This document shows positions 1 through 64,000 of a DNA stretch of 64,000 bases, piece by piece. The notes below the pieces were generated by a model. The model did no database searches. It had not been told where the DNA came from and was given only the letters and a program-made list of their open reading frames with translations. How positions within the stretch are numbered: the first letter of the stretch is position 1; each line of letters opens with the position of its first letter. The position numbers were made by a program, and so were the translations under genes. The DNA comes from Humisphaera borealis (GTDB lineage: Bacteria; Planctomycetota; Phycisphaerae; Tepidisphaerales; Tepidisphaeraceae): positions 5,332,001 to 5,396,000 of the forward strand of contig NZ_CP063458.1 of NCBI RefSeq assembly GCF_015169395.1. The letters run 5' to 3'.

Positions 1-1
1 C

Positions 2-1780
2 GACAAGGCGTCGATCGAGCTGTCCGAGGTCAAGATGGAACCCGGGCAGGCGTTTTCGATCGGGGCCTGGGTATTGGTGCCGCCGGAAGAAGGCACGTTC
101 GTCATCGCCAGCAAAATTGACCCCAAGGCCAAGACGCCGACAACCGGATGGGCGCTGTCCATCGAGACGCGCGTTCCGTCGTTTCGGATATTTGGCAAAG
201 GCGGCAAGAAGCTCGAGATCCGCGGCAATTCGTCCAGCCGGCCTCAAAGCGGCAAGTGGGTGCACCTGCTCGTTTCCTACGACGGCAGCGGTCACCCCTC
301 GGGGTTGACGATGCACATCAACGGCAAGCCGGAATTCCCGGACTATTCTGCCGACAGCGCCCCGCTGGCCGGCGTCGCCGACCGCAACGATCAGCCCGTA
401 CGGCTGGGCACCGATGGCAAGCGATACCTGACCAACGGCGCACTGGCAGACGTCCGAATTTTCGGCCGCAAGCTGCTGGTGGACGAAGCAGCCGCGATCC
501 AGAAGTGGTCGGCACTGAAGCCGGCCCTGGTCGCGAAGAACGACAAGCTGTCGCCGGCGCAGAAGGCCGACCTCAAGCTCCTTTACCTGGTCCGTCAGGA
601 CGAGTCGTACCGCGACATCTCGCACCGCATCTCGGTCGCCGAGGCCGGGCAACGCGAGATCAACAAGCGGTCGGCGATCACGCACGTGATGGCCGAGAAG
701 CCCAACACGCCGGCGATGGCGCGCATCCTGTTCCGCGGGCAGTACGACCAGCCCAAGGACGAAGTCATGGCGATGACGCCTGCGGCGCTGCACCCATACC
801 CCAAGGATGGTCCGCAGAACCGCCTGGGCCTGGCCCGCTGGATCATCGACCCGGCCAACCCGCTGACCAGCCGTGTGACGGTCAACCGGCTCTGGCAGGA
901 AGTCTTCGGTACCGGCATCGTCCGGACAAGCGAAGACTTTGGGATCATGGGCGAGAACCCTTCGCACCCCGAGCTGCTCGACTGGCTCGCGGTCGAGTTC
1001 CGGGCACCCGCCGACGGCGCACCCGGCGGGGATTTCAAGAAGTTCTTCAAAATGCTGGTGATGTCTGCGACCTACCGCCAGGCGGCGATCGCAACGCCGG
1101 AGAAGCTCGTGGCCGATCCGCAGAACCGCCTGCTCAGCCGCGGCCCGCGGTTCCGGATGGATGCCGAGGTCCTGCGCGACTTTGCGCTCGCTTCGAGCGG
1201 TCTGCTGGTCAAGAAGATCGGCGGACCGAGCGTCAAGCCGTACCAGCCGCCTGGCGTCTGGGAAGCTGTGGCGATGAAGAGCAGCAACACGCGCGACTAC
1301 AAGGAAGACACCGGCGAAGGCTTGTACCGCCGAAGCATGTACTGGTTCTGGAAGCGATCGGCACCGCCGGCTTCGATGGACTTGATGAACGCACCGACAC
1401 GTGAAGTCTGCACCGTCCGCCGCGAGCGCACCAACACGCCGATGCAGGCGCTGGTCACGATGAACGACCCCCAGTGGGTCGAGGCGGCCCGGCACCTGGC
1501 CGAGCGGACTTTGAAGGAAGCCGGCAACAGCTTCGACGCCCGGCTCGATTTCGTCACCCAGCGTTTGATTTCACGCAAGTTGTCCGACCGCGAGCGGCAG
1601 ATCTGCCGTACCTCGTTCAACGACTTTGCGGCAACCTACGCCGTCAGCGAAGAGGAAGCCAAAAAGTTGATCGCCACCGGCGCGAGCACGCCCGACGAGA
1701 AGCTCCCACCGGCGGAATTGGCGACCTGGACCATGCTGGCCAGCCAGTTGATGAACCTGGATGAGGCGTTGAATAAGTGA
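2..1780 (+). CDS. LamG and DUF1553 (PSD1) domain protein, 5' truncated by the window edge
   Basis: The frame is open from base 2, so the true start lies before the window. The first ~160 visible residues have the beta-rich pattern of a LamG/concanavalin-like domain (WVHLLVSYDG, LADVRIFGR). The rest, from about nt 820, matches DUF1553, the C-terminal domain of planctomycete PSD1 proteins, with the typical runs RVTVNRLWQEVFG, PSHPELLDWLA and ATYRQ, and ends in the usual NLDEALNK-like tail. Such proteins are exported and normally also carry a cytochrome-c-like PSCyt1 domain and DUF1549, which would lie upstream of this window. The function is not established; a role in extracellular polysaccharide breakdown is often proposed. 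A second PSD1 protein is encoded at 33993-36482. Confidence 0.9.
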   Translation, partial: DKASIELSEVKMEPGQAFSIGAWVLVPPEEGTFVIASKIDPKAKTPTTGWALSIETRVPSFRIFGKGGKKLEIRGNSSSRPQSGKWVHLLVSYDGSGHPSGLTMHINGKPEFPDYSADSAPLAGVADRNDQPVRLGTDGKRYLTNGALADVRIFGRKLLVDEAAAIQKWSALKPALVAKNDKLSPAQKADLKLLYLVRQDESYRDISHRISVAEAGQREINKRSAITHVMAEKPNTPAMARILFRGQYDQPKDEVMAMTPAALHPYPKDGPQNRLGLARWIIDPANPLTSRVTVNRLWQEVFGTGIVRTSEDFGIMGENPSHPELLDWLAVEFRAPADGAPGGDFKKFFKMLVMSATYRQAAIATPEKLVADPQNRLLSRGPRFRMDAEVLRDFALASSGLLVKKIGGPSVKPYQPPGVWEAVAMKSSNTRDYKEDTGEGLYRRSMYWFWKRSAPPASMDLMNAPTREVCTVRRERTNTPMQALVTMNDPQWVEAARHLAERTLKEAGNSFDARLDFVTQRLISRKLSDRERQICRTSFNDFAATYAVSEEEAKKLIATGASTPDEKLPPAELATWTMLASQLMNLDEALNK

Positions 1781-1825
1781 ATCGGCATGGCGGCCGGGGG
1801 GTGAGCGGCCGCGCTCCGGCTCGGG

Positions 1826-2293
1826 CTACACGTGCCGCGCGAAGTGCGCGATCTCCGGCTGCGCCACCCTGCGATACTCGGCAAGTGTCATCGTCACACT
1901 TTGATGGTGTGTGCCGGCCTGGAACGTCACGTGGACGTCGGCGGTCAGGCTTTCATCCATCAGCGTCACCATGCCGTAAAGCCTGCCGACAGGTGGCTCC
2001 GCGCCGACTTCGCAATCGGGGAACATCTCGGGCAGCCGATGCTCGTCGACCAGCTTCACGTCGCGCGCCGGGATCTGGTTTTTCAGCTCTTCCAGATCGA
2101 CGCGATAGCAAGCCGGTAGTGCACACAGCACAAACTGCCCGTCGGCCTGGACGAGCACGGGTTTGATGACCTGCTTGCCGGGGATGTGCTCCGCCATCGC
2201 CAGGTCCTGGGCGGTGTAAGCCTGATCGTGGTGCGACACGCGGTAGGTGGCATCGAGTTCGTCGAGGAACGATTGGAGTCGGGTGTGCGACAT
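1826..2293 (-). CDS. YbaK/ProX-type aminoacyl-tRNA deacylase family protein
   Basis: A 155-residue protein of the YbaK/EbsC fold, which in characterised members hydrolyses mischarged tRNA (for example Cys- or Ala-tRNA-Pro) in the cytoplasm. Supporting runs are GKQVIKPVLVQADGQFVLCA in the first third and the Gly/Pro-rich PPVGRLYGM loop near residue 110. The start at 2293 is chosen because GGAGA lies about 8 nt upstream and homologous sequence begins there; the open frame extends 54 codons further but looks non-coding. It is the last gene of a leftward group after mobA, 148 nt downstream. A histidine-rich stretch (GTHHQSV) lies near the C-terminus. The substrate cannot be told from sequence. 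Confidence 0.85.
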   Translation of the reverse strand: MSHTRLQSFLDELDATYRVSHHDQAYTAQDLAMAEHIPGKQVIKPVLVQADGQFVLCALPACYRVDLEELKNQIPARDVKLVDEHRLPEMFPDCEVGAEPPVGRLYGMVTLMDESLTADVHVTFQAGTHHQSVTMTLAEYRRVAQPEIAHFARHV

Positions 2294-2441
2294 GGGAGCA
2301 TCTCCGTTGGGCCTGCCGACGTGCGGCAGACGGGTTCCGTGGTCGTTCAGCAACACTCCTCTCCACCGATGATCCAGACGTGGCGACTCGGGGTCGCGGT
2401 TCGGTGAATTGTCCCCATCCTGATAAGGGATTGCCAATAAA

Positions 2442-3047
2442 TCAACGGATTTCACCGGCGATCGCCGTCAAATCGTCGGGGAAATTCAGGTTGATCCACG
2501 TTTCCGTCGGCCAGGACGGCGGCGTATCGACCGCGACAAATCGTGGACCATCGAGCAATGCCCGGAGCGACCCTCCCAACGTGATTTCGCGTACCGCTTC
2601 AGCCCGGTAGATGCCGGGGAATGGCTCGATGCGCGTTGCTGTCCCGTCCTGCCGGCGGCACATCATCCCCATGGTTTGCGGCGTGGCGCGACCAAACTCA
2701 TGGATCAACCAATCGACATGCCCCCGGGCGATGTTCGGCATGTCGCAGCTGAGCACGACGACCGTGGGCGTCGTTGCGGCATTGAGCGCCGCAAGAATGC
2801 CCGCCGTCGGGCCGGCCCCTTCGACGCCATCCAACACCACACGGCCGAATGCATCGGCTCCCACCGGCCGCGGCCGCGCGGCCGATGTGACAAGCAACGT
2901 AGGTCCGGAGAACGACAGTCGTTCCAGCAGGTGTTGCAGGACAGGTCGCCCGGCGATCACCAACCGGTCCTTAGCCGCGCCCATACGGCTGCCACGACCC
3001 CCGGCGAGCACGGCTAGTGTGCATTGATGTTCGGTCGGGCTCGTCAT
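2442..3047 (-). CDS. mobA: molybdenum cofactor guanylyltransferase (MobA-like)
   Basis: A 201-residue nucleotidyltransferase. MobA adds GMP to molybdopterin to give the guanine dinucleotide cofactor. The N-terminal nucleotide loop LAGGRGSRMGAAKDRL (residues 14-29), the GPTAGI segment (79-84) and the metal-binding CDMP (101-104) are all present in the expected order and spacing. The ATG overlaps the TGA of the upstream BNR gene (TGATG), so translation is probably coupled. No other molybdopterin genes are in the window. Related enzymes (MocA, IspD-like) share the fold, so the exact nucleotide and cofactor are inferred. Confidence 0.87.
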   Translation of the reverse strand: MTSPTEHQCTLAVLAGGRGSRMGAAKDRLVIAGRPVLQHLLERLSFSGPTLLVTSAARPRPVGADAFGRVVLDGVEGAGPTAGILAALNAATTPTVVVLSCDMPNIARGHVDWLIHEFGRATPQTMGMMCRRQDGTATRIEPFPGIYRAEAVREITLGGSLRALLDGPRFVAVDTPPSWPTETWINLNFPDDLTAIAGEIR

Positions 3048-4084
3048 CACTTCGCGGCATCCACCTTCGCGAGGTAGATGCTCGTCTTTCCTTCGTGCGA
3101 CGAGTAATAGCTGATCCAGAGCACGCATTCCTGCACCACGATCCCCGCATAGCTCGTGTCGCCGCCGGACGGCAGGGGGAGTAGTTCCGTCAGTTTGCCG
3201 TTCTCGGCGTCGAGCTGACAGATACTGGTGCGAGCCTTCTTGTCGTAGAGCCGGACCACCGCCAGCAATCGACCGTCGTGAAGCCGCACCAACGCCGGCC
3301 CGCCGACGCGGACGCCCAGGTCTTTCCACACCCATTCGCTGTAAGGCGGTTTGGCGGTGCCGACGACCGCATGACCCGCCTTGGCGGCGGCGTCGAGCCC
3401 TTCGGCCTCAGCCTTGGGCGGCGGATCACGACGCAGCAGGCAGGTCGCCGTCCCGTCCCGGGCGAACGAGATGTCATGTTCACCGGCCCAGCCGGTCGGT
3501 TCCAACTTTGGGACAAGGGTCTCAAAACTCTGGCCGTTGTCCTTGGTGACGTATAGCCTCGCCGAGCGCGGCGCGACGGTGCGGTAGCCGATGCCGTAAC
3601 CGTTGTCGCCGGTAAAGGTCACCCGCCAGAGCCAGTAGTTGTCATCGCCGACGACCTTGGCGTCGCTCCAGGATTTGCCGTCGTCGGAGAACCAGACGAG
3701 CGACTTGTGCCTCACCGGGCTGGGCTGATGGACCGCGACCGCGCCGGCAAGCATGAGCTTGCCGGCGGGCGTGAGGGTCAGCTTGGCGTCACGCAGATCG
3801 CCCAGATCGCTCCGGATCAGCGCCGCCGACTCCCACTTCGTTCCGTCAACCGATGTAATCACCCGCAAGGCTCCGTCGGGAGAAACGTGCGCCTTCCCTT
3901 CGCGAAAGGCACAAAACCATCGGTCCTTGAAATAGATGAGCCCGGTAAACGCATTGTGCGGGGCCGCATCCCATATCTTGTTGACTTCCAAGAGCTTGAG
4001 TTGAGGCGGTTCTGCACCGCGGGCCGATCCTCCGATGGCCAATACGAGAAAAAACGCCGTTGCCGCAATACCTACTGTCCTCAT
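3047..4084 (-). CDS. secreted BNR-repeat (sialidase-like) protein
   Basis: A 345-residue protein with a clear signal peptide (residues 1-23, ending SARGA). The body is a six-bladed propeller of the exo-alpha-sialidase superfamily: repeated Asp-box-like stretches (SPDGALRVITSVDGTKW, SDDGKSW, TKDNGQSF) spaced by 40-60 residues. It probably binds or cleaves a sugar outside the cytoplasm. I cannot confirm the sialidase arginine triad. AGGAG lies 5-6 nt upstream of the ATG, supporting the start. It heads the leftward group with mobA and the ybaK-like gene, though no functional link to them is evident. Confidence 0.82.
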   Translation of the reverse strand: MRTVGIAATAFFLVLAIGGSARGAEPPQLKLLEVNKIWDAAPHNAFTGLIYFKDRWFCAFREGKAHVSPDGALRVITSVDGTKWESAALIRSDLGDLRDAKLTLTPAGKLMLAGAVAVHQPSPVRHKSLVWFSDDGKSWSDAKVVGDDNYWLWRVTFTGDNGYGIGYRTVAPRSARLYVTKDNGQSFETLVPKLEPTGWAGEHDISFARDGTATCLLRRDPPPKAEAEGLDAAAKAGHAVVGTAKPPYSEWVWKDLGVRVGGPALVRLHDGRLLAVVRLYDKKARTSICQLDAENGKLTELLPLPSGGDTSYAGIVVQECVLWISYYSSHEGKTSIYLAKVDAAK

Positions 4085-4141
4085 ATCCGCTCCTGTGTGG
4101 CGCAGGCGTTTGAGCCTGTCGATCTGTTTATCGGACCGGAC

Positions 4142-4189
4142 CGGCCGATGTTGTCGGAGAGTTGTCGCTCGTTCGGCCGATGTTGTCGG
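4142..4189. repeat. 16-bp direct repeat pair, 32-bp period
   Basis: CGGCCGATGTTGTCGG occurs at 4142-4157 and again at 4174-4189. Both copies lie about 60-105 nt upstream of the BNR gene start and could be paired binding sites, or a local duplication. Confidence 0.6.
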
Positions 4190-4225
4190 GATCGGACAGG
4201 GTGACTGGCCGAGTACGTAGTGAAG

Positions 4226-4307
4226 TTTTCAGGAGCCGCGCACGAAGTAAGCGGGAATCGCCACCAAAGGCAACGCTCCCGCTTACTTCGTGCGCGGCTC
4301 CTGAAAA
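4226..4307. repeat. perfect 31-bp inverted repeat (palindromic element)
   Basis: The arms at 4226-4256 and 4277-4307 are exact reverse complements (core GGAGCCGCGCACGAAGTAAG) around a 20-nt loop. The stem begins with TTTTCAGG and ends CCTGAAAA, so it could also end transcription on either strand. The form resembles a REP-type element; no second copy is in the window. Confidence 0.85.
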
Positions 4308-4381
4308 AGTCATACTCGAGGGTATCAGCCCGGCAGGACGCCGTTTGCCTGTAAAATGACAAAAATCCCCGAAACGAAACT

Positions 4382-4410
4382 TTGGGGTTCGGGCGGTGTC
4401 TGAATAGAAT
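4382..4410 (+). promoter_or_regulatory. possible sigma-70 promoter of the TPR gene
   Basis: TTGGGG (4382-4387), 17-nt spacer, TAGAAT (4405-4410), about 120 nt before the ATG at 4531. The -10 matches five of six consensus bases; the -35 only three. Confidence 0.35.
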
Positions 4411-4530
4411 GGAGTGCCGAGATGACTTCCCGGCATGCCATTGCCGCTGGCACCGGCGGGAGCTGTCTGTCGTCAGCAGCGTCTGGTTGTAGAAGATCGA
4501 GTAGGCCAAGGCACGAGAGGTCAATCGAAC

Positions 4531-6261
4531 ATGCAGAACTCCAAGCCGAACAAGCGTATTCCGATGCGATGGGTGTTGGCCGCCGCGATCGCAGGCCCGG
4601 TCATGGGGCTGATGGGGTTGCCGGCGCCGGCGCAGTACCGGGTGAACCAGGACGGCTCGGCGCGCGACGCGAACAACCGCGTTGGCAGTTCCGGGCGCAA
4701 CGACGGCGGGCCGATCGCCGGCAGCGGCGTCACGCCGGACATGATCATTTACGGCAACGTCACCAACAGCAAATACTTTCGCGGCCCGACCGCCGCCCCC
4801 GACGCACGCGCCTTCCGGGGCAACACCGGCAGCGGTGTCTCGGACAGCTTTATTCGCGATTCGTCCGGCGGCTACGACAAGACGTCTGTCACGCAGCGGT
4901 TCACCCCCACGGCTTACTACGGCGATGCCCGCGCCGTCGCGGCACCCGCCGGCTTCGTGCCGACCAAATCCACCACCGTCTATAACACCAATCAGCCGGC
5001 CCTGGCCTACAGCTCGGCGGCCAATCTCGGTTCGCTCAGCACCGGCGAAGGGCTTGTTCCGAAGCTTGGCAGCGCGATCACCGCGCTCCCCACACCCAAT
5101 ACCGGTGCCCAGGCTCCCAACTCGGCGATCGTCATGTCGCCGCTCGGGGGCATTCGCCAGCTGGGCTTCGGCGAAGAGCCGCTGAACAACGACATCTACA
5201 CGATCCGTAACGGCTCGATCGTGCCGTCGGGCGCATCGACTGACCGGTTCCGCACCGATCGCCAGATGCTCGAGAAGATGCAGGATGAGCTGACCGCTCC
5301 CGGACAGGGCGTTGAGAAGAAGACGCCGTCGGGACTGGAAGGCACCCAGCCACTCGGTCAGCCGTTGGAAGGGCCCGCGTCATCGCAGTTGAAGTCGCCG
5401 GCGCTCAAGGGAAGCACGCTGGACAGCAACACGCTGCAGTCCGGCGTGAACAGCGAAATGGGGCTCCGCCGACAGCTCGCAACGCCGGCACAGCAGAGCC
5501 AGCAGATGAACGAACTGGAGCGTCGCCTGCGTGAGCGGCAGGGCGATCGCCCGATGACGGGCCAGGAGATCCAGCGTGATCTCAACAACGCCGCTGCCGC
5601 CGCCAAGAAGCCCGCGGCCAAGCCGGGAACACCCGGAGCACCGACGCCCGGAGCACCGGGCACGCCGACACCGGGTTCGCCCACCCCCGGAACGCCGGCA
5701 CCGGCCGTCACGCCGGCCATTCCCATGCCGGCGACGCCGAAGGCCGATCCCCTGATGATCAAGAGTCTCGCCGCCGGCGTCAGCGCCAAGAGCTTGGCCG
5801 ACGTGCTCACCAAGGCCGAAGTCCTGATGAAGGACGGCAAGTTCGCCGAGGCACTGGATCAGTACGACCTGGCCGAGCGGGCCGCGCCGAACAACGCACT
5901 GATCACCCTCGGCCGCGCCAACGCCGAGCTGGGCGCGTCGTCGTACCGAAGCGCCGAAACCCATCTTCGCCAGGCACTCGGCGGCGAGCCGGCACTTCTG
6001 CTCGGCAAGTACGATCTGCAAGGCATGATCGGCACCGACCGGCTCGCGATCCTCACCAAGGACCTGCGGGATCTGGCGGCCAATGAGCCACGCGAATCGA
6101 TGGCCAGCTTCCTGCTGGCGTACATCGCCTACAACACCGGCAGCGACGCCGAAGCCGCCGGGCACCTCAACGAGGTCACCAAGCGAAGCGGTGCTGCCGA
6201 TCCGGTGGTCGCCAAGATGCGGGAACTCTGGTCGCTGCCTGGTGGCGGGCTGAATAAGTAG
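4531..6261 (+). CDS. secreted TPR-repeat protein with Pro-rich linker
   Basis: A 576-residue protein. Residues 1-35 form a signal peptide (basic start, GPVMGLMGLPAPAQ). A Ser/Asn/Gly-rich, probably disordered part follows, then a coil-like, Gln-rich stretch, a proline-rich linker at about 354-407 (GAPTPGAPGTPTPGSP) and two tetratricopeptide-type helical pairs at about 430-500 (KFAEALDQYDLAERAAPNNA). TPRs bind other proteins, so this is likely a periplasmic scaffold. The ATG at 4531 is chosen for the signal peptide and an AGAGG box upstream; the 32 codons before it look non-coding. A good terminator follows 50 nt after the stop. No specific function is recognised. Confidence 0.82.
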   Translation: MQNSKPNKRIPMRWVLAAAIAGPVMGLMGLPAPAQYRVNQDGSARDANNRVGSSGRNDGGPIAGSGVTPDMIIYGNVTNSKYFRGPTAAPDARAFRGNTGSGVSDSFIRDSSGGYDKTSVTQRFTPTAYYGDARAVAAPAGFVPTKSTTVYNTNQPALAYSSAANLGSLSTGEGLVPKLGSAITALPTPNTGAQAPNSAIVMSPLGGIRQLGFGEEPLNNDIYTIRNGSIVPSGASTDRFRTDRQMLEKMQDELTAPGQGVEKKTPSGLEGTQPLGQPLEGPASSQLKSPALKGSTLDSNTLQSGVNSEMGLRRQLATPAQQSQQMNELERRLRERQGDRPMTGQEIQRDLNNAAAAAKKPAAKPGTPGAPTPGAPGTPTPGSPTPGTPAPAVTPAIPMPATPKADPLMIKSLAAGVSAKSLADVLTKAEVLMKDGKFAEALDQYDLAERAAPNNALITLGRANAELGASSYRSAETHLRQALGGEPALLLGKYDLQGMIGTDRLAILTKDLRDLAANEPRESMASFLLAYIAYNTGSDAEAAGHLNEVTKRSGAADPVVAKMRELWSLPGGGLNK

Positions 6262-6311
6262 GTCGGTGCGATATCGAGCGGCTTCGGCCGCGTAACATGA
6301 TTTCCAAATAG

Positions 6312-6348
6312 ACGGCGACCCGAGGCAGCCTCGGGTCGCCGTTCTGTT
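6312..6348 (+). terminator. rho-independent terminator of the TPR gene
   Basis: A perfect 14-bp stem (6312-6325 with 6329-6342, core ACGGCGACCCGAGG) with a 3-nt loop, followed by TCTGTTTT. Confidence 0.85.
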
Positions 6349-6373
6349 TTGTACATGCAGGGCCGACAGGGCA

Positions 6374-6403
6374 TGAAAAAACCCCGGGAAGAACCCGGGG
6401 TTG
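6374..6403 (-). terminator. rho-independent terminator of nuoC (minus strand)
   Basis: On the minus strand AACCCCGGG / CCCGGGGTT form a 9-bp stem (6394-6402 with 6380-6388) followed by a run of T (the plus-strand A run before 6380). It lies 230 nt past the nuoC stop and back-to-back with the TPR terminator. Confidence 0.7.
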
Positions 6404-6450
6404 TGATCGCTCAGGCGGACCTGACGGGCTCCAGCCTGAGAAAATAAAGA

Positions 6451-6502
6451 GTCGGGGGTGGAGAAGGAGGGGGGGGGCCTTCTCCGGGGGGAGACCCCCG
6501 AC
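6451..6502. other. long imperfect hairpin in the nuoC 3' region
   Basis: GTCGGGGGTGGAGAAGG pairs with CCTTCTCC...ACCCCCGAC across a G-run of about nine; one arm carries a G-rich bulge. It would be transcribed with nuoC before its terminator and is G-rich enough for a quadruplex alternative. Confidence 0.5.
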
Positions 6503-6633
6503 AAGCCGTCACTGCCAACGTTAATCGGCCCGACGGATGTGCTGACCTAAAGTTAACATACAGGGTCCGAGGTTCAAGGGGACAGCCGCGAAATAGGGAA
6601 ATCCCTTTTCCTGCGAAGAGCTCGCTAAGGTCT

Positions 6634-7134
6634 CTATTTCTGTTGCCAGTCGAGTTCGACGCTTCCAGGAATGCCGTGGTATTCGCGCGGGAAGACATAG
6701 TCCTTCTGCAGGGGATGGGACACCCAATCGTCGGCAAGAAGGATCCGGCGCAGGTCTGGATGGCCGGTAAAGGTGATACCGACCAGGTCGAATGCCTCGC
6801 GTTCGTGCCAGTCGGCGGCACGCCAGAGGTGCGCTACACTGGGAATTCGTGCGTCGTCGCGGGCGACGAAGACTTTCACCGCCAGATCGTGGCGATGGTC
6901 GAACGACCAGAGGTCGTAAACCGCCGCCAGTTTGCCGTCAGCGGCATAGTCCACGCCGCTCAGGCAGCGGAGCCAGTCGAACCGCAGCGTGGGTTCGTCA
7001 TGAAGGTAGGTGGCAACATCCAGCCAGCGGTCGGCCTGGAGTTGGAGGCGCGGGTGCGGACCGGCGGAAATGGTTTCGACCTGATCGCCGAAGCGCCCGA
7101 CGATCGCCTCAAAAATCTGCTCGGTGGTGGCCAT
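6634..7134 (-). CDS. nuoC: NADH-quinone oxidoreductase subunit C (30 kDa), stand-alone gene
   Basis: A 166-residue homologue of the NuoC/30-kDa subunit, part of the peripheral arm of respiratory complex I on the cytoplasmic face of the membrane. The family signature EREAFDLVGITFTGHPDLRR lies at residues 111-130, followed by the expected LLADDW and PLQKDYV. Length and ends fit the family, so the gene is complete. The ATG at 7134 is chosen because homologous sequence starts there. It is not flanked by nuoA, B or D: the neighbours are an unrelated TPR gene and a divergent zinc-protein gene, so the complex I genes must be scattered or this is an extra copy. Confidence 0.9.
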   Translation of the reverse strand: MATTEQIFEAIVGRFGDQVETISAGPHPRLQLQADRWLDVATYLHDEPTLRFDWLRCLSGVDYAADGKLAAVYDLWSFDHRHDLAVKVFVARDDARIPSVAHLWRAADWHEREAFDLVGITFTGHPDLRRILLADDWVSHPLQKDYVFPREYHGIPGSVELDWQQK

Positions 7135-7186
7135 GCATCCCAAGCGTAACCGAAACCACGGACCCGACGTCAAGGCCCCCTCGAAT

Positions 7187-7462
7187 ATGCCGCCCGTGGG
7201 TGCGTCGATGGGCTCGATGCGCCTAGGATCAGTCGTGAAGACCGGCAAGCGAAAATCGAAACGGCGACGCCGCCGATCTGCCGACGAAGGCTCCTACGTC
7301 TGCCCGTCGTGCGGGGAACAGATCGTCATTCCGCTCGACCGCTCCGAGGGGAGCGATCAGCGGTACGTCGAAGACTGCCCCGTGTGCTGCAACCCGAACG
7401 TGATCAGTGTCGAGTACGACCCGGCGTGGACGGAACCGCGCGTCTGGGCGGAAGCCGAATAA
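7187..7462 (+). CDS. CPXCG-type small zinc-ribbon protein
   Basis: About 91 residues, with two Cys pairs, CPSC (39-42) and CPVC (64-67, followed by another Cys), separated by 21 residues as in the cysteine-rich CPXCG family, whose role is unknown. The N-terminal third is strongly basic (KRKSKRRRRR) and may bind nucleic acid. The start is uncertain: ATG codons at 7187, 7208 and 7217 are in frame, and earlier ones would overlap the divergent nuoC start. No strong ribosome-binding site decides between them. Confidence 0.75.
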   Translation: MPPVGASMGSMRLGSVVKTGKRKSKRRRRRSADEGSYVCPSCGEQIVIPLDRSEGSDQRYVEDCPVCCNPNVISVEYDPAWTEPRVWAEAE

Positions 7463-7624
7463 GCCGACCGCGATCGCCGGACACTCACGGTTGTCCTGCA
7501 CAACGGCAAATGATTGGTTCGTACGGTTCGAAGCCGGGTTTATCGTTGATCGCCAATGAGTGCCGCCGGACAATCGAATCGGTTGTTGGCAATGAAATCG
7601 GTGCACAGGAAGAGGACTTTGAAC

Positions 7625-8602
7625 ATGACCCATGCACTTTCGCTCCCGCGTGCCTCAGACGAACGGCGGACTAGGCTCGCGATACTCGTGCTCGCGGCCC
7701 TGCTGGCGCTTCTGGCGCCGCAATCCCTGCGAGCCGATGAGAAGCCGGCCGATCCCGCCACCAAGGCCGACCGCGCGCTCGATACCGAGCCGGCGCAGTG
7801 GATGCGCTTCACCGAAGACGGCAAGGGCAATGGCAAACTCGAAGTGGGTGTCGGCACCTACAAGAACGATGCCGGCGTGACCGTGCATCTGGTCGGAGCC
7901 GTGCATGTGGGCGACGCCAGGTACTACGCCGACCTCGACAAGCTCTTTGAGAGCTACGACGCGCTGCTGTACGAGATGGTGAAGCCCAAGGGTGCCGGCG
8001 CTCCGGCCCGCGGGCAGAAGGGCGGCGGGTCGATGGTGTCAATGTTCCAGCGCATGCTCAAGGACGTGCTGGAGCTCGACTACCAGCTCGACGGCATCGA
8101 TTACAGCAAGAAAAACTTCGTACACGCCGACCTCGATGCCGAGGATTTCGAAAGGCTGCAGGAAGAGCGGGGCGAGTCGATCTTCGGCCTGATGTTGCAG
8201 CAGTTCCTGCGCGAGCTTTCCAAGGGCGCCGACGGAAAGGCCGCCGCCAAGAATCAGCCGGGACTGATGGAGATCATTGACGCGTTCAATTCCGACGACC
8301 GCGGCAAGAAGCTCAAGCTGATCATGGGCCGCAGCTTCGGCGACATGGAAGAACAGATCGCCGGCTTCCAGGGCACCGTGCTGGTGACAGAACGCAATAA
8401 GAAGGCGCTGGCGGTCCTGAAGGACGCGATACGATCCGGCAAGAAGAACATCGGCGTGTTCTACGGCGCCGCACACATGCCCGACATGGAAATGCGGCTG
8501 GCGCTGATGGGCTTCAAGCGCACCGGCATGGAATACAAGATCGCCTGGGACATCAGCGACCCCAAGCCCGCCAAGGCCAAGGGCGGCGAGGTGAAGGAGT
8601 AG
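7625..8602 (+). CDS. TraB/GumN (Tiki-like) family protein, secreted
   Basis: A 325-residue protein with a signal peptide or anchor at residues 15-37 (LAILVLAALLALLAPQSLRA). The TraB/GumN fold, related to Tiki/EreA metalloproteases, is indicated by GAVHVGD (91-97), the Glu of LLYEMVKP (about 117) and FYGAAHMPDM near 279-288; the two GxxH motifs and the Glu are the putative catalytic residues. The ATG at 7625 is preceded by AGGAAGAGGA at good spacing; an in-frame ATG 23 codons upstream would spoil the signal peptide. A terminator-like hairpin follows. The substrate is unknown. Confidence 0.83.
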   Translation: MTHALSLPRASDERRTRLAILVLAALLALLAPQSLRADEKPADPATKADRALDTEPAQWMRFTEDGKGNGKLEVGVGTYKNDAGVTVHLVGAVHVGDARYYADLDKLFESYDALLYEMVKPKGAGAPARGQKGGGSMVSMFQRMLKDVLELDYQLDGIDYSKKNFVHADLDAEDFERLQEERGESIFGLMLQQFLRELSKGADGKAAAKNQPGLMEIIDAFNSDDRGKKLKLIMGRSFGDMEEQIAGFQGTVLVTERNKKALAVLKDAIRSGKKNIGVFYGAAHMPDMEMRLALMGFKRTGMEYKIAWDISDPKPAKAKGGEVKE

Positions 8603-8665
8603 GTTCCCACGGGCATACGTCCCACTGGATGAAGCGGCCCGGCCGCCTCATGAGAGTTGCAATTT

Positions 8666-8713
8666 GCGATTGAGCCGACGACCGCCTTGCCGGACGTCGG
8701 CTCAATCGCTTTG
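8666..8713 (+). terminator. terminator-like hairpin after the TraB gene
   Basis: A perfect 15-bp stem, GCGATTGAGCCGACG (8666-8680) with its complement at 8695-8709, 14-nt loop, followed by only TTTGAT. Confidence 0.6.
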
Positions 8714-8724
8714 ATGGCGCGTGC

Positions 8725-9186
8725 ATGACCACCGAGCCACCTGATCTCTCGGCCATCATCGTCCGCCGTGCGACGCCGCAGGAGATAATCGACCTGCGCT
8801 GGCGCATCCTGCGACAGGGCCTGCCACGCAGCGAAGCGATCTTTCCCGGCGACGAGCTTGCCACGAGTCTTCACTTCGCCGCGGCGGCGGGGGACACAGT
8901 CCTCTGCTGCGCGACGATGCACCTGAACCAGTGGGAATCCGAGCCGGCGTACCAGTTGCGGGGCATGGCGACCGACGACGGCTACCGAGGTTGTGGGCTG
9001 GGAAGCCGTGTCCTTGAGGCACTGCAATCGGCCGTCTTCGCCGAGACACCAATCCGCCTGCTCTGGTGCAACGCCCGCACGCCGGCGTTGAGTTTCTATC
9101 GCAGGCAGGGGTGGGAAGTGCGATCGGACATGTTCCACATCCCGACCGCCGGCCCGCACGTCAAGATGACCCGACGGCTGACTTGA
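8725..9186 (+). CDS. GNAT family N-acetyltransferase
   Basis: A 153-residue single-domain GNAT enzyme, transferring an acetyl group from acetyl-CoA to an amine. Motif A, the pyrophosphate-binding loop, is RGCGLG at residues 88-93 within a strand-loop-helix (LRGMATDDGYRGCGLGSRVL), and the motif B region NARTPALSFYRRQGWE follows with the usual Y-x-x-x-GF/W. The acceptor cannot be predicted. The ATG at 8725 sits 12 nt after the hairpin that closes the TraB gene, so the gene probably has its own promoter within or before that structure. Confidence 0.85.
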   Translation: MTTEPPDLSAIIVRRATPQEIIDLRWRILRQGLPRSEAIFPGDELATSLHFAAAAGDTVLCCATMHLNQWESEPAYQLRGMATDDGYRGCGLGSRVLEALQSAVFAETPIRLLWCNARTPALSFYRRQGWEVRSDMFHIPTAGPHVKMTRRLT

Positions 9187-9218
9187 GGCTCACGGCAACG
9201 CACACCACGATTTTTCGT

Positions 9219-9246
9219 TTGACCGCCTGAAATCACTGGATATAGT
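9219..9246 (+). promoter_or_regulatory. probable sigma-70 promoter of the tRNA array
   Basis: TTGACC (9219-9224), 16-nt spacer, TATAGT (9241-9246): four and five consensus matches or better. It is the best promoter-like site in the 250-nt gap and lies about 190 nt upstream of the first tRNA, oriented towards it. Confidence 0.5.
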
Positions 9247-9436
9247 TCCGTCGCACCAGAAGCACCCCATGATCGTTTTCGCAAGCAACATCACCCTATG
9301 CCTTACGCAGCCCGGAACGGGCTTGTGTGGGCTGTTATGTTGCCCCCGCTAAGCCCGTCCGGGCGGTACGTCTCCTTCTTTCCATAAGAGCAGAATTGCG
9401 GAGCGCAGAAATCGCGCCGCAGGTTCTACGTTTGCC

Positions 9437-9507
9437 GAGCGTGTGGCCGAACGGTCAGGCGCCGGTCTGCAAAGCCGGTTAAGCGGGTTCGATTCCCGCC
9501 ACGCTCT
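9437..9507 (+). tRNA. tRNA-Cys (GCA)
   Basis: A complete 71-nt cloverleaf: acceptor stem 9437-9443 with 9500-9506, D stem GCC/GGC, anticodon arm CCGGT-CTGCAAA-GCCGG giving anticodon GCA, a short 4-nt variable loop, T arm GCGGG-TTCGATT-CCCGC and discriminator U73, the known bacterial cysteine identity base. CCA is not encoded. It is the first gene of a four-tRNA array. Confidence 0.93.
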
Positions 9508-9569
9508 TGGTTTGCGTGGGGAGACGCGGGATCGCCACCGAAACCCCGCGGTGATCTCTCCCCGTTCGT

Positions 9570-9644
9570 CGCCGCCGTAGCCCAATTGGCAAGAGGCGCC
9601 GGTCTCAGATACCGGAGGTTGCAGGTTCGACTCCTGCCGGCGGC
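9570..9644 (+). tRNA. unusual tRNA-Leu (CAG) with short variable loop
   Basis: A 75-nt cloverleaf with a perfect 7-bp acceptor stem (GCCGCCG with CGGCGGC), 3-bp D stem (GCC/GGC) with a 12-nt loop containing GG, anticodon arm CCGGT-CTCAGAT-ACCGG and T arm GCAGG-TTCGACT-CCTGC. The anticodon CAG reads the leucine codon CUG and the discriminator is A73, as in leucine tRNAs. The variable loop is only AGGTT; bacterial leucine tRNAs are type II with a long paired variable arm. Position 37 is A where leucine CAG tRNAs have G. CCA is not encoded. It is a sound tRNA gene by structure, but its charging is open. Confidence 0.78.
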
Positions 9645-9676
9645 ATTTGGTTGTGAATGCGAGATTCGAATGACTC

Positions 9677-9750
9677 GCTGCGGTAGCCCAACTGGCAGAG
9701 GCCACGGATTGAGAGTCCGTGCAGTGCGGGTTCGACCCCCGCCCGCAGCA
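9677..9750 (+). tRNA. unusual tRNA-Leu (GAG) with short variable loop
   Basis: A 74-nt cloverleaf: acceptor GCTGCGG with CCGCAGC, D stem GCC/GGC with an 11-nt loop, anticodon arm ACGGA-TTGAGAG-TCCGT (anticodon GAG, leucine CUC/CUU), 5-nt variable loop GCAGT, T arm GCGGG-TTCGACC-CCCGC and A73. All stems are perfectly paired, which argues against a decayed copy. Like its two neighbours it lacks the long variable arm of leucine tRNAs and has A37 after G36. The D arm, with three pairs and a large loop, resembles that of normal type II leucine tRNAs. No encoded CCA. Confidence 0.78.
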
Positions 9751-9767
9751 TCACCGCGCCCCTGAAC

Positions 9768-9840
9768 GCCACGCTGGCCCAACGGAAGAGGCATCCGGCT
9801 TAAGATCGGACAGTTGAGGGTTCGACTCCCTCGCGTGGCA
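9768..9840 (+). tRNA. unusual tRNA-Leu (UAA) with short variable loop
   Basis: A 73-nt cloverleaf: acceptor GCCACGC with GCGTGGC, D stem GCC/GGC with a 10-nt loop, anticodon arm TCCGG-CTTAAGA-TCGGA with one G-U pair (anticodon UAA, leucine UUA/UUG), 5-nt variable loop CAGTT, T arm GAGGG-TTCGACT-CCCTC and A73. The long variable arm is missing and position 37 is G, where UAA tRNAs normally have a modifiable A. CCA is not encoded. Confidence 0.77.
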
Positions 9841-9868
9841 TGTATGGATAAAAAGACCTGCGATGAGG

Positions 9869-10357
9869 TTACTTCGTCTTCGCGGGCTCGTCGGCGATCT
9901 TCACAATCTTCCCCCACATCAAACCGCCATGATTCCCGCCCGACCACGTGCCAGCGTACTCGTCGCCGTAGAACATCACCCGCGCGGTGAACGTTCCGAA
10001 ACCGGGGATGACCTTGTTCGTCAGCGAAATCACCGGCGTATCGCCGGCCCATTTCACCGGCAGCTTCATCTCCAGCGGCAACGCCAACCCCTTGTATTCG
10101 ATCTTCGCGGTGATCACCCATTCGTCCCCTTCTCCCCGGGCCGCGCGCAGGATCGTGTACGAATCCTTCCTGGGCTCGCCCTCACCCATCGTGAAGCTGC
10201 CGACCAGCTTGACGTTCGTCAGCTTGGCCGCGAACTCCTTATCGAGCGTCGCCTGGTCCTTTTCGACGGCAGGCTTCGCCGCGGGCGCATCGGCCAACGA
10301 GACAGATCCGAGCAGCAGGACGGCGGCGGCGAAGCGGACGAGCGGGAAGGCGGTCAT
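9869..10357 (-). CDS. small secreted protein of unknown function
   Basis: A 162-residue protein with a signal peptide (residues 1 to about 23, VLLLGSVSLADA). The mature part is a single small beta-rich domain (KLVGSFTMGEGEP, EWVITAKIEYKG, TFTARVMFYGDEYAGTWSG) that looks like a lipocalin- or START-like barrel, but I do not recognise a named family. GNHGGLMWGKI near the C-terminus is a distinctive Gly-rich motif. It is transcribed towards the tRNA array and divergently from the oxidase gene, sharing a 146-nt upstream region with it. Confidence 0.72.
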   Translation of the reverse strand: MTAFPLVRFAAAVLLLGSVSLADAPAAKPAVEKDQATLDKEFAAKLTNVKLVGSFTMGEGEPRKDSYTILRAARGEGDEWVITAKIEYKGLALPLEMKLPVKWAGDTPVISLTNKVIPGFGTFTARVMFYGDEYAGTWSGGNHGGLMWGKIVKIADEPAKTK

Positions 10358-10473
10358 AAGCTGGTCTCCTTTGTGACGGCGTTCGTGGCAGCAATCAGCG
10401 GGCGTGGCGATTCGCCCGCCCGCACAGAAGTATACGCCCGATCAGGCCGCGCATTTCACGCCGGGCCGCGTGC

Positions 10474-10494
10474 GGTATCGAATTTCGCGATACC
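10474..10494. promoter_or_regulatory. 7-bp inverted repeat just upstream of the oxidase gene
   Basis: GGTATCG-N7-CGATACC ends 9 nt before the ATG at 10504. It could be an operator between the divergent genes or a hairpin masking the start region. Confidence 0.35.
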
Positions 10495-10503
10495 ATTGGC
10501 CGC

Positions 10504-11649
10504 ATGGCCGAGAGATACGACGTCATTGTGATCGGCGTGGGCGCGATGGGTTCTTCGGCCTGCTTCCACCTCGCCCGGCGCGGCGTGAAGGTCCTTGGCC
10601 TCGAACAGTTTTCCATCGCCCACGACCGGGGCAGCTCGCACGGCCAGAGCCGGATGATCCGGATGGCGTACTATGAGCACCCCGACTACGTGCCGCTACT
10701 CCGCCGGGCCTACGAGCTGTGGGATGAACTCGAATCGCTGAGCGGTCAGAAGCTGCTCCATCGCACCGGCGGCATCTACCTCGGCCCACCCGACGGCGGG
10801 TTGATCGCAGGGTCGCTGGCGTCGGCACGGCTGCACGGGCTGGCCCATGAAGTGCTGTCTCCGGGCGCGCTGGCCGAACGGTTCCCGCCGTTCCACCTGG
10901 CGCCGGGTTGGATCGGCGTTCACGAGCCGGCGGCTGGGTTTCTGCTTCCCGAAGCAGTCGTCGCCGCCTACGCCGGGCTGGCTCGGCAGCACGGAGCCGA
11001 CATCCACGGAAACGAGCCGGTCGTCCAATGGACGCGGGCCGGCGAATCCGACGACGGCGACATTCGCGTCCGGACCGGTGCCGGCGAATACCTCGCCCGA
11101 CGGCTCATCGTCTGTGGCGGGGCCTGGTCAGTCGCGCTTCTTCCGCAGCTCAACACGCCCCTGGTCGTCACGCGACAAGTCCTGGGCTGGGTGCGACCGG
11201 CAAACCCCGAACCCTTTGCCCTCGGCCGATTTCCTGTCTGGGCGGCCGAGAACCCCGACGGTACGCTTCAGTACGGCTTCCCGGTCATGCCCGGCGAACA
11301 AACTTTGAAGGTCGCCTGGCACGGTGCCGGCCGACCAACGGATGCCGACAACCTCGACCGCCGAACCAGCGGCGACGATATCGCCACCTTTCTGCCGGCG
11401 TTGCCGCACCTGCTGCCCGGTGCCGCCGGCCCCGTCGCCGAGATGCGCGTCTGCATGTACACCAACAGCCCGGATCACCATTTCATCATCGATCGCCTTC
11501 CGAGCGAGCCGAACGTGACCGTTGCCTGCGGCTTCAGCGGGCACGGCTTTAAGTTCGCCAGCGTCATCGGCGAGGTGCTCGCCGACCTGGCGACCTCCGG
11601 ACAGACCTCGCGCCCGGCGGGTTTCCTATCCCTGGCCCGATTCCGGTGA
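10504..11649 (+). CDS. sarcosine / N-methyl-L-tryptophan oxidase family flavoenzyme
   Basis: A 381-residue FAD enzyme of the monomeric sarcosine oxidase/SolA family, which oxidises N-methyl amino acids to the free amino acid, formaldehyde and hydrogen peroxide. Visible are the dinucleotide loop GVGAMGSSA (11-19), the LEQF end of the second strand, the SRMIRMAYYEHPDY segment (49-62), Lys269 in LKVAWHG, matching the oxygen-activating Lys265 of MSOX, and Cys317 in RVCMYTNSPDHHF, the residue that carries FAD covalently. Length matches the family (about 370-390). Choosing among sarcosine, N-methyltryptophan and pipecolate is not possible by eye. Confidence 0.88.
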   Translation: MAERYDVIVIGVGAMGSSACFHLARRGVKVLGLEQFSIAHDRGSSHGQSRMIRMAYYEHPDYVPLLRRAYELWDELESLSGQKLLHRTGGIYLGPPDGGLIAGSLASARLHGLAHEVLSPGALAERFPPFHLAPGWIGVHEPAAGFLLPEAVVAAYAGLARQHGADIHGNEPVVQWTRAGESDDGDIRVRTGAGEYLARRLIVCGGAWSVALLPQLNTPLVVTRQVLGWVRPANPEPFALGRFPVWAAENPDGTLQYGFPVMPGEQTLKVAWHGAGRPTDADNLDRRTSGDDIATFLPALPHLLPGAAGPVAEMRVCMYTNSPDHHFIIDRLPSEPNVTVACGFSGHGFKFASVIGEVLADLATSGQTSRPAGFLSLARFR

Positions 11650-11695
11650 AAGTCGAACGTCGCGGAAGAATCCTGGAACGGATCGCCACTAATAC

Positions 11696-11707
11696 TTAGA
11701 ACGCTAA
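11696..11707. promoter_or_regulatory. candidate MarR operator
   Basis: TTAG-N4-CTAA lies 50 nt upstream of the MarR-type regulator start. Regulators of this family often bind such short AT-rich inverted repeats at their own promoter. Confidence 0.3.
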
Positions 11708-11757
11708 CGAATGGACCGGCGTCGTTGTGACGCTCACACATTCCAGGCATTCGATGA

Positions 11758-12297
11758 GTGGCTATGCAGGCGGTCGAGTTCCCTCAACCTCGCAACGCGT
11801 CGGAAGCGGCTTTTCGGTCGATCGTTCGCACCAGCGTGCTGCTGCGTCGAATGATGGAGCCCTACTTCGAACAGCACGGCATCAGCGGTGCACAGTGGGC
11901 CGTTCTGCGTGCGCTGGAACGGGCCGAGTCGAAGAGCTTTCGGCATCTGCGGGTCAACGAACTGAGCGACTGGCTGCTGGTGCGGCCGCCGAGCATCACC
12001 AGTGTCGTCTCGCGATTGCGGCGGGACGGACTGGTCCGGCAGGAAGTCTGCCGCGACGATCACCGCGCCCGCCAACTCAGCCTGACGGCGGGCGGGAGAC
12101 GGCTTGTCGCGCGGGTTCTCGAAGGTCACGCCGAGCGCATCGAGATGGTATTGTCACCGCTCGAAGAGCCGGAACGTGATCAGCTGGCGGCATTGTTGGA
12201 GCGCGTCGCGGACCACATGGGCGCACTGGCGGATACCACCGACCTCCCAAAGCCCGCCGTACTGGGCTCAGGCGTCGGTCCTGGCAGTCACGACTGA
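11758..12297 (+). CDS. MarR family transcriptional regulator
   Basis: A 179-residue winged-helix protein. Helices before the DNA-binding part contain SIVRTSVLLRRMMEPYF and GISGAQWAVLRAL; the recognition helix and wing are LSDWLLVRPPSITSVVSRLRRDGLVRQ and CRDDHRARQLSLT, with the Asp-Arg of the wing conserved. It lies 24 nt before the efflux adaptor gene in the same direction, so it probably represses this efflux operon and responds to a substrate of the pump. GTG at 11758 and ATG at 11764 are both possible starts; neither has a good ribosome-binding site. Confidence 0.87.
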   Translation: MAMQAVEFPQPRNASEAAFRSIVRTSVLLRRMMEPYFEQHGISGAQWAVLRALERAESKSFRHLRVNELSDWLLVRPPSITSVVSRLRRDGLVRQEVCRDDHRARQLSLTAGGRRLVARVLEGHAERIEMVLSPLEEPERDQLAALLERVADHMGALADTTDLPKPAVLGSGVGPGSHD

Positions 12298-12321
12298 TTT
12301 CGAGCGTAAGAACGAGGCGAT

Positions 12322-13779
12322 ATGCGAATTCTGAAATGGCTTGTCATCCTGCTGGTGGTGGTCGGACTGGGCGTCGGCGCCTGGATGTGGTTCGGCCGTT
12401 CCACCGAGGCACCGGTGGAGTTCCGCACCGCCAAGGTTAAGCGCGGCGATCTGGCTGCCACCATCAGTGCCACGGGCACGGTCGAACCGGAAGAAGTGGT
12501 TGACGTCGGCGCACAGGTCGCCGGGCAGATCCTGTCGTTCGGTACCGATGCCGACGGACACCAGGTGGACTTCAGGTCGCATGTCGAAGAGGGCATGCTG
12601 CTGGCGCAGATCGACGATGTCACCTACAAGTCGCAGGTCGCTTCGGCCACCGCGCAGGTCAAGAGCGCTCGGGCCGGCGTGCTGCGGGCCAACGCCGAGT
12701 TGCAATCGGCCGAGGCAAAGCAGATGCAGGCGACACGCGATTGGGAACGGGCGCAGAAGCTCGGACCTTCCGAAGCGCTGGCTGCATTTTCGTACGATGC
12801 CTACAAGTCCGGGTATGAAATGTCCGTCGCCGCCGTCGCGGTCGCCAAGGCGGCGATCGCACAGGCCGAAGCATCCGTCGAACAGGCACAGGCGGAGCTC
12901 GACCGGGCGTCGCGAAACCTGGGCTACTGTACGATCAAATCTCCGGTGAAGGGCGTCGTCATCGCCCGGCGGGTGAATATCGGCCAGACGGTTGTCGCCA
13001 GCCTCAACGCGCCCAGCCTGTTCCTGATCGCCAAGGATCTCAAGCGCATCCAAGTCTGGGTTCCGGTGAACGAAGCCGACGTCGGGCAGATTCGTCCAGG
13101 CCAGCCGGTCACGTTCACGGTCGATGCGTTCCCCGGACAGAGCTTCAAAGGCGAAGTCGGCAAGGTGCGGCTCGAGCCGACCATCACGCAGAACGTGGTC
13201 ACCTACACCGTCGAAGTGGAGACCGCCAACCCCGACGAGATCCTGCTGCCCTACCTGACGGCGAATCTGAAGTTCATCACCAGTGAGAAGAAGGCCGTGC
13301 TGTCGGTATCCAACAGTGCGCTGCGATACACCCCCGCGGTGGAACTGATGGTTCCAGAAGCCCGCGAGAAGTACGGCGCGACTGCCGCGGCACCCGCGTC
13401 CGGCGGACCGCCGGGCGGTGGAGCAAGCGGCGCGGGTGCTCCAGCCGGTGGTCCACCAGCCGGCGGCGGGCCGGCGGCCGGCGGTGGCGGCGCGGGTGGC
13501 GGACCTCGTCCTGCCGGCGGCGGCGCGGGGCGAAAAGGCAAAGGCCGATCCAGCGGCGTCGTCTGGATCGCCGCGGACAAGGGGCTGCTCAAACCCGTCG
13601 AAGTGAAAATCGGAATGACCGACGGCGTCGATACCGAGCTCACCGGCGACGAACTCAAGGAAGGTGACGTTGTCATCGCCGGCGAAGTGCCGCGCGACGC
13701 CGCCGCTCCAGCCGGCGGAACGAACCCCTTCGCACCGCAGTTCCCGCGTGGCGGCAGCAGCGGCCGGAGCGGTCGGTAG
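12322..13779 (+). CDS. MacA/HlyD-type periplasmic efflux adaptor
   Basis: A 485-residue membrane-fusion protein. Residues 5-25 form an N-terminal membrane anchor (WLVILLVVVGLGVGAWMWF). Then come the lipoyl-like half (GTVEPEEVVDVGAQVAGQIL), a coiled-coil hairpin rich in Ala/Gln/Glu (about 110-195), the second lipoyl half (IKSPVKGVVIARRVNIGQTV) and beta-barrel domain (QVWVPVNEADVGQIRPGQ). A Gly/Ala/Pro-rich insert of about 60 residues (around 355-415) sits between the barrel and the membrane-proximal domain and is longer than usual. It links the MacB-type pump to the outer-membrane channel encoded downstream. Confidence 0.9.
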   Translation: MRILKWLVILLVVVGLGVGAWMWFGRSTEAPVEFRTAKVKRGDLAATISATGTVEPEEVVDVGAQVAGQILSFGTDADGHQVDFRSHVEEGMLLAQIDDVTYKSQVASATAQVKSARAGVLRANAELQSAEAKQMQATRDWERAQKLGPSEALAAFSYDAYKSGYEMSVAAVAVAKAAIAQAEASVEQAQAELDRASRNLGYCTIKSPVKGVVIARRVNIGQTVVASLNAPSLFLIAKDLKRIQVWVPVNEADVGQIRPGQPVTFTVDAFPGQSFKGEVGKVRLEPTITQNVVTYTVEVETANPDEILLPYLTANLKFITSEKKAVLSVSNSALRYTPAVELMVPEAREKYGATAAAPASGGPPGGGASGAGAPAGGPPAGGGPAAGGGGAGGGPRPAGGGAGRKGKGRSSGVVWIAADKGLLKPVEVKIGMTDGVDTELTGDELKEGDVVIAGEVPRDAAAPAGGTNPFAPQFPRGGSSGRSGR

Positions 13780-13820
13780 TCCGATTGCTGCGCGAATCAG
13801 CGTTTCTGGTCATTCAGTTT

Positions 13821-13937
13821 CAACACGAAGGCACGAAGATCACGAAGGACACGAAGAATAGCCAGATAAAGGACGCCGTCGTCGAAAACAGAATGGGATT
13901 TGCTCGTTCTTCGTGACCTTCGTGCCTTCGTGTTGAG
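13821..13937. repeat. CACGAAG-rich inverted repeat pair
   Basis: CAACACGAAGGCACGAAG starts the left arm at 13821; the right arm (13907-13937) carries its near-complement, CTTCGTGCCTTCGTGTTG. Each arm is itself a short tandem of ACGAAG units. It lies between the adaptor and ABC genes. Confidence 0.7.
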
Positions 13938-13980
13938 ATCGAACTTGAGGGAGTATCCACGGGTTTCAGACGGCTTGCAT

Positions 13981-14011
13981 CACGGGCAAGCGAGTACGCT
14001 TGCCCATGCCA
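13981..14011. repeat. short copy of the GGGCAAG...CTTGCCC palindrome
   Basis: CACGGGCAAGCGAGTACGCT followed by TGCCCATGCCA resembles the right half of the 77-bp elements at 18163-18239 and 20531-20607. Confidence 0.6.
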
Positions 14012-14061
14012 TCCGGACGAATCATCGCCTCAACCGCAGTCGGAAGTCTAAGCAGACCAAC

Positions 14062-14766
14062 ATGGACCTCATCCGCCTCAACAACATCACCAAGACGTAC
14101 CGCGTCGGCGAAGTCGATGTGCCTGTGCTCAAGGGCATCTCGATGACCGTCGAGCGCGGCGAAATGGTCGCGCTCATGGGTGCCAGCGGGTCGGGCAAAT
14201 CCACCCTCATGAACATCCTCGGCTGCCTCGACCGGCCGACCTCGGGCGAGTACTGGCTCGATAACGAGGAAGTCTCGCGCATCGACAACAACAAGCGGGC
14301 GATGGTCCGCAACCGCAAGATCGGCTTCGTCTTCCAGAGCTTCAACCTGCTCGCCCGCACGACGGCTCTCGACAATGTCATGATGCCGCTCGCCTACACC
14401 TCCGACCTGCCCGAATCCGAAGGCCGCGAGCGGGCCGTCGAGCTGCTCAACCGCGTCGGCCTCGGTGACCGGATCGACCATCACCCGTCGCAGCTTTCCG
14501 GCGGTCAGCAGCAGCGCGTCGCGATCGCCCGGGCCCTGATCAACCGCCCGCCGCTGCTGTTCGCCGACGAACCCACCGGCAACCTCGACTCCCGCACCAG
14601 CGTGGAAATCCTGGAGATGTTCCGAAAGCTCAATGCCGACGAGGGGATCACCATCATCCTCGTCACCCACGCCGCCGAGGTCGCCGACGTCGCCCGGCGG
14701 AGCATTCACATCCGCGACGGGCTCATCGAAAAGGGTGCGTACGAGCACCGGGCGGTGAAGGTATGA
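14062..14766 (+). CDS. MacB-type ABC transporter ATP-binding protein
   Basis: A 234-residue ATPase of the LolD/MacB group. Walker A is GASGSGKST (40-48), the Q-loop FQSFNLLA (91-98), the ABC signature LSGGQQQR (145-152), Walker B LLFADEPTG (165-173) and the switch His lies in VTHAAE. It couples ATP hydrolysis to the permease encoded 181 nt downstream; the two parts are fused in E. coli MacB but separate here. The ATG at 14062 is chosen because family similarity starts at MDLIRL; the open frame upstream runs through repeat DNA. Confidence 0.93.
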   Translation: MDLIRLNNITKTYRVGEVDVPVLKGISMTVERGEMVALMGASGSGKSTLMNILGCLDRPTSGEYWLDNEEVSRIDNNKRAMVRNRKIGFVFQSFNLLARTTALDNVMMPLAYTSDLPESEGRERAVELLNRVGLGDRIDHHPSQLSGGQQQRVAIARALINRPPLLFADEPTGNLDSRTSVEILEMFRKLNADEGITIILVTHAAEVADVARRSIHIRDGLIEKGAYEHRAVKV

Positions 14767-14800
14767 GCTTGGTATCGTCCATTGCGATGATGGGGACGTC

Positions 14801-14888
14801 GGTGCCACGGGTCGGCGGTACTCCGCAGACCCGTGCGCCGGATGCGCGATTCGCACGGGTCTCCGGAGTACCGGCGACCCGTGGCACC
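14801..14888. repeat. 88-bp palindromic element, copy A1
   Basis: GGTGCCACGGGTC... reads into a near-perfect 37-bp inverted repeat that ends in ...GACCCGTGGCACC, with a 14-nt centre. Copies A2 (20392-20479) and A3 (20671-20758) have the same length. Here it sits between the ABC ATPase and permease genes of one operon, so it would be transcribed as a long hairpin. Confidence 0.88.
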
Positions 14889-14947
14889 AGATCGCGACGT
14901 TATCTGCCGTCGCTGCTTAGATTATCTTGCCGTCCTGGAGGCCCGCC

Positions 14948-16321
14948 ATGCGCGTAACCCGCACCATTCGAACCGCAGTCCGGGCCCTGCGCCGCAACAT
15001 CATGCGGTCCATCCTCACGACCCTCGGCATCATCATCGGCATCGCCGCGGTCATCGCGATGATGGAGATCGGCAACGGCGTCTCGGCGCAGATCCAGAAG
15101 TCGATCACCAGCCTGGGCGCCAACAACCTCATGATCTGGCCGGGCAGTTCGTTCGGCGGGGGCGTGTCGTATTCCAGCGGCCGCATCACACTGACCAACC
15201 AGGACTGCGACGCAATCATGGAGCGCTGTCCCGCCGTGCTCGATGCCGCGCCGATCGTCAACGCCAGCGGGCAGCTCATCAGCGGCAATTCCAACTACCA
15301 GGTCGAAAGCATCATGGGGACCACGCCGGCCTACCTCGCGATCCGGGAACTGCAGATCGAGGAAGGCGAGCCGTTCACCGATCGCGATGTTGTCGCGGGT
15401 TCGCCGGTGTGCCTTGTTGGCAAGACGGTGGTGCGAGAACTCTTCCGCGGCCAGAACCCCGTCGGCCGCGAAATCCGGCTTCAGAACGTCAATCTGAAGG
15501 TCGTCGGCGTGCTGGCGCCCAAGGGTGCCAACATGTTCGGCCGCGATCAGGACGACGTGCTCTTGGCCCCTTGGACCACCATCAAGTACCGCATTTCAAC
15601 CGGCTCCGGTGGCTCCGGCAGTTCGAGCAGTGCCGGCGATTCATCCGGGACCAGCAGCGCTGTCAACTCCCTGAACAACCGTTACCCCAGCGGTAAGGTC
15701 GAGATTTATCCCGAGAAATCTGCCAATCAGCTCGCCAACACGCCGATGCCCGTCAAGTTCGCCAACGTCAGCCAGATCACCTGTCGGGCGGTGTCGGCCG
15801 GGCAGACCCAGGCGGCGGTCGAGCAGATCACCGAGGTGCTCCGCGAGCGGCACCGCATCCGCACCGGTGAGCCTGACGACTTCCGCGTGCGCGACATGAC
15901 GGAACTCGGCAACACCCTCAGCAGCAGCTCGAGCCTGATGACTAACCTCCTGCTGATCGTCGCGGCGATCTCGCTGGTGGTCGGTGGGGTGGGCATCATG
16001 AACATCATGCTCGTGTCCGTCACCGAGCGCACGCGTGAGATCGGATTGCGGATGGCCGTCGGCGCGCGGTCGCGCGACATTCTCGTGCAGTTCCTGATCG
16101 AGGCGATCCTGCTGTGCCTCGCCGGTGGCGCAGTCGGCATTCTGCTCGGACGACTCACGTCCATCGTCGTCCGGTCGGTGCTTAACTGGGCGACCGCCGT
16201 CTCCGTGCCGGCGATCGTCGTGTCGGTCGCGGTCTCGGCGTTTGTCGGCGTGGCGTTTGGTTTTTACCCGGCGTGGAAGGCATCCCGGCTCGATCCCATC
16301 GACGCGCTGCGGTACGAATAG
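14948..16321 (+). CDS. MacB-type ABC transporter permease
   Basis: A 457-residue permease of the MacB/FtsX type. TM1 lies at about 22-42 (ILTTLGIIIGIAAVIAMMEI), followed by a large periplasmic domain of about 270 residues and three C-terminal TM helices with the FtsX-domain signature VGGVGIMNIMLVSVTERTRE (about 350-370) and GLRMAVGARSRDI. A Ser/Gly-rich loop (about 220-240) is a low-complexity insertion. GGAGG lies 7-11 nt before the ATG at 14948, a strong ribosome-binding site. With the adaptor, ATPase and channel it forms a tripartite exporter for macrolides, peptides or lipids. Confidence 0.92.
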   Translation: MRVTRTIRTAVRALRRNIMRSILTTLGIIIGIAAVIAMMEIGNGVSAQIQKSITSLGANNLMIWPGSSFGGGVSYSSGRITLTNQDCDAIMERCPAVLDAAPIVNASGQLISGNSNYQVESIMGTTPAYLAIRELQIEEGEPFTDRDVVAGSPVCLVGKTVVRELFRGQNPVGREIRLQNVNLKVVGVLAPKGANMFGRDQDDVLLAPWTTIKYRISTGSGGSGSSSSAGDSSGTSSAVNSLNNRYPSGKVEIYPEKSANQLANTPMPVKFANVSQITCRAVSAGQTQAAVEQITEVLRERHRIRTGEPDDFRVRDMTELGNTLSSSSSLMTNLLLIVAAISLVVGGVGIMNIMLVSVTERTREIGLRMAVGARSRDILVQFLIEAILLCLAGGAVGILLGRLTSIVVRSVLNWATAVSVPAIVVSVAVSAFVGVAFGFYPAWKASRLDPIDALRYE

Positions 16322-16352
16322 ATCATCGCGATCGTTGCCCTCCCGATGAGCG

Positions 16353-16394
16353 GGTCAGGCTTCGCCTTTGACCGGTCGAAGGCAAAGCCTGACC
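16353..16394. repeat. 42-bp near-perfect palindrome
   Basis: GGTCAGGCTTCGCCTTTGAC continues into its complement, ending AAAGCCTGACC; only two positions are mismatched. It lies between the permease and outer-membrane-factor genes, 41 nt before the latter. Confidence 0.75.
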
Positions 16395-16434
16395 ATTCGG
16401 ACCGCAGGTCCACTCTTCCGTCTTCCAACCCCCT

Positions 16435-17886
16435 ATGCGAACCTTCTCCTTGCTCTTCGCGGCCGTCGTGTCCCTGGCGCTCGTCGGCGGCTGTACTGTC
16501 GGGCCCAACTACCGCACCCCCGATGCCCGTATGCCCGGCGGGTGGGCGACGCTCAACCGCACCAGCACCCAGCCGTCCATCGCCAACGAGCAGGCCACCC
16601 AGATCGCCACCTGGTGGGAACGCTTCGGCGACCCGAAACTCGACGAGCTGATCGCCGCCGCGATCGAAGGCAATCTCAACCTCGCCCAGGCCAAGGCCCG
16701 GCTCCAGCAGGCCCGCGCCCTGCGCGCGGTCTCGGCCGGCGGCCTCTGGCCTAGTGTCGACCTGTCCACCAGCTATCGCCGCAGCGGGCAGGATTCCGGC
16801 ATCTCCACCGGCTCCAACGACCGCTATCAGCTCGGCTTTGATGCCACCTGGGAAATCGACGTCTTCGGCGGACAACGGCGGACCGTCGAGGCGGCCGACG
16901 CCCGCGTCTTCTCGTCTTCGGCCGACCTGATGGATGTCCGCATCTCGCTCGTCGCCGAGGTTGCCGTCAACTACCTCAACCTGCGCACGTCGCAGCAGCG
17001 GCTGGCGATCTCGCGCAAGAATCTTGAGCTTCAGCAGCGCAGCCTGGACCTGACCAAGCGTCAGGTCGCCGCGGGTTTTGCCGCACGGCTGGACCTGGCT
17101 CAGGCCGAAGCGCAGATCGCCAACACCCAGGCCCAGATTCCCGGGCTTCGGCAGTCGGCGCAGCAATCGGTGCTGGAACTGGCGCTGCTGCTCGGGAAGG
17201 ATTCGAGCGCGCTCCTGGCGATGGTGGACAAGGTCGAGCCCATCCCCACCACGCCGCCGGTCGTACCCACCGGCCTGCCGGCCGAACTGCTGCGGCGTCG
17301 GCCGGACATCCGCCGGGCCGAAGGCGCGCTCTGGGCGGCGACGGCCAACATCGGTGTCGCAACGGCCGACCTGTACCCGCGGTTCAATCTCGTCGGCTCG
17401 ATCGGCACCGCCGACAGCAAGATGAAGGGCCTGTTTAACTGGAGCAATTCGCTCTGGTCGATCGGCCCGACGATCAGTTGGAATGTCTTCGACGCCGGCA
17501 GAATTCGCGCCAATATCGCACTTGCCGAAGCGCAGAACGACGAAGCCAAGGCGTTCTACTACCAGTCGATCCTGATCGCGGTGCGGGACGTCGAATCGGC
17601 GTTGACGGCGTATGACTTCGAACAGGAACGCCGGCAGCGGCTGCAGGCATCGGTCGACGCCAACCGCCGCGCGTACGACCTGGCCAACCAGCTCTACGCG
17701 CAGGGGCAGGTCGAGTTCGTCAACGTGCTGACGGCGCAGCAGGCGCTGCTCAACAGCGAAGACGCCTCCGCGCAGAGCGAAGCGGCGGTCGCCAAGAACC
17801 TGGTGGCGCTCTACAAGGCACTGGGTGGCGGGTGGGCCGACAGCGAGCCAAACCCGGTGGTCGCGGGGTCGCCGGCGGAAAAGTAG
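16435..17886 (+). CDS. outer-membrane efflux lipoprotein (NodT/OprM, TolC family)
   Basis: A 483-residue outer-membrane factor. The signal sequence ends in the lipobox LVGGC, giving Cys20 as lipid anchor, followed by TVGPNYRTPD, typical of NodT-type proteins. Two long tandem repeats of the TolC fold follow, with paired coiled coils (AKARLQQARALRA and QQRLAISRKNLELQQRSLDL) and the conserved LLRRRPDIRRAEGAL and AQAEAQIANTQAQIP segments. It is the outer-membrane channel of the MarR-MacA-MacB operon. Length and ends are normal. Confidence 0.93.
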   Translation: MRTFSLLFAAVVSLALVGGCTVGPNYRTPDARMPGGWATLNRTSTQPSIANEQATQIATWWERFGDPKLDELIAAAIEGNLNLAQAKARLQQARALRAVSAGGLWPSVDLSTSYRRSGQDSGISTGSNDRYQLGFDATWEIDVFGGQRRTVEAADARVFSSSADLMDVRISLVAEVAVNYLNLRTSQQRLAISRKNLELQQRSLDLTKRQVAAGFAARLDLAQAEAQIANTQAQIPGLRQSAQQSVLELALLLGKDSSALLAMVDKVEPIPTTPPVVPTGLPAELLRRRPDIRRAEGALWAATANIGVATADLYPRFNLVGSIGTADSKMKGLFNWSNSLWSIGPTISWNVFDAGRIRANIALAEAQNDEAKAFYYQSILIAVRDVESALTAYDFEQERRQRLQASVDANRRAYDLANQLYAQGQVEFVNVLTAQQALLNSEDASAQSEAAVAKNLVALYKALGGGWADSEPNPVVAGSPAEK

Positions 17887-18332
17887 TCGACGTTCGAGGC
17901 GCGACTGCGCCGGGAGACGCTCCGCTCCGCGTCGCGGCTAACCGGATGACGTCGAATCGGACACGTCTGATCAGCTGAGGGACGCTCGAAAATTCTCCTT
18001 GAACACAACCGACTCTATCCGTACAATATGCTAACATTGTACGGCGGGTCGAACGTGGGTCAACTCAAAACTCGAGATGACTGCGTGCAGGTCTCCTGTG
18101 CGTCGGAAAGCTCTTTCGATCGTCCGAGTGTCTTGATCTCGGGTTCGTTTGGCAGATTGGAATGTGGCATGGGCATGTACGCATGCCCGTGTCTTTTGGC
18201 GTCCAACGCTCACGGGCAAGAGTACTTGCCCATGCCACAAGTCGATGGAGTCTTGGGTTCGTTCGGCAGGCGGGTCTCGGGTTCGTTCGGCAACCGTGAT
18301 GTCAGAACGTCGTTCAGCAAACCGTGGCGGCG
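17887..18332. other. intergenic region with composite repeat
   Basis: No gene is visible between the efflux channel gene and the hypothetical gene at 18333. The first 250 nt show nothing distinct; the rest holds the B-C-B repeat at 18141-18291. Confidence 0.6.
18141..18291. repeat. composite repeat B-C1-B
   Basis: A 13-nt unit GGGTTCGTTTGGC (18141-18153), then a 77-bp two-hairpin element C1 (18163-18239; hairpins GGGCATGTACGCATGCCC and GGGCAAGAGTACTTGCCC inside a TGTGGCA/TGCCACA frame), then two more 13-nt units (18255, 18279). The same order recurs at 20509-20654. Confidence 0.85.
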
Positions 18333-18857
18333 TTATCGTGTTTCGTCAAACGCATGGTCGGTTGCCAGCTTGAGCCAATGGCTTAGCGGAACCTCCGTCG
18401 CATGGCGGAGTAAATCTTGAACTGCAACACGAAGGAGGACTACAGCCTCAAAAACTCGGTCCGCTCGCGTCGACGAATGGTGCACGGCGTGCATGCCATG
18501 AGCGTGCGCGTCGCAATCCGCTTCGATTTCCGTGATGACCTCCCATGCAGCCGTTGATGATCTCTGGCCGAAATACCACGACGGTCGAAGTTCGATGCAG
18601 AAGGCGACGCATCTGGAGCTGTCGATGCACGCTCCAACATGACCGCGGATGGCGACCTGCCCCGATGCATACGAAGCCAACTCGAACCCGACTCCGTCGC
18701 ATCGTGCTTCGTCGTGCCCGAAGTGACCGGCGATCTGAAGAAGGACTTCGGCGACCTCGTCTAGTAGCGCGCGAACGCACTGATCATCCTGATCGGAGAG
18801 TGGTCCAAGGACCGACTCGAGATGTAATTTGTTTTTGCGCAGCGATGAAGTTTGCAT
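18333..18857 (-). CDS. hypothetical protein
   Basis: A 174-residue protein that I do not recognise. It is rich in His, Cys, Ala and acidic residues (FGHDEARCDGVG, DCDAHAHGMHAVHH) and predicted mainly helical and soluble, with no signal peptide. Several His and Cys could bind metal, but no known spacing stands out. The start at 18857 has no good ribosome-binding site; an earlier start 12 codons upstream is possible. Base composition is less GC-rich than in neighbouring genes and the gene lies between repeat clusters, so it may be acquired or decaying. Confidence 0.5.
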   Translation of the reverse strand: MQTSSLRKNKLHLESVLGPLSDQDDQCVRALLDEVAEVLLQIAGHFGHDEARCDGVGFELASYASGQVAIRGHVGACIDSSRCVAFCIELRPSWYFGQRSSTAAWEVITEIEADCDAHAHGMHAVHHSSTRADRVFEAVVLLRVAVQDLLRHATEVPLSHWLKLATDHAFDETR

Positions 18858-18924
18858 GGCTGCAGTCCGGGTGAACGAATGCGCCTGCGTCACATGTAGG
18901 TGGGCACGTGGCAGTCCCCACCCG

Positions 18925-20106
18925 TTACTCCTCGCGCAGACGCGTCTGCACGTTGTCGAGGACGTTCATGAAGTTGATGTAACTGTCGTAGGGGCTTTCG
19001 TACGGGCTGAAGTACTTGTGGACGTCGCCGTCGGCCCAGAACTTGGTGCACATGTAGTAGAAGTGGTCGCTGGTCGTCAGGCGACGCCAGTCGGTCAGGA
19101 GCTGCTCGTCTCCCTTTTCCTTCAGCGCGCCTTCGAGCTTGTATAGCTCGTGCAGCGCATTGGATTGCATCGCGTTGCCGAGCCAGGCAGACAGGTCGCG
19201 CTCGGTGTCGGCCCAGGAGATCATGTGGGGTACGTCGATCTCGCCAACCGCTTCGAACTGGTCCACCTGCTGGCTCGGGGTGATGAACGAGTTCTCGCTG
19301 GAGGATTTCAGGATCGCCTCGGGAAGGTGGCGCATGAAATCGAAGATTCCCGTTTCGGCCCACTGGTGTTCGCCAAAGGTTTCGTAGTCCATGAACAGGT
19401 TGCAGACGTGGCCGTTGCCGTTGATCTGGTTTACCCACAGGGCGAACTTGTCGGCCGTCAACGGCCACTGCTCCCAGGTGCGGTTGCTGAAGCGGAACGC
19501 GATGTCGTCGCTCAAGCGGTAGTTTTTCAGCAGCAGCTTGGTCCGCGGGGCGTGCGGCGGGCGGTAGACGTAGTTGGGGCTGCGGTAGCCGAGCACGCTG
19601 TCGGCGCCTTCCGACAGGATACCGTCGTATCCCATGTGGCTGACGAAATGCGCCAGATCGTTGTTGTAGATCAGTTCCGTATTACGGAAGACGCGCGGGT
19701 CCTGCCCGAAAAGCTCCTTGATCAGCAGGCGGTGTTTTTCGACCTGGTCGCGGAACTCTTCCCGGCTGTAGAGGAACGCCAGCGAGTGGTAGTAGGTCTC
19801 GGAAAGGAACTCGACACAGCCGGTGTCGCTGAGTTCGCGGAAGAGGTCGAGAACTTCGGGCGCATATTGACGGAACTGCTCCAGGACAACGCCGCTCAGG
19901 CTGAACGCGACGCGGAACTTCCCTTCGTGCTGCCGGATCGCTTCGAGGAGCATCCGGTTGGCGGGCAGGTAGCACTTATGGGCGACCTTCCGGCACAGTT
20001 CGGCGTTCTTAAACTCGTCGAAGTAATGGCGGTCGGTGTCGAAGACGCTATACCGGCGCAACCGGTAGGGCTGATGCACCTGGAAGTAGAAACAGACAGA
20101 AGCCAT
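18925..20106 (-). CDS. glycoside hydrolase family 57 (alpha-amylase type)
   Basis: A 393-residue GH57 enzyme, probably a cytoplasmic alpha-amylase or glucanotransferase acting on alpha-glucans. The family motifs are visible: HQPYR (11-15), SETYYHSL (102-109), RNTELIYNN (141-149) with the nucleophile Glu144, and MDYETFGEH (239-247) with the acid/base Asp240. There is no signal peptide. The start at 20106 is set by MASVCFYFQVHQ, where family similarity begins; the open frame extends 146 codons further but is translated repeat DNA. GGAGGAG lies about 16 nt upstream, rather far. The C-terminus is short compared with many GH57 proteins, leaving just the catalytic part. Confidence 0.9.
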   Translation of the reverse strand: MASVCFYFQVHQPYRLRRYSVFDTDRHYFDEFKNAELCRKVAHKCYLPANRMLLEAIRQHEGKFRVAFSLSGVVLEQFRQYAPEVLDLFRELSDTGCVEFLSETYYHSLAFLYSREEFRDQVEKHRLLIKELFGQDPRVFRNTELIYNNDLAHFVSHMGYDGILSEGADSVLGYRSPNYVYRPPHAPRTKLLLKNYRLSDDIAFRFSNRTWEQWPLTADKFALWVNQINGNGHVCNLFMDYETFGEHQWAETGIFDFMRHLPEAILKSSSENSFITPSQQVDQFEAVGEIDVPHMISWADTERDLSAWLGNAMQSNALHELYKLEGALKEKGDEQLLTDWRRLTTSDHFYYMCTKFWADGDVHKYFSPYESPYDSYINFMNVLDNVQTRLREE

Positions 20107-20391
20107 AGGCTGCTTTCGTGCTCCTCCGGCCGCCGCACCCGAAAACGGGCGTGCAACGACACCCCCTCGCCGCGGGCTGGCTCGCCTGTTCGGCAAACCG
20201 CACGACCTCGACCCGTGGTGGGGTGGCGAGATTGTAACGGTTATGCGCGGGCGGTCTACCGAAGATCGGGAAGGGGAATGACGATTGGGGAAAATCGTGG
20301 TGACTGGCGGGGGCCTCCGGAACCGGTACCGAGACGGCGTCTCGGGTTCGTTTGGCAATCTTGGGTTCGTTTGGCGAAGAGACGCGGACTT

Positions 20392-20479
20392 GGTGCCACG
20401 GGTCGCCGGTACACCGGAGACCCGTGCGGTCGGCGTCACTCGCGCACGGGTCTGCGGGGTACAGCCGACCCGTGGCACC
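20392..20479. repeat. 88-bp palindromic element, copy A2
   Basis: Same outer arms as A1 and A3 (GGTGCCACGGGTCGCCGG ... CCGACCCGTGGCACC), with an inner pair GACCCGTGCG/CGCACGGGTC. Confidence 0.88.
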
Positions 20480-20530
20480 GGCGCGGCTTGGGTTCGTTCG
20501 GCAATCTTGGGTTCGTTGGGCGGATTGGAC

Positions 20531-20607
20531 TGTGGCATGGGCATGTACGCATGCCCATGTCTTCTGGCGTCCGACGCTCACGGGCAAGAGTACTTGCCCA
20601 TGCCACA
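20531..20607. repeat. 77-bp two-hairpin element, copy C2
   Basis: Two internal hairpins (GGGCATGTACGCATGCCC and GGGCAAGAGTACTTGCCC) inside a terminal TGTGGCA/TGCCACA inverted repeat; nearly identical to C1 at 18163-18239. Confidence 0.88.
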
Positions 20608-20670
20608 AAGCGATGGAGTCTTGGGTTCGTTTGGCGATGTTGGGTTCGTTCGGCAATGAGACGTGGATGT

Positions 20671-20758
20671 GGTGCCACGGGTCGCCGGTACGCCGGAGAC
20701 CCGTGCGGTCGGCGTCACTCGCGCACGGGTCTGCGGAGTACCGCCGACCCGTGGCACC
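20671..20758. repeat. 88-bp palindromic element, copy A3
   Basis: Nearly identical to A2, including the spacer GGTCGGCGTCACTCGCG, so the two copies are recent duplicates or kept alike. Confidence 0.88.
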
Positions 20759-20836
20759 GGCGCGGCTTGGGTTCGTTCGGCAATCTCGGGTTCGTTTGGC
20801 GATTTCGGCGCGAGGGTCTTCCGGTCGCGCCTTGCC

Positions 20837-21748
20837 TCACTCGAGGTCTTTGGGATTTCGCACGGCTTCGGGAAGGTCGATGAAGTCGCCTCTCTTAAGA
20901 CCCAGGCGGGCGGCCGCGCCCAGGTTCAGCTCGATCGCGTACCGGGCGAACCCTTCGCTGGGGGTGGCGTTGATGTCGTACGGCGCCATGTGCTTGATCG
21001 AGACGATTCGGCCGCTGCGTTCGAGGTACACGATGTCGAGCGGAATGCGGGTGTCTTTCATCCAGAATGCCAGTTCCTGTTCGCGCTGGAAGACGAACAC
21101 CATGCCCGCGTCCTGCGGGAGCGACGTGCGATACATCAGGCCGCGCTGCCGCAGGGCGTCGGTGGCGGCGATTTCCATGCGGATCGTCTCGCTGCCGAGC
21201 TTGATCGGCAGCCGGACGGGCTCGGAAAGGGCGGCGACGGCGGGTGGTATTGCGACCGTGTCGCCGATGTCGATCCCCGCCTTGGCCGCCACGCCGGTGG
21301 CGACCATCAGGGCGTACCGTGCTCCGACCGGCGATTCGAACTCGCGCGCGAGTGCCTCGGACATGGGTCTGACGAACAGCACTTTGCCCATCGGATCGAG
21401 CAGGATGACGTCGAGCTTGAGGTACAGGTTGTCGGTCGGCACCTTGAAGTAGTCGTCGCTCTGAAACACCAGCAGCATGCCGGTGTTTTCGGGAAGGTCT
21501 TTCTTCAGCCGCAGGTGCAGCAGGCGGGTGCGCTCGTCCGACGCGACGTCGACCGTGATCGGCGTCTGCTTGAGTTGGAGCGTGACCGGAGGCGTGGCGG
21601 CGGGTGGAACATTGGCGGCCGGGTCGGACTTGCAGCCGACCAGTCCGAGCGCCAGCGTCATCACGACGCAGACGACCCCGAGCGCGGCGCGACGCGTGAA
21701 CGAGGCCGAGGCGAAGGGTTTCGAGATGACCGTCGGCAGGTCATTCAT
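20837..21748 (-). CDS. lipoprotein with two tandem DUF192 domains
   Basis: A 303-residue protein with an N-terminal hydrophobic stretch and lipobox ending at Cys39 (LALGLVGCK). It contains two DUF192 domains, at about 55-165 and 180-295. The second has the typical features RQRGLMYRTSLPQDAGMVFVF, FWMKDTRIPLDIVYL and the I-x-x-M/P-Y ending; the first is a more divergent copy (DERTRLLHLRLKKDLPENTG, VPTDNLYLKLDVILLD). DUF192 has no established function. The ATG overlaps the stop of the upstream membrane-protein gene (ATGAATGA), which decides this start and points to coupled translation. Confidence 0.85.
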   Translation of the reverse strand: MNDLPTVISKPFASASFTRRAALGVVCVVMTLALGLVGCKSDPAANVPPAATPPVTLQLKQTPITVDVASDERTRLLHLRLKKDLPENTGMLLVFQSDDYFKVPTDNLYLKLDVILLDPMGKVLFVRPMSEALAREFESPVGARYALMVATGVAAKAGIDIGDTVAIPPAVAALSEPVRLPIKLGSETIRMEIAATDALRQRGLMYRTSLPQDAGMVFVFQREQELAFWMKDTRIPLDIVYLERSGRIVSIKHMAPYDINATPSEGFARYAIELNLGAAARLGLKRGDFIDLPEAVRNPKDLE

Positions 21749-22133
21749 TTGCCGCAGGCGGCTGGCCGGGATCGTTGCGTGTGGTGGGTGCATCAGCGGA
21801 GTCTCGGGAGCGCAGTCTTTTGCGTAGACGGGAGGTCAGGCGGACGTCGATGAGCGCGAAGACGACCAACGTCGCCATCAACGTCATGTTCAGTAGCCAG
21901 ACGACGACGAATCTGAGCGGGTCATTATCGGTGTCGGCGGCACGAAAGCCAACGTAGAGGCCGATGCCCAGCACGAACATGACGCCGCCACCGACCCGGC
22001 GGAGCCTCGAACGCCGGCGGTTGAGGTCTTGCGCCTCGATCTGGGCGAGTCGAACCGCGGCCTTGGAGTAGAAGAGGTAGTACCACCCCGCGGCGGACGT
22101 CAGGAGCGCAAGTATGGGTCCGGTGTACTCCAT
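21741..22133 (-). CDS. small membrane protein, partner of the DUF192 lipoprotein
   Basis: A 130-residue protein with three predicted membrane segments (about 5-22, GPILALLTSAAGWYYLFY; 48-64, GGGVMFVLGIGLYVGF; 75-97, VVVWLLNMTLMATLVVFALI), separated by a basic loop (NRRRSRLRR), and a charged tail. I do not recognise a family. It overlaps the DUF192 gene by 8 nt and follows the maf gene after 30 nt, so the three are likely one operon. Confidence 0.75.
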   Translation of the reverse strand: MEYTGPILALLTSAAGWYYLFYSKAAVRLAQIEAQDLNRRRSRLRRVGGGVMFVLGIGLYVGFRAADTDNDPLRFVVVWLLNMTLMATLVVFALIDVRLTSRLRKRLRSRDSADAPTTRNDPGQPPAANE

Positions 22134-22163
22134 GGGATTGACGGCGTCGCTGGCGACAAACCG

Positions 22164-22742
22164 TCAGCGCGCCGGTTCGTACCCGCAGTCGGACAGCATC
22201 GCCCGCGTCTGCTCCATCGGCAAGCCGACGATGTTCGTCAGGCTTCCGTCGATGCGGGTCACGAAAGGGTCGTTGTCCTGGATGCCGTAGGCACCGGCCT
22301 TGCCTTCCCAGAGGCCGGTCGCGATGTACGCTTCGAGTTCCTGGTCGGTCATCTCCCGCATCGACACGGACGATCGCACGGTTTTTGACAGGCGGGTTCC
22401 GGTCGAAGCGCGACAGAGCACCACCGCAGTGATGACCTGATGAAGCGTGCCGGACAGCGATCGGAGGATCCGCCGGGCGTCGTCGGCATCGGCGGGCTTT
22501 CCGAGCATCTGGTTTCCGAGCGCGACGACGGTATCGGCGGCAAGCACGAGATCATCCGGAAACCGCCGGGCGACGGTGTCGGCCTTTCGATTCGCCAGGA
22601 GTTCGGCGATCTCGGCCGGGGACAAGGAAGGCGGGAAGTCGGATTCGTCAACGTCGGCGGGGTGTACGTCAAACGCGTAGCCGGCTTCACGCAGGAGCTC
22701 GAGGCGTCGGGGGGAACCGCTGGCGAGAATGAGTCGTGCCAT
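22164..22742 (-). CDS. maf: Maf family nucleotide pyrophosphatase
   Basis: A 192-residue Maf/YhdE-type enzyme that hydrolyses dTTP, UTP or modified nucleoside triphosphates to monophosphates in the cytoplasm. The N-terminal loop ASGSPRR (7-13), the catalytic Asp70 in AADTVVAL, GKP (81-83), SGTLHQVITAV (97-107) and the GAYGIQD segment are all present. Length is typical. It heads the group with the membrane protein and DUF192 lipoprotein downstream. Confidence 0.92.
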   Translation of the reverse strand: MARLILASGSPRRLELLREAGYAFDVHPADVDESDFPPSLSPAEIAELLANRKADTVARRFPDDLVLAADTVVALGNQMLGKPADADDARRILRSLSGTLHQVITAVVLCRASTGTRLSKTVRSSVSMREMTDQELEAYIATGLWEGKAGAYGIQDNDPFVTRIDGSLTNIVGLPMEQTRAMLSDCGYEPAR

Positions 22743-22834
22743 ATGAACAGAAGCGTGACGGCGGAAGGGAGATTAAACGAATCAGGGGCGACCGACGCGT
22801 CGGCCGCCCCTGAATGACGTCACCATTTCATGCC

Positions 22835-24127
22835 CTAGAAGCTCACTGCGGCGCAGGGGCCGGAGCGGGTTCGGGCGTGGGAGCCGGAGCAGGGGCCGGT
22901 TCCGGAGTCGGCGTCGGAGCCGGCGCGGGCGTCGGTTCTGGCGTCGGGGTCGGCGCGGGAGCCGGAGCCGGTTCGGGTGTCGGGGTCGGCGCTGGCGCCG
23001 GAGCAGGCTCGGGTGCCGGGGTCGGCGCGGGGGTCGGAGCCGGTGCAGGTTCGGGCGTCGGAGTTGGCGCAGGAACCGGAGCGGGCTCGGGTGCCGGGGT
23101 GGGCGCGGCAGGGGAGCCGGAACCGGGGCGGGTTCCGGAGCAGGTGTTGGCGCCGGTGTCGGTGCGGGTGTCGGTGCCGGCACCGGAGCAGGCTCGGGAG
23201 CGGGAGTCGGGGCCGGAACGGGCGTCGGCGCGGGCTCGGGTGCCGGGACCGGGGCGGGTGTCGGGGCCGGGACGGGTTCGGGCACAGGAACAGGGGCCGG
23301 CGTGGGTGCCGGGACCGGTTCGGGTGCGGGCGTCGGGGCTGGAGCCGGGACCGGCGCGGGCTCGGCACCATCGGCGGTTCGGGCGACGGAGCCGGGGCGG
23401 GCGCGGGAGCAGGGGCCGGGGCCGGGGCCGGGGTCGGTTCAGGTGTCGGGGTTGGGGCCGGCGCAGGCGCTGGGGTCGGCTCCGGAGCGGGTGTCGCGGG
23501 AGCAGGCGTCGCCGGAGCGGGAGTAGCCGGAGCGGGTTCGGGGGCCGGTGTGGTCGGCGCGGGAGCCGGTGCGGCGGGAGGCTCGACGTTTTCGATCTTC
23601 GGCTTCTTGATCGCCACGGGCGCGTTCAGCACGCCGGTCGGAACATAGATCGCGACATCGCCGACCTTGGGATCGGGCACGCCGGCGACCTGCTCGTACT
23701 TGACGTGGAGGTGTCCGTTGACGATCGCCGAGACCGTGCCATGGACGAACTTCGACGGGCCGACCAGGACGGTGACGGTCTGTCCGATCTTGAACTCGTC
23801 GGCCTTGACATCGCCGACCGACAGGAGCTGGTTCTGGGGCAGTACCGCGGCGACGTTACCGACCTTCGCCTCGGGATTGGCCGCCTGGAAAGCCTGACGG
23901 ACGTCCGAGGTGCTTTCGCCGGCGTAGGGCGCGGGACCCGCGTCCTTGGGCTGCGATGATCCGCACCCGACCGTGAACAGACCCGCGAGCGCGGCGGCAG
24001 CGAGGAGAGTACGGGGAGCGAAACGGCGGCCGGCCGTGGCGGTACCGGTGGTTGACGGGCGGGACCAGGCCGAGGACGAAGCACCGCGTGTAGCGGACGT
24101 CGCCCCCGGGTTGATTTCTCGATGCAT
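22835..24127 (-). CDS. lipoprotein with Pro-Ala-Glu repeat tail, apparently frameshifted twice
   Basis: The frame codes for 430 residues. The N-terminal half is well behaved: a hydrophobic segment ending at a likely lipid-anchor Cys ([10 protein letters not shown]), then a small beta domain in two parts ([39 protein letters not shown]). From nt 23590 it becomes a Pro-x repeat ([12 protein letters not shown]). At 23363-23380 the repeat moves to another frame, and at 23105-23116, next to a run of four C on the coding strand, it moves again. Following the Pro-x frame to the end gives a natural stop (PAPAPQ, TGA at 22843-22845) and about 428 residues. Each change equals one missing base. It is either assembly error in repeat DNA or a real broken or phase-variable gene. 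Confidence 0.75.
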
Positions 24128-24587
24128 GACTACTCCTGGGAAGTTCTCCGAGGACGGGAGCGCCGAAGGGGTCCCGCCGGACAGACGGCTGTAAGTTCGC
24201 AGGCCCGCCGATTGTACGGCGGTCGCCTGCGCATCCGTATATCACTAGTTAAACGTCAGAGGGGGAGTCATGGCAAGTGTTTCCTTGACGAATTCCTCCC
24301 GTGTTGATTTCCGTCGAAGGGAACATACCGGGAGCGACGACTCGTCTAGCGTCCTGAGCCTGTGTCTCGACCGCGTCTGCCCGCATGGGGTTTCCCCGGC
24401 CCGCCGTCAACTGGGGTCGCCGCAACGTCCGGTAAGCCGAGCTAGCCGTGGGAATATTGATCAACAACTTGAAACGCGATCCTCGTCGCAGATAAATCAC
24501 CCTTGCAGAGGCTATCGAGGCGTAGGCAGGAACGGCAGTACCGATGCCACCAGTGCATCTCCTGGATCTTTGCTCAACGGAGCACGA
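24128..24587. other. 460-nt intergenic region between divergent genes
   Basis: The open frame here in phase with the following gene has no coding character. Apart from a TTGATCAA palindrome near 24458 and a weak promoter candidate I see nothing. Confidence 0.6.
24469..24497 (+). promoter_or_regulatory. weak promoter candidate for ppsR
   Basis: TTGAAA (24469-24474), about 17 nt, then ATAAAT (24492-24497), 90 nt upstream of the ATG. The -10 is a poor match. Confidence 0.25.
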
Positions 24588-25544
24588 ATGAAGAAAAGCA
24601 AGCCGAAGCGCAAAACCCCGGCATCGGGCTCGTCGAAGGGCGGGCCGAACACGCGTGCGAAACCATCCCGCAGGCAACACGCCAACAAACCACGAAAGCC
24701 TGTACCAGGAAAGCCCGTAGCCCGGACTTCGGTGCCGCCGACACCAATCCCGATCCACATCATCTCTGATTCGACAGGAAACCTGCCAAGGCACATGGCG
24801 TCGGCGTTCCTGACGCAGTTTCCGCCGGCGACCTTCGAGCTGAAGCTTCGGCCGTTCGTGGAGTCGGTGGAGCGGGTGGAGGCCTACCTTCAGGGTGCGG
24901 CCGGCCCACGCGCGATCGTTTTCCATGCCGTAGTCGATCCGCTGATGAAGGCCAGGATCGCCGAGCTTTGCGCCGAGCGGGGTTTCCCGTGCAGCGACCT
25001 GACCGGTCCGTTCGTCGATTTCCTGTCCGGCGCTTCGGGCGTGGCGCCCAGGGCCGATCGTTCGAGCCTGCACTATCTCGACGCCGCGTACGAAAGGCGC
25101 GTCGCCGCGATGGAGTACACGCTGGAGCACGACGACGGGCTCGGGCTGTCGTCACTGGCCGAGGCCGACGTCGTTCTCGTTGGCGTCAGCCGAACCAGCA
25201 AGACGCCGACGAGCATCTACCTCGCGTTGGAAGGGTTCAAGTGTGCCAACGTGTCGCTGGCGATGCAGGTGTTGCCCCCGGACGAGCTGATGTCCATGCC
25301 GAAGGAACGGGTCGCGGCGCTGATCATCGACGCGACCCGGCTGAGCGAAATCCGGCTGCGTCGCAATCATGACTGGCAGATGAGCAGCACCGACTACGAC
25401 CGGCTCGACGTGGTGAAGAAGGAGATCGCCTGGTGCCGGCGGTTGTTCAACGAGCGCGGCTGGTCAGTGTTCGACATCACCGGCCAGGCGATCGAGGAGA
25501 CCGCCGCCCGCATCATTCACAAGCTCGGGTTGCGGCGTAAGTGA
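24588..25544 (+). CDS. ppsR: PEP synthase / pyruvate phosphate dikinase regulatory protein (kinase-pyrophosphorylase)
   Basis: A 318-residue DUF299 protein. The family turns PEP synthase or PPDK off and on by ADP-dependent phosphorylation and phosphate-dependent dephosphorylation of a Thr. The fold starts at HIISDSTGNLPRHMASAF (57-74), and the P-loop-like nucleotide site GVSRTSKTP is at 199-207. DATRLSEIR and CRRLFNERGWSVFDITG near the C-terminus are typical. The first 50 residues are a basic, disordered extension (KKSKPKRKTPASG). GGAG 6 nt upstream fixes the ATG at 24588. PEP carboxykinase lies 1.8 kb downstream, fitting a role at the PEP/pyruvate node. The target enzyme is not in the window. 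Confidence 0.92.
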   Translation: MKKSKPKRKTPASGSSKGGPNTRAKPSRRQHANKPRKPVPGKPVARTSVPPTPIPIHIISDSTGNLPRHMASAFLTQFPPATFELKLRPFVESVERVEAYLQGAAGPRAIVFHAVVDPLMKARIAELCAERGFPCSDLTGPFVDFLSGASGVAPRADRSSLHYLDAAYERRVAAMEYTLEHDDGLGLSSLAEADVVLVGVSRTSKTPTSIYLALEGFKCANVSLAMQVLPPDELMSMPKERVAALIIDATRLSEIRLRRNHDWQMSSTDYDRLDVVKKEIAWCRRLFNERGWSVFDITGQAIEETAARIIHKLGLRRK

Positions 25545-25583
25545 TGGTCATGGCGCGACGGGCGCCGCGCAGGACATTGAAGT

Positions 25584-26885
25584 TCAGTCGGGCTGGCGGA
25601 AGCGCATCGCGATGAGCGTCTGGTCGTCGGCGGCCGCGGAACCGCGACAGAATTCGATGACGGCGGATTTGATCCGCTCGATGCAGGAGTCGGCGTCCTG
25701 CGTACGGCACGGCTTGAGCACCGCATCGAGGCGTTCGACGCCGAAGAGGTCTCTTGTACCGTCGCCCGACACCGGACCGTAAGCCTCCGTGACGCCGTCC
25801 GTGTACAGGAGCAGCAGGTCGTCAACATCGATCGAAACGACGGCCTGCGTGTAGGGCTGGTCTTCGAGAATTCCCAGCGGGAGACCGCCGTTGAGGTCGA
25901 GTGAATCGATCATGTCGCCGCGGACGAGTCGGGGCGGGTTGTGGCCCGCGGAACAGTACGTGAGCGTGCGGGTGACCGGATCGAGCACGGCGTAGAACGC
26001 CGTCACGAAGGTTCCGCCCTGCGTGTAGGAACGGGTCAACTGGTTGTTGAGCTTTGCGAGCAGTACTTCCGGCGGGGTGTGGGTATGCGGCTGCGAATGG
26101 GCCAGTGCGTGGGTGATCGCCATCAGCACGGCGGCGGGGGTTCCGTGGCCGGCGACGTCGGCGATGAAGATACCCCAGGTGCCGTCGGACAGCGGGAAGA
26201 AGTCGTAGTAGTCGCCGCCGGCGCGGGCGCTGGTCTGATAGAACGCGGCGATCTGCACGCCGGGAATCGTGGGCAGGGTGCCCGGCAGGAGCGACCGCTG
26301 AATCGCGCCGACGGCCTGCAGTTCGCGGTCGAGCGACGACAGCGCGTCTTCGAGCTGGTTGCGCAGGACCAGGTTCTGCGTGCCGCGGCCGAAGAGGCCC
26401 GACTGCCAGTGCAGCACTGGGATGACCGCCGGGTCGATTTCCAGGCCTTTCGGCAGGAGCATCATGGTGACGTTGAGCCCCTCGCCAGCGTCGTACTGCG
26501 GCAGGGCGATCATCGACTGATAGCCTTCGAGATAGAATCGGGCCGGATCGTCGGCTTTCAGCCGGGCGGGGAGGTCGTCGATGAAGATCGGGGTATTGGC
26601 GTAGGCGATCTCACCGAGAAGGCCGCCACTGAACCTCGGAAGCAGGTGCCGCTGCGTCCAGGGATTGTACTCTTTGGTAAACCGACTCGAGCGCGTGATG
26701 ACGTAGTAAGGTGCCGGCTCGTGTCGCCGCGAAATGGCCACGTAGTCTTTGATCGGGACCAGCTCCCCGATGTGTCGCCAATAGACGCTGACGAGTTCTT
26801 CAGGGTCGGTAACGCCGGAGATGGCGTGCATGGCGCGATCGATGATCGCGAGCTCTTCCTTCCATGGTCGGCGTTTGGTGAGCAT
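25584..26885 (-). CDS. SpoIIE/RsbU-type PP2C serine phosphatase with N-terminal sensor domain
   Basis: A 433-residue protein. The first ~190 residues look like a GAF-type sensor (EELVSVYWRHIGELVPIKDYVAISRR). A helical linker of the kind that activates these phosphatases follows (LEDALSSLDRELQAVGAIQRSLLP), then the SpoIIE phosphatase domain with GGDYYDFF near 222, the metal-binding VAGHGTPAAVLMA, YCSAGHNPP and LLLYTDGVTEA. Such phosphatases usually act on anti-sigma-factor antagonists in partner-switching pathways. No anti-sigma or STAS gene is adjacent. A 64-residue protein gene precedes it by 23 nt. Confidence 0.88.
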   Translation of the reverse strand: MLTKRRPWKEELAIIDRAMHAISGVTDPEELVSVYWRHIGELVPIKDYVAISRRHEPAPYYVITRSSRFTKEYNPWTQRHLLPRFSGGLLGEIAYANTPIFIDDLPARLKADDPARFYLEGYQSMIALPQYDAGEGLNVTMMLLPKGLEIDPAVIPVLHWQSGLFGRGTQNLVLRNQLEDALSSLDRELQAVGAIQRSLLPGTLPTIPGVQIAAFYQTSARAGGDYYDFFPLSDGTWGIFIADVAGHGTPAAVLMAITHALAHSQPHTHTPPEVLLAKLNNQLTRSYTQGGTFVTAFYAVLDPVTRTLTYCSAGHNPPRLVRGDMIDSLDLNGGLPLGILEDQPYTQAVVSIDVDDLLLLYTDGVTEAYGPVSGDGTRDLFGVERLDAVLKPCRTQDADSCIERIKSAVIEFCRGSAAADDQTLIAMRFRQPD

Positions 26886-26908
26886 GTGGTCCAACCTTAG
26901 GCGCGCGA

Positions 26909-27103
26909 CTACTTCTTTGCCGTCGGCTTGTACACCAATCCGAGGAGCCGGTCGCGCTCGGGGCGGGGAAGATTGTTGTAGAACGCGCAGAGGTTCGGCG
27001 GCTGGATCTTGTCGCCGGCGACATCCCGGCCGACACCTTGTGCGGCGACCGCCTTGAGCGCTTCGACAATCTGTTCGTCGGTAAACCGATGGGCGTATTG
27101 CAT
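26909..27103 (-). CDS. small protein of unknown function upstream of the phosphatase
   Basis: A 64-residue soluble protein, starting MQYAHRFTDEQIVEALKAV and ending GLVYKPTAKK. A predicted helix (EQIVEALKAVAAQGV) is followed by a short loop and a second helix with LPRPERDRLLGLV. I do not know the family. It lies 23 nt upstream of the SpoIIE phosphatase in the same direction, so the two are probably transcribed together and may work together. The open frame continues upstream but without coding character. Confidence 0.55.
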   Translation of the reverse strand: MQYAHRFTDEQIVEALKAVAAQGVGRDVAGDKIQPPNLCAFYNNLPRPERDRLLGLVYKPTAKK

Positions 27104-27317
27104 ATGCGATGAAGCTATCGCAAGACCCAGCCGAGGGCCAGTTGGGAACAGAAGGTCGCTCCTCTGGACCGCGTAAGTCTTTTTCCGATCCAAGGTTTCT
27201 CCGGTTCCCGTATGTTCCCGAGCGGGGAATGGGCATAATGAGGGCCGGTCTGGCAGGCGCGGTGGAGTTTGCCCCGCCAACAGGCCGCCGCGACTTCGAA
27301 GGAAGGATTTTTACATC

Positions 27318-29171
<1,854 letters not shown>

Positions 29172-29215
29172 GACGCGGTAGATAAATGCCCTCCTGTTCG
29201 CTACATCGCAGCAAA

Positions 29216-29250
29216 GAAGGTCCGTCGGCTTGCCGACGGTCCTTCCGTTT
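29216..29250. terminator. hairpin terminator after pckG, possibly bidirectional
   Basis: A perfect 13-bp stem GAAGGTCCGTCGG (29216-29228) with its complement (29233-29245), CTTG loop, followed by CGTTT. It lies between convergent genes. Confidence 0.75.
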
Positions 29251-29270
29251 AGTGCGACCGCTATGTTCGA

Positions 29271-30440
29271 CTACTCGAACTTATACCCCTTCTTCTCGGC
29301 CTGCTCCGTCAGCGACTTACGCACCGCTTCGTCAAACGCCTTGTCTCCGGTCAGGCCTTTCTTTTCGACCTCGGCCTTGATGTGCGCGTCTCGCTTGACG
29401 CTGATCTCCTTGATCTTCGCCTGAACCGCTTCGCGCTCCTTGGCGAGCTTGTCGATGTACGCCCGGCGTTCTTCGGGTTTGAGCTTCTTCAGCTCGTCGG
29501 GAAGCTGATCGTCCTTGAGTTCTTCCAGCTTGAAGTTCTTGTCCTTGCAGGCATCGACCAGGTCCCATCGGGCATTGCTGTACTGCGCCGCCGACTTGGC
29601 GACCGCGCGCTCGGCGGCGACCTGGCCGCTCAAGCCCGCGGCGCTGGCATCGCCGGCGGTTTGCAGCGCGAAACCGTCCTTCGCGCGCGAACCATAGCCG
29701 CAGTAGGTCTTGTTCAGGTCGCCCGACAGCTTGGCCAACTCGTCGTCGAAGGGCGTGGCGACGTAGATCGCGCCGCCGGTCTGGGCGATCTCCATGTACT
29801 GTCCGTCGGCGAGCTTGGCCATCTCGCGCCAGGTTGGCGGGGCGTTCTGGTAATCCACATCGCCGCAGTAGATCGCGTTGACGATGATCCCCTTTGCGAT
29901 CGCCAGCGGGGCGGTCTTGGCGTAATCCTTGTCGGCCGGGCCCTGGCGGGCCGTCTCGTTACCGACGACGTAGATCACCTTCAGCGTCTGCTTGCCGTCG
30001 GCCCACTTCATTTCGTTGGTCGCGCGATCAACCGCAAGCCCGACGAACTCACTGCCCCAGCCTTCGTCCTTGAACGTCATGAGGTTTTTGTAGACCTCGT
30101 CCAAGTCGTCGGTCAGCGGGAAGTTTCGAAACGGGCCCATGCCGTTGCCGTAGCCGATCAGCCCGATCCGCAGCACCGGCGACGGCTTGGCCTTGGCAGT
30201 CTGGTTGACGATCGTCCAGACCTTCTGCTTAGCGGTTTCGATCACTGCGCCCATCGAGCCCGAGCAGTCGATCGCAAACACCACGTCAATATGTGGCTTG
30301 TCCGCAGCCGGCTGGCCGGCCGGCGCATCGGCGGGTTTGGGAATCGCGATCCGTTCGCCGTCGGCGGCGATCGCCGCGGGCGAAAGGGCCATGGTCGAAT
30401 ACAGAACCGCGGCGACGAAACCTCGTGTCAGGTGTCGCAT
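29271..30440 (-). CDS. secreted von Willebrand factor A domain protein
   Basis: A 389-residue protein with a signal peptide (residues 1-26, ending PAAIAA). The VWA domain covers about 50-240; its metal-ion adhesion site begins with DCSGS (58-62, Asp58, Ser60, Ser62), followed by the Thr- and Asp-containing loops (PLTDD; NETARQGP in place of a canonical third loop). The last 120 residues are a highly charged coiled-coil (LEELKDDQLPDELKKLKPEE). It probably binds proteins or surfaces outside the cell. It is convergent with pckG. Confidence 0.87.
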   Translation of the reverse strand: MRHLTRGFVAAVLYSTMALSPAAIAADGERIAIPKPADAPAGQPAADKPHIDVVFAIDCSGSMGAVIETAKQKVWTIVNQTAKAKPSPVLRIGLIGYGNGMGPFRNFPLTDDLDEVYKNLMTFKDEGWGSEFVGLAVDRATNEMKWADGKQTLKVIYVVGNETARQGPADKDYAKTAPLAIAKGIIVNAIYCGDVDYQNAPPTWREMAKLADGQYMEIAQTGGAIYVATPFDDELAKLSGDLNKTYCGYGSRAKDGFALQTAGDASAAGLSGQVAAERAVAKSAAQYSNARWDLVDACKDKNFKLEELKDDQLPDELKKLKPEERRAYIDKLAKEREAVQAKIKEISVKRDAHIKAEVEKKGLTGDKAFDEAVRKSLTEQAEKKGYKFE

Positions 30441-30551
30441 GATGTAGCCTCCGTTGTGTGGTTAGCGTGTCCACTATTCAGACGCGCAACGATCGCGGAA
30501 GTTTCACGCGTCCACTTTGGAAAGGGGATGTCGTCACTCCCGTGTCACCTA

Positions 30552-30589
30552 CGAAAACGGGCCGGTGCGACTCACGTCGCACCGGCCCG
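30552..30589 (-). terminator. rho-independent terminator of the Delta-60 protein gene
   Basis: A perfect 14-bp stem (30558-30571 with 30576-30589, CGGGCCGGTGCGAC), TCAC loop, and on the minus strand TTTTCG after the stem. It lies 20 nt past the stop. Confidence 0.85.
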
Positions 30590-30608
30590 GATTCCATGCA
30601 GGAAAAGC

Positions 30609-33602
30609 TTAGAACTGAAATCGCGGATCGGTCGCCGTGTCGATCAGATCGGGGATCTTGGCCTTGCCGATCGCACCGGCGACGATCTTGCTCGCCGCAT
30701 CAACGCCACCCTTGGCGAACACGCTGCCGATGACGCTGGTCGCGGGGTCGAGGATCGTATCGCCGGCGTCGAGCAGCGTGGCGTTGGCCGTGCTGAGGCC
30801 CGCCGCGATGACGGACCCGCGGACGGCGCCCTTGACGTTGATCGCGGTGATCGCCGCGGCCGAGAAGACGTCGGCATTGACGCCGGTGCCGCCCAGGGCG
30901 TTGTCCGCACCGAGCGATGCACCCGCGAGGACGACGGAGTTCTTGACTTCGCCGCCGACAAGCAGCTGGCCGATGCCGCCGCCCGCCGCCAGCGTTCCGC
31001 CGTCCAGCGAACGCAGCATGACCTTCTGTACCTTGCCCGGCGAGGTGAATGCGCCGGAGATCGTTGCTGTCTTGGCGTTGAACACGCCGATGCCACCGGC
31101 CAGTTCGACATGGCGAATGCTGACCTTGCCGTCGCCGCCGACGGTCTTGATGATGACCTTCGACGCTTCGGAGCTGTCACTGATTTCAAGATCGACCACG
31201 CTGCCGTCGTAGAGCGCCTTGCCCGTGCCATTGACCATCTGGATGGTGACGCGGGTACCGTCGTTATCGACGAACGACAGCTTGCGGTTCGAGCCGTTGA
31301 CCGTGCCGAAGCGGCCCAGCAGACCGCTGCCGGGGACGTTGAGACGCCGCAGACCCGAACCGGCTTCCTGCGGGGTGTTGTTGTTCTGACCGGCACCGAC
31401 GACGACCTGTCCGTTGGACTGGGCCGACGCGAACGCCCGGACGACGAGCGTGCCGATGTGCAGCGCCTTGCCGGCACCCTGGAAGCCGGAATCGACCGTC
31501 GCAACGCCGTTCACACCAAAGCTCGGGTCGAGGCTGCCGTTGGCATCCAGCACCACGATGCCCAGGCGGATGTTCGCGCCCTGCTCGCTGGTGCCGATGA
31601 TGAAAATCTGCCCGGTCGGCTGCACGATGACCTGGTCGGCGTCGTCGTCGCCGCCGATGTCGACCACCTTGATGCCACCGTCGCCGAAGGTGCCGTCGAG
31701 TGATCCGTCGGCGTTCAGGCGGGCGACGGCGAAGTCGCCGTTGTGCCGGCCGGTGACCAGCAGCTTGTCGCCCTGAAGCGCGATGCCGACGGTGTTGTCC
31801 GCGCCATTGAGATCGGTGCGGGCCTTCATGCCGGGGACGTTGAGCTGACCGTCATCCGAAAGGCTGCCGTCCCAGCCGCCGCTGGCGGTTAGACGGTAGA
31901 CGATTACGTTGTCGCCGGTGCTGCCGCCGCAGACGATGCGGCCGTCGGCCAGCACCGCAACGCTGGAGCAGACGCCCGGCCACGTCGGTCCGCCGGTGAC
32001 GATGCCACTGGTGCCAAAGCTGCCGTCAAGTTCACCCTTGGCGGTGAACTTAACCAAAGCGAAGGTGCTGCCCGAAGAACCGACAGCGACGACCGAGCCG
32101 TCCGGCCCGATCGCGACGCTATAGGCCCGGTCATCCGAAGCGCCCAGGTTGACGACGGCCTGGCCTTGCTCGCCGAACTTGCTGTCGATCGAGCCGCTGC
32201 TCTTAAGCTTGGTGACGACGAGGTCGCCGTTCTTGGTGCCGGCGATGAAGATCGAGCCGTCGAGGCCGATCGCGACGGAGAACGCCGCTTCGTTGCCACC
32301 CGGGGCGCTAACCACCACACCGCCGCGACCGAACGAGGTGTCGGTGCTGCCGTCGGTATTGAGCTTCTTGACGACGTACTGCGACGAACCGGCGGCCAGG
32401 TCACCCTGACGGCCGACGACCAAGAGCTTGCCGTCGGCGAGGGCGGCACTGCCCTCGGCAACGAAGCCGGTGTTGAGAACACCGCCGCCGCTGAAGCTGT
32501 CATCGATAACCGGGGCGGGCGGGGGAACGGCGACATTGAACGACGAGCTGATCGTCGCGACGCCATTGCCCGAGACATCCTTCACCGCGTCCGCGTTGAG
32601 CGTCACGGTGTAGTCGCCGTTGTCGTTGATGTCCCACGAAGATCCGGGGGCCAGCAGCGTGTAGACCGCGGTGATTTTCTCGCTGTCACTGTTCGGCTGC
32701 ACACTGACGCCGGTCACGGCCAGCGGCGAGCCACCGGGGCCGACGACCGACAGGTCGCCAACGCCGATCGACTGAACATCGACGCTGTCATTGTCCTGGT
32801 AGGTGACGGTCACCGTCTTGGGTGAGAAGCCGGCCTTATCGACCGCGGAAATCGGCGAGATCACCGCCGTCGGGGCGGTCGTGTCACCCGTGGGGGGCGG
32901 CGGAACAGTCGGCGGGACTGTGGGGGGAACCGTGGGCGGCACGACAGGCGGCACCACCGGGGGAACCGTCGGCGGAACGGTGGGGGGCACGGTCGGTGGA
33001 ACGACCGGCGGCACCACGGGGGGCACCACGGGTGGGACGACCGGCGGCGCGATGTCCACCTTCAGCGTACCGGTGACCGATCCAACCAGGTTACCCGCCG
33101 CGTCTGCCACCATCCTGGGCTTCACGGTGACGGTATAGGCTCCGTTGTCGGTTTGGTCCCAAGCGCCGCCAACGGCATTGAACGTGTAGACCGCGTCGTA
33201 CGCGTTGACGGTCGATTTGTCGTCCAGCGGGCCGACCTTTGTCACGGGCAGGGAAACGCCGTCGGGGGTCAGGACGGATACGTCGTCGATATCGATGGTC
33301 TTCAGATCGAGGCCGCCTGCGTCTTCATACCGGACGACAAGCGTGCCGAACGCTCCGCCAGCCGTCTTGATGTCGTCGAGTTTCAATGTTGCCGTCGGAA
33401 GAACGGTATCCGAGGGCGGCGGAGGCGGCGACACCAGAATGGGCGGAACATCAAGGATGGGCGGAATATCAATCGGGAGATCGCCGGCAAACAGTTGGCG
33501 GTTTTCCAGGGTTTCGAGCGTAGCAGCGACCGCGGCGGCCACCTTGCTCTTACGCGACCGCGACGACAACAGCGATTGAATGCCGGACATCTGAATACCC
33601 AT
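30609..33602 (-). CDS. large exported Delta-60 repeat protein with LEPR-XLL-like N-terminus
   Basis: A 997-residue protein. Residues 29-38, LETLENRQLF, match the LEPR-XLL motif found near the N-terminus of very large planctomycete surface proteins. Two Ig/cadherin-like domains follow (about 65-190 and 245-360), separated by a VPP repeat linker. From about 375 to 690 come roughly six Delta-60 beta-propeller repeats (LNADGSLDGTFGDGGI, ALQGDKLLVTGRHNGDFAV). The last 250 residues are a beta-helix-like region. It is probably a cell-surface or matrix protein. The start at 33602 has AGGGAG 11 nt upstream. A strong terminator follows. Confidence 0.85.
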   Translation of the reverse strand: MGIQMSGIQSLLSSRSRKSKVAAAVAATLETLENRQLFAGDLPIDIPPILDVPPILVSPPPPPSDTVLPTATLKLDDIKTAGGAFGTLVVRYEDAGGLDLKTIDIDDVSVLTPDGVSLPVTKVGPLDDKSTVNAYDAVYTFNAVGGAWDQTDNGAYTVTVKPRMVADAAGNLVGSVTGTLKVDIAPPVVPPVVPPVVPPVVPPTVPPTVPPTVPPVVPPVVPPTVPPTVPPTVPPPPTGDTTAPTAVISPISAVDKAGFSPKTVTVTYQDNDSVDVQSIGVGDLSVVGPGGSPLAVTGVSVQPNSDSEKITAVYTLLAPGSSWDINDNGDYTVTLNADAVKDVSGNGVATISSSFNVAVPPPAPVIDDSFSGGGVLNTGFVAEGSAALADGKLLVVGRQGDLAAGSSQYVVKKLNTDGSTDTSFGRGGVVVSAPGGNEAAFSVAIGLDGSIFIAGTKNGDLVVTKLKSSGSIDSKFGEQGQAVVNLGASDDRAYSVAIGPDGSVVAVGSSGSTFALVKFTAKGELDGSFGTSGIVTGGPTWPGVCSSVAVLADGRIVCGGSTGDNVIVYRLTASGGWDGSLSDDGQLNVPGMKARTDLNGADNTVGIALQGDKLLVTGRHNGDFAVARLNADGSLDGTFGDGGIKVVDIGGDDDADQVIVQPTGQIFIIGTSEQGANIRLGIVVLDANGSLDPSFGVNGVATVDSGFQGAGKALHIGTLVVRAFASAQSNGQVVVGAGQNNNTPQEAGSGLRRLNVPGSGLLGRFGTVNGSNRKLSFVDNDGTRVTIQMVNGTGKALYDGSVVDLEISDSSEASKVIIKTVGGDGKVSIRHVELAGGIGVFNAKTATISGAFTSPGKVQKVMLRSLDGGTLAAGGGIGQLLVGGEVKNSVVLAGASLGADNALGGTGVNADVFSAAAITAINVKGAVRGSVIAAGLSTANATLLDAGDTILDPATSVIGSVFAKGGVDAASKIVAGAIGKAKIPDLIDTATDPRFQF
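32890..33052. repeat. in-frame VPP repeat tract
   Basis: Roughly 13 units of 12 nt (minus-strand product VPPTVPPVV...) encode the Pro-Val linker between the two Ig-like domains. Such tracts change length easily. Confidence 0.75.
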
Positions 33603-33992
33603 AGCGTGCTCACTCCCTGCGGACTTCACCAACCCGGGGCGTTCGGCTGTCCGAATCGCCGGTACATGATGCGTCTGCGACCGCCGTTGCCATCGCCGCT
33701 TTCTCGGGCAACGATTTCAGCAACGGACGGTTTCTTGGAACGGCGAGAACTTCCGGTTACCCGGTCGCGCCGATCCGCATTATCATACCCGCACTGGCGC
33801 TGGTGGCAAACGAAACTTACGTCAATGGCCAGTCTTCTGCGTGTTCGCAAGATAAGCCACGCAAAGCGTTTACCGAAATGACACGGGGATTTCCTCGGCC
33901 GGCAACGGTAGCCCTGAAGAGGGTAACGTTCTGGCACGGCGGCAGTAACAACAAGGCGAACGACGAGAATCATCGCCACCGGAGCAGGATTC
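33603..33992. other. 390-nt intergenic region between divergent genes
   Basis: No gene is supported. On the plus strand, 33846-33937 holds a structured-looking leader with CCACGCAAAGCG and an imperfect hairpin AACGGTAGCCCT/AGGGTAACGTT ahead of the PSD1 gene. Confidence 0.45.
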
Positions 33993-36482
33993 ATGAATCA
34001 GATAGCTCGACAACTTGCAATGTGGGGCGGATCACAAATTTCTTCGTCGCGGGAATTTGATTCGGCGGCAGCAATGCCTGGGCACCAAAATCAAGCCCGT
34101 TCACGTCTCGGTTGCCCGCCAGGTCTTCGTGGCACTGCGGTCGTCTTATTGTTCGCGATCGCAGCGATGGTCCCAAGCCCCACCCACGCCGCTGCGCCGT
34201 CGCCCGACTTCGTCACCACCATCCAGCCGATCTTCGCGGCCTCGTGTATCGAATGCCATGGAGCGACCAAGCAGAAGGGTGGCTTACGTCTGGACTCTCG
34301 GGCGGCCGCGATGAAGGGCGGCACCACCGGTGTTTCCATCTTGCCGGGCAAGGGGGCCGACAGTTACCTCGTCCATCGCCTGAAGGGCCTCGGCGATGAG
34401 CCGAAAATGCCGGAAAAGAAACCGGCGCTGTCGGCCGAGCAGATCGCCGCGGTGGTCGCCTGGATCGACGCCGGCGCGGTTTGGCCCGACTCGGCCGCGG
34501 GAGAGGCGACGGCAGGCGTCACGCATTGGTCGTTCCGCAAACCGGTTCGCGTCGATCCGCCGGCCACCGCTCAGCAAGGATGGGTTCGCAACCCGATCGA
34601 CGCTTTCGTCCTGGCGAAGCTCGAAGCGGCAAAGCTCAAACCGTCAGCCGAGGCCGTAAAGGAGACGCTCCTCCGCCGAGTGCATCTCGACATCACCGGC
34701 CTTCCACCGACGCCGGCGGAGATTGACGCCTTCCTCGCCGACAAATCACCCGATGCTTATGAGAAAGTCGTCAACCGCCTGCTCGATTCGCCGGCTTATG
34801 GCGAGCGCTGGGGCAAGCACTGGCTCGACCAGGCCCGCTATGCCGACTCCAACGGCTACTCCGTCGACGCCCCGCGCGAGATCTGGAAGTACCGCGACTG
34901 GGTCATCGATGCGATCAACCGCGACCTTCCGTTCGACCAGTTCACCATCCAGCAACTCGCCGGCGACCTGCTCCCCAAGCCAACGCTCGACCAGAAGGTC
35001 GCCACCGGCTTCCACCGCAACACGATGATCAACCAGGAAGGGGGGATCGACCCGGAACAGTTCCGCGTCGAGGCGGTCATCGATCGCGTCGGCACGACCG
35101 GGACGGTGTGGCTCGGACTGTCGATCGCGTGCGCCCAGTGCCACAACCACAAGTTCGATCCCATCAGCCAGAAAGAGTACTACCGGATGATGGCGTTCCT
35201 GAACAACCAGGACGACGCGACGCTGAAGCTGGCCGACGCCGCCCAGCAGAAGGCCCACGCGGCGAAGCTCAAGGCCGCCGAGGCCGAGTACAAGAAAATG
35301 GAAGCCGAAGCCAAGGCGTCGCCGGATGGCGGCAAATCGCGCGCGGTCGAACTTGGCATCCGCAAGAGGGAATTGGCCGACCTCAAGAAGCAGACCGGCC
35401 CGAGCACGATGGTGCTCGAAGAGCGCAAGACACCGCGTGAGAACTTCCTGTTCATCAAGGGAGACTTCACCCGCCGGGGCGAAGACGTCACCCCCGGCAC
35501 ACCGGCGGTGCTGCCGCCACTGGAATCGAAGCCTCAATCCACCCCCAACCGCATGGACCTTGCGAACTGGCTGGTGAGCCCTGAGAACCCGCTGACAGCA
35601 CGTGTGACGGTCAATCGGATGTGGATGCGCTATTTCGGCCGCGGCTTGGTCGAAACCGAGAACGACTTCGGCACCCAGGGCACACCGCCGTCGCACCCGG
35701 AACTGCTCGACTGGCTCGCGAAGGAGTTCCAGCGTGTCGGCTGGAGCCAGAAGTCGATGCATCGGCTGATCGCGACATCGGCGACTTACCGTCAGGCGTC
35801 GCTCGCGCGGGCCGATCTGACCGAGGCCGATCCTTACAACAAACTGCTGGGAAGGCAGAACCGTTTCCGGCTCGACGCCGAGATCGTCCGCGACGTCGCG
35901 CTGAGCGCCAGTGGATTGCGCGTCGATAAGGTCGGCGGGCCGAGCGTCTTTCCGCCGATCCCCGCCGGCGTGATGGGCCTGGGGCAGGTGAAGCGCGAGT
36001 GGAAGCCGAGTGTCGGCCCCGACCGCTATCGCCGGGGCATGTACACCTTCCTGTATCGGGCCACGCCGCACCCGCTGCTCAGCGGCTTCGATGCACCCGA
36101 CGGCACGAGCACGTGCACCAGACGGCTTCGGTCCAATACGCCGTTGCAGTCGCTGATGACGCTGAACGACGAGGCGTTCGTCGAGTTCGCCCGGGCGCTG
36201 GCGACCCGCGTTCTCGTCGGCGGCTTGGCGGATACCGACGACACATCCCGCATCGCAGCGGCGTTCCGCCTTTCCACCGGCCGAGTCCCGGACGCCCAGG
36301 AGCGGCAGATCCTCGCCGGTCTGCTCGCCAGGCAGCGGGCGGCGTTTGCGGCGGATATCAAAGGAGCGGAATTGTTGTGCGGCGGCGTGCCACCAAAGGG
36401 TATCGAGAAACCCGACTTCGCCGCGTGGATTATCGTCGCCCGCGCCGTTCTTAACCTTGATGAGACAGTGACGCGGGAGTGA
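33993..36482 (+). CDS. PSD1 family protein: PSCyt1, DUF1549 and DUF1553 domains
   Basis: An 829-residue exported protein. A long N-terminal region precedes the hydrophobic signal (VVLLFAIAAMVPSPTHA, 50-66). The PSCyt1 cytochrome-c-like domain has CIECHG (Cys85, Cys88, His89). DUF1549 spans about 190-400 (ITGLPPTPAEIDAF, YADSNGYSVDAPREIW) and carries a second CAQCHNHKFDP site (Cys380, Cys383, His384). A charged coiled-coil insert follows, then DUF1553 from about 520 (LVSPENPLTARVTVNRMWMR, PSHPELLDWLA). GGAG-AGGA just upstream supports the ATG. Substrate unknown; complex polysaccharide degradation is a common proposal. Confidence 0.92.
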   Translation: MNQIARQLAMWGGSQISSSREFDSAAAMPGHQNQARSRLGCPPGLRGTAVVLLFAIAAMVPSPTHAAAPSPDFVTTIQPIFAASCIECHGATKQKGGLRLDSRAAAMKGGTTGVSILPGKGADSYLVHRLKGLGDEPKMPEKKPALSAEQIAAVVAWIDAGAVWPDSAAGEATAGVTHWSFRKPVRVDPPATAQQGWVRNPIDAFVLAKLEAAKLKPSAEAVKETLLRRVHLDITGLPPTPAEIDAFLADKSPDAYEKVVNRLLDSPAYGERWGKHWLDQARYADSNGYSVDAPREIWKYRDWVIDAINRDLPFDQFTIQQLAGDLLPKPTLDQKVATGFHRNTMINQEGGIDPEQFRVEAVIDRVGTTGTVWLGLSIACAQCHNHKFDPISQKEYYRMMAFLNNQDDATLKLADAAQQKAHAAKLKAAEAEYKKMEAEAKASPDGGKSRAVELGIRKRELADLKKQTGPSTMVLEERKTPRENFLFIKGDFTRRGEDVTPGTPAVLPPLESKPQSTPNRMDLANWLVSPENPLTARVTVNRMWMRYFGRGLVETENDFGTQGTPPSHPELLDWLAKEFQRVGWSQKSMHRLIATSATYRQASLARADLTEADPYNKLLGRQNRFRLDAEIVRDVALSASGLRVDKVGGPSVFPPIPAGVMGLGQVKREWKPSVGPDRYRRGMYTFLYRATPHPLLSGFDAPDGTSTCTRRLRSNTPLQSLMTLNDEAFVEFARALATRVLVGGLADTDDTSRIAAAFRLSTGRVPDAQERQILAGLLARQRAAFAADIKGAELLCGGVPPKGIEKPDFAAWIIVARAVLNLDETVTRE

Positions 36483-36524
36483 CCAGGCGAAAGCCGCGAC
36501 CGACTTACGCGTGAATCGGCTTCA

Positions 36525-36578
36525 TTGTGGTGCAGCCGTCCCGGCTGCGTTTGCAGGCGGGACGCCTGCACCACAATC
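36525..36578. repeat. 54-bp composite palindrome, copy F1
   Basis: ATTGTGGTG / CACCACAAT termini enclose two small hairpins, GCAGCCGTCCCGGCTGC and GCAGGCGGGACGCCTGC, giving a three-way junction. The inverted copy F2 lies at 60825-60878. It sits between two convergent genes. Confidence 0.88.
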
Positions 36579-36598
36579 GCGTCATTCTGCACGGGCAG

Positions 36599-37633
36599 TT
36601 AGAGCGATTCGGTCTTGATCGATTCGACGATCCGCGTGGCCACTTCGACCGCGGCCAGGCCGTGCTCCACCGTCACTTCAGGTGTCGTCTTATTCACGAC
36701 GGCGCTGATGAACGAATCGAGCTCGGCGCGGAGCGGTTCAATGTCGTCGATCTGGAGTTCCTCGATCTGCACGATCTCGTCAAACTTCACCTGCGACAGA
36801 TCCCGGATCTCGCCGGCACGAATCTTCGTCACCGTCTGGCGAATGGCCTCGAGGTTCTCGCTGCGGCGAGCGACCATGCCATATCGCTTCTGGTAGTCGA
36901 TCGAGACGTACGCGTCGGGGCTGAAGACGCGGAGCCGGCGTTCGGTCTTGAGCGCCAACCGGCTCGCCGTCACGTTGGCGACGCAGCCGTTGGCGAACGT
37001 CAGCCGGGCATTGCAGATGTCTTCCACGTTGCCGATCACACTGACGCCGGTGGCATCGATGCGGCTTACTTCGCAGTCGGCCAGGCGAAGCACGATATCG
37101 ATGTCGTGGATCATCATGTCCAGCACGACGCCGACATCGATGCTGCGAAACGTCAACGGGCTGATACGGGTGACTTCGATGAACCGCGGCTTGATGCCCA
37201 AACGTCCCATCGCCCGGACGGCGGGGTTGAATCGCTCGATATGACCGACCTGGACTGTTACGCCGGTCTCTTTGGCGACGGCGGCGATATGCCGTGCGTC
37301 GGCGACGTCTTTGGCGAGCGGTTTTTCGATCAGGCAGTTGACGCCCGCCCGCATCAGCAATTCGCCGACAGTGCTATGGAAAACGGTGGGGACGGCGATC
37401 GTCGCCGCGCCCAGGTTGGGGTTGGCCGCGAGCAAGTCCTGCGGGTTCTTGAACGCGCCGCAGTTGTATTGCTGCGCGACGGCCTCGGCCACGCCGCTGT
37501 CGGCGTCGCACACGCCGACCAGCTTGACCTGGGGCATTTCCGAATAGACGCGGGCGTGGAGCCGCCCCATGCGACCGCAGCCGACGACCGCGACCGGGAT
37601 CCGTTCCGATGGACTGATTTCAGGCACACTCAC
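36599..37633 (-). CDS. Gfo/Idh/MocA family oxidoreductase, GnnA-like by context
   Basis: A 344-residue NAD(P)-dependent oxidoreductase. The nucleotide fold starts with VVGCGRMGRLHARVY (16-30); the catalytic-lysine motif EKPLA is at 103-107, followed by GHIERFNPAV and MIHDIDIV. It lies 274 nt downstream of lpxA, in the same direction as lpxA and lpxC-fabZ. In Acidithiobacillus and Leptospira the family member GnnA, encoded next to lpxA, oxidises UDP-GlcNAc at C3 for 3-amino lipid A. The partner aminotransferase gnnB is not here, so the assignment is by context. GTG start at 37633 with AGAGGAAG upstream. Confidence 0.82.
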   Translation of the reverse strand: MSVPEISPSERIPVAVVGCGRMGRLHARVYSEMPQVKLVGVCDADSGVAEAVAQQYNCGAFKNPQDLLAANPNLGAATIAVPTVFHSTVGELLMRAGVNCLIEKPLAKDVADARHIAAVAKETGVTVQVGHIERFNPAVRAMGRLGIKPRFIEVTRISPLTFRSIDVGVVLDMMIHDIDIVLRLADCEVSRIDATGVSVIGNVEDICNARLTFANGCVANVTASRLALKTERRLRVFSPDAYVSIDYQKRYGMVARRSENLEAIRQTVTKIRAGEIRDLSQVKFDEIVQIEELQIDDIEPLRAELDSFISAVVNKTTPEVTVEHGLAAVEVATRIVESIKTESL

Positions 37634-37907
37634 TCTGGTGGACTTCCTCTGTTGGGTTGAGCGCGGATGGTAACAGGGACCGGTGCGGAAGTCTCATCAA
37701 CCGACGTGTGGCAAAAGATCCGGCTTCGTACTGCCTGGCCCGCCGGCAAAGCGCAACGGCGGCGTGATCGCTGAACACACAGCTCGCGGGATTCGATGGT
37801 GATCCGGATGAGTGAATGAGCCGACAGACGGCGTGTCGCCTTGCAAGCGGCGGCAACACGCCGATGGGGAAGCCCGATCGATAGAGAAGGGACCTGCGGT
37901 CCGACCA

Positions 37908-38951
37908 CTAAACAGGCTGGGCCGGCGCGGTTTCGGAGACGGGAGAGGGCGAGGGAATCGCTTCAGCGACGACTTCAGCAGCAGGCGCTACCGGGTCGAC
38001 AGGATTGACGACCACCTCGGCAGGGTGCACGTCCGGTGCCACCGTTGGCGGCAGCGGTTCGGCAAGCTTGTTCCGCTGGGTTTCCAGGTAACGCCCGTGT
38101 TTGCCCTGATTGCGACGGGTCAGGAACTGCAGCAACTGGACGACGTTGGGATTCAGCCCCTCGACGCCTTCGAACTCGCGCATCGCCGTCAGGAGCGGAC
38201 GCTTTTTCAGGAACAGCTTGCGGAACACCTCGTCGACCGCCGCGATATCGACAGCGCTCATACCCGATCGCGCCATCCCGACCTTATTGAGGGCGCGGAT
38301 CTCGTCCGAGCCGTCAATCTTACAGAACGGCGGGACGTCATGATGGACCCGGGCATAGCCCGAGAGATACGCGAAGTCGCCAATCGAGACGAACTGGTTC
38401 ACACCGACGCCGCCGTTCATCACCACGTAGTCGCCGACGACAACGTGGCCGGCAATCATGACGTTATTGGCGACCACGCAGTGGCTGCCGATCAGGGCGT
38501 CGTGGCCGATATGGCTGTTGACCATGAACAGGTTGTCGTCGTCGATCCGGGTGAGGCCGCCGCCCTTTTCGGTGCCGACGTGGACCGTGCAGGCTTCGCG
38601 GAATGCGTTGCCGGTTCCGATGATCAGCCGGGTCGCCGCGCCCTTGAACTTCTTATCCTGGGGGGCGGTGCCGATGACCGAATTCGGGAAGAAAATGTTG
38701 TCACGACCGATGGTCGTGTTGCCGGAAACCGTGACGTTATTGTGCAGGATGCAGCCGGCGTCGATCTTGACGTTCGGGCCGATGACGCAGAACGGGCCGA
38801 TCTCCACGTCCTCCGCAATCTCCGCGGCCGGGTCGATGATCGCCTTGTCGCTGATCTTCCGGTCTTCTTCGGTAAAAAAGCGGAAGCTGAACAGATTGCG
38901 GAACCACGCGGGGCGTTTGGTCTCCGAGGTTTTTCCGTTGCGATGTTCCAT
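37908..38951 (-). CDS. lpxA: acyl-ACP--UDP-N-acetylglucosamine O-acyltransferase
   Basis: A 347-residue LpxA, catalysing the first step of lipid A synthesis. The left-handed beta-helix is visible as hexapeptide repeats (IGPFCVIGPNVKIDAGCIL onwards), the catalytic His is probably His150 in NSHIGHDALIG, and the helical C-terminal domain follows (EVFRKLFLKK). Residues 1-32 are a basic extension and the last 45 residues a Pro/Ala/Val-rich tail (APAAEVVAEAIPSPSP) not found in the 262-residue E. coli enzyme. ATG at 38951 is preferred; a TTG at 39032 would add 27 residues. lpxC-fabZ lies 174 nt upstream. Confidence 0.92.
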   Translation of the reverse strand: MEHRNGKTSETKRPAWFRNLFSFRFFTEEDRKISDKAIIDPAAEIAEDVEIGPFCVIGPNVKIDAGCILHNNVTVSGNTTIGRDNIFFPNSVIGTAPQDKKFKGAATRLIIGTGNAFREACTVHVGTEKGGGLTRIDDDNLFMVNSHIGHDALIGSHCVVANNVMIAGHVVVGDYVVMNGGVGVNQFVSIGDFAYLSGYARVHHDVPPFCKIDGSDEIRALNKVGMARSGMSAVDIAAVDEVFRKLFLKKRPLLTAMREFEGVEGLNPNVVQLLQFLTRRNQGKHGRYLETQRNKLAEPLPPTVAPDVHPAEVVVNPVDPVAPAAEVVAEAIPSPSPVSETAPAQPV

Positions 38952-39125
38952 CCGCGTATCGGTCACGTCGCCGTAGGGAGAACTGGGGGAAAGAAAGGTC
39001 CGCGATGTCTTGGTGAATCCGAGCACGTTCAATTGATCGGCTCGGGGCTGCGTTCCTCGTGAACTGATTTATCGGGCGTTACTCTCGATCGCAATTTCGG
39101 TCGCCTGAAGGCAGATCGAACGTGG

Positions 39126-40445
39126 TTACACCGGCTCGGCATCCACCAGCATAAACTTAATGTCCGCTTCGCAGGCCAGCTTGTCGTTAACGAAGGACTT
39201 GCATCGCACATGGCCGGTTCGGCTCTTCACCCGCACGGCGACTGCCTCCAGGATCAACTGGTCACCCGGAACCACGGGGTGACGCATCTTCACCTTATCC
39301 ATACTTAAGAGAATCGCAAGCTTTCCTGTATGTTCGAGCTTGCGGCTCAGCAAAAGCCCGCCAAGCTGGGCCATCGCTTCCACGATCAACACACCGGGCA
39401 TGATCGGCGTGCCCGGGTAGTGACCTTGGAAGAAGATGTCGTTGAACGTCACATTTTTAATCCCGACGGCCTTCTCACCGTTCTTGGTGATTTCAAGCAC
39501 GCGGTCCACCAGCAGCATCGGGTAGCGGTGCGGCAGAATCCGCTGAATACGACGGATGTCCATCTCGGCGTCGCGGTGCACCAGGTTCTGACGCTGGTGC
39601 GATTCCTCCTGCTCGAGCAGTCGCCGCGCCATGATGTGGTTCAGCTTGTGCCCGCTCTTGCACGCAACGATTCGCCCGCGGATGGGCCTGCCCGTCAGAT
39701 AGAGGTCGCCGATCAGGTCGAGCAGCTTGTGCCGGCCGCATTCGTCCGGAAAGCGGAAGACGTTGTCGATCGGACCTTCCGGCGAGATGACGAGCAGTTC
39801 CTTAGGCGTCAGATGCTTGCCGAGCCCGCGGGCGCGCAGCTCCTTGGCCTCCTGCTCGAAGACGAACGTCCGGGCGGGCGCGATCATCTTGGCAAAGTCT
39901 TCGTCGCCGAGCCGGAAGCTGACCAGTTGCCTCCCGACGGGCGCGGGAGCCTCGAAGTCGTACAGGATCTCCAGGCAGTCGGTCGGCCCGGGCAGGGCGG
40001 CGATGGTGGCGCCGTCGAGCGAAACCTGCACCGGCTTACGGATGATCAACGGCTCGATCTCCGCTTCCTGATCCACGACACCCGCTTCGAGGATCGTGTC
40101 AACGAACGGCTTGCTGCTGCCGTCGCCACCGGGAAGCTCGCCAATTTGCCCGCCCGACACACGAACGACGGCATTGTCGACGCCCAGGCCCGAAAGGGCC
40201 GCCATGCAGTGCTCGACCGTCTCGACGAACAGCGTGCCGTTCTTGAGACAGGTCCGCCTCGGGCGATTCATGACGTTCTGAACCAGCGCGGGAATGACGG
40301 CGGCCTTGCCGTCCTGTTCGCGCACGAAGGTAATGCCGGTCCCCTCGTTCGCGGGCGCGACGGTCAGCGTGGTCGGTTCGCCCGAGAATAGGCCCGGACC
40401 CGTAAACGATGCCTCTCTGGAAATTGTGCGTTGCCGGTTGTTCAC
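39126..40445 (-). CDS. lpxC-fabZ: bifunctional LpxC deacetylase / FabZ dehydratase
   Basis: A 439-residue fusion. Residues 1 to about 285 are LpxC, the zinc enzyme that deacetylates the lipid A precursor: VEHCMAAL with His79, CGRHKLLDLIGD with His239 and Asp243, and KSGHKLNH with His266. Residues 295-439 are FabZ, the beta-hydroxyacyl-ACP dehydratase: ILPHRYPMLLVDRV, FFQGHYPGTPIMPG with the catalytic His342, and VEAMAQ with Glu356. Both active sites look intact. Fusion of the two competing enzymes is known in Bacteroidetes and planctomycetes. GTG start at 40445 without a strong ribosome-binding site. Confidence 0.95.
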   Translation of the reverse strand: MNNRQRTISREASFTGPGLFSGEPTTLTVAPANEGTGITFVREQDGKAAVIPALVQNVMNRPRRTCLKNGTLFVETVEHCMAALSGLGVDNAVVRVSGGQIGELPGGDGSSKPFVDTILEAGVVDQEAEIEPLIIRKPVQVSLDGATIAALPGPTDCLEILYDFEAPAPVGRQLVSFRLGDEDFAKMIAPARTFVFEQEAKELRARGLGKHLTPKELLVISPEGPIDNVFRFPDECGRHKLLDLIGDLYLTGRPIRGRIVACKSGHKLNHIMARRLLEQEESHQRQNLVHRDAEMDIRRIQRILPHRYPMLLVDRVLEITKNGEKAVGIKNVTFNDIFFQGHYPGTPIMPGVLIVEAMAQLGGLLLSRKLEHTGKLAILLSMDKVKMRHPVVPGDQLILEAVAVRVKSRTGHVRCKSFVNDKLACEADIKFMLVDAEPV

Positions 40446-40593
40446 GGACAGGTGTGGACTCTCGTTTCAGCTGGGGTCTCACAGGCATCCTACCTGTGGC
40501 AATATCACGGACATCTGGTCCGTGCTACGCTAGCCCGACATAATACAGGTAATCGCGATAAGTAGAAGCGTTCGGCATCCTTGAGGAGGATTC

Positions 40594-41382
40594 ATGTTCA
40601 TTTCCAGGCATTTCGCTCACATTGTCGCCTCGCTGGCGAGCCTTCTGATCGTGGCGTCGGCCGGGGCGGCCGAGTTTAAGCCGCCGGCAAAGGCCAAATT
40701 CAAGCTGTTCCTGCTCGTGGGGCAGTCCAACATGGCTGGTCGCGGCACCGTCGAAGACCAGGATAAGAAACCGCACCCCAGGGTCGTCACGCTCAATAAA
40801 GAAGGCAAATGGGTGCCGGCGGTGGATCCGATTCACTTCGACAAACCGACGATGACCGGCGTCGGCCTGGGGACCACCTTCGGGAAAGTCGTCGCCGAGG
40901 CCAACCCGGACGACATCATCGGCCTGATCCCGTGCGCTTTCGGAGGGACGTCGATCGCGCAGTGGTCGCCGGACAAGCCCGACGGCCTCTACGCCGATGC
41001 GATCAAGCGGGCCGGCGTGGCGATGAAGGACGGCACGCTCGCCGGCATTCTCTGGCACCAGGGGGAAGCCGACAGCAAGAAGACCGACACCTACGCCGCC
41101 AGTGTCGGCAAGCTTTTCGCGGCGTTTCGAAAGGACCTTCATTCACCTGACGTGCCCGTGGTGGTGGGACTGCTCGGCGAGTTTTTCGCGGGAAAAGATG
41201 CCATCAACACGGTGTTGAGCGACCTGCCTAAGAGTATTCCGCACCTGGCGGTGGCGGATTCCAAGGGGCTTGAACACAAGGGCGACAAGGTTCACTTTAA
41301 CGCCGCCGCATATCGCGAGTTCGGAAAGCGGTACGCCGCGCAGTGGATGAAGCTCGCCGCAACCGACGCGAACAAGAAGTAG
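40594..41382 (+). CDS. secreted sialate O-acetylesterase-type SGNH hydrolase
   Basis: A 262-residue protein with a signal peptide (1-26, ASAGAAEF). The carbohydrate-esterase domain has block I LLVGQSNMAGRG with the nucleophile Ser45, IPCAFGGTSIAQW, the block III-like WHQGEADS (154-161) and a C-terminal HFN with the catalytic His after the DKVHF strand. It probably removes acetyl groups from sugars in the periplasm or outside. GAGGA sits just before the ATG. Gene is divergent from lpxC-fabZ. Confidence 0.87.
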   Translation: MFISRHFAHIVASLASLLIVASAGAAEFKPPAKAKFKLFLLVGQSNMAGRGTVEDQDKKPHPRVVTLNKEGKWVPAVDPIHFDKPTMTGVGLGTTFGKVVAEANPDDIIGLIPCAFGGTSIAQWSPDKPDGLYADAIKRAGVAMKDGTLAGILWHQGEADSKKTDTYAASVGKLFAAFRKDLHSPDVPVVVGLLGEFFAGKDAINTVLSDLPKSIPHLAVADSKGLEHKGDKVHFNAAAYREFGKRYAAQWMKLAATDANKK

Positions 41383-41474
41383 CGCCAAGAGGCACGAAGG
41401 AAGGTGTCGCTGAGATTTGGAATCGCTGGCGAAGGTTCTCAAGGCCAGAAGGCCTCAGGACCGATAACCTTGGA

Positions 41475-41783
41475 GTGCCACTGCTACAAGCTCGCCCCAA
41501 CCCGGTCTCCGCCCAGCAGCAACGCCTTCAGCGGGTGCTCAAGCTGCACGTACCGGTCATTGTCCGCCTGGCCGACCGCAAGATCCTCCTGAGCGAAGTC
41601 ATGCGGCTTGGCGTGGGGGCGATCATCGAGTTCGTCAAGAGCAGCAGCGAACCGCTGGAACTGATGATCAACAACAAGGTCGTCGGACAGGGGGAGACGG
41701 TGAAAGTGGGGGAAAACTTCGGCCTGCGCATCACCAAGGTGGGGGACCCCAAGGCCATCCTCAAGGCGATCAGCGGACGGTAG
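41475..41783 (+). CDS. SpoA-domain (FliN-like) protein, stand-alone
   Basis: About 102 residues, nearly all one SpoA domain: LKLHVPVIVRLADRKILL, EVMRLGVGAIIEF, PLELMINNKVVGQGETVKV and ENFGLRITKV. This matches FliN, the flagellar switch-complex protein, and the C-terminal part of type III secretion SctQ. No flagellar or secretion gene is nearby. The start is uncertain: GTG at 41475 fits the domain boundary, but the frame is open upstream into the preceding gene, and no ATG is available. Confidence 0.75.
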   Translation: MPLLQARPNPVSAQQQRLQRVLKLHVPVIVRLADRKILLSEVMRLGVGAIIEFVKSSSEPLELMINNKVVGQGETVKVGENFGLRITKVGDPKAILKAISGR

Positions 41784-42044
41784 GCCGTCTCGGCCACCTC
41801 CAAAGCAAAGCGATCGCGAAGCCGAGGTATCTTCCGAAAGGTCGTTCGCCGGGGGTTCCTCGTGCGTTCAAACCTTCGCATTCATTTGCCATCACTCGGT
41901 TGGGTTGCGGCTTGATCGTGAATTGGGATGTTGCGTTCATACTCCTGCCTCACATGATCCAGCAATATCCGAGCGGTCTTCCTCTGCCTTCGGATCGTTG
42001 CATCGCTACAATGCGGCGGCTGTACGTTCCGGGCTGATTTTCGC

Positions 42045-43895
42045 ATGGACCAACCTTACCTCGACATCAATAACGCCGGCGGACGACGGCAGCTTGTCCT
42101 GCGCGACGAAGCGATCACCATCGGTCGTCACGCCGACAACAAGCTCGTCCTGGCCGACCACATGGCCAGCCGGTTCCACTGCGTCATCGAACGGCGGGGA
42201 GCGCAGTTCGTCCTGCGTGACCTGGGGGCCAGCAATGGGACACGCGTCAACGGCCAGCTCGTCCGAACGGTCGCCCTGGCACCCGGCGATGTCGTGACGA
42301 TCGGATCGACGAACCTGGTTCTTGTCCTGCCAGGCACCGACTTTTCGCCGGGCGTGGCGTCGGCAGTTCCCGACGACGACGCCACTGAAGAGATAGAGGA
42401 ACTGACCGAAGCCGACATGGTCGAAGAGCTGACCGAGGCCGACCTTGTCCAAGACATCGAAGAACTCGACCTGGACAATGTCGACCGCATCCCACTGCTG
42501 CTGGACGACAGCGACGAAGAGATCATCGAGCTGGATAACCCGCTGCCGGACGTGCCGACCGGTGCACCGCCGACCCTCGTACAAGGCGGGTTGGACGACT
42601 ACGAATCGCGCCTCTGGTCAATGGCCGAGGCCCAGACCGACCGGTTCTTCGGCGAAGCCGATATTGCGATCCTCGATTGTAAGGGGCAGGTGCAGCACGC
42701 CGCCGGAAAGCCGATCGGCCCCGGCGAGCGACAGCCGCCGGATGTGCTAAGGCTGCTGCTGTTGCTCTGTTTCCGCAGCCGGGCAACCGACATTCACATG
42801 GAGCCACGCGAGGGCAGCTTCCACTGCCGTATTCGCGTCGATGGCGTGATGGTGGATGTCTGCGATTTCCCCGCATCGATGGGCACGCGCATCGGCGGGG
42901 TGGTGAAGGTGTTGTGCCAGATCGATACCTCGCAACGGAACATCGTGCAGGAAGGGCACTTCGCCGCGACGTCGCCCGGCCGCGACCGGCAGGTCCGCCG
43001 GGTGGATTACCGCGTCAGCTTCGCGCCGGCCGTCACCGGACAGAAGCTGGTCGTACGAGTGCTCGACCCGACCACCGCGCCGGCAAAGCTGGCCGACCTG
43101 GTCTTGCCGAAAGATCTGGAAGAGGCGCTGAACGACGCGATCGAACAGGATTCGGGCATGGTGCTGGTGTGCGGGCCGACGGGCTCCGGCAAGACCAGCA
43201 CGCTGTATGCGCTGGTTCGCAGCATCGACGTGCAGCAGCGCAATGTGGTGACGATCGAAGATCCGGTGGAAATCCGGATCGAGAACGCGACACAGATCCC
43301 TGTGGACGAAGAGAAGGGTAACACGTTCCCGACGCTGCTCCGATCGGTCCTGCGGCAGGACCCGGATGTCATCCTTGTCGGCGAAATCCGCGACGCCGAG
43401 ACGGCCCGGGTGGCGATGCAGGCATCCATCACCGGGCACCTGGTGTTCTCGACGGTGCACACGAAGGACGCGCTGGGCACGGTCTATCGGCTGCTCGACT
43501 TGGGCGTCGAGCCGTACCTTTTAGCTCAGGGCTTGCAGGTGATCATCGCGCAACGGCTCGTGCGGCGGCTCTGCCCGGCATGCAAACGTGCAACGCTGAT
43601 GACGCCCGAGCAGCGAACAAGAATCGGCCCGCAGGCCGAAGGCGTGACGCACCTGTACACGCCGGTCGGTTGCGCCAGATGCCTGGGCACCGGGTATCAC
43701 GGCCGACTGGCATTCTTCGAGATGCTGCGGGCGACGGACGATCTGCGCGATGCCATCAGCCACAGCCCGTCCGGAGCCGACCTCCGCAAGGCGCTGGAGA
43801 AATCGCCGTTCACGAGGCTGATTGAGTCGGGCCGAAAGCTGGCGTTTGAAGGACTAGCCGCGCTGGACGAGGTAGAGAAGGCGGTAGGGCGGTAG
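42045..43895 (+). CDS. FHA domain fused to GspE/PilB-type ATPase
   Basis: A 616-residue protein. Residues 1-95 form an FHA phosphothreonine-binding domain with GR (27-28), SRFHC (42-46) and NGTRVNG (64-70). A very acidic linker follows (about 113-170, EEIEELTEADMVEELTEAD), then a secretion/pilus ATPase: RATDIHMEP, RIRVDG, Walker A GPTGSGKTST (377-386), the Asp box VTIEDPVE, Walker B ILVGEIRD, the His box TGHLVFSTVHT, and a zinc site CPAC (510-513) with CARC (543-546). It powers type II secretion or type IV pilus assembly at the inner membrane. The FHA domain replaces the usual N1 domain and suggests control by Ser/Thr kinases. Confidence 0.92.
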   Translation: MDQPYLDINNAGGRRQLVLRDEAITIGRHADNKLVLADHMASRFHCVIERRGAQFVLRDLGASNGTRVNGQLVRTVALAPGDVVTIGSTNLVLVLPGTDFSPGVASAVPDDDATEEIEELTEADMVEELTEADLVQDIEELDLDNVDRIPLLLDDSDEEIIELDNPLPDVPTGAPPTLVQGGLDDYESRLWSMAEAQTDRFFGEADIAILDCKGQVQHAAGKPIGPGERQPPDVLRLLLLLCFRSRATDIHMEPREGSFHCRIRVDGVMVDVCDFPASMGTRIGGVVKVLCQIDTSQRNIVQEGHFAATSPGRDRQVRRVDYRVSFAPAVTGQKLVVRVLDPTTAPAKLADLVLPKDLEEALNDAIEQDSGMVLVCGPTGSGKTSTLYALVRSIDVQQRNVVTIEDPVEIRIENATQIPVDEEKGNTFPTLLRSVLRQDPDVILVGEIRDAETARVAMQASITGHLVFSTVHTKDALGTVYRLLDLGVEPYLLAQGLQVIIAQRLVRRLCPACKRATLMTPEQRTRIGPQAEGVTHLYTPVGCARCLGTGYHGRLAFFEMLRATDDLRDAISHSPSGADLRKALEKSPFTRLIESGRKLAFEGLAALDEVEKAVGR

Positions 43896-43965
43896 GCAGT
43901 CGTGATTCGAAAGACTTTGAGATCGTGGATTTCAGATTTGAAATCGGAAATGTTTCTGTCCAAAC

Positions 43966-44364
43966 ATGATTGAACCTGTCGCCCATCCCGTCCGCCGTCG
44001 CCCCTTCGGCCGCTTGTTGCGGTCGTTTGGCTATGCATTCGCAGGGGTGGGGTACCTCTTTCGCACGCAACCCAACGCACGCATTGAACTGGCGTTCGGC
44101 ATCGCCGCGCTCGGGATGGCAACCTGGCTAAACATCAGCCGGGTCGAGTGGGCCGTGCTTATCCTGACCATCGCCGCAGTGATCATCCTCGAGGGATTGA
44201 ACACCGCGATCGAGGCCGCAGTGGACCTGGCAAGCCCCGATATTCACCCCAAGGCCAAGATCGCCAAGGACGTCGCCGCCGGCATGGTGCTGATCGCCGC
44301 GATCGCGTCTGTGGGGGTGGGGCTGCTGATCCTGGGGCCGCCGTTGTGGGAGAAGGTGATGTAG
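43966..44364 (+). CDS. dgkA: diacylglycerol/undecaprenol kinase (DgkA family)
   Basis: A 132-residue integral membrane kinase with three TM helices (about 40-56, 63-76, 104-124). The active-site stretch EGLNTAIEAAVDLASPD (76-92) with Glu76, Asn79, Glu83 and Asp87 is intact, followed by HPKAKIAKDVAAGMVL. It phosphorylates undecaprenol or diacylglycerol for lipid recycling. The basic N-terminus (VRRRPFGRLLRSF) is the amphipathic surface helix. It follows the FHA-GspE gene by 70 nt. Confidence 0.93.
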   Translation: MIEPVAHPVRRRPFGRLLRSFGYAFAGVGYLFRTQPNARIELAFGIAALGMATWLNISRVEWAVLILTIAAVIILEGLNTAIEAAVDLASPDIHPKAKIAKDVAAGMVLIAAIASVGVGLLILGPPLWEKVM

Positions 44365-44388
44365 GGACTCCACCCCGACCAACGCTCG

Positions 44389-44715
44389 TTACGGGAATCG
44401 CTTCGGCTGTCGGCGGCTACCATGACGCACCGTAAGCACGCGAACGACGCGTTCGATGTCGAACACGCGATAATAAATTACAAAAGGCGCGACGGGCATC
44501 GATCGGACAATCTGGCTCGGGTCACGGTGCGGTCGAAAGACTTTGTATCGCTTGGGCAACAGCGCAAGAGATGTGCAAGCCTTCCAGAGCATGTCGATGA
44601 CAGACGCCGCCCCCTGGTGTGAACGGTCCTCAACGTAATCAACGATGCGATCGATATCGTTGAACGCCGTCTGTTGGACGATGACCCGGTACTGAACAGG
44701 TTCTTCTTCCCCCAT
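44389..44715 (-). CDS. RelE/ParE-type toxin
   Basis: A 108-residue protein of the RelE/ParE superfamily: QYRVIVQQTAFNDIDRIVDYV forms the first strand and helix, then LALLPKRYKVFRPH, the PFVIYYRVFD strand and ERVVRVLTVRHGSRR at the end. ParE toxins poison gyrase and RelE toxins cut mRNA on the ribosome; sequence alone does not choose. The ATG at 44715 begins one base after the antitoxin stop, the usual coupling in such operons; a start eight codons earlier would overlap the antitoxin. Confidence 0.85.
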   Translation of the reverse strand: MGEEEPVQYRVIVQQTAFNDIDRIVDYVEDRSHQGAASVIDMLWKACTSLALLPKRYKVFRPHRDPSQIVRSMPVAPFVIYYRVFDIERVVRVLTVRHGSRRQPKRFP

Positions 44716-44716
44716 T

Positions 44717-44974
44717 TCACGCACCCAAGTGCTTTGCACGAAGGCGACGGAACGCCTCTTCGACGGGAATCCCCTCGCCGCGATCGACCTCCAGATTCGC
44801 GCCTTCGATTGCCGCTAGAGTCTGGTCATCGAGCAAGGTGGAATCGTCATTGTCGGCGTCGTTCAAGACCAGAAGCGCGGCACGAACGGCCTGGTCAGGC
44901 GAGTCGTGGCCATCGCGGCGCATCCGCTCTTCAAGGAGCTTCTCAGTCTCTGTACTCAGTGTAATGGTGGTCAT
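44717..44974 (-). CDS. ribbon-helix-helix antitoxin
   Basis: An 85-residue ParD/CopG-type protein. The N-terminal TTITLSTETEKLLEERMRR has the strand-helix pattern that forms the DNA-binding ribbon-helix-helix dimer, and SPDQAVRAALLVL the second helix. The C-terminal part (AAIEGANLEVDRGEGIPVEE) would wrap the toxin. It precedes the toxin gene and presumably represses their shared promoter in the 45-nt gap to recG. Confidence 0.83.
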   Translation of the reverse strand: MTTITLSTETEKLLEERMRRDGHDSPDQAVRAALLVLNDADNDDSTLLDDQTLAAIEGANLEVDRGEGIPVEEAFRRLRAKHLGA

Positions 44975-45019
44975 GGGTGGGGCCTCGGCGTAATTGTACG
45001 AAATGTTTCAGCGATTTTG

Positions 45020-47113
45020 CTACCCAATCTGCACCAGCGCCATCGTATCCCCAAACCGTTTGAGCAACGCCTGCCGAAGGTGTTTGAACACCGTTGCCGT
45101 CAGGCGTGGGTCGGTTTTCAGCATCGCCAGTGCGTCCTCTCTCGCCTGATGAAGCAGGATCAGCTCGCTGCTCAGGTCGGCAAGTTTGAACTCGGGCAGG
45201 CCGTGCTGGCGGGTGCCGAAAAACTCGCCGGGGCCGCGAAGTTTCAGGTCGGTCTCGGCGATGTCGAAGCCGTTGGTGCTCTGGCATAGCGCACGAAGGC
45301 GCTCCTCCGCCGACTCGGTGCGCGGGTCGCCGATCAGCAGGCAGAAAGACTGTTCCTTCCCCCGGCCGACCCGGCCGCGAAGCTGATGTAACTGGCTCAG
45401 GCCAAACCGATCGGCGTTGTCGATAACGATCACCGTCGCGTTGGGCACGTCGATACCGACCTCGATCACCGTCGTCGCGATCAGCACATCGTGCTGCTTC
45501 TGGCGGAACGCCGCCATCGTCGATTGCTTGTCCTCGGTGCTCATCTGGCCATGCAGCATCGCGAGCTTCAAGCCGGCAAGCGGGCCGGTGTTCAGCCGTT
45601 TGTGCTCGGCGACCACGCTCTTGGCGTCGTCTCCGCCGCCGGTCTCATCCACCTGTGGGACGATCAGGTATGCCTGATGGCCGAGCGAGACCTGCTTCTT
45701 GATGAAGTCATACGCCTGCTGCGCCTGCGCCGATGGCAGCCAGCGCGTCTTAATCGGCAGCCGGCCCGGCGGCAGTTCGTTCAGCGTCGTCACGTCAAAG
45801 TCGGCAAAGTACGACAACGCCAGCGTTCGCGGGATCGGCGTGGCTGTCATGATGAGATAGTGCGGCGACATGCCCTTGCTCTTGAGCAACCCGCGCTGCC
45901 GCACGCCGAGCTTGTGCTGCTCGTCCACCACCACCAAGCCCAGGTTGGCGAACTCGATGTCTTCACCCAGCAGCGCCTGCGTGCCGACGGCGATGTGCAC
46001 CTTGCCGTCGCCGAGCGCTTTCATCAGCGATCCCTTGCTCTGCTTCTTGGTGCGGTGGGTGAACAGTTCGATTGAGACGGCCGAGTTTTCGAGGGCTTTG
46101 CTCAGCGTCAGGTAGTGCTGCTCGGCGAGGACTTCCGTCGGCGCCAGCAGCGCGGCCTGCAGCTTGTTCGCGACCGCTGTCAGCATGCCGTAGAGGGCAA
46201 CGACCGTCTTGCCGCTGCCGACGTCGCCTTGCAGCAGCCGGTTCATCGGCTGGCCGGACTGCATATCGCGGGCAATCTCGTAAACGGCCGACTCCTGCGC
46301 CTTGGTGAGCGTGAATGGGAACCGTTTGCGGATGCGTTCGTCGAGCAGCTTGTCGATCCGCAGCACCGGCGCGGTAATCGCCTTGCCGCGCAGGCTCTTG
46401 CTGATGCCCAGCGCGAGCTGCATGAGCATCAGCTCGTCGTACACCAGCCGTCGGCGGCCCTTCTGCGCCTCGGCGAGATTGGCCGGGGCGTGGATGAGCC
46501 GATAGGCCTCGCGCCGGCCGATGAGATCGTGCTTCCAGAGCAGTTCGGGCGCGAACCACTCTTCCACCTCCGGCAGCATCGCCGGCAGATGTTCCTGCAC
46601 GAAGTTGGCGATCGCGTCGCTCGTCAGCTTCACGCTCGCCGGGTAGATCGGCCGAAACCGGCTTTCGGTCACGCGCTCGGTCGCCTCATCGACCTGCGAC
46701 CACTTGGGGTTAGAGATCGAGGGAATGTTCTTGAAGTACTTCACCTTCCCCTGCACCCGAAGGTGCATGCCCGGCACGATCTTCTTCTTCAGCCAGGCAC
46801 CGTTGAACCAGACCAGCGCCAGCTTGGCGGTGCCATCGAAGATCGTCGCCTCGAACCGCGGCCGCGGATGCATCGGCGTGTAGTTAACGGCGACGACTTC
46901 CCCGCGGGCGATGTGCACCTGGTCGGCGACGAACTCTGCGATCGGCAGCTCTTCCGATTCGAAGCGGTAGTCGCGAGGGAAATATTCGAGCAGGTCGCCG
47001 AGCGTTGAGATTTCGAGCGAGGCAAACGCCCGCGCGAACGACGCCGACACGCCCGCCAGATCAGCGATGCGGCGGTCGAGGACGGAGGTTGTCGCGGCGG
47101 GGACGGCGTTCAT
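45020..47113 (-). CDS. recG: ATP-dependent DNA helicase RecG
   Basis: A 697-residue superfamily 2 helicase that reverses stalled replication forks and branch-migrates Holliday junctions. The N-terminal wedge/OB-fold domain is followed by motif I GDVGSGKT (about 297-304), LAPTEVLAEQHY, the DEQH box (here DEQHKLGV; most RecG have DEQHRFGV), TATPIPRTL, and motif VI QLRGRVGRG. The C-terminal TRG region is present. GTG/ATG alternatives upstream read through repeat DNA; ATG at 47113 directly follows a repeat element, and family similarity begins there. Confidence 0.95.
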   Translation of the reverse strand: MNAVPAATTSVLDRRIADLAGVSASFARAFASLEISTLGDLLEYFPRDYRFESEELPIAEFVADQVHIARGEVVAVNYTPMHPRPRFEATIFDGTAKLALVWFNGAWLKKKIVPGMHLRVQGKVKYFKNIPSISNPKWSQVDEATERVTESRFRPIYPASVKLTSDAIANFVQEHLPAMLPEVEEWFAPELLWKHDLIGRREAYRLIHAPANLAEAQKGRRRLVYDELMLMQLALGISKSLRGKAITAPVLRIDKLLDERIRKRFPFTLTKAQESAVYEIARDMQSGQPMNRLLQGDVGSGKTVVALYGMLTAVANKLQAALLAPTEVLAEQHYLTLSKALENSAVSIELFTHRTKKQSKGSLMKALGDGKVHIAVGTQALLGEDIEFANLGLVVVDEQHKLGVRQRGLLKSKGMSPHYLIMTATPIPRTLALSYFADFDVTTLNELPPGRLPIKTRWLPSAQAQQAYDFIKKQVSLGHQAYLIVPQVDETGGGDDAKSVVAEHKRLNTGPLAGLKLAMLHGQMSTEDKQSTMAAFRQKQHDVLIATTVIEVGIDVPNATVIVIDNADRFGLSQLHQLRGRVGRGKEQSFCLLIGDPRTESAEERLRALCQSTNGFDIAETDLKLRGPGEFFGTRQHGLPEFKLADLSSELILLHQAREDALAMLKTDPRLTATVFKHLRQALLKRFGDTMALVQIG

Positions 47114-47215
47114 GTAGGGTCCGCCTTGGCGGACGCGACCCCTTTTACCATGCGGATGCCGTCCGCCATATGACCAGGGCATTCATGCGCCCGCGTCCGC
47201 CAAGGCGGACCCTAC
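47114..47215. repeat. inverted pair of TAGGGTCCGCC elements, D1 and D2
   Basis: GTAGGGTCCGCCTTGGCGGA + CGCG lies at 47114-47137 and its exact complement at 47192-47215. Each copy is itself a small palindrome (CCGCCTTGGCGG). D1 touches the recG start codon. Confidence 0.88.
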
Positions 47216-47227
47216 TGATGCTTTCGG

Positions 47228-48511
47228 CTACAACTGCCAACGCGCGGCTCGAGCAAACTTTTCCTTCAGCTTCTCCGTCATCGGCCGCTTCTTCCACTCA
47301 TCCAGCGTCACCTGATGGCAGTGCTTCAGGTCGTCGTCGAACAGCCGCTCCTGCACTTGTGCCAGGTCGGCGTCGAACACGTTCAGGTTCGCTTCGCCGT
47401 TCAGGCGGAAGCCGCGGTTGTCGAGGTTGGATGAGCCGACCGACGTCCACAGCCCGTCGACGACCATCAGTTTGCAGTGGTACATCGTCCGTTCGTACAA
47501 GTAGATCTCGATGCCCGCTTCCAGCATCTGCCCCCAGCAGGCCCGCGACGCGTGCAGGGTGATCATTTTGTCGGTGGTCGTACCGGGGATGACGATCTGC
47601 ACCTGCACGCCACGCTGCCTGGCTTCGATCAGGCAGTTGATCGTGAGCTGGTCGGGCACGAGGTACGCCGTGCCGAGCAGGATACGCTTGCGAGCCGCCG
47701 CGAACGACAGCAGGTACATGAGCTGCATGCTTTCGCCGCCGCCGCCGGGCCCGCTCTTAAATACCTGCCCGAGCTTGTGGCCGGTCTCGGCCAGCAGGGG
47801 AAAGTAGTGGTCGCCGTGAATGACTTTTCCCGTCGCCTCGATCCAGTGGTCGGCGAACGCCGCCTGTAGCGATGCGACGACCGGGCCGGTGATGCGATAC
47901 TGGTTGTCGCGCCAGTGGTCTTCGTCCTGGGCGTTGCCGAGCCATTCGTCGGCGATGCCCACGCCGCCGGTGAAGCCGAGCTTTCCGTCGATCACCAGGA
48001 TCTTCCGGTGGGTGCGGTGATTCAGCCGCCCGAACGACAGCACATCCGACTTACGGAGAGGGTTGTACAGTTCTACATCGCAGCCGGCATCGGTCATGCG
48101 TTTGACGTAGTCGTCATCGAGCTTGTTGGAGCCGACGGCGTCGATCAGGATGTGGACCTTTACGCCGGCTTTGGCGCGATCGGCGAGCTTTCGCGAGAAC
48201 TTCTCGCCGACTTCCCCTTCCCAGTAGATGAACGTTTCGAGCGTAATACTCTTCTCGGCGGATTCGATCGCTTCTAGCATCGCGGGGAAGATCTGATCGC
48301 CGTTGACGAGGGTGTCCACGTTGTTGCCGCCGACCATCGGGGGGCCGAGAAGGAATCCCATCGTGCGGAGGAACTGGGGGTCTTCGATGCCGTAGAGGGA
48401 TTCGATCTTGTAGGGGTAGCCCGGCGGCAACCCGCGCCCGCCCACCGCCACCGCGCCGGCGGTGCCGATCGTGGTCACCACCCGCGTGACCGCAGTTGTC
48501 GATTCCGCCAT
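47228..48511 (-). CDS. phospholipase D family protein, cardiolipin synthase-like
   Basis: A 427-residue protein with two complete HKD sites: HRKILVID (His168, Lys170, Asp175) and HCKLMVVD (His345, Lys347, Asp352), each followed by the expected GG or SSN. This is the two-domain layout of bacterial cardiolipin synthases, which join two phosphatidylglycerols. The N-terminus has only a short weakly hydrophobic stretch (TTIGTAGAVAVGG) instead of the two TM helices of ClsA, so it resembles ClsB/ClsC, or another PLD activity is possible. Confidence 0.88.
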   Translation of the reverse strand: MAESTTAVTRVVTTIGTAGAVAVGGRGLPPGYPYKIESLYGIEDPQFLRTMGFLLGPPMVGGNNVDTLVNGDQIFPAMLEAIESAEKSITLETFIYWEGEVGEKFSRKLADRAKAGVKVHILIDAVGSNKLDDDYVKRMTDAGCDVELYNPLRKSDVLSFGRLNHRTHRKILVIDGKLGFTGGVGIADEWLGNAQDEDHWRDNQYRITGPVVASLQAAFADHWIEATGKVIHGDHYFPLLAETGHKLGQVFKSGPGGGGESMQLMYLLSFAAARKRILLGTAYLVPDQLTINCLIEARQRGVQVQIVIPGTTTDKMITLHASRACWGQMLEAGIEIYLYERTMYHCKLMVVDGLWTSVGSSNLDNRGFRLNGEANLNVFDADLAQVQERLFDDDLKHCHQVTLDEWKKRPMTEKLKEKFARAARWQL

Positions 48512-48669
48512 TGCGTATCCTCGTTCAAAACCTGGCCGAGACAGACCGCCGACGAATGTCGGCAGTCGTTCGCGGAGACGATGATAGGCTTTGCAACGTG
48601 GCGTATTCTGGTCACTGGAAGACGGCGTCGATAACCCGGGCGCCCATTCCACAACCGACTTCCGGCGTG

Positions 48670-49209
48670 TCATTGCCAAACGTGCCGGACTGCCGTAACC
48701 AACGTACCGCGACGACCGAGAAGTCTGTCGGCCAATCCTACAAGTCCGACGTGCGGCGTCGCCCCTTGCCGAACGCTGAGAACTTTCGCGACCAGATCGT
48801 CAGGAGAGGTACTGGGAAGCCACGCCGCGAGGCAAATGAGTGCTGCGGCCGGACTTCGACTTACTCCGCCTAAGCAATGGAAGAGCACCACTCGATCGCA
48901 ATTGGAGACTTTACGGGCAAACGCGATGATCTTTGCCGCATCCGTCTCCGTCGGCGGAACCTCGGTCAGTCCGTTTTCTGCCGCCCACCGGCGGCGGGCC
49001 GAATGACGGAGGAGCGCCTCGGGGTCGTCATTCTCGGGAACTTCGACGTCGTCAAAATGTAGGTCGAGACGACAATCACATTCATACCCAACCGCGGGTT
49101 CACGGCTCCCGTGAATGGACAGTACGCCGCCGATTTCCCTCGTTGATTTCTGCCGTAAGAACATCGCGGCCTCGGAGTAGCCGAGGATGACGAGCGGTGG
49201 ATGAACCAA
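48670..49209 (-). CDS. protein tyrosine / dual-specificity phosphatase-like protein
   Basis: A 179-residue protein with the cysteine phosphatase loop HCLGGVSRS (His111, Cys112, Arg118), inside VVLFHCLGGVSRSPAAAL, and an N-terminal strand-helix (LVILGYSEAAMFL). A general-acid Asp is plausible at DVEVPENDD. It is closer to the small dual-specificity and tyrosine phosphatases often encoded alone in bacteria. The likely start is TTG at 49209, as the first strand begins immediately after; the next Met (49164) would remove it. Confidence 0.78.
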   Translation of the reverse strand: MVHPPLVILGYSEAAMFLRQKSTREIGGVLSIHGSREPAVGYECDCRLDLHFDDVEVPENDDPEALLRHSARRRWAAENGLTEVPPTETDAAKIIAFARKVSNCDRVVLFHCLGGVSRSPAAALICLAAWLPSTSPDDLVAKVLSVRQGATPHVGLVGLADRLLGRRGTLVTAVRHVWQ

Positions 49210-49272
49210 TCGGCTAGTCCTTGGTCCGCTGTGCGGATCCTACAAAGGCGGGCGAGGACGCCCACGCTCCCA

Positions 49273-49296
49273 CGCGTCCGCCAAGGCGGACCCTAC
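49273..49296. repeat. TAGGGTCCGCC element, copy D3
   Basis: Exact copy of D2. Read on the minus strand it contains TAG at 49293-49295, which is the stop codon of the TatD gene. Confidence 0.85.
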
Positions 49297-50132
49297 GGGT
49301 GCGTATCCGTCGGCGGCAGCCCCTCGACCGGCTTCAGCTTCCACTTCGGGCTCTGCCCGAAGAATCGGCAGGGGTTGTTCATGAAGACTTCGTTCGCTTC
49401 GGCCTCGGTGTGGCCGCGACGGCGGAACTCGAGGCAGGTGTCCGTGAGCCATTGCGGGCCGCTTTCGCCCCAGTCGCTGGCGCTGTTCACGCAGAGCATC
49501 TTCGTGCCGTAGATCTCCATCATGTCGACCGCCCGCTGCGGCGTCACCTTGCTGACGGGGTAGATCGTCATCCCCGCCCAGAAGCCGTTGTCGCGGGCCA
49601 TCTTCATCGTGTGCTCTTCGCAGTGGTCGATTAGCACCCGCTCGGGCTTGATGCGCTTATCGTTCTTCAGGATCGAGGTGATGATGCTCGTCCCCTTGTG
49701 CTTGTCCTCGAGGTGCGGCGTATGAATCAGGATCATCTGGTCGTACTTCGCCGCCAGGTCCACCTGCTCTTCGAAGATGGTGATCTCGTTGCGCGTGTTC
49801 TTGTTCAAGCCGATCTCGCCGACGCCCAGCACGTGTGGGTTGTCGAGCATTGGCGGGATCAGCGCGATGACCTCGCGGCTGAGGGTGACGTTCTCGGCTT
49901 CCTTGGCGTTGATGCACAGCCAGCTGTAGTGGTCGATGCCGTATCGCGCGGCACGCTTCGGCTCGACGTCGATCAGGTGCCGGAAGTAGTCGTGAAAGCT
50001 GGAGGCCGACGAGCGGTCGTAACCGGCCCAGAATGCGGGCTCAGAGACGGCGACGACGCCGCTGCGGGCCATGTACAGGTAGTCGTCGGTCGTTCGGCTG
50101 ACGCAATGGATGTGGGGGTCGATGTATTTCAT
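49293..50132 (-). CDS. TatD family metal-dependent hydrolase
   Basis: A 279-residue amidohydrolase-fold protein. Metal ligands are visible: DPHIH (His7, His9), Glu106 in GVGEIGLNK, His137 in ILIHTPH, His170 in LIDHCEEHT and Asp220 in NSASDWG. TatD enzymes act as nucleases or on other hydrolysable substrates; some relatives belong to the EboB group, but no other ebo gene is here. The stop codon lies inside repeat element D3, and element D4 ends 10 nt before the start. Confidence 0.87.
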   Translation of the reverse strand: MKYIDPHIHCVSRTTDDYLYMARSGVVAVSEPAFWAGYDRSSASSFHDYFRHLIDVEPKRAARYGIDHYSWLCINAKEAENVTLSREVIALIPPMLDNPHVLGVGEIGLNKNTRNEITIFEEQVDLAAKYDQMILIHTPHLEDKHKGTSIITSILKNDKRIKPERVLIDHCEEHTMKMARDNGFWAGMTIYPVSKVTPQRAVDMMEIYGTKMLCVNSASDWGESGPQWLTDTCLEFRRRGHTEAEANEVFMNNPCRFFGQSPKWKLKPVEGLPPTDTHP

Positions 50133-50142
50133 GGGAGGTTCC

Positions 50143-50223
50143 GTAGGGTCCGCCTTGGCGGACGCGGAACGATCAAAAAGGTCACCAGCTTGCCGCGATC
50201 GCGTCCGCCAAGGCGAACCCTAC
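50143..50223. repeat. inverted pair of TAGGGTCCGCC elements, D4 and D5
   Basis: D4 at 50143-50166 and the inverted D5 at 50200-50223 (one mismatch). D5 supplies the TAG stop (50220-50222) of the 78-residue gene. The pair would form a long hairpin in the leader of the TatD gene. Confidence 0.87.
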
Positions 50224-50456
50224 TTCGGTCCCGGCGTCTTGTCCGAAAAGATCATCTGCACCTGCTCGGCGCGGTTGCCCTTGCCTTTCAGCAGCACGTC
50301 GAACGCCTCGCGCAGCTTGGCCACGCGGGGGTCGGCGGACAGCTTCGCGGGGCCGCCTTCAGCCCGTTCGATGCGGTCCAGGTCGGCGGCCAGGGACAGG
50401 GTTCGCCAGCGCATTTCGAAGTAGTACGCGTCGAGCGTCTCTTGAGCGTCTCGCAT
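50220..50456 (-). CDS. small conserved-looking protein of unknown function
   Basis: A 78-residue helical protein: AQETLDAYYFEMRWRTLSLAADLDRIERA forms one long helix with regular heptads, then DPRVAKLREAFDVLLKG a second, and a polar tail. I do not know the family. It lies 87 nt upstream of the TatD gene in the same direction, separated by the D4-D5 repeat pair, so they may share a transcript. Confidence 0.62.
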   Translation of the reverse strand: MRDAQETLDAYYFEMRWRTLSLAADLDRIERAEGGPAKLSADPRVAKLREAFDVLLKGKGNRAEQVQMIFSDKTPGPK

Positions 50457-50504
50457 ATGTGTATTGTATCGGCGAAATCCGGCGGAAGTAAGGCGAATGG
50501 CAAA

Positions 50505-50681
50505 GTAGGGTGGGCTTCAGACGACCGATTGCGTTCGACAACCCGTTGTCGGGGCGGAGGGCGAAAGTCGCCATGCAAGGGTGTCGCAGGACGCCGTGAG
50601 CCGATTGCTTGTGCAGCGCAGTTGGCGAGGGCACACAACCAGTCATCGCGAGGGTCGTTGTGGGATGAATCCCACCCTACG
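50505..50681. repeat. GTAGGGTGGG inverted repeat pair
   Basis: GTAGGGTGGGCTTCA at 50505 and TGGGATGAATCCCACCCTAC ending at 50681 are mostly complementary. The right arm also has an internal hairpin GTGGGATGAATCCCAC and abuts the glycosidase stop codon. Confidence 0.65.
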
Positions 50682-52877
50682 TTATTCCCCGGTCGCAGCG
50701 CCGCTCAGGTCATTCCCGGCGATCGGCAGGCTCTGGATTCCCGTCGGCTTGGGCTCGAGGTACACCGTACCCCAGGTGTTCGGGCGGGCCTGGGTGATGA
50801 CCAGTTTCGGGGCCGACCAGTAGTACTCGGCGGCCTGCTGGTAGTTCCGCACCTGCGCGTTGTACGCCATCACCGTCTGCGACGGATCGAACCCGTGCAA
50901 TGCCTTGGCGGGGATGAAGATCTCGACGACATAGCGGTCACTCAGGATGCGGACGGCGTTCTTGATGTCGGGGTGCGGAAGCTGGGTCGCCCGGATCGCC
51001 GAGCCCGGCACGAACCACTGCCCGACCACGCCGCCGACGCCATCCCGCGACGGGAAGTCGACCGGGACGAAGAAGAAGTGGTGGGCGTTTTCGTCGTAGC
51101 TCATGCGGTCGCCGGCGACCGGCTTGGTCGAGACCCAGAACTCGATCGAGTCGCGGCTCCACCACCAGCCGTCGGCCGGGGCGGCGGTCACCTGGTCGTC
51201 GAACACTTCGAACGCGACATACAAACCTTCGTCGCGCCAGCCAACGAGCATGTTCGGCAGCGCCAGCTTGCTGCGTTCGTTGCCGACCGTGCGAACCGCC
51301 TTGACGCCCGGCAGCTTCGCCGAGGCCGGCCAGTCGCTGATCTCGCCATTGAGGCGGGGGGCCTTGGCCAGGTACGGAATCTTCACCGTCGGGCGCGCTT
51401 CGGTCGGCTCGCGCCAGACGTCCTTGCGGGCGTCATTGTAGCTCTGCTCGTGCAGCGAGTTGAGGATGGGCGTGGTCGCCTTGACCGCGTCGGCGAGAGT
51501 CTCGTACTTGCGGTCGTCCACATCCACGATGCCGAAGTTGGCGTCTTCACCGTCGCTCAGACGGCCACTGGGGGGCTCGTCCATCCACTGGAACCAGTCG
51601 GCGCCGACGATGTACGGCACGCGGCTCAGGCGGGTCGTGAACAACTTGTACGCTTCGGCGCGGGCCTGCTGGTCCAGCACCTGCGACGGGAAGCCGACCA
51701 TGTTGCGATTGCCGCTGCGGCCGTCGAGCGAGTGGAACGAATACTCGGTGATGATGATCGGCTGACCCGATGCTTCGTACGCGCTCTCGAACATCTTCTT
51801 GTCGAGCATCGCATCGGCGACGTAGTAGTTCAGCGACTGGGCGTCGGTGAAGTCGCGGCTGGCGGCGACGACTTCCGGCACCATGTAGCCGCGGTAGCGG
51901 ACGCCGAGGATCAGGTGGTGCGGGTCGTACTTCCTGACCAGCGCCGTCGTGATGCGGAAGTAGTCCGTCGCGAGCGTGAACAGCCACTTGCTGCCGAGCG
52001 TGCGGTAAGCCTCGGCGGGCTGGCGGGGGAGCGTCGTCCATTCGTCGACTTCGCTGAAGTCGCAGATGGAGGTGCTCCAAGCGGCGTTGAACTCTTCGGT
52101 CGTCGGCCAGATGCCGCGGATGACCTTCATCACCTGGGTGCGGTTGGGGTCGCCAGCCGGCAGGTTGTCGAAGTAGAGGCTAGGACCGACGGCGGCGTCG
52201 CCCCAGTCGAGCTCGTTGTCGGTGTAGTAGCCGACGAGGTTACGGTTGTCGCGAAGCGGGGTGACCTGCTTCTTGATCGTCGCCTCGACGTCTTCCGCCC
52301 ACTCGGCCGAGTAGAGCCGGTTGGTACGTTCGCGGAGCCAGGTCCAGACGTTCAGGTCGCGGGTGACCGGGATGTCGTGGTTGTGGAAGATCGGGTGCGA
52401 CCAAGCGCCGATGCCCTTGAAGCCGACATCCTTCACGCGGGCCAGGGTGGCGTTCGCCCAGCGCTCGGTGGCCTGCTCGCGATTGCCGCCGAGGTCGAAG
52501 TCGCTGGAGATGTAGTCGGCGGCGTCGCGCTGGCGGCCTTTGAGGGTCGGCTGCACGGTGGTGACGCTATTGATGAACTCGCGCTTGCCGGTCGGCGAGA
52601 CGAACCACCAGACGCCGGACTCGTCCTTGCCGAGCCGCCAGAAACCCTCATGGCCGCGGAGGATCGGAAAACGATCGGCCAGCACAGCCTGCTGGGCCGC
52701 CGGGTGGGTGGCGGGGCGGGTGGTCGGCTGGGTCGCCGGGATCTTGGAATCGGGGGTGGAGGCGGTCGGGTCCGTGCGAGGCGTTTCCTGAGCGAACACC
52801 ATCTGCACAGGGTTGCCGGTCAGGAAGACCGACAGCACGCACACGATCGAGATGATGTTTCGCTGCCTCTTGGACAT
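50682..52877 (-). CDS. secreted GH-A clan glycoside hydrolase (agarase/galactosidase-like) with CBM9-like domain
   Basis: A 731-residue exported enzyme with signal peptide (1 to about 31, VCVLSVFLTGNPVQMVFAQ). A (beta/alpha)8 barrel of clan GH-A spans about 60-470: ESGVWWFVSPTGKREF, the acid/base Glu in YTDNELDWG (about 222) and the nucleophile Glu in IIITEYSFHS (about 376). The pattern resembles beta-agarases and large beta-galactosidases. A C-terminal domain from about 515 (APRLNGEISDWPASAKL, EGLYVAFEVFDD) is CBM9-like and probably binds sugar. The start at 52877 opens the signal peptide and has AGAGAG 9 nt upstream. Confidence 0.85.
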   Translation of the reverse strand: MSKRQRNIISIVCVLSVFLTGNPVQMVFAQETPRTDPTASTPDSKIPATQPTTRPATHPAAQQAVLADRFPILRGHEGFWRLGKDESGVWWFVSPTGKREFINSVTTVQPTLKGRQRDAADYISSDFDLGGNREQATERWANATLARVKDVGFKGIGAWSHPIFHNHDIPVTRDLNVWTWLRERTNRLYSAEWAEDVEATIKKQVTPLRDNRNLVGYYTDNELDWGDAAVGPSLYFDNLPAGDPNRTQVMKVIRGIWPTTEEFNAAWSTSICDFSEVDEWTTLPRQPAEAYRTLGSKWLFTLATDYFRITTALVRKYDPHHLILGVRYRGYMVPEVVAASRDFTDAQSLNYYVADAMLDKKMFESAYEASGQPIIITEYSFHSLDGRSGNRNMVGFPSQVLDQQARAEAYKLFTTRLSRVPYIVGADWFQWMDEPPSGRLSDGEDANFGIVDVDDRKYETLADAVKATTPILNSLHEQSYNDARKDVWREPTEARPTVKIPYLAKAPRLNGEISDWPASAKLPGVKAVRTVGNERSKLALPNMLVGWRDEGLYVAFEVFDDQVTAAPADGWWWSRDSIEFWVSTKPVAGDRMSYDENAHHFFFVPVDFPSRDGVGGVVGQWFVPGSAIRATQLPHPDIKNAVRILSDRYVVEIFIPAKALHGFDPSQTVMAYNAQVRNYQQAAEYYWSAPKLVITQARPNTWGTVYLEPKPTGIQSLPIAGNDLSGAATGE

Positions 52878-53451
52878 CTTACAACTCTCTGGCCGCGAAG
52901 CCGCGTGGGTGAGTGTCCGTTCTGGCCGCGGTGGCGGCCTGTACAGCAAACGGTCATTCACGTACGCCGCGTATCGAACTCAACGACAGAGACCTTTGGT
53001 CGGTTCGGCCGTTTTCTTTTCGATGCCGCGCTTCGGGTCGTCGTGACGTCATGTGCGTCACAGTTAGAGATGCCGCAGACTTCACGAGGCTTGGCAGCCC
53101 GGAAAGGGGCACCTCTGTCCGTCACGTCGAAGAACCAAACGCAGCAACAGTTGTATCGGCACGTCATGTACTGATTCTTGGTGGAAAATCGACCGTCGAC
53201 AAATGGCTTAAGTTTTTATTTTGAATGAACTTACATTTTCAATTTGGGCTATTTTAGGGGTTATTTTTTTCACAAAGTATCTCAACCCTCGGTCCCGTCC
53301 CAAGTTGCGTAACCGTCACATATCGGTCCTAACAACCCCGATCGGTCTTGAAGGAGTTCCCGGCACCGATATGATGGGAAACAGGGTCCGATGGATCGGC
53401 CCGGTTGTCGGTAGAACCGGCGACGAACGCAGATGTCCAAGGATGGACGCC
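52878..53451. other. 574-nt intergenic region with AT-rich patch
   Basis: It separates divergent genes. No gene is convincing; the frame open from 53221 continues into the next gene but lacks coding character before 53452. Positions 53205-53290 are strikingly AT-rich (TTTTTATTTTGAATG, GGTTATTTTTTTCAC) compared with the surrounding DNA and may contain the promoter. Confidence 0.6.
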
Positions 53452-54717
53452 ATGCACATTTCTCGCCCAGTCGTGATTCTTTCCCGCTGGTTGCCGGTCC
53501 TGGCGATGGCACTGGTTGTGGTCGGAGGATGCCGCCGCAATGATCCGCCGGCGGCGATGCTCGCCGACACTCCCGAAGAAATGCGACCCCCCGTACGCCC
53601 GAAGGCGGATGCCATTCCGCCCGCGGTTGATGATGCGCCGGCGGGGCAGGAAAGCGTCCAGGCTCTTCGGGAGCGGATCGAGCGGCAGAACCGTCTGTTC
53701 AGCAGCAACACCACGGCTGAAGCACCCCTCAGCCGATCGCAGCGCGCATCCACCGACAGCGCCGGCGACCTGTCGCACCTGCCGTCGCCGCGGCCGCCGG
53801 CCAGGGCAGAGCGTGAGCCGGGTGGTGCCTCAGACAAGCCGATGTCGCGGCCACCTGAAGGCGCCGCGCGGGACCGCGCCGAACCGGCCGTCTCCGTGAA
53901 AGAACCACCGAGCCGCACACCGCCGCCGGCGATTGTTCCGGACGTCCCGGTGATCGTGCCCGCGACCCAGCCCCAGCCGCCCGCTCCCCAATACGCCAAA
54001 CCGGTTGACCGGGTCACGACGACCACCACAACCGACGCGGACGTCATGGCCCGCGAGTTTGCCAGGCGTCTGAAGGAACACCCGACGGATGCGGCGGCGC
54101 ACTTCTACCACCAGATTTTCCGGTTCCTGCGCGACGAATCGATCCCCGATCTCGGCAGCCTGTCTCCGTTGCCGCCGGACGACCGTGAGATGCTGTCGGT
54201 TGCGCTGGACGGGATCAGCGACTGGATCCGTAAAATCCAGACCGATCCCAATGCGTTGCCGTCTCGCAAGCTCGCTCCGTTGCTTCGCATGGCCGAGCGG
54301 TTGAGAGAGCTGACGGAGCTTTCGATCCCCACCATGTCGCTGTGCAGGCGCGTGGACGGATTCGGCATCTATGAGCCTATGGCATTGTCTTTCCGTGCGG
54401 GACTGGAGCACGAGACGATCATTTACTGCGAGGTCGAGAACTTCACCTCGCGACTGAACGAGAAGCAGCTCTGGGAGACCAAGCTGTCCATGGAAGCGGT
54501 GCTCTACAACAGTGCCGGCGATGCGATCCTGCGGGGCAAGGACAACGTCCCGATCGACCTTTGCCGGAATCGCCGGCGCGATTTCTTTGTCGTCAAACGC
54601 CTGAAGCTGCCGGCCACGCTGGCGGCCTCCCGCTACATTCTGAAGGTCACCATTGTCGACGAGCAGGCCAAGCGTGTCGCTGAAAACAGCCTGAATCTCA
54701 TGATGATGGCTCAGTAG
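53452..54717 (+). CDS. Pro-rich lipoprotein of unknown function
   Basis: A 421-residue lipoprotein. The signal sequence (WLPVLAMALVVVGGC) ends at a lipid-anchor Cys near residue 27. A disordered Pro/Arg/Ala-rich part follows (about 30-190), then a Thr run (TTTTTTD) and a folded C-terminal domain of about 220 residues, helical at first (VMAREFARRLKEHP) then beta-rich (AGLEHETIIYCEVENF). I do not know the family. AAGGA with 8-9 nt spacing favours ATG 53452 over ATG 53443. The following gene codes for another lipoprotein, 188 nt downstream. Confidence 0.78.
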   Translation: MHISRPVVILSRWLPVLAMALVVVGGCRRNDPPAAMLADTPEEMRPPVRPKADAIPPAVDDAPAGQESVQALRERIERQNRLFSSNTTAEAPLSRSQRASTDSAGDLSHLPSPRPPARAEREPGGASDKPMSRPPEGAARDRAEPAVSVKEPPSRTPPPAIVPDVPVIVPATQPQPPAPQYAKPVDRVTTTTTTDADVMAREFARRLKEHPTDAAAHFYHQIFRFLRDESIPDLGSLSPLPPDDREMLSVALDGISDWIRKIQTDPNALPSRKLAPLLRMAERLRELTELSIPTMSLCRRVDGFGIYEPMALSFRAGLEHETIIYCEVENFTSRLNEKQLWETKLSMEAVLYNSAGDAILRGKDNVPIDLCRNRRRDFFVVKRLKLPATLAASRYILKVTIVDEQAKRVAENSLNLMMMAQ

Positions 54718-54905
54718 TATTGGTGCTCTGTGCAGAGGCTGTGAAGTCAGCAAGGGCGGGCGGGGATTCCCCCCGTGTGCCGCATCTGCCGAATCGATAG
54801 ATTGTCGTCCAACCCGGGCGCATCGCTGGGCGGCAGATGTCGGTTGCCATCCTTACCCGCTGCGACTATGACTCACCGACGCCCGAGCCCCGAAGGTGAG
54901 TGTCG

Positions 54906-57104
54906 ATGAGATCAGATTTCCGAGACCGCGCCGTCCTCAACTCGATTCTACGGCTGACGCTGTTGCTGGCCGTCGCGACGACCGCGGTCGGCTGCGGCGG
55001 TGGCCGGCTTATCACCATCAAGACCGTGCCCGCCGACGCCTCGATCGTCGTAGACGGCGTTCCCCGACCGAAGGCACCCATTACCGAGCGGTTCAGCTTC
55101 GGCGGCGGCCAGTTTCATACCGTTTTTGTCAGCCGGCCCGGCTACACCGACAAGACCATCCTGCTCGACGGGACGAGCGAGCAAACCGAGGTGACTGTAA
55201 CGCTCAAACCCCGCAGCCGAAGGGTCCGGTTCATCGTCACGCCACTACCGGCGATCGTGAAAATTGGCGGCAAGCCCGTTGCAGATGCCGCCGTGACCCA
55301 GGCCTCGACTGAACTGGAGTTTGCCGTCGATGCTTCCGGCGGCTGGATACCTCATGTCGTGTCGGCCGAGCGGCCCGGCTTCCGACGGACCGAACGCGTC
55401 ATCCGATTCACCGACGCCGATGCCGTCTACACGCTGCCGCTCGAACCCGAACGCAAGACGGTTGTCATCAAGACCGAGCCGGCGGGCGCAGATGTCATCG
55501 TGGACGGCACCAGTTTCGGCCCCAGCCCGGTCACGCTAGAAGACCTGGTCATCGCGACCGACCCCCAGACCAACGCCTGGGTCGATCGAGCCGTGCAGGC
55601 GATCAAGCCCGGGTACGAGCCGGCGACGTCGAAGATTTCGTGGGACAACGGGCAGACCGAATACCTGCTGAAGCTCGGCATCCGCACCAAGACGATCCGG
55701 CTGAAGACCGAACCGCCCGGCGCCATCGTCCGGATGGGACAGAAAGTTCTGCCGCACAAAACCGACGGACTGGTCGAACTGCCGCTGGACTACGCTCCGC
55801 TGAATGCCAGCGGTGAGATGCCTGTTCATGAGCTCACCATTTCGCCACCCGCCGGCGCAAACAACCCGGCGACGACGCTCAAGATCGGCTGGGAAGAGGG
55901 CAAGGTGGATTACGCCGTCACCCTGAGCCCGCCCCCTAACGCCACTGCAACTGCCACGACCAAGCCGGCCGTGACGACAGCCGTCGCAACCCTGCCGTCG
56001 TCCCCGGTCACCCCGGTAACGACCCGGCCGGCGGTACCCACCACGACCGCGACCGCGGCCACAACGCCGTCGGTTCCGCCGATCACCGGAACCGGCGCCG
56101 GACTCGCGATGATCAAACCGGCGTTTCGGTTGGAAAAGAGCCGATGGTTCGTCGACGCCGACCCTCGGAAAGTGCCGCTCACCCGCGACGTCAACGAGCC
56201 CGACGGCCGCAAACCGGTCCTGGTCGCCAGGGCACCGGCCGGTGCAACTGTTGACGGCGTGGTGACGTCCCCCGACGGGGGCATCGTCGCCTGGGCGACG
56301 CTGCGTGCGGTGGACGGCTCCCTCCGTTCACAGCTGTTCGCTCACACCGTCGCGTCCAACAAGCCGCCCGTTGAACTCACCGACGGTCAGGCCCTGGACC
56401 TGATGCCGTCGTTCTCCCCCGACGGCCAGCGGCTCCTGTTCGCCAGCGACCGCATCAGTGCCGGACAGCTCGCGACCTACGAAGTCATGATCAACCTGCC
56501 CGGCTTCGCCGTTCGCGCCGCGCCCGGGGAAACGTCGGACACCGAGCTTTGGCCTTCGCTCGATTCGTCGCCAAGACCCCGGCTGTACACCGAATCCCGT
56601 CCGACCGACGGCAGCCCGTCCCGACTGGTGGCGATCGAAACCGTCACCGGCAAACGCACCGACCTCGAACACCCCGGCACCCAGCCGCGCATCAGCCCGC
56701 GGTCCGACGCGATCGTGTTCGTCAGAGGCGATCCGAACACCGGAAAACGCGACATCTGGCTTCTGAAGATCGGCGAGAACGCGCCGGTTAATCTCACTCG
56801 ATCCCCCAACGACGACGATTTCGACCCGACCTGGTCCAAGACCGGCAGCCGGATCGCGTTCGCGTCGGACCGCCGACTCCCAGGCCATTCGTCGCCCGCG
56901 CAGCCGTCGGCGGCACCGCCGATCACCGAGTCCGACATCAACCTTTGGGTTCTTCGCGTCTCCAAACCTTCGGAAGCGATCCCGGTCACGCAGAACCCAG
57001 CGCGCGACGACAACCCCGCCTGGAGTGGCGACGATTCGGCGCTTTACTTCCGGAGCAGCAGAGGCGGCGAGTGGGGTGTCTGGAAGGCAGACCTGCCCAA
57101 GTGA
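54906..57104 (+). CDS. lipoprotein with PEGA repeats and a TolB-like PD40 propeller
   Basis: A 732-residue lipoprotein anchored by the Cys in TTAVGCGGG (about 30). PEGA-type beta domains follow (ITIKTVPADASIVVDGVPRP; VVIKTEPAGADVIVDGTSFG; IRLKTEPPGAIVRMGQ), about three in the first 340 residues, then a Thr/Pro-rich linker (about 345-395) and a PD40/WD40-like propeller in the last 300 (SFSPDGQRLLFASDRIS, PTWSKTGSRIAFASDRRL, PAWSGDDSALYFRSSR). It probably binds proteins or envelope components on the periplasmic side. AGGTGAG just upstream favours ATG 54906 over GTG 54900. Confidence 0.85.
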   Translation: MRSDFRDRAVLNSILRLTLLLAVATTAVGCGGGRLITIKTVPADASIVVDGVPRPKAPITERFSFGGGQFHTVFVSRPGYTDKTILLDGTSEQTEVTVTLKPRSRRVRFIVTPLPAIVKIGGKPVADAAVTQASTELEFAVDASGGWIPHVVSAERPGFRRTERVIRFTDADAVYTLPLEPERKTVVIKTEPAGADVIVDGTSFGPSPVTLEDLVIATDPQTNAWVDRAVQAIKPGYEPATSKISWDNGQTEYLLKLGIRTKTIRLKTEPPGAIVRMGQKVLPHKTDGLVELPLDYAPLNASGEMPVHELTISPPAGANNPATTLKIGWEEGKVDYAVTLSPPPNATATATTKPAVTTAVATLPSSPVTPVTTRPAVPTTTATAATTPSVPPITGTGAGLAMIKPAFRLEKSRWFVDADPRKVPLTRDVNEPDGRKPVLVARAPAGATVDGVVTSPDGGIVAWATLRAVDGSLRSQLFAHTVASNKPPVELTDGQALDLMPSFSPDGQRLLFASDRISAGQLATYEVMINLPGFAVRAAPGETSDTELWPSLDSSPRPRLYTESRPTDGSPSRLVAIETVTGKRTDLEHPGTQPRISPRSDAIVFVRGDPNTGKRDIWLLKIGENAPVNLTRSPNDDDFDPTWSKTGSRIAFASDRRLPGHSSPAQPSAAPPITESDINLWVLRVSKPSEAIPVTQNPARDDNPAWSGDDSALYFRSSRGGEWGVWKADLPK

Positions 57105-57129
57105 GTGGAGCGTTCACTAGCCGGGCCAA

Positions 57130-58143
57130 TCACTGGACGAACGTCACGTCCACCTTGGGGAGAAGGGCTTTGATCCTGGCTTGCGTTTCTGCCGGGTAAC
57201 CTTTGGGGCGCAGGGCGAGGGTGATGGACTTCAGATGCGCGAACGCGGCGAGGGCAGGGATGCGCTCATCGGGGAGCGGCAGCTTGTCCATGGTCAGTGA
57301 CTCCAGCCCGGTGATGCCGGCAATGAGGGCCAGGTCGGCGTCGGTCAGCTTGCTGCCATCGGTGACCGAGAGCTTCCGCAAGGTTGAAATGGCTTTGACG
57401 GTGTTGAAGGCGTCGGCGGCGTGGAACCCTTCGCCGAGCTGGATCGATTCCAATGGAAGGCTGGTGAGGTTCTTAAGAGCGGCCGGCGTGGCGTTGAGCG
57501 TGCCGAGCTCGACGCTCTTGAGTTTCGTGAGCTTCGCCAGGTGAACCGCGCCTGCGTCGGTAAACTTGGCGTGCGCGAGGCTGATGCTTTCGAGGTTCGG
57601 CAGGTGCTCGCAAAGCTGCTTCAGGCCCTCGTCGTCGATGCTGCTGCCGCGATGGCTGACCCGCGTAAGCTTGGTAAACCCCTCGAACTTCGCATACCCG
57701 CGGCCGGTAATCTTGGTCCCGACGAAGGAAAACTGCTCCAGGTTCTTCAAGCCCGCGAGCTGCTCCATACCGGCATCGGTGAGTGAGCCGTTATTGGTGA
57801 AGCGAAGCGTTTTCAGGTTCGTGAGCTTCGCGATGTGCGGCATCCACGCGTCGTTGAACTTCGTCGAGATGACGTTCAGCGACTCGAGCGTCGTGATATG
57901 CCCCAAGTGCTCAAAGAACACCGCGTCGTAGGGGTCGGTCGTGCGCTTGTCGTGCGGGCCGGTATTGGCCACGGCGAGATCGACGAGCCTGAGGCCCTGG
58001 CCGTCCTCGGTCTTTTCCACCTTGCCCTTCGCGGCCTCGACAGTGCGGACGACGGCTTCGACGTGGGGATCGGCGGCGAGGGCCGAGCCGGTGCAGAGGG
58101 CGCACAAGAGTGCTGCGAGCAGGGGGGTGTGTTTGGTTGTCAT
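57130..58143 (-). CDS. secreted leucine-rich repeat protein
   Basis: A 337-residue protein with signal peptide (1-23, ALLCALCTGSALA). About nine leucine-rich repeats follow, of the 24-26-residue type (LTNLKTLRFTNNGSLTDAGM, LPNLESISLAHAKFTDAG). Such proteins bind other proteins; related LRR proteins are numerous in planctomycetes. It is the last gene of a leftward run with a secreted protein, DUF1552 and DUF1592 genes. Confidence 0.87.
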   Translation of the reverse strand: MTTKHTPLLAALLCALCTGSALAADPHVEAVVRTVEAAKGKVEKTEDGQGLRLVDLAVANTGPHDKRTTDPYDAVFFEHLGHITTLESLNVISTKFNDAWMPHIAKLTNLKTLRFTNNGSLTDAGMEQLAGLKNLEQFSFVGTKITGRGYAKFEGFTKLTRVSHRGSSIDDEGLKQLCEHLPNLESISLAHAKFTDAGAVHLAKLTKLKSVELGTLNATPAALKNLTSLPLESIQLGEGFHAADAFNTVKAISTLRKLSVTDGSKLTDADLALIAGITGLESLTMDKLPLPDERIPALAAFAHLKSITLALRPKGYPAETQARIKALLPKVDVTFVQ

Positions 58144-58184
58144 GGTGCTCAGGCTGGTTCTCTCACGCGTGACGGAGGTCACGG

Positions 58185-59429
58185 TCATAACTTGGGGAAG
58201 ATCGCCGGCGTCGGGAAGCGTTCTTCGTGACCCGAGCCGCCGTCGTTGAGGTACTCCTCGCGAGGCACTGCATGCCGTGGCCAGCTGGTCGGGCGGACAC
58301 GGACGACCCTACCGGGGCGCATGCCCTCGGTGATGAGGTCAGTCTCAAATCGGATCTGTATCCCGCTGCTTCCCAGCGGGATCGGGCCCTCGGCCTTGGT
58401 GACGGCGATGATCTGGCCACCGGCGGCCATGTGATCGGGCCCGTAGGCCCCGGCGGAGTGCTTCAGGGTGTTCTCGGCGGCGGCCATAAGCGTGGGGACA
58501 TCCTTCTTGAAATCGGCGTAGAGGGCGTCGTCCATGCCGCCGAACAATGTCGCCGTCACCGTCGCGCGGCCAAACTTGCCGTACTCGACGTGATCGACCC
58601 AGGCTGGCATCCAGTAGCTGCGGACCAAGGCGTTGTGCGCCTCGGTCTGACGTTGCGCGGCGCGCTGCATTGAGGTGTCGTCCAGCCAGATGTCCGCGAC
58701 GTGGAACTGGTTGAACACGCTCTCGGGTGTGGGGTGCCACGCGATGCCGAGCAGCACAGCCTGATCGCCGAGAGACTTCTTTCCCGTCGCCGGCCAGGTG
58801 CCGTCGGCAATCAGGTCGGTAAGGCTGAGGCATTCACGGCCGCGCCAGATGCGGGTGCCGGCATTGAGGGTGAACTTCTCGGCGGTCGCCTTGCCATCGC
58901 CGCCTTGCTTCGTTTCGCGGCTGGCGAGGATCGCCCCCTCGTTGTTCTGAAGGTCCACCTCTTTGAGCTTCCAGACCTTGCCTTCACGCAGGCAGAGGCT
59001 GGGTTCGTCTTCGATCAGGAGGACGTGATTTTCGGCCGGGCGCTCGGTGGTTCCTTTCTGGATCACCGGCACGGCGGAGGTCTTCGGGTCCGGCGGGAGA
59101 AAGGCGCGGACGTGCAGCATGGTGCCCAGCGGAATGTCTCGCAGATCCGCCGGCGCACCGCGATAGCGGACAGCGCCGTACGGAAGCATCGCGAAGGGCT
59201 GCGGGCTGTTCCGGAAGAACATACCTGGGCCTTGCACGCGGATGCTGCCCCGGCGATTGGCATGGTCCACGAACGCCAGTTCGCCGCGGTAGGACGCCGC
59301 CTTTTCCAAAGGAGGAAACTTCCCCGGTTCCGGGCGGAAGGACTCGTCGGCAGCTGTGGCAAAGCCTGCAAGCAGGCAGACGCCGAGACAGAGGGTCGCG
59401 AGCCATTTTGGATGCGGGAGCGATGTCAT
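58185..59429 (-). CDS. secreted protein of unknown function in a DUF1552/DUF1592 cluster
   Basis: A 414-residue protein with signal peptide (1-26, [14 protein letters not shown]). The mature part begins with an OB-like beta domain ([34 protein letters not shown]), followed by mixed alpha/beta ([18 protein letters not shown]). I do not recognise the family. Its ATG overlaps the stop of the DUF1552 gene (ATGA at 59426-59429), so the two are translated together. Confidence 0.75.
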
Positions 59430-60784
59430 AGTTCGATCACCTTGTTGCTGTCGCCGAACTTGTCCGTCTCCACACCCATGCGCTGGGCCATCAGGAGCAG
59501 CAGGTTGCTCATGTGGGCATTGGGGTTCGCGGGGCGGCTGCAGAGCGAGTAGTGCTCGCCGGGCTTGTCGAGCTGGTAGCCGTTGAAGTGCCCCTGGTTG
59601 AAGTCGAGGTGGCTGCCGTGCTTTAAACCCAGGTCCGTACCCCCGGCGAGCACCAGCGGGAGGTTGGCGTTGCCGTGGCTGTGGCCGTACGACATGCCGC
59701 TGCCGAAGAGCGCCATCGTCGAGTTCAGCAGCGGCTTGCCGTTGACATCGTTCGTCTCGGCGAGCCGGGTGAGGAAGTAGCTGAACTGCTCGATCGCGAA
59801 CGTGTCGTAGTTGGTGAGCTTCTCCATGTAGCCCGGATCGCCGCCGTGATGGCTGAGCTGATGCCGCGACTCGGTGATGCCGATTTCGGGAATCGCAAAG
59901 GCATCCCCTTCGCCGCCGAGGCTGAAGGTGGCGACGCGCGTCACGTCGGTCTGGAAGGCAAGGACCATCAGGTCGTAGACGGTGCGGAAGTACTCGCCGG
60001 CAAGGGTGGCGGGGATGTCGCGGTTGGTGCGTTTGCGATCGGCGTCGGAGACGGTCGGAAGCGGCGTATCGAGCCAGGCATCGGCCCGCCGCGTACGCAC
60101 TTCGGCTTCGCGGACCGAGGTGAGGTACTGATCGAGGCGTCCCTTGTCGGCCGATCCCATCTTCTGCTCGAGTTGACGGACTTCATCGAGGTTGGCGTCC
60201 AGGACGCTGCCCTTGCGGCGCAGGGCCCGCCGCTGTGTCGCCATGCCGCCTTTGGGTTCGGAGAACATGGACGCGAAGATTTCGCTGCAACGACGCATCG
60301 AGGGCAGCCGAACACCGTCGGCCGTCCAGCCGAGCGATTCGCCGGTGAGGGCAACTTCCATCGAGGAGTATCGGGTGTGTTTCGCGGTGATCTCGGCCAT
60401 CTTCTGGTCCACCGAGATGGTGTTGCGGTCTGAAGGACCGAGCTTGCCGCCGGTAAGCCAGACGGAGATGCAGTTGTGGTGATGGCCGATCGCGCCCGGG
60501 TGATACAGGCCGCTGATGGGCGTAATGACCTGGCGATGCTTTTCGAGCGGCTTGAGCGATCGGGAGAACTGGTAATCCTTGCCCGGCGTGGTGACCTGGT
60601 AGTTGAGCGAATGCACGCCGTTCGCGAGGTAGATGAAGGCGCTTCGCCGCGGCGAGACGGTCTTCTCCTCCGCCGCCAGCAGCGGGACCATGCAGTCGAG
60701 CATGGGCAACGCGATGAAGCTGCCCAGGGCACGCAGGGCGTGCCGGCGGTTGATCAGCCAGGATTGGGAGAGGAAGTGACTCAT
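59426..60784 (-). CDS. DUF1552 domain protein
   Basis: A 452-residue protein with a twin-arginine-like or lipoprotein-free N-terminus ([20 protein letters not shown]), a likely Tat signal. The body is DUF1552, related to sulfatase/DUF1501-type folds: [16 protein letters not shown], the [12 protein letters not shown] loop, [26 protein letters not shown] and [14 protein letters not shown]. Such proteins are almost always encoded beside a DUF1592/DUF1588 cytochrome-like protein, as here. The biochemical function is unknown. AGGA 11 nt upstream supports the ATG. Confidence 0.9.
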
Positions 60785-60824
60785 AGGAACTGTTCCTTTG
60801 TGGGCAGTTTCGCAGGCGGCGGAC

Positions 60825-60878
60825 GTTGTGGTGCAGGCGTCCCGCCTGCCGTTGCAGCCGAGACGGCTGCACCACAAT
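60825..60878. repeat. 54-bp composite palindrome, copy F2
   Basis: Inverted copy of F1 (36525-36578): outer GTTGTGGTG/CACCACAAT around two small hairpins. It fills the 98-nt gap between the DUF1592 and DUF1552 genes of one run. Confidence 0.88.
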
Positions 60879-60882
60879 CTCC

Positions 60883-63333
60883 TCATCGCTTTCGCATCAG
60901 TTCGGACTCGGCCACGGCGCGGACGATGTCTTGCACGCCGTAATTGTTCTTCTTCGCTGTCGCCGCGATCGCGTTGATGTCTTCCCGGTCGTCCACGGTG
61001 AGAACCCGGCGAAGGGCGTAGGTGCAGAGGTGCTCGATGAAGGCCCGCGCGATCTGGTCGCGGTTCTCGATCAGGAGCCGCTTGAACTGGACAGGGTCGG
61101 CGAAGGACCGGCCGTCGGGCAACACGCCGGAGGGATCGATCAACGGATCCTCACCAATCCCCTTTTCGACCTTCTCACGGGTACGCCATTGACCGACGGC
61201 ATCGTAATTGTCCCAGGCCAGTCCCAGAGGATCGATCTTCGCATGGCAGGCGGCACAGTTCACGTCGCTCCGGTGCGCTTCGATCTTCTGGCGGAGTGTG
61301 GCCTTGGGGCTTTCCGGCGGGTTGGGTTCGATGGCGCTCACGTTCGCCGGCGGGGGTGGCGGCGTCTTGCCGAAGATCGCTTCGCTGACCCAAACCCCGC
61401 GGTGCACCGGGCGATGGCGGGTACCGTCCGACGTCAGACCCAGCACCGCGCCCATCGTCAGCAGACCGCCGCGACGATGCTCGGGTTTGAGCGCGACGCG
61501 CTGAAAGCCCCCCGACTTCGGCTCCGGAAGACCGTAGAAGTCGCACAGGCGCGGGTTGGCCATCGTCCAGTCGGACTCGATGAAGCCGTCCAGAGGAAGG
61601 TTCTTTGAGAACATCTCGCGGAAGTACTCGATGACCTCGCCGCGCATGCTCTCTTCGAGCCAGGGGTCATAATTCGGGTAGAGCTTTTTGTCGGGCGGGA
61701 ACATGCCCAATCGATGCAGCTGCAGCCACTGCCGGGTGAAGTCGTCAATGAAGCGGTTGGCCCTTTCGTCGGTCAGAAGCCGACTCACTTCCTTCTTCAG
61801 GCCGTCGCCGCTCAGGGTGCCGCCTTTGGCGGCGCTGAAGAGGCGGTCGTCGGGGGTTGAGCTCCAGATGAAATACGAGAGCCTGGAGGCCAGTTCCCAG
61901 TCGGTGAGTCGCGCGCGGGCCGTCGGATCGCCTTCAACGAGGTAAATGAAGTGCCGGGAGGTGAGCACGCCCTGCATCGCGATACGATAAGCGTCGGCGG
62001 TCTTCTCACCGGCGTCGCGCTCGGTGCGGTAGGCTTTCAGATACGTCGCCAGTTCCTCAGGCTTCGCCGGGCGTCGCCAGGCGCGCTCCGCGAAACGCTG
62101 CAGATGTTCCGCGACCACTTCCAGGCTGGCGTCATCGGGCGGGAGCAGGCCGTCGCGGCGGGACTTTTCCGCGTCCGTGACGAGCGGTCCTTCCCATTCG
62201 ATCCAGTCCAGCAGCACCGTGGAGAACAGGCCGTTCCCCTTGTCGTCGAACATCTGCGGGGCGTTGGGGTTCAGCAGCAGGGTCTCGCTGCTGTGCGTAA
62301 AAAGATACTGGGAACTGCTCAGCGCGTTGCGGAAAGCAGCCCCTTTTCTTCGGTCCACGCCATTGGTCGCCACCACGCAGAAATCGAGCGACGTCGGCAT
62401 CTCGAGGAACACTTCAAACTCGTAGACCTGGGGCTTCTCTTCCGGTGCGGTCAGGTCGAACTCGATGAGACCATCGACGGTCTCCTCGCCGGTTCTCTTG
62501 CCGATGCTCAGGTGCGCCGGCTGGCCGCCTGGCGGGCGGATCCCGCTGGCCTGGATGCGAAATTTGTACAGCCCGCTGTGTTCAGGACCGGTCTTGCCCA
62601 GCCAGTTAGGCGACAGCGCGGTCTCCGTTCGACCGGGGAACAGCAGATAGCGCAGCGGCCGTTTGATGCCGAAGCGGTCCAGGGCGGCTTGCTGGTCTTT
62701 CCCGGTCCCATAGCGAAGATCGACAGCGGTTTTGCGGACCTTGCGGGCAGTCACCGATGTGGTGGGGAAAGCGCGATCCAGGACGAGTTCCGCCGCCCGG
62801 TAGTATCGATCGACATGCGACGGCGACAGCGAAAGTTGCGACCCGATCCTCTCGAAACCGTGCCACAGCGCATCTTCGTTCAACTCGCCGGGCTTGGCCG
62901 GATCGTAGCGCACGCCGAGCAGGTCGTAGACGGTGTTCTGATACTCCTTGCGACTCAGACGGTAGTGCGTTACCGGCGGACGGGTTGCCATCCGGGCCGC
63001 CCGGCCCTCCTTGAGCCGCGCGTCCAGGCTGGTGACAAACGCAGCGATCTCCGCCTGCGAGGGTCTCTTCTCCTTCTTCGGCGGCATCTCGCCGGAGTTG
63101 ACCTGCTCGACGACTTCCGCCCAGTGATGTGTGTCGGCACCCTTGGTGAAATCGCGCGAGAGGCGGTCGATCCGCAGGTCGCCTTTCTCCTTGTCCGGGC
63201 CATGGCAGCGGACGCAGTGCGTATCGAGAAACGCCTCAAACGGTTCCGCTCCGCGCGCGGCACCCGCAAGGCCCAGGCCCAGGCTGGCGGCCAGGAGCAG
63301 GCTTGAGCGGGAGAACATTCGAAGGTGAAACAT
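60883..63333 (-). CDS. PSCyt1/DUF1587/DUF1592/DUF1588/DUF1585 secreted cytochrome-like protein
   Basis: An 816-residue exported protein with signal peptide (1 to about 28, [17 protein letters not shown]). The PSCyt1 domain has a haem site CVRCHG (Cys40, Cys43, His44). DUF1587 ([17 protein letters not shown]), DUF1595 and DUF1592 ([20 protein letters not shown]), DUF1588 ([20 protein letters not shown], with a second haem-like [12 protein letters not shown] near 690) and DUF1585 ([12 protein letters not shown]) follow in the usual order. It forms the typical pair with the DUF1552 protein. The start is uncertain: ATG at 63333 or TTG at 63354. Confidence 0.93.
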
Positions 63334-63631
63334 GAGTGTTGGTTTGGTGATCAATCCGGACGAATAACCGGCGATAGTTCAACTGAAATGATCGCTCGCG
63401 ATTCACTGGACGTCCGCCCGTCCTCGCCGTCCGAACAACAACAATACCACTCGAAACGATTTGCGCTGCCGAACCATGGATCGGCCGGCGGCGATCAGCA
63501 AACAATCTTCCTCAACGGTTGGTTGGCGCGGCAGGTTTGCGTGACCCTGCGTGACGTGGTTCTAGTCGGAAATGTCGACGATGGCGGGCGTGGCGAGCGG
63601 TGTGCTGGCGGCGCGGTGCATGAACCCTGTC

Positions 63632-64000
63632 TCAGTTGGCAAGATACCAATCGATCGGGCCGTTGGATCGCCCCCACAGCATCCAGCCGCGGGCCTTGTT
63701 GCGCCATTCGACGCGGTTGTCGCCGAAGAGCATGTTCATCCCCTCAGGCGACTGTCCGTCCGGGCGGTCGTGGTTCCATGCGAGGGGGGCTGCTGGCGTG
63801 GTGTCGGTGCCCAGGTAATCCGCAGCAATCACTGCGTCCCCGTTCGGGCGACGGTAGTCGGGAACCTTGACGAGCCAATAGGACGACTTGAGCCAGAAGG
63901 GGAACTGATAGGTCGCGGCGATCGTGCCGCTCTGGAAGGTCCACCACTCGCTGGGCGTTCGACGCTGGTAATTGCCGGGGCAGTAGAAAACATCCCGGGA
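63632..64000 (-). CDS. pseudopilin-like protein (DUF1559/H-X9-DG type), C-terminal part
   Basis: The frame is open to the window edge, so the N-terminus is missing; 122 residues are visible. The end has SPEGMNMLFGDNRVEWR, following a His nine to ten residues earlier (NHDRPDGQ), the H-X9-DG-like signature of planctomycete type II secretion pseudopilins (DUF1559 and relatives), and DVFYCPGNYQRRTPSEWW upstream is also typical of them. The missing part should contain a prepilin cleavage site and a hydrophobic helix. Confidence 0.75.
   Translation of the reverse strand, partial: SRDVFYCPGNYQRRTPSEWWTFQSGTIAATYQFPFWLKSSYWLVKVPDYRRPNGDAVIAADYLGTDTTPAAPLAWNHDRPDGQSPEGMNMLFGDNRVEWRNKARGWMLWGRSNGPIDWYLAN

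Follow-up and report, generated by a model that had tools for sequence, protein, structure and literature searches.

Type I leucine tRNA genes from a second tRNA set in Humisphaera borealis and their counterparts in other bacteria

Results

Three leucine tRNA genes without the long variable arm

The analysed window, a stretch of 64,000 nucleotides from the Humisphaera borealis chromosome (contig NZ_CP063458.1, positions 5,332,001 to 5,396,000), contains a group of four tRNA genes, hereafter cluster C, with a promoter-like sequence in front of it (positions are those of the window):

9219-9246, + strand: match to a sigma-70-like promoter, TTGACC-16-TATAGT (10/12), upstream of cluster C
9437-9507, + strand: divergent second tRNA-Cys(GCA), first gene of cluster C (ARAGORN; Rfam RF00005, 63 bits)
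9571-9645, + strand: type I tRNA-Leu(CAG), variable loop AGGTT, A15-U48, A20a, A73
9677-9750, + strand: type I tRNA-Leu(GAG), variable loop GCAGT, A15-U48, A20a, A73
9768-9840, + strand: type I tRNA-Leu(UAA), variable loop CAGTT, A15-U48, A20a, A73

The initial annotation of this DNA had recognized three well-paired leucine cloverleafs with anticodons CAG, GAG and UAA, 5-nt variable loops and A73, and this description is borne out by ARAGORN, by Rfam and by explicit pairing. Both programs call all three genes; with a gathering score of 29 bits, Rfam RF00005 scores them at 62.0, 50.3 and 53.2 bits. Pairing is complete in the acceptor (7/7), D (3/3), anticodon (5/5, with one G-U) and T (5/5) stems, and C13.A22 next to the D stem is open. 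The variable region has 5 nt in each gene; a type II tRNA has at least 10. Fold energies lie modestly below those of shuffled sequences (z from -1.6 to -2.4); the strong support for the genes comes from covariation. For 34 distinct type I tRNA-Leu, of which 31 come from relatives and three from the window, pairing holds in 672 of 680 stem cells, most positions of the acceptor and anticodon stems show at least three pair types, many of them compensatory, and the C13.A22 mismatch is kept in 33. Thus the window genes are products of neither chance nor decay, and the existence of three armless tRNA-Leu genes is confirmed. The promoter match, one found where shuffles give 0.2, is weak evidence.

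The tRNA-Cys(GCA) of cluster C, which the initial annotation did not contain, has its top match (0.77) in the array tRNA-Cys of relatives; the genome has one further Cys gene, at C1:2200916-2200989. Judged by eye, the genes around cluster C look ordinary and chromosomal, and no repair gene, EF-Tu gene or gene for an amino-acyl-tRNA-using enzyme was seen beside it.

A second tRNA set in the genome

The 7.19-Mb genome, a single contig, carries 69 tRNA genes. It has a full housekeeping set, including five type II tRNA-Leu (UAA, CAA, UAG, CAG and GAG). The proposal of a coherent second leucine-anticodon set, which had been made dependent on a listing of the other tRNA-Leu genes, therefore stands: the armless genes coexist with these five, to the best of which they are 0.65-0.72 identical when the arm is removed. 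In addition, the window genes belong to a diverged second set of about 21 tRNAs in three clusters of 13, 4 and 4 genes, the other two of which had also escaped notice:

Cluster A, C1:4478732-4480478: Ile, Arg, Lys, Lys, Arg, Ser, Ser, Asp, Phe, Thr, Met, Glu, Tyr
Cluster B, C1:2816395-2816804: Ala, Asn, Gln, Gly
Cluster C, in the window: Cys, Leu (three genes)

The isotypes of the three clusters are disjoint, an outcome with a chance of about 0.003 under random isotype sampling. A tRNA array unit in the published sense is a cluster of about 20 tRNA genes or more (PMC5966550). Each of the H. borealis clusters is smaller, while clusters of relatives reach 32 genes; the redundancy and divergence expected of an array unit are present here, a full normal set being encoded alongside. 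Relatives of the same family have long arrays with a gene order near that of cluster A and with the isotypes of clusters B and C in place, for instance Ile, Arg, Lys, Lys, Leu(CAG), Arg, Ala, Leu(GAG), Leu(CAA), Ser, Ser, Asp, Phe, Gly, Thr, Met, Gln at locus L357. The simplest interpretation is therefore that an array has been split and that its Leu/Cys portion now lies in the window.

Counting only ARAGORN-confirmed genes, type I tRNA-Leu occur in 14 of 101 genomes searched, H. borealis included and most of the relatives' genomes being incomplete. Several matches of the first search among relatives were discarded: four (L056-L058 and L080) fall inside the variable arms of type II tRNA-Leu or tRNA-Ser, one (L072) is a tRNA-Met, and others lie where ARAGORN calls no tRNA. 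A second tRNA-Pro(TGG) of H. borealis (G000:C1:4784674-4784748; L460 175-249) has a poorly paired acceptor stem and is possibly a remnant.

Genes adjoining the second-set tRNAs

Directly downstream of cluster B, and in its orientation, lie genes for an RNA ligase of the DRB0094 type (TIGR02306) and a paralogous EF-Tu (TIGR00485):

L010 5953-7314 and 7265-8353 (G000:C1:2813.9-2816.4 kb), - strand: EF-Tu paralog and RNA ligase, downstream of cluster B

Identity between this EF-Tu and the housekeeping EF-Tu of the same genome is about 64%, as against about 76-89% among the housekeeping EF-Tus of the family. Among the 12 array-bearing genomes in which EF-Tu linkage was inspected, one from a related genus (G011, L450) has the similar group Gly, Ala, Gln, Gln, EF-Tu, Asn, another (G020, L359) has a diverged EF-Tu inside its array, and a fourth paralog (G019, L449) is without tRNA linkage. 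Linkage of the RNA ligase was found in the own genus only and is absent from G011 and G004.

Other arrays of the relatives contain or adjoin RNA-repair genes. RtcB together with band-7 and HNH genes lies beside the array of locus L362 (7262-8602, 5009-6604), RtcA and a Ro60-like protein beside that of L363 (3937-4974, 6954-8666), and RtcA beside that of L367 (4695-5726). At L357 (16421-17482), and similarly at L358 and L359, JAB and ThiF genes of the ubiquitin-like conjugation type are found near a weakly matching VWA/Ro60-like gene. The array of L366 is adjoined by genes for nicotinate phosphoribosyltransferase and nicotinamidase (4977-7574).

Unusual variable regions are seen in other second-set isotypes as well. 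The second-set tRNA-Asn(GTT) has a long variable region in two genera (13 and 14 nt; L010 8511-8594 and L450 8610-8695), the mirror image of the armless leucine tRNAs. Variable regions of 17 nt and 18 nt were observed in an array tRNA-Cys (L061 494-578, in L363) and an array tRNA-Asp (L059 1383-1469, in L368), respectively.

Leucine identity of the armless tRNAs

The leucine determinants of E. coli are A73, A15-U48, G18G19 and A20a, the anticodon and the long arm not being among them, and E. coli tRNA-Leu variants without the arm remain active (PMC9976931). All three window tRNAs have A73, A14, A15-U48, G18G19 and A20a, and the combination of A14, A15-U48, A20a and A73 is shared by all five type II tRNA-Leu of the genome. 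The same combination occurs in 23 of 24 type I tRNA-Leu of relatives, which were collected by anticodon and T arm only, without reference to these determinants, as against 16 of 92 other type I tRNAs from the same loci. A D stem of 3 bp with open 13-22 is likewise found in the three window tRNAs, the five own type II tRNA-Leu and 30 of 31 type I tRNA-Leu of relatives; the other class I array tRNAs (n=140) have a 4-bp D stem in 120 cases and the 3-bp form in 12. With the arm removed from the comparison, the window tRNAs are on average nearest to type I tRNA-Leu of arrays or of other phyla. The best leucine match of Leu(CAG), however, is at 0.79 and its match to a housekeeping tRNA-Arg at 0.76; since these are nearly equal, identity alone does not settle the ancestry.

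A search of the genome for a second LeuRS found none, and therefore both sets of leucine tRNAs depend on the one LeuRS present. The 3:70 pairs of the window tRNAs are C-G, U-A and C-G, with no G3:U70, which excludes AlaRS, and the combination of A73 with the missing long arm excludes SerRS. Nor do these tRNAs resemble allo-tRNAs (Ala/Ser): they lack the G3:U70 of the Ala type and, with a 7-bp acceptor stem and a short variable loop, also the longer acceptor domain and long arm of the Ser type. In the relatives' arrays the leucine tRNAs are short in 21 of 22 cases, a ratio biased by the choice of loci for type I tRNA-Leu, whereas tRNA-Ser (12/12) and tRNA-Tyr (7/7) are long. This pattern is expected if LeuRS alone tolerates the loss of the arm. 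Taken together, these features strongly support the inference that the window tRNAs are probably charged with leucine, although the array tRNAs may be poorer LeuRS substrates than type II tRNA-Leu.

Type I tRNA-Leu in other bacteria

GTDB genomes and viral contigs were sampled by a D-arm pattern combined with a leucine anticodon, so that the D-arm features of these samples are not independent evidence. Nearly all matches listed for this pattern are type I tRNA-Leu. Among them, Actinobacteria have a single chromosomal UAA or CAA gene and, in a few cases, UAG or CAG; cyanobacteria have type I tRNA-Leu in arrays of Cylindrospermum, Microcoleus and Moorena; and further listed matches come from Planctomycetota, Acidobacteria and Rokubacteria records and from phages. 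The class is thus widespread in bacteria and not a local oddity. The general statement of the initial annotation that bacterial leucine tRNAs are type II is correct for the five housekeeping genes of H. borealis, but does not extend to bacteria in general.

When 30 actinobacterial genomes chosen from pattern matches were searched with the UAA pattern, 29 gave type I tRNAs and no confirmed type II tRNA; one long-arm UAA candidate, from Saccharopolyspora (G117), received no tRNA call. The genome without a match is that of Klenkia (G119), whose type I gene is present (L152) and was missed because its T loop reads TTCGAGA. The complete genome of Mycolicibacterium sediminis, all of whose 46 detected tRNAs were tabulated, has single-copy UAA and CAA leucine tRNAs (L401, L415), both type I, and type II tRNA-Leu for CAG, GAG and UAG. 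As the two type I tRNAs are its only readers of UUA and UUG, they must be leucylated; this argument rests on a LeuRS different from that of the window host.

Discussion

A leucine-accepting reserve set

The observations above are best explained if the window genes encode leucine-accepting isoacceptors of a second tRNA set that is held in reserve for conditions of tRNA damage or translation inhibition, and we consider this explanation likely to be correct. The long variable arm would have been lost, or never have been present, while the tertiary core and the discriminator read by LeuRS were retained. The single LeuRS of the host would charge the armless tRNAs with leucine, and they would decode leucine codons on the ordinary ribosome. 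The possibility of LeuRS charging despite the missing arm, raised by the initial annotation, agrees with the presence of one LeuRS, with the retained determinants and 3-bp D stem, and with the sole-copy genes of M. sediminis, all of which suggest such charging from sequence.

The second set would most likely step in for damaged housekeeping tRNAs or under inhibition of translation. A reserve role is the best supported one, on two grounds, the stress induction of the Anabaena trn operon and the RNA-repair genes and second EF-Tu that flank the arrays. The Anabaena operon, with 26 genes, remains off unless translation is inhibited, in which case it promotes survival, and RtcB belongs to the same regulon (PMC10272220). 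We infer that the H. borealis set would be expressed and used in a comparable way.

An extended form of this explanation is tentative, and we think it improbable as a whole: the near-complete tRNA set, its own diverged EF-Tu and the RNA ligase would form a second translation kit that runs when a toxin or nuclease disables housekeeping tRNAs or EF-Tu, with armless tRNA-Leu escaping agents that recognize type II tRNA-Leu while still being charged by LeuRS. In this form the architecture of the second set is partly swapped, with short Leu in it and long-armed Asn in two genera. Arm loss as an escape from agents recognizing type II tRNA-Leu is speculation.

Alternative explanations

The genes could instead be inert remnants of a phage- or plasmid-borne array that entered the lineage and fragmented, the leucine genes persisting unexpressed and unused. 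In favour of this reading, phage contigs and plasmid arrays of cyanobacteria often hold similar type I tRNA-Leu, the host already possesses a complete housekeeping set, and its array is split. However, the stems are intact in all three genes, with the compensatory changes in relatives described above. Moreover, the non-overlapping isotypes of the clusters and the recurrence of the cluster B/EF-Tu group in a related genus suggest retention by selection. We therefore regard inert remnants as unlikely.

A use outside the ribosome is much less probable still. The armless tRNAs might be donors, decoys or regulatory tRNA-like RNAs, such as substrates of a peptide-bond-forming ligase or bait for a tRNA-cutting toxin; the redundancy of the second set with housekeeping tRNAs fits such a use, and the RNA-repair genes linked to relatives' arrays make a bait or sacrificial role conceivable. 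The initial annotation had also mentioned a non-ribosomal use, but among the neighbours of cluster C, inspected by eye, no amino-acyl-tRNA-using gene was seen. In addition, the anticodon and T loops are of the elongator kind, most isotypes are covered, which a donor role does not need, and the EF-Tu paralog adjoining cluster B points to the ribosome.

Attachment of a different amino acid, another suggestion of the initial annotation, is not supported: the LeuRS determinants are retained, G3:U70, a long arm and G73 are lacking, and the remaining synthetases read anticodon bases. The corresponding reading, in which the altered body is charged by another synthetase and leucine codons are misread in some condition, is consistent with the clash of body and anticodon class under the textbook rule and with the existence of allo-tRNAs inserting Ser at Leu codons (PMC7609411), but is the least credible of all, given the leucine determinants kept across relatives, the absence of AlaRS and SerRS signatures, and the reading of UUA and UUG in M. 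sediminis by the type I class alone.

Relation to known systems

The closest chromosomal counterparts are the type I Leu(UAA) and Leu(CAA) of Actinobacteria, including mycobacteria, which likewise have a short loop, A15-U48 and A73 and share with the window tRNAs the D-arm signature UAGCCCAAYYGGCAGAGGC (UAA). The actinobacterial genes are single-copy housekeeping genes for UUR codons; those of the window coexist with a type II set that makes them redundant, and they cover CUN codons as well. In M. tuberculosis only Leu-2, -3 and -5 are named as long-armed (PMC11541572), which implies that its other leucine tRNAs are short. A short variable loop was noted in passing for the array tRNA-Leu(TAG) in the tRNA cluster of M. 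mucogenicum and M. phocaicum (PMC6582537). As in the window, a type I array tRNA-Leu there accompanies a type II housekeeping isoacceptor, but that case concerns one gene in one array, whereas here there are three isoacceptors, a dispersed set and an analysis of identity determinants.

The trn operon of Anabaena sp. PCC 7120 is a second, redundant tRNA set like that of H. borealis (PMC10272220). Arrays on a related Nostoc plasmid and in cyanobacterial genomes likewise include type I tRNA-Leu. The Anabaena set is one long plasmid operon under TrcR; H. borealis has its set on the chromosome, in three clusters, one of which lies beside EF-Tu and RNA ligase genes. Genes known from RNA-repair operons (RtcB/RtcA/Ro60; DRB0094-type ligase) adjoin second-set arrays in this group, but the paper on the Salmonella rtcBA operon mentions no tRNA array (PMC7790460), and cluster C itself is without a repair gene. 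Finally, LeuRS also charges animal mitochondrial tRNA-Leu(UUR), which has no long arm (PMC9976931); that tRNA is organellar and structurally unstable, in contrast to the fully paired, GC-rich tRNAs of the window.

A 2023 review of tRNA identity describes tRNA-Leu as long-armed everywhere but in animal mitochondria (PMC9976931). In the open-access literature searched, we found no paper treating type I tRNA-Leu as a class and none linking tRNA arrays to an EF-Tu paralog, so that priority is uncertain on both points. The class is thus widespread yet barely described. It contradicts the long-arm rule for bacterial leucine tRNAs: leucine tRNAs can take the type I form provided that the core LeuRS determinants are retained, and at least one mycobacterium relies on such tRNAs to read UUR codons. 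The dispensability of the arm in E. coli, long a laboratory result, becomes testable in nature, and isotype annotation of tRNAs is affected. The tie of array tRNAs to EF-Tu and RNA-repair genes also suggests what the arrays are for.

A blast search of phages with the window tRNAs gave, among the top matches, mostly other isotypes, together with tRNA-Leu of Streptomyces phages. In Streptomyces phage SparkleGoddess (L418 141-3626), type I Leu(TAG) and Leu(CAA) follow shortly after an annotated RNA ligase and polynucleotide kinase. In a Gordonia genome the 3' part of type I Leu(UAA) is matched twice, 16 kb apart (G107:C10:83724-83752 and 99863-99891; L458, L459); only one is called as a full tRNA, and the pair may mark the attachment sites of an integrated element.
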